Shown piece after piece: positions 1 through 10,000 of a stretch of 10,000 nucleotides of DNA (positions within the stretch are counted from its first letter, which is position 1; every line of letters begins with the position of its first letter). This DNA is from Asticcacaulis sp. (GTDB lineage Bacteria; Pseudomonadota; Alphaproteobacteria; Caulobacterales; Caulobacteraceae), in NCBI RefSeq assembly GCF_020217185.1, contig NZ_JAIWNX010000113.1, forward strand, positions 1-10,000, in the 5' to 3' direction. Under the pieces are notes generated by a model. The model made no database searches, was not told the DNA's origin, and saw only the letters and a program-made list of their open reading frames with translations. A program made the translations under genes and the position numbers.

Positions 1-31
1 TTTACCGACAAGGAAACGGCACCTAAATACC

Positions 32-54
32 GCGACAAAAGGGCCGTATGTCGC
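32..54. promoter_or_regulatory. Small dyad upstream of the AraC-type gene
   Basis: GCGACA (32-37) and TGTCGC (49-54) form a 6-bp inverted repeat with an 11-nt spacer, about 100 bp before the regulator's start. AraC-type genes are often autoregulated or divergent from their targets, so it could be an operator, but a 6-bp dyad can arise by chance. A TTGACG at 77-82 could be a -35 box, but I see no convincing -10 box at normal spacing. Confidence 0.2.
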
Positions 55-151
55 AAACGGAACAAATCACCGGGGATTGACGCACACGCCGCAAATTCGC
101 CTCTTACGATACATTCCGAATACGATTACCCGTCGCTGAGGAGTGGGGCAC

Positions 152-1168
152 ATGTCAAATAACAGCACTTTACCGCGAGAGGACTGGCAATTCAGCGGGG
201 ATTCGTTTGAGGGTTTGGCTCAGATTCTGCACCGTTACTGCGATATAACGGCCCAGCAACCCGATCCCGCGCAGCCTTTAAACTGGCGGTTGAATTTATC
301 CTCTATTGAGTCGCGTCACCTCAAGGACCCTGTCTATTTGAAGCTCGCCATGGTGGAAACTACGGCGGACTGGTCCTTTGCGCCCCATACGCCCGGCGAC
401 GACATCATTATGAGCTTTCCTCTGGAAGGCCGCCAAAGCCACACCTTTGCCGATCAGACGGTCGAAATCGGCAAGGGACAGGCCATCATGTACCAGCAGT
501 GTGAGCAACTGCGTCAGTCCTTTATGGCCCACGATCGTGTGGCGCGCTCGGTATCGCTGCGCCTGAGCAATAAATGCGTGCGGCGCATTATTGCGCGGCG
601 CACGGGGCGCTTTGATCGTCTGCGCACCGATTTCCGTCAGGTGATCGAACAGGGCATGCCCGGTTTTGGCCTGATCCCGGCGCTGGTCGGCACGATGTCC
701 GGCCTTGATTCCGAGGCGGTCTTTTCGGTGCTGTCCGAAGAAACGCGCCATGCCCTGATCACCGCCATGGGGGAACTGGTCTTTGATCTGGTGCCCAATG
801 TGATGCGCCGTCACGTGCGCCTGTCCGAAGCGGACGGCGTCCCGCCCTATATCCGCAAGGCCTGCGATTACATCGTCCACCACTATCGCGACGCCCTCAC
901 CATCCGCGAACTGGCCGAACACTGCGCCGTCAGCCTGAGAAAACTCGAACGCGGGTTTGAGCAGAGTCTGAGGATGAGCCCGTCCGCCTTCGTCAAGAAG
1001 GTCCGCCTGGACGCCATCCGGGCCATTCTGACCTCCGGCACCTATCGCGGGACCATCTCGGCGCTGGCGGCGGAGTGCGGTTATTCCAGCCGCCACCGCT
1101 TCCTGAAAGACTATACGGCCCGGTTCGGAGAAACCCCCAAGGAAACCCTGCGCGCGCACAAGCCTTAA
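152..1168 (+). CDS. AraC-family transcriptional regulator
   Basis: A 338-residue DNA-binding transcription factor of the AraC/XylS family, cytoplasmic. The C-terminal ~105 residues (about 232-336) form the double helix-turn-helix domain. The first HTH (TIRELAEHCAVSLRKLERGF, about 250-269) is followed by the recognition-helix region and the family hallmark GYSSRHRFLKDYTARFGETP (about 310-329). The N-terminal ~220 residues resemble the beta-rich sensing/dimerisation domain of AraC-binding-like regulators (MSFPLEGRQ near 87-95, followed by a FADQTVEIGKGQAIMY strand pattern). The length fits the family. I chose ATG 152 because GAGGAG (138-143) lies 8 nt upstream; the in-frame GTG at 143 overlaps that Shine-Dalgarno. 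The ligand and targets cannot be read from the sequence. The closest neighbours on the same strand are the small ORF and Hpt-like gene, about 270 bp downstream beyond a palindromic region. The first ~400 nt look less GC-rich than the 3' half. Confidence 0.93.
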   Translation: MSNNSTLPREDWQFSGDSFEGLAQILHRYCDITAQQPDPAQPLNWRLNLSSIESRHLKDPVYLKLAMVETTADWSFAPHTPGDDIIMSFPLEGRQSHTFADQTVEIGKGQAIMYQQCEQLRQSFMAHDRVARSVSLRLSNKCVRRIIARRTGRFDRLRTDFRQVIEQGMPGFGLIPALVGTMSGLDSEAVFSVLSEETRHALITAMGELVFDLVPNVMRRHVRLSEADGVPPYIRKACDYIVHHYRDALTIRELAEHCAVSLRKLERGFEQSLRMSPSAFVKKVRLDAIRAILTSGTYRGTISALAAECGYSSRHRFLKDYTARFGETPKETLRAHKP

Positions 1169-1184
1169 CCACAGGCCGGGCCTG

Positions 1185-1256
1185 GTGTCCTGAATCTGAA
1201 ATTCGCATGTGCTTGATATCGCTCTCTGGCGAATTTCAGATTCAACAGGACACTAG
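1185..1256. repeat. Palindromic unit 1 (long imperfect hairpin)
   Basis: The left arm is GTGTCC (1185-1190) plus TGAATCTGAAATTCGC (1191-1206). The right arm is GCGAATTTCAGATTCA (1229-1244), a 3-nt bulge (1245-1247) and GGACAC (1248-1253). This makes a 22-bp stem around a 22-nt loop that contains GATATC (1215-1220). It begins 16 nt after the AraC stop. No T-tract follows, so it does not look like a standard intrinsic terminator. The right end is ACTAG, as in unit 2, exactly 90 bp further on. It is probably a REP/MITE-like element or a structured RNA; the function is unknown. Confidence 0.85.
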
Positions 1257-1272
1257 CAAATTATTGTAAATC

Positions 1273-1346
1273 GTATCGTTTTCGAATTTGAAGTTCGCCC
1301 GGCTCTCGATATCAAAATGAAGCGAACTTCAAATTCACGATACTAG
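1273..1346. repeat. Palindromic unit 2, structurally conserved copy of unit 1
   Basis: The left arm is GTATCG (1273-1278), a 5-nt interruption, and GAATTTGAAGTTCGC (1284-1298). The right arm is GCGAACTTCAAATTC (1322-1336), one unpaired base, and CGATAC (1338-1343). The stem has 21 bp, and the 23-nt loop again contains GATATC (1308-1313). Compared with unit 1, four stem pairs differ and each is compensated on the opposite arm, so the pairing is kept while the sequence has drifted. The unit ends in ACTAG (1342-1346). It lies just upstream of the candidate promoter for the next gene pair. Confidence 0.85.
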
Positions 1347-1375
1347 AGGCAGCGTACAGTATCGTTAATTACGGT

Positions 1376-1404
1376 TTAAGATATTCGCGTTATGGATGTA
1401 TAGT
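1376..1404 (+). promoter_or_regulatory. Candidate promoter for the small ORF / Hpt-like gene
   Basis: A -35-like TTAAGA (1376-1381) and a -10-like TATAGT (1399-1404) are separated by 17 nt. They match the sigma-70 consensus at 4/6 and 5/6 positions. Transcription would start near 1411, giving a leader of about 30 nt with the GAGGAG Shine-Dalgarno at 1427-1432. The call is by eye. Confidence 0.45.
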
Positions 1405-1440
1405 GCCCGTATTACCCTCAAACCACGAGGAGCGAACCCT

Positions 1441-1521
1441 ATGTTTGCTATGCCATCGGCTATGGGCACAGGTCCCGTCAGCCCGCCTGCTCACCACCCG
1501 ACGAACGGTGCCCCCTCATGA
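1441..1521 (+). CDS. Small ORF (26 aa), translationally coupled to the Hpt-like gene
   Basis: ATG 1441 is preceded by GAGGAG (1427-1432) at 8-nt spacing, one of the strongest ribosome binding sites in the window. The frame ends at TGA 1519-1521, which overlaps the next gene's start as ATGA (1518-1521). The next gene has no Shine-Dalgarno of its own (1498-1517 is C-rich), so ribosomes ending here probably re-initiate there. The predicted peptide is rich in Pro, Ala and Gly, with methionines at residues 1, 4 and 8 and a His pair at 18-19. It has no membrane segment, and no run of a regulatory amino acid that would suggest classical attenuation. I recognise no family. It may be a real microprotein or only a translation-initiating leader. 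Confidence 0.6.
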   Translation: MFAMPSAMGTGPVSPPAHHPTNGAPS

Positions 1522-1994
1522 AAACGGCACTTATTCTGGAGGTTCCCAATGATCTGCACGCCAAGCTGGGGGACGCGCTTTCGGACGCGGCCATGCTTGA
1601 GCGGGTGGAAGAGGCCCTGCACACCCTGTCGGCACAGTTCAAGGGCTGGTTGTCCGACGACATCATCCGGCTGAACAGGGCCGTTAAAGCCGCCTGTCAG
1701 ACGCCCGGTGAGGCGAGCCGCCGGGAGCTGCTGAGACATTACGGCGACCTCAAGGGCATGGGGACGACCTACGGCTACCCGCTGGTCAGCCGTGTGGCCG
1801 CCTCGGCCTGCCTCTTGCTGACGGCCAACAGCGATCTGCCGCTGACCCTGCCCCTGCTGGAGGCGCACGCCGCGGCGATCACCGTGCTGGTCGATTGCGA
1901 GATCAGGGACGAAAGCCACGCGGAGGGCCAGAGGCTTGCGCACGAGCTGGAGGTTCAGGTGCAGCCGTTCCACAGCCGCGTCGTAAGGCTCTGA
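1518..1994 (+). CDS. Hpt-like helical protein without canonical phospho-histidine
   Basis: A 158-residue soluble, mostly alpha-helical protein. The central stretch HYGDLKGMGTTYGYPLV (74-90) matches the signature of alphaproteobacterial histidine phosphotransfer (Hpt) proteins, typically H-D-[LI]-K-G followed by G-x-x-x-G-Y-P-L. It continues into a helix (SRVAASACLLL) and a second helix with EAHAAAITVLV (115-125), also usual in this group. The residue at the phospho-acceptor position is Gly76 (GGC) instead of His. The nearest His is residue 74, two positions earlier. If the alignment is right, the protein cannot take part in a normal phosphorelay and may bind a receiver domain without phosphotransfer. 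Start 1518 is supported by the ATGA overlap with the upstream small ORF and by the absence of a better start. The gene ends 2 bp from the convergent membrane-protein gene. Fold assignment is moderately sure; function is unknown. Confidence 0.75.
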   Translation: MKTALILEVPNDLHAKLGDALSDAAMLERVEEALHTLSAQFKGWLSDDIIRLNRAVKAACQTPGEASRRELLRHYGDLKGMGTTYGYPLVSRVAASACLLLTANSDLPLTLPLLEAHAAAITVLVDCEIRDESHAEGQRLAHELEVQVQPFHSRVVRL

Positions 1995-1996
1995 GG

Positions 1997-2815
1997 TCAG
2001 ACGCGGTTGGCGTCGGGCTGAGTCAGCTTGCGGAAATTCATCCAGAACAGGATGGCCCCAAGCGGGATGGACAGAAGGATGATCAGCGGCTGATAGAGGC
2101 CCAGACTGAACCGGGACGGCGGCAGGTTGGCCGTGAACAGGTTCAGCGCCATACGCCCTTCCAGCCAGTTGAAGCTCATCAGCCCTACCCCCAGCAGGAT
2201 CAGGCCGATCCACACAAAGCGCCAGCGCACGCGCGGGGCGGCGATGCAGATGAACAGGGTCACCGCACAAAAAATCAGGTTGATGACCGCCAGCCCCAGA
2301 AGCGCATAGTGTTCGATGCTCTGCCCGCTCAGGCGGAAGGCCGTGCGTTCAAACAGCGACGCGCGGTAGGTATTCATATTGAACCCCGCCACCGCCTGCT
2401 TCGCGGAGCCCGGTTCGACCGTCACAGTGGCGATGATCCAGCGGTCGGAAAATTCGTACTCCAGCGCCACAAACACGAAGCGCTTGCCGCTCAGGTCGCG
2501 CACCATATAGCCGACGGGCTGGATATTGCGCGGCGCTTCCTGCGGCAGATACAGATAGACGCGCTCCATAATCAGCTCGAAATTGGCGTCGATATAGTCG
2601 TTGTTCATCTGCGCGCGCACGGCCGGCGTGTCGCGCGTCTGCATCAGGGCGACAAAGTCCTTCGACTGCCCCACCTCCGGCTCCAGCCGCGCCAGTTCCC
2701 GCGACAGGCGCTCAGCGCGCTGACGCTGATCCAGCGTGCCGCCCAGCACATAGAGCTGGCTGACCAGCAGCATCAGGCTCAGCACCGCGCCAATAATTTT
2801 CCGGAACAGACCCAT
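1997..2815 (-). CDS. Membrane protein of unknown function, four predicted TM helices
   Basis: A 272-residue protein I cannot assign to a named family. Predicted membrane segments lie at about 5-25, 170-192, 198-214 and 241-258. The region between helices 1 and 2 (about 26-168) is soluble and probably periplasmic. It starts with a charged, possibly coiled stretch (DQRQRAERLSRELARLEPEV, 29-48) and continues with a beta-rich part (KRFVFVALEYEF, then WIIATVTVEPGS). The one-helix, extracytoplasmic domain, three-helix layout suggests a sensor or an assembly factor, but no catalytic motif is visible. The start at ATG 2815 has only a weak GGGTGGG upstream. The gene lies 60 nt downstream of the PPIase gene on the same strand and may be co-transcribed. 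Its stop is 2 bp from the stop of the convergent Hpt-like gene. Confidence 0.8.
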   Translation of the reverse strand: MGLFRKIIGAVLSLMLLVSQLYVLGGTLDQRQRAERLSRELARLEPEVGQSKDFVALMQTRDTPAVRAQMNNDYIDANFELIMERVYLYLPQEAPRNIQPVGYMVRDLSGKRFVFVALEYEFSDRWIIATVTVEPGSAKQAVAGFNMNTYRASLFERTAFRLSGQSIEHYALLGLAVINLIFCAVTLFICIAAPRVRWRFVWIGLILLGVGLMSFNWLEGRMALNLFTANLPPSRFSLGLYQPLIILLSIPLGAILFWMNFRKLTQPDANRV

Positions 2816-2854
2816 CTACCCACCCGTTAACCTTTTTAGTGTTGGCACGGGCGG

Positions 2855-2877
2855 GGGCTTCGCAAAAGCCCTTTTTT
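2855..2877 (+). terminator. Plus-strand intrinsic terminator between two minus-strand genes
   Basis: GGGCTT (2855-2860), loop CGCAA, AAGCCC (2866-2871) and six T residues (2872-2877) form a short classical terminator for plus-strand transcription. The tract overlaps the TAA stop of the minus-strand PPIase gene. Minus-strand transcripts would carry the hairpin without a downstream U-tract. The nearest plus-strand gene upstream is the Hpt-like gene, 861 bp away. Confidence 0.5.
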
Positions 2878-3763
2878 ACGGTTTTTGGCGGATGGGCGGC
2901 AAAGCGTTGCAAATATCCACCGCTCCGGCCGACACCGCGAAGAAATCGTCCTTGCGGTTGGCGCGGGCCTTTACCCAGGCGGCAAAGGTCGGGCTTTGCG
3001 TATCGAGATACTGAAAAGATGGACGCTCCGTGGACGGAAGATCGGCGGCGATGCGCACGGACACAATCTTTGTGCGCTCCGCCTCGGTCTTGTAGAAGCC
3101 CAGAGCCTCTGTGCCGCGCGGACGGGCGCTCAGGGCGTCCATGCCCGACACGACGCGCCCGGCCATAGCCAGATTGCGGTCGAGATGGCGCGGCGCGTGG
3201 CCGATAATGGCGTAAAGCTGCGACGAAGACCCCGTATCCGGATTGAGGCCGCGCGCCACACCGACCATGCCGTAGCAATGCGGCAGCCATTGCGCCTGAC
3301 CGTCCGTGGCCACAGGCCAGCCGTCCACGTGCCCGACCTGAGTCGCATAGGCGTCACGATAGGGCAGCGGGCGGAAGGCTTTGGACAAGGGCTGTTCATA
3401 CTCGGCGGGCGGCGCGGCCTTTACGGCCTCCGGGTATTTGGGTTCCGGCTCGTCTGGCCAGCCCCATTGACTGACATAATTGTCCTGTGAGCGGATAATG
3501 GCCGAGCCATCCCACCACTTCGCGCGGGCAAAGGCGCGGACATTGGCCACGTGCTGCGGCGAAAAGGTCGTGGCCAGTTGCACCACCACCTTCGACCCGT
3601 CAGCCAAGGTCATGACCATCAGGTCTTCGGCCGGGATATCCTTCCAGGCGGTCGCAGGCGCGCTCTCCAGCACAGACGACGGGGTAACAGGCTTGTCCTG
3701 CGCTGACGCTTGCGTGGCGACGACCGCCAGAAAAACAGCCAGGCTCAGTGTGCGGATGGTCAT
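2876..3763 (-). CDS. Exported cyclophilin-type peptidyl-prolyl cis-trans isomerase
   Basis: A 295-residue periplasmic protein. Residues 1-21 form a Sec signal peptide (hydrophobic LAVFLAVVA, cleavage after ASA). The cyclophilin fold is recognisable in two blocks. Residues 68-101 (HVANVRAFARAKWWDGSAIIR, then SQWG) match the aP-x-t-V-x-N-F / Y-D-g-x-x-F-H-R / Q-G-G region, with Arg91 and Gln99 at the catalytic Arg and Gln. Residues 166-211 (MVGVARG, SSQLYAIIG, LDRNLAMAGRVVSGMD) match the sM-A / g-S-Q-F-F-I / L-D-x-x-x-x-v-F-G-x-V-x-x-G block. Between them lies an insertion of about 60 residues rich in Pro, Trp and Tyr. About 55 residues follow the core. I chose ATG 3763 because an AAGGGGAC Shine-Dalgarno and the signal peptide begin there; the longer in-frame extension to 3820 has no such support. 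The gene is divergent from the DUF485-actP operon. It probably assists folding of exported proteins, but the substituted aromatic pocket leaves activity uncertain. Confidence 0.85.
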   Translation of the reverse strand: MTIRTLSLAVFLAVVATQASAQDKPVTPSSVLESAPATAWKDIPAEDLMVMTLADGSKVVVQLATTFSPQHVANVRAFARAKWWDGSAIIRSQDNYVSQWGWPDEPEPKYPEAVKAAPPAEYEQPLSKAFRPLPYRDAYATQVGHVDGWPVATDGQAQWLPHCYGMVGVARGLNPDTGSSSQLYAIIGHAPRHLDRNLAMAGRVVSGMDALSARPRGTEALGFYKTEAERTKIVSVRIAADLPSTERPSFQYLDTQSPTFAAWVKARANRKDDFFAVSAGAVDICNALPPIRQKP

Positions 3764-3999
3764 GCGTTGCGTCCCCTTTAATAACAGCAGAAACCTTATC
3801 CCGCCCCCGGCTGACCGCAAGTGGAAAAATCACGCGATTGGCTGTTGCATTTTGCGACGACTAAAGTCGAATAGCCGCCGGGGCGGGGCTGTTTTACCCT
3901 CCTCCCCTGAGCTTCCGCGCCATAAGGAAGACGAACAAGCGGCTGAAGGCCAAAAAAGACAGGCCGAGTTATAGGCCAAAACAGGAAGGACAACCCGAA
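3764..3999. promoter_or_regulatory. Divergent promoter region (PPIase / DUF485-actP)
   Basis: This 236-nt region must hold promoters for both directions, but I see no convincing -35/-10 pair for either. It contains the dyad CGACT-AA-AGTCG (3858-3869), preceded by TTGC-N4-TTGC (3846-3855), and three copies of AGGCC (3947, 3961, 3973). A good Shine-Dalgarno, AGGAAGGA (3983-3990), serves the DUF485 gene. The dyad is a candidate operator for acetate or carbon control; this is inference from position only. Confidence 0.4.
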
Positions 4000-4314
4000 A
4001 TGAGTTCCGACGAGGTCTATCGTCGTATCTACGACAACCCCAAATTTCAGGCGCTGGTCAAAAAGCGCGGGCGCTTTGCCTGGACGCTGTCGGCCCTGAT
4101 GCTGCTGGCCTATTACGGCTTTGTCTGCCTGATCGCCTTTGACCCGAAGCTTTTGGGTACGCGCATGCAGCCGGATGCGGTCCTCACCTGGGGCATTCCG
4201 GGTGGCATCGGCCTGATCCTGCTGTGCTTTATCCTCACTGGTATCTATGTGCAGCGCGCCAATGGCGAATTTGACCGCGAAGTGCGTCAAATCCTTGAGG
4301 AGGTCGGGCAATGA
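4000..4314 (+). CDS. yjcH: DUF485 membrane protein (YjcH-like), partner of ActP
   Basis: A 104-residue inner-membrane protein, the same length as E. coli YjcH. The N-terminus carries the typical amphipathic [18 protein letters not shown] (6-23). Two transmembrane helices follow (about 26-47 and 62-84), joined by a short loop, and the tail is charged ([16 protein letters not shown], 86-101). DUF485 genes are regularly found just upstream of actP and are thought to help the permease, though the molecular role is not settled. Translation starts at ATG 4000 after AGGAAGGA with 9-nt spacing. The stop overlaps the actP start as ATGA (4311-4314), so the two are translationally coupled. In enterobacteria this pair follows acs; here no acs gene lies in the window and the pair stands as its own operon. 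Confidence 0.93.
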
Positions 4315-5984
4315 AGGGCTTCTCATTCAGCTGGCGCGCCCTGTTCGGAGCCGCGCTAATCAGCGCGGTCCCGGCCATGGTGCTGGCCGATTCCATCAAT
4401 GGCGAGGTGCAGAAGCAAGGCACCAACTACATCGCCATTGCCATGTTCCTGGCCTTCATCGTCCTGACGCTGGGCATCACCAAATGGGCCTCGGCGCGCT
4501 CGGCCTCGACCAAGGACTATTACACCGCCGGCGGAAAGATCACCGGCTTTCAGAACGGTCTGGCCATTGCGGGCGATTACATGTCGGCCGCCTCGTTTCT
4601 GGGCATTTCGGCGCAGGTCTTTACCTCCGGCTTTGACGGCCTGATCTATTCGATCGGCTTTCTGGTCGGCTGGCCCATCATCCTGTTCCTGATGGCCGAA
4701 CGACTGCGCAATCTGGGCAAGTTCACCTTCTCGGACGTGGCCTCCTACCGTCTGGGGCAAAAGCCGATCCGCTTCCTGTCGGCCCTGTCTTCGCTGACGG
4801 TCGTGGCCTTCTACCTGATCGCGCAGATGGTCGGGGCGGGCAAGCTGATCCAGCTTCTGTTCGGGCTCGATTACCTGATCGCCGTGGTGCTGGTCGGCGT
4901 GCTGATGGTGCTCTACGTGCTGTTCGGCGGGATGCTGGCCACCACCTGGGTGCAGATCATCAAGGCCGTCCTGCTGTTGTCCGGCGCCACCTTCATGGCC
5001 GTCATGGTGCTGAAATCGGTCAATTTCGACTTCTCCGCCCTGTTTGAAAAGGCCGTCGAGGTGCACCCCAAGGGCGATGCCATCATGGCCCCCGGCGTGC
5101 TGATCAGCGACCCGATCTCGGCCATTTCGCTGGGTCTGGCCCTGATGTTCGGCACCGCCGGTCTGCCGCACATCCTGATGCGCTTCTTCACCGTCAGCGA
5201 CGCCAAGGAGGCGCGCAAGTCGGTCTTCTACGCCACGGGTTTCATCGGCTATTTCTACATCCTGACCTTCGTCATCGGCTTCGGGGCCATCCTGCTGGTC
5301 GGCACCAACCCCGCCTTCAAGGACGCGGCGGGTGAGCTTCTGGGCGGGTCGAACATGGCGGCGGTGCACCTCGCCAAGGCCGTGGGCGGTGACTTCTTCC
5401 TCGGCTTCATCTCGGCCGTCGCCTTTGCCACCATTCTGGCCGTCGTGGCCGGTCTGGCTCTGGCGGGGGCCTCCGCCGTGGCGCTCGACCTCTATACCCA
5501 CGTCCTGCGCGGCGGTAACGTCAATGAAAAGGCGCAGATGGCGGTCTCCAAAGGCGCGGTCATCGTGCTGGGTATCGTGGCCATCGTGCTCGGCATCGTG
5601 TTTGAGAAGCAGAATATCGCCTTCATGGTGGGGCTGGCCTTCTCGGTGGCGGCGGCGACCAACTTCCCCATCCTGTTCCTCAGCATGTACTGGTCGAAGC
5701 TGACGACGCGCGGGGCGGTCATCGGCGGGGCTATGGGCCTGATCACGGCCCTGACGCTCACCGTGCTGAGCCCGACCGTGTGGGTCGATGTGCTGCACCA
5801 TCAAGCCGCCATCTTCCCGTACAAATATCCGGCCCTGTTCGCCATGATCGCCGCCTTTGTGGGTATCTGGCTGTTCTCGGTGACGGACACCTCCGCCAAG
5901 GCCAGGGCCGAGCGCGAGAAGTTCTTTGCCCAGTTCGTCCGCTCACAGACGGGGCTTGGGGCTTCGGAGGCGGTGGATCACTAA
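4311..5984 (+). CDS. actP: Cation/acetate symporter ActP
   Basis: A 557-residue sodium:solute symporter (SSS family) that imports acetate and related short carboxylates with a cation. The length is close to the 549 residues of E. coli ActP, and long blocks are nearly identical to it. Examples are [20 protein letters not shown] and SAASFLGIS near residues 70-98, [80 protein letters not shown], and the C-terminal FVRSQTG. An N-terminal hydrophobic segment ending in VLADS is followed by multiple transmembrane helices, consistent with the 13-TM family topology. The sodium-binding and substrate-binding regions appear intact. ATG 4311 follows GAGGAGG (4297-4303) at 7 nt and overlaps the DUF485 stop. 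A strong terminator follows 35 nt after the stop. Identification is secure from the conserved blocks. Confidence 0.97.
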
Positions 5985-6018
5985 AGTGTTTGTGTAGAGT
6001 AAGCGTTTGCGCACAGAC

Positions 6019-6049
6019 TGGCCGCTCCCACCCCGGAGCGGCCATTTTT
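6019..6049 (+). terminator. Intrinsic terminator of the DUF485-actP operon
   Basis: TGGCCGCTCC (6019-6028) pairs perfectly with GGAGCGGCCA (6035-6044) around a CACCCC loop, followed by TTTTT (6045-6049). The stem is 10 bp and GC-rich, and starts 35 nt after the actP stop. Confidence 0.9.
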
Positions 6050-6053
6050 ATAC

Positions 6054-6088
6054 CAACGGCCGAAGATGCTGACCGCATCCGGCCGTTG
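6054..6088. repeat. Hairpin A after actP
   Basis: CAACGGCCG (6054-6062), a 2-nt bulge, GATGC (6065-6069), loop TGACC, GCATC (6075-6079) and CGGCCGTTG (6080-6088) give a 14-bp stem. No T-tract follows on either strand, and a good terminator already precedes it, so it is not needed for termination of actP. Confidence 0.7.
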
Positions 6089-6095
6089 AAGACAG

Positions 6096-6134
6096 GAGAC
6101 TGTCTCATATGAGTCAGTGACATGAGACAGTCTC
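6096..6134. repeat. Hairpin B, nested palindromes
   Basis: GAGACTGTCTCAT (6096-6108) is exactly complementary to ATGAGACAGTCTC (6122-6134) with a 13-nt loop. Each arm is itself palindromic (GAGAC-N-GTCTC), and CTCATATGAG (6104-6113) is a further palindrome, so several alternative folds compete. Function unknown; it is a possible repeat element or protein-binding site. Confidence 0.7.
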
Positions 6135-6140
6135 GAATGG

Positions 6141-6175
6141 AATACCAAGAGTCATTTGCAATGACCCTTAGTATT
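6141..6175. repeat. Hairpin C overlapping the dsbA-like stop codon
   Basis: AATACCAAGAGTCATT (6141-6156) and AATGACCCTTAGTATT (6160-6175) pair over 16 positions with two mismatches around a 3-nt loop. The right arm includes two bases of the TAA stop (6174-6176) of the minus-strand dsbA-like gene, so the stem lies directly at the 3' end of that transcript. It could stabilise that end or cause factor-dependent termination. The ATACCAA heptamer of its left arm also occurs at 6050-6056, just before hairpin A. Confidence 0.65.
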
Positions 6176-6800
6176 ATACCGCGCTGGGTTTTTGGCGGGC
6201 GCGGGCTTCGGCCACCGCCTGAACCATGTCCTCGCGGCTCTGAAACGCCCCTGGATAGACGGCATTGCCGACCACAAAGGACGGCGTGCCGCGGAAACCA
6301 AAGCCCATGGCCTGCGCGTCATTGCGCAGCAAAAGTGCCTCATAGGCCTCGGCCTTTTCACGATAGGCCGCCAGCGCCGCCGCCGGCGTCAGACCGGTCG
6401 CAGACAGGGCGGCAAACACATCGCCCTTGCTCAACTGACTGCCCGTCGCCATCAGGGCCAGATGCACGTCGAGATACCGCCCCAGCGCCTGCGCCCCCAG
6501 GGCCACCTGCGCCGCGTAGTGCGAGCCTTCGCCGAAGATGATCCAGTCGCGCATGACCAGCCGGATCTGACCGTCCTTCGCCACCACATCGAGCAGCAGC
6601 GGGTGCATCCGCTTACAGACGCCGCACTGATAATCGAAATATTCGACAATCGTGACATCGCCCTGCGGATTGCCCAGCACCGGCACCAGCGGATCATAGT
6701 GCACCTCAGGCAGCTTCGGCACAGGTGCCGGCTCTTGCGCAACAACGGGGGCCGCCAGAAGCGCCGGGGCGGCGGCCAGCAGATGACGACGGGAAATCAT
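6174..6800 (-). CDS. DsbA-like thioredoxin-fold thiol:disulfide oxidoreductase
   Basis: A 208-residue exported protein of the DsbA/Com1-like thioredoxin family. The active site C-G-V-C is at 59-62 in VEYFDYQCGVCKRMHPLL, the usual context of this group. The cis-proline loop is GTPSFVVG (171-178, Pro173), followed by the typical PGAF segment. The helical insertion lies at about 90-165. The signal peptide starts with SRRHLLAA, a twin-arginine motif of the Tat type, and ends near VVAQEP. I chose ATG 6800 because it starts at the signal peptide and overlaps the stop of the upstream gene as ATGA; AGGAG (minus strand, 6816-6812) lies 11 nt away. It is the last gene of the Sel1/DsbD-alpha/DsbA set. 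It could form, reduce or isomerise disulfides in periplasmic proteins; the direction cannot be read from the sequence, but the DsbD-alpha neighbour favours reduction or isomerisation. Confidence 0.9.
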   Translation of the reverse strand: MISRRHLLAAAPALLAAPVVAQEPAPVPKLPEVHYDPLVPVLGNPQGDVTIVEYFDYQCGVCKRMHPLLLDVVAKDGQIRLVMRDWIIFGEGSHYAAQVALGAQALGRYLDVHLALMATGSQLSKGDVFAALSATGLTPAAALAAYREKAEAYEALLLRNDAQAMGFGFRGTPSFVVGNAVYPGAFQSREDMVQAVAEARARQKPSAV

Positions 6801-7198
6801 GGACGCGGACGCTCCTGCACAGCGGGTATAAGGACAGTAATGGGGATATAGCACAGGCCGTCTTCCTGACAGCCGCGATAGGTGAGCCGAACCGGCCCGG
6901 CATGGCGGAACGAGGCCCGCGCCGTACCATAATAGACCTCGGTCGGCCCGAAGGTCGGGTCGGGTTTGATGCGCCCGGCAGGCGTTTTAACGCTCAGGGG
7001 ACGCCCGCTGGCGTCCTTCGCTTCGATATGGGCGCGATAGAGATAATAACCCTTCGGCATCCGCCAGCTCAGCCGCACCTGATCGTCGTGCCGTTGCCAA
7101 CTGAACGCAAAGGCCCTGTCCGGCGGCAAGGGGGCTTCCCGCGCCGACGCGGAGGTCAGCACCAGCGGCAGGCACAGAAAAAGGGACATGACGCGCAT
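6797..7198 (-). CDS. Stand-alone DsbD N-terminal (alpha) domain protein
   Basis: A 133-residue periplasmic protein consisting of a signal peptide (1-19, cleavage after ASA) and a single DsbD-alpha domain. The match to the N-terminal domain of E. coli DsbD is clear: PDRAFAFSWQ near 26-35, GYYLYRAHI near 50-58, PTEVYYG, and YRGCQEDGLCYIP (108-119). Cys110 and Cys116 have the same C-x5-C spacing as the redox pair Cys103/Cys109 of E. coli DsbD. The membrane (beta) and thioredoxin (gamma) domains of DsbD are absent: the frame stops after residue 133, overlapping the dsbA-like start. It must therefore be reduced by a separate partner or do something else, probably passing electrons to the adjacent DsbA-like protein. 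The start is uncertain: ATG 7198 gives the better signal peptide, ATG 7189 has AGGGA about 10 nt upstream, and a TTG at 7228 is unlikely. It lies 33 nt downstream of the Sel1 gene. Confidence 0.85.
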   Translation of the reverse strand: MRVMSLFLCLPLVLTSASAREAPLPPDRAFAFSWQRHDDQVRLSWRMPKGYYLYRAHIEAKDASGRPLSVKTPAGRIKPDPTFGPTEVYYGTARASFRHAGPVRLTYRGCQEDGLCYIPITVLIPAVQERPRP

Positions 7199-7231
7199 GT
7201 CCCTGTCTCTATCAGCCGCCGACGGCAAAAA

Positions 7232-8719
7232 CTAGCTCTTGGGCGCGAACAGCTTTGCTACCTCGGCCTTCTCGGCATCGGTCATCTGAGACTGGATCGA
7301 CTTGAGCGCCGTTGTGGCGTTTTCATGCCCATGCACACGCGCGGCCATAAACCACACATAGGCCTTGACCAGATCCTTCGGACCGCCCTCGCCCTTGGTG
7401 TACATTACGGCCAGGTTAAAGGCCGCGTCCGCCTGTCCATTGCGGGCGGCGACTTCGAACCACTGACGCGCCGCCACATCGTCCTTGGGCAAGAGGCCGC
7501 CCTGATAGAAGTAGGTGCCGATGGCGTTCTGAGCGTCAGGATTGCCGCCGACCGCCGCCTCCTTATAGAAGACCAGCGCCTTTTGCGGGTCGGCCGCGAC
7601 GCCTTCGCCGCTGTCGTAGGCGACGGCGATCTTGTACATAGCGCCTGGATGCTTGGCCTTGGCCGCTTCGCGGAACCAGCCCAGCGCCGTATTGGGATCG
7701 GCCTTGATAGTGCCTTCGCCATATTCGAGAATCTGCCCCACGGCGTATTGCGCCGGGGCATAACCGTATTTGGCGGCTTCGCTGTAGTTTTTATAGGCCT
7801 TGTTGAGGTCCTTCGGCACGCCATTGCCGTAGTAGTAGATGTCGCCGACGATCTTTGAAGCAGGAATGAAACCGATGGAGGCGGCCTTTTCGAACCATTT
7901 CAGCGCCTCTTTCGGATCGCGCGGCACGCCGAAGCCGGTCAGATATATCTTGGCCAGCGTCATGGTCGCTTCGGCCCGCGTCTCCATATAGTCCGGATTT
8001 TTGGGGTCAAACGGATGCGGCCGGCGCATGTTTACCGGCTGTTCGGCGACCTTGCGGAACCAGAAAATGGCGTCCTTGGGGCTTTTGGGCGTGCCTAGCC
8101 CTTCGAGATACATGCGCGCGATATAGAAGGCCGCGTCTTCATAACCGATCTTGTTATAGGCGGTTTTGAACATGGCCAGCGCTTCGGGGTACTTCTTCTG
8201 ATCGAAGAAATCGAAGGCCTGATAGATGGTCTTGTCCCGGCGCAGAATGGTGGCGCGACCGGCAGCAAAACGACGATCCGTATCGGTACAGCCCCCTGTG
8301 CCCGTCTCCGCCCCCGACTCATCTGTGCCACGGTCCTGACGGTCAAAGAAGCCCGTTCCACTGCTCTCCCGCGACGCGTCGCCCAAGGGGCTGTTTTCGC
8401 TGAAATTATTGGGGTCGTTGATATCGTAGGTGCCGGTCGTTTCGCGGATATAGTCGGCGATGTAGTCCGAGCTGCCGTCGCTGCCGATAAACCCGCACGA
8501 GGAGGCGCTGCGTGTATCGATGCGCATATTCTGCTCAGGGACGCTGCTCTTTCTTTTGAGGAAGACGGTGACGTCGGTGACGTTATTCGCGCTCTCACTG
8601 GCAGCCGGGGCCGGGGTTTGCGCCGGCTTCTCTGTCGTCTGGGCCCATGTGCTTAAAGGTGCGGCCACAAGAACCAGCGCACACATACCGGCGTGAAATT
8701 TCGCAATGCCCTGACGCAT
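7232..8719 (-). CDS. Exported Sel1-repeat (SLR/TPR-like) protein
   Basis: A 495-residue protein with a signal peptide (1-26, cleavage after WAQ or TWA), a low-complexity linker (27-45), a unique region (about 46-160) rich in Ser, Gly and Asp, and a solenoid of Sel1-like repeats from about 165 to 470. The repeats follow the A-x-x-x-L-G-x-x-Y-x-x-G-x-G-V-x-x-D-x-x-K-A-x-x-W-[FY]-x-x-A-A pattern; clear copies begin near residues 196, 251, 287, 323, 360, 396 and 432. Such repeats bind other proteins and occur in exported regulators and adaptors such as ExoR. The mature protein has only two cysteines, Cys75 and Cys144, both in the unique region. They could form one disulfide and make the protein a client of the Dsb-type genes that follow. 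ATG 8719 is supported by GAGGGGGAAG just upstream. A candidate promoter lies at 8810-8837. The specific function is unknown. Confidence 0.88.
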   Translation of the reverse strand: MRQGIAKFHAGMCALVLVAAPLSTWAQTTEKPAQTPAPAASESANNVTDVTVFLKRKSSVPEQNMRIDTRSASSCGFIGSDGSSDYIADYIRETTGTYDINDPNNFSENSPLGDASRESSGTGFFDRQDRGTDESGAETGTGGCTDTDRRFAAGRATILRRDKTIYQAFDFFDQKKYPEALAMFKTAYNKIGYEDAAFYIARMYLEGLGTPKSPKDAIFWFRKVAEQPVNMRRPHPFDPKNPDYMETRAEATMTLAKIYLTGFGVPRDPKEALKWFEKAASIGFIPASKIVGDIYYYGNGVPKDLNKAYKNYSEAAKYGYAPAQYAVGQILEYGEGTIKADPNTALGWFREAAKAKHPGAMYKIAVAYDSGEGVAADPQKALVFYKEAAVGGNPDAQNAIGTYFYQGGLLPKDDVAARQWFEVAARNGQADAAFNLAVMYTKGEGGPKDLVKAYVWFMAARVHGHENATTALKSIQSQMTDAEKAEVAKLFAPKS

Positions 8720-8809
8720 CGTCTTCCCCCTCTTTCCCTGTGACAGACCTTGGACGGCCCTTGGTTATCTGCGTTTGATACGGCGCAAGGACCGCAAATC
8801 CTGCGCGCG

Positions 8810-8837
8810 ATAATGAAGTTCGCGCAATTTGCGTCAA
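8810..8837 (-). promoter_or_regulatory. Candidate promoter of the Sel1/DsbD-alpha/DsbA operon
   Basis: On the minus strand TTGACG (8837-8832) and CATTAT (8815-8810) are 16 nt apart, matching the sigma-70 consensus at 5/6 and 4/6 positions. The position is about 95 nt upstream of the Sel1 start codon. Overlap with a perfect inverted repeat supports a regulated promoter. The call is by eye. Confidence 0.45.
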
Positions 8838-8874
8838 GTTCAATCGTCAATTGTGCCATCTTAATTGCGCGAAC
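8818..8874. promoter_or_regulatory. Perfect 12-bp inverted repeat at the Sel1 operon promoter
   Basis: GTTCGCGCAATT (8818-8829) is exactly complementary to AATTGCGCGAAC (8863-8874), with 33 nt between. One arm lies between the candidate -35 and -10 boxes, the other about 25 bp upstream of the -35. It is also just downstream of the DUF4197 stop (8879). It could be a two-site operator bound with DNA looping, or an RNA hairpin ending or attenuating transcription from DUF4197. No T-tract follows, which argues against a simple terminator. Confidence 0.6.
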
Positions 8875-8878
8875 GCGG

Positions 8879-9595
8879 CTATCCGAACACAGCCTTGAGA
8901 ATGGCGCTGGTGCGTTTGGCCGGATCGGTGCGGATGGCCGTCTCTTCGGTGCCGACATAGTGGAACAGGCCGCCCAGCGCCTTACCCACGGCGAATTCGC
9001 TTAAATAGACCTTCGGCTCTTTCTTGATATAGCCATTCAGCCCGTTGCGCTTGATGGCGCGGTCCAGCGCCTGCACCGCCCCCGTCTGCTGCAAGGCGGT
9101 TTCTATTGGTGGCGTGAACAGGGTGGTCAGGCGCGGCGTCGTCGCCTTTTGCAGATACTGCGTGCCGGAGGTCGGCCCGCCCTTCACGATACCGATGGCG
9201 TCCTGAATGGTCAGGGCCTTGATGGCATCAATAAACAGCCCCTTGGCCACCGGGGCGGCGGTTTCGGCAGCACGGTTCATCTTCAGGTGCACATCGTCCA
9301 GCGCCCCGGACAGGCCCAGCGGTTTCAGCGTCCTTTGCACCTTCGACAGGGTGTCGGGCAGCGGAATGCGGATCAGGCTGTCGCCCCAGTAGCCGTCGGT
9401 CCTCGCCACCCGCGTCACCGCGGCGGCGGCCCCCAGCGACAGGGCTTCGCGCAGGCCACTGTCGGCCTGCGAAGCGGTCAGCCCGCCTTTGGAGGCCGTC
9501 ACGGCCTTGATCACCTTCGACAGATCGCTTTCGGCGGCGGCCTGCGTGGTCCACCCTGCCGAAATCAGTGCCGCTATCACAAAACGCCGCTCCAT
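8879..9595 (-). CDS. Exported DUF4197 family protein
   Basis: A 238-residue protein with a signal peptide (1-21, cleavage after AAA) and one DUF4197 domain covering most of the rest. Family features are visible: SGLREALSLGAAAAV (46-60), DSLIRIPLPDTL (72-83), the MNRAAETAAPVAKGLFIDAI block (106-125), LTIQDAIGIVKGGPTSGTQY (128-147) and a C-terminal domain with YVGTEETAIRTDPAKRTSAIL (213-233). The family is common in Proteobacteria and has no established function. I chose ATG 9595 because GGGGAG lies 7 nt upstream and the signal peptide starts there; the in-frame ATG at 9610 has no Shine-Dalgarno. It lies 159 nt upstream of the Sel1 operon on the same strand and 224 nt downstream of ilvD, with a palindromic repeat in between. 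Membership is sure; the role is unknown. Confidence 0.9.
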   Translation of the reverse strand: MERRFVIAALISAGWTTQAAAESDLSKVIKAVTASKGGLTASQADSGLREALSLGAAAAVTRVARTDGYWGDSLIRIPLPDTLSKVQRTLKPLGLSGALDDVHLKMNRAAETAAPVAKGLFIDAIKALTIQDAIGIVKGGPTSGTQYLQKATTPRLTTLFTPPIETALQQTGAVQALDRAIKRNGLNGYIKKEPKVYLSEFAVGKALGGLFHYVGTEETAIRTDPAKRTSAILKAVFG

Positions 9596-9664
9596 CCGCG
9601 TGCTCCCCATGGCTTTGGTTAACGATACGATGGCGCAGATGAATTGGGAATGAAAAAGGAGAAG

Positions 9665-9816
9665 CCCCTCCCCTGATTTGGCTTCGCCGAACTTCGTTTC
9701 AGGGGTGGATTTTGGAGCGAAGCGACAAAAGACGGTGGGGTTAATACCGTAGCTTTAACCCCACCGTCAGTCTCACCTTAGTTCGACTGCCACCTCCCCT
9801 GAAATCAGGGGAGGCT
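9665..9816. repeat. Nested palindromic intergenic repeat between ilvD and DUF4197
   Basis: Outer arms CCTCCCCTGATTT (9667-9679) and AAATCAGGGGAGG (9802-9814) are exactly complementary. Inside lies a 14-bp perfect stem, GACGGTGGGGTTAA (9731-9744) with TTAACCCCACCGTC (9755-9768). Shorter pairs compete: CCCCTGA (9670-9676) with TCAGGGG (9699-9705), GCTTCGC (9681-9687) with GCGAAGC (9717-9723), and CCTCCCCTGA (9793-9802) with TCAGGGGAGG (9805-9814). The last of these could end the ilvD transcript, although no T-tract follows. The overall design resembles REP- or MITE-type elements; no transposase is present. Confidence 0.75.
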
Positions 9817-9819
9817 CTA

Positions 9820-10000
9820 TCAACGACGCAGCAAACTCACATCGCGCACCGCGCCGGTATCGGCGCTGGTGACCATGGCAGCATAGGCCTGAAGCGCCGC
9901 CGAAACGTATCGCTCGCGGTTTTTCGGCGTGTAGGCATCCTTGCCACGGGCTTCTTCCTTCGCGCGACGCTCGGCGATCACGGCATCGGAAACCGCCAGC
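9820..10000 (-). CDS. ilvD: Dihydroxy-acid dehydratase, C-terminal end (partial)
   Basis: Only the last 59 residues lie in the window; the gene continues past its right edge. The visible end, including [20 protein letters not shown] followed by VRDVSLLRR and a TGA stop (9822-9820), matches the C-terminus of IlvD, where ATSADKGAVRD is characteristic in E. coli. IlvD is the iron-sulfur enzyme that converts dihydroxy acids to 2-keto acids in valine, leucine and isoleucine synthesis. The preceding region ([20 protein letters not shown]) is the usual charged helix. The active site and cluster cysteines lie outside the window and cannot be checked. Confidence 0.9.

Follow-up and report, generated by a model that had tools for sequence, protein, structure and literature searches.

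MITEs often outlive their partner transposase, and REPINs consist of two hairpins in inverted orientation, with a bulge and with a tetranucleotide at the base. Insertion of IS630-family elements into TA, with duplication of that TA, is treated in the paper on ISY100, the reference list of which includes the study by Tenzen and Ohtsubo (1991) on TA within 5'-CTAG-3'. Among the intergenic repeats of alphaproteobacteria, the Caulobacter CcrM-associated intergenic repeats (CIR) trace back, as cited in the review by Delihas (PMC2229807), to Chen and Shapiro (2003); the same review gives GANTC as the CcrM methylation site in these bacteria.

The locus described here lies in a window of 10,000 nucleotides, the whole stretch of Asticcacaulis DNA that was analysed. 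We consider it very probable that the locus is a non-autonomous MITE moved in trans by a transposase of the IS630 family (Tc1/mariner type). Its parts, and the gene beside it, are as follows.

1182..1346, + strand: whole mobile element, 165 bp with the terminal CTAGs included, delimited by 10 full own-genome copies, a 37-copy alignment and a covariance-model match over positions 1-165
1182..1256, + strand: hairpin unit U1 (outer arm 1182-1206, loop, inner arm 1229-1256 with a 3-nt bulge, AAC)
1192-1196 (GAATC) and 1239-1243 (GATTC): GANTC sites within hairpin U1
1257..1269, + strand: spacer of 13 nt between U1 and U2
1270..1346, + strand: hairpin unit U2 (inner arm 1270-1298 with a 4-nt bulge, TTTT, loop, outer arm 1322-1346), with no GANTC
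1343..1346, + strand: right terminal CTAG, the target (C)TA(G), which is single in empty sites
143..1168, + strand: gene for an AraC-type regulator (HTH_18, AraC_binding_2), given as context; it ends 14 bp before the element and is not part of it

Architecture and copies of the element

An intact copy follows the plan CTAG-hairpin U1-CTAG-about 13 nt-CTAG-hairpin U2-CTAG, each stem being 25 bp long; in the window copy the CTAG at the left end has decayed to CTGG. U2 is a diverged and inverted copy of U1, the loops and bulges of the two units aligning only after one of them has been reverse-complemented. The outer arms of both units are free of bulges, while the inner arms are bulged: across 89 copies, the bulge measures 3-4 nt in the U1 inner arm of 84 and 3-5 nt in the U2 inner arm of all 89, and only L223 among them has lost the U1 bulge. 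Copy L102 is without both. Units run to 75-77 nt and whole elements to 160-170 bp, with a spacer of exactly 13 nt in 27 of 33 Asticcacaulis copies and 43 of 56 copies from elsewhere. The outer arms of U1 and U2 are on average 75% alike in the 89 copies, in none of which are their first ten bases identical.

A sequence-only reading of the window had already picked out this locus, as two tandem palindromes of about 72 nt with stems of 21-22 bp. The palindromes and their paired hairpins are real, as are the four compensated pair differences that it named (all eight base pairs, four per unit, are present and Watson-Crick), the GATATC in both loops (at 1215 and 1308) and the ACTAG that closes each unit (1252-1256 and 1342-1346, 90 bp apart). 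Its boundaries have had to be redrawn, with a start at 1182, stems of 25 bp and a bulge of 3-4 nt in each inner arm, and what it took for a tandem pair is one 165-bp element whose units are homologous in inverted orientation; because each unit is itself a palindrome, comparing the two directly gives the same arm differences. The statement that no change is uncompensated holds for the pairs that were aligned there and fails outside them, at the stem bases, where G1184-T1254, A1270-G1346 and C1272-T1344 are imperfect.

The window's own genome (G000, Asticcacaulis) gives 29 matches to the element, including 10 full-length copies on different contigs, which answers the question of copy number that the same reading had raised. 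A solo U1 (L018, on contig C64), a solo U2 (L019, on C158) and a fragment on C136 make up the partial copies, and the rest are cross-matches to one half or to the other strand. Copies sit between genes or at gene edges, in either orientation relative to their neighbours, and no ORF of at least 80 aa overlaps 1182-1346. Of the 33 Asticcacaulis copies, 30 have GATATC in one loop or both, and of the 56 copies from other genomes none has it; conservation across the family therefore does not extend to this motif.

A few units depart from the plan. In L017 and L099, the latter a lone U2 without a bulge, the U2 loop runs in the opposite direction to that of the other Asticcacaulis copies, which suggests recombination or flipping between arms. 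L100 (G005:C1:615829-615878 region) is a hybrid unit in which a U2-type outer arm is joined to the loop and inner arm of U1.

Covariation and the upkeep of the arms

Folded as RNA, the element reaches a minimum free energy of -66.7 kcal/mol (z -9.25), a value as good as which was seen in 0 of 200 shuffles; folded as DNA, it has a z of -9.85. In alignment A1, which holds 37 Asticcacaulis copies collected by BLAST and aligned with MAFFT, 97.5% of 1834 cells are standard pairs and 15 of 50 pairs (43 cells) have changed on both sides. None of 500 shuffles reaches any of five measures, and pairing falls to 41% or less when the partner is slid by 1-3 columns. Parsimony on a tree of 89 copies yields 125 double changes that replace one Watson-Crick pair by another, spread over 39 of 48 pairs, alongside 130 one-sided changes and 5 double changes of other kinds; when partners are permuted (200 trials), double changes coincide 12.9 times on average (sd 4.4, maximum 26). 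For the 56 copies from outside Asticcacaulis, 97.5% of cells over the 48 pairs are Watson-Crick.

The A1 result is the cleaner of these, because the other copies came from a covariance model that rewards pairing, and were selected for it, while alignment A3 was fitted to the structure; A1 is free of both effects. A3 comprises the best 150 of 196 matches, with nine lower-scoring loci of 98 left out (L038, L102, L139, L140, L227, L233, L235, L237 and L238). Also left out of A1 or A3 were L017, with its inverted U2 loop, partial copies and, in certain genomes, the second copy. Neither the double-change counts nor the 40:25 wobble count given below includes the pairs at columns 10/108 and 26/82, which lie at bulge or loop edges.

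Covariation of this kind invites an explanation in terms mainly of a structured RNA, in which two transcribed hairpins would stabilise, terminate or process the mRNA of a neighbouring gene and selection on that RNA would keep the pairs. The strength of the fold, the level of pairing among the 37 copies and their placement between genes or at gene edges are all consistent with such a role, and over the 48 pairs wobble cells comprise 40 G-U against 25 A-C. As a strand signal, however, this excess is weak, the copies are not independent, and with the two edge pairs added the count becomes 48 G-U against 68 A-C. The indifference of copies to the orientation of their neighbours also argues against an RNA role, as does the decay of resident copies described below. 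At gathering score Rfam gives no match in the window and, over 12 copy-bearing loci, a single match, to a tRNA; in E-value mode over 1100-1440 it returns only sub-threshold miRNA models and one antisense model (best E 0.034). We regard a mainly RNA-based explanation as improbable.

Near-identical copies differ from one another by 82 one-sided and 20 two-sided stem changes, and this surplus of one-sided change among near relatives indicates that resident copies decay. Nineteen of the inferred double changes fall at the CTAG corners, where the outer copy of the motif is target sequence. Here, movement as a single strand in the manner of IS200/IS605 might be invoked, in which the inner CTAG, by pairing with the target, would serve as guide, such that target and guide would covary, and the unlikeness of left and right hairpins would fit as well. 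Against this stand 22 of the 89 copies in which TA has been lost at one end and kept at the other, since a change at one end with TA retained at the other must post-date insertion, which fits poorly with the choice of a target. Given also ends that match IS630 and no Y1 gene in four Asticcacaulis genomes, we find IS200/IS605-like movement scarcely credible.

In 10 of these 22 copies the inner arm carries the complementary change, and a non-complementary inner partner is found at only 14 of the 148 ends that keep TA. The pattern points to end changes that arose in resident copies and were then transferred from one arm to the other, in the manner of quasipalindrome correction. The bulges persist in nearly all copies, so that such correction would have to be infrequent over the whole stem, or else copies without bulges do not spread. 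For the MITE we propose, complementarity would be kept by selection in the moving lineage and also by occasional arm-templated correction of resident copies, the latter having the support of the mirrored end changes; probably both selection and a copying mechanism act to keep the fold. The earlier suggestion, that selection or a copying mechanism preserves the fold and not the letters, thus finds support in both the covariation and the mirrored end changes.

Insertion sites and IS630-type ends

Four insertions, that in the window among them, are common to the window's genome and a close relative, G005. For nine insertions that the two genomes do not share, the flanks were joined and used to search for the empty site. 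Exact empty sites exist for L016 and L096, with CTAG present once when empty and at both ends when filled, and sites one base off in the target for L014 (CTGG) and L091 (TTAG). A usable empty site was not found for the other five (L009, L010, L015, L017 and L092): the flank of L009 is rearranged, the site of L015 holds another insert, L010 and L092 are unmatched, and L017 adjoins a different repeat, which fills its search. From these empty sites it follows that insertion into CTAG-like targets took place once the two species had separated. TA is present at both ends in 63 of the 89 copies.

The ends themselves resemble those of IS630-family elements. Over the outer 25 nt, the match to IS630-family left ends is 22/25 for L074, L078, L077 and L171 and 20/25 for L075; the IS ends compared with U1 agree at 18-22 of 25 positions, except for the element of G004 (16/25) and that of G005 (L060, 15/25), the IS630 genes of G005 having other ends. 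Complete IS630 elements on plasmids of Acidovorax (L074), Janthinobacterium (L076), Cupriavidus (L078) and Azotobacter (L075) end CTAGTGTCC or CTAGTGTGG, and all four have a second matching end at 1169-1189 bp, that of L078 starting TCAG, not CTAG. The genes of L074 and L075 encode DDE_3 proteins. Genome G126, with at least seven copies of the element, holds the IS with left end L171, on a contig that stops before the right end. The short-query BLAST matches to IS ends have E-values of 2-6 each; the case rests on where they fall, at the IS ends. It counts against this reading that the two ends of one IS are usually more alike than the two outer arms of the element.

An IS630 transposase (PF13358, DDE_3) was not found in the window's own genome, the assembly of which is 95.83% complete and in 320 contigs. 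PF13358 is present in 9 of 25 genus genomes searched, the own genome not among them, and a DDE_3 gene is missing from 10 of 20 other genomes with the element; in all of these the enzyme would be absent, decayed or unassembled. None of the loci examined holds an autonomous element that has U1 at one end and U2 at the other, and an automatic search for end pairs around PF13358 genes brought up mostly a different, TAGAGC-type IS630 group. Because MITEs often outlive their partners, the missing transposase lowers the claim of an IS630-type MITE and does not end it.

In the mechanism we favour, the outer 25-nt arms would be the binding sites of an IS630-family transposase, which would cleave at the TA of the flanking CTAG and place the element in another CTAG, with the TA duplicated. 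The element is an inverted dimer built from a single palindromic unit, in which the inner-arm bulge may shift the inner CTAG 3-5 nt from the transposase binding site; the inner ends would then go unused and the pair travel whole.

The layout of the element, with its two inverted hairpins, bulges and basal tetranucleotides, would also suit a REPIN, in which a RAYT (Y1) transposase moves paired REP hairpins in single-stranded form, and a PF01797 gene is indeed present in 5 of 17 genomes with the element. PF01797 was not found, however, in four Asticcacaulis genomes (the window's own, G005, G019 and G023), with the E. coli and Caulobacter vibrioides controls positive; the units are about 75 nt in length, not 20-40, the tag is CTAG rather than GTAG or CGTC, and the ends match IS630. 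We therefore hold a REPIN to be highly improbable. The sequence-only reading was sound as an observation, and its three interpretive readings are supported in part: a MITE family is borne out by the 10 full copies, the empty sites and the IS630-type ends, while neither a RAYT-moved REPIN nor a structured RNA is favoured by what was found. Nor has the region proved unique, or its pairing lost in relatives.

Several further repeats were noticed. That beside the left flank of L017 is about 115 bp long with ends of the TAGAGC type (the other IS630 group); 37 of 42 flank-search matches in G005 belong to it, which makes it a much more abundant MITE-like family. At L098 650-1000 (G005:C1 about 905478-905553), a U1 without its U2 lies immediately next to the G005 IS630 (L060), at the 26-nt end of the latter, in a tandem insertion where the right CTAG of the U1 is shared with the IS630-family end TAGTGTACTGACACATTCATAGGAT. 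Such sharing implies that the ends are new targets for each other, and insertion of ends into one another is a plausible origin of the dimer. Elsewhere in the window, a 13-bp perfect inverted repeat (GAGACTGTCTCAT ... ATGAGACAGTCTC) at 6096-6134, downstream of a sodium:solute symporter gene, could be either a terminator or another repeat, and a gene-poor stretch holds a 22-nt near-perfect palindrome at 9793-9814 (CCTCCCCTGAAATCAGGGGAGG) and, near 9665, CCCTCCCCTGATTT.

Distribution, GANTC and known repeat families

The covariance-model search that the earlier reading had suggested finds the element in at least 21 of 385 sampled Alphaproteobacteria genomes, the own genome included, from at least 16 families; in at least 50 of 299 Caulobacteraceae genomes, from at least 11 of 22 genera; and in at least 13 of 398 Pseudomonadota genomes, with Alphaproteobacteria accounting for every one of the 13. 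The scans scored 7-9 candidates per genome under strict filters, so that copy and genome counts alike are lower bounds. Most matches span positions 1-165, and some are half elements or are 130-133 bp long. The relatives are patchy across other alphaproteobacteria, with both hairpins kept while the letters change. Searched against plasmids by plain BLAST, and so independently of the model, the element matches only Roseibium/Labrenzia, in seven records with the same two-hairpin plan; one of them (L073) has different stem sequences, in which GTCACCC pairs with GGGTGAC in the U1 stem and GTGTGG with CCACAC in the U2 stem, the bulges again lying in the inner arms. Searches with the element and with the end pattern match Asticcacaulis records, and the nearest genomes share copies. 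An exact 21-nt U1 end is embedded in a 63-bp mini-palindrome in Limobrevibacterium gyesilva (L042, 5260-5322), and another stands alone in a Chloroflexi MAG (L046, about 2884), with no second end within 7 mismatches.

GANTC is present in the U1 outer arm of 73 of the 89 copies (N being A in 35, T in 36 and G in 2) and in U2 of only three (L210, L216 and L221), all three without the U1 site; 13 copies have none. It thus lies mid-stem in one hairpin in 76 of 89 copies, as against loop 1 in none and loop 2 in four. The IS ends L075 and L078 carry GANTC at the same place in hosts that are not known to have CcrM, such that GANTC may simply be a long-standing component of the binding site. By analogy with the gating of IS10 and IS50 by Dam methylation, one might picture a class-wide element in which U1, and not U2, is kept as a CcrM site and transposase binding, and with it jumping, is gated by hemimethylation shortly after replication, with residents repaired through hairpin templating and even the target-site duplication rewritten to match the inner arm; we think this combination rather unlikely. 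Owing to the one-sided GANTC, whether cell-cycle methylation is linked to transposition can be tested directly in Caulobacter-like hosts.

IS630-type MITEs are already known; what the present family adds is a fixed, non-coding two-hairpin plan that spans those 16 or more families. With more than 100 inferred compensated changes, it lends itself well to the study, in nature, of how palindromes are maintained as such, and its target-site duplication provides an internal clock for changes after insertion. It also warns against reading an RNA function into every bacterial intergenic repeat that covaries.

It is possible, if doubtful, that the element has already been described under a different name, chiefly as CIR or as their kin in Brucella and Rhizobium (Bru-RS, RIME). 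No description of the 165-bp family was found in the open-access papers searched, which falls short of proof that none exists. As described in the review by Delihas (PMC2229807), CIR are, like the element, alphaproteobacterial and intergenic, with two stem-loop arms, a linker, terminal TA and GANTC. By that same description, CIR are about 110 bp long with GANTC at a terminal loop, in contrast to 160-170 bp and a mid-stem site here (a few relatives of the element measure 130-133 bp), and no IS630 ends are reported for them there; on these terms, CIR is the nearest published counterpart of the element, and the two may belong to one superfamily. Bru-RS and RIME, too, are alphaproteobacterial intergenic palindromic repeats, Bru-RS being 103-105 bp by the account in PMC2267715 against 165 bp for the element.

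REPINs and REPs share with the element an inverted hairpin pair and a conserved tetranucleotide, but their units, according to the passage in PMC3733652, are of 20-40 bp tagged GTAG or CGTC, whereas the hairpins here are much larger and tagged CTAG. RUP of Streptococcus pneumoniae, an IS630-derived MITE, is likewise small and non-coding, with IS630-family ends and TA insertion; as summarized in PMC2229807, it is 107 bp with 9-bp terminal repeats, while the element has two long unlike hairpins, a fixed spacer and inner-arm bulges. Finally, the complete IS630 elements L074, L075, L076 and L078 have terminal 25 nt that are up to 22/25 identical to those of the element, and differ from it in their length of 1169-1189 bp, their transposase gene and their ends, at which no hairpin unit was noticed.
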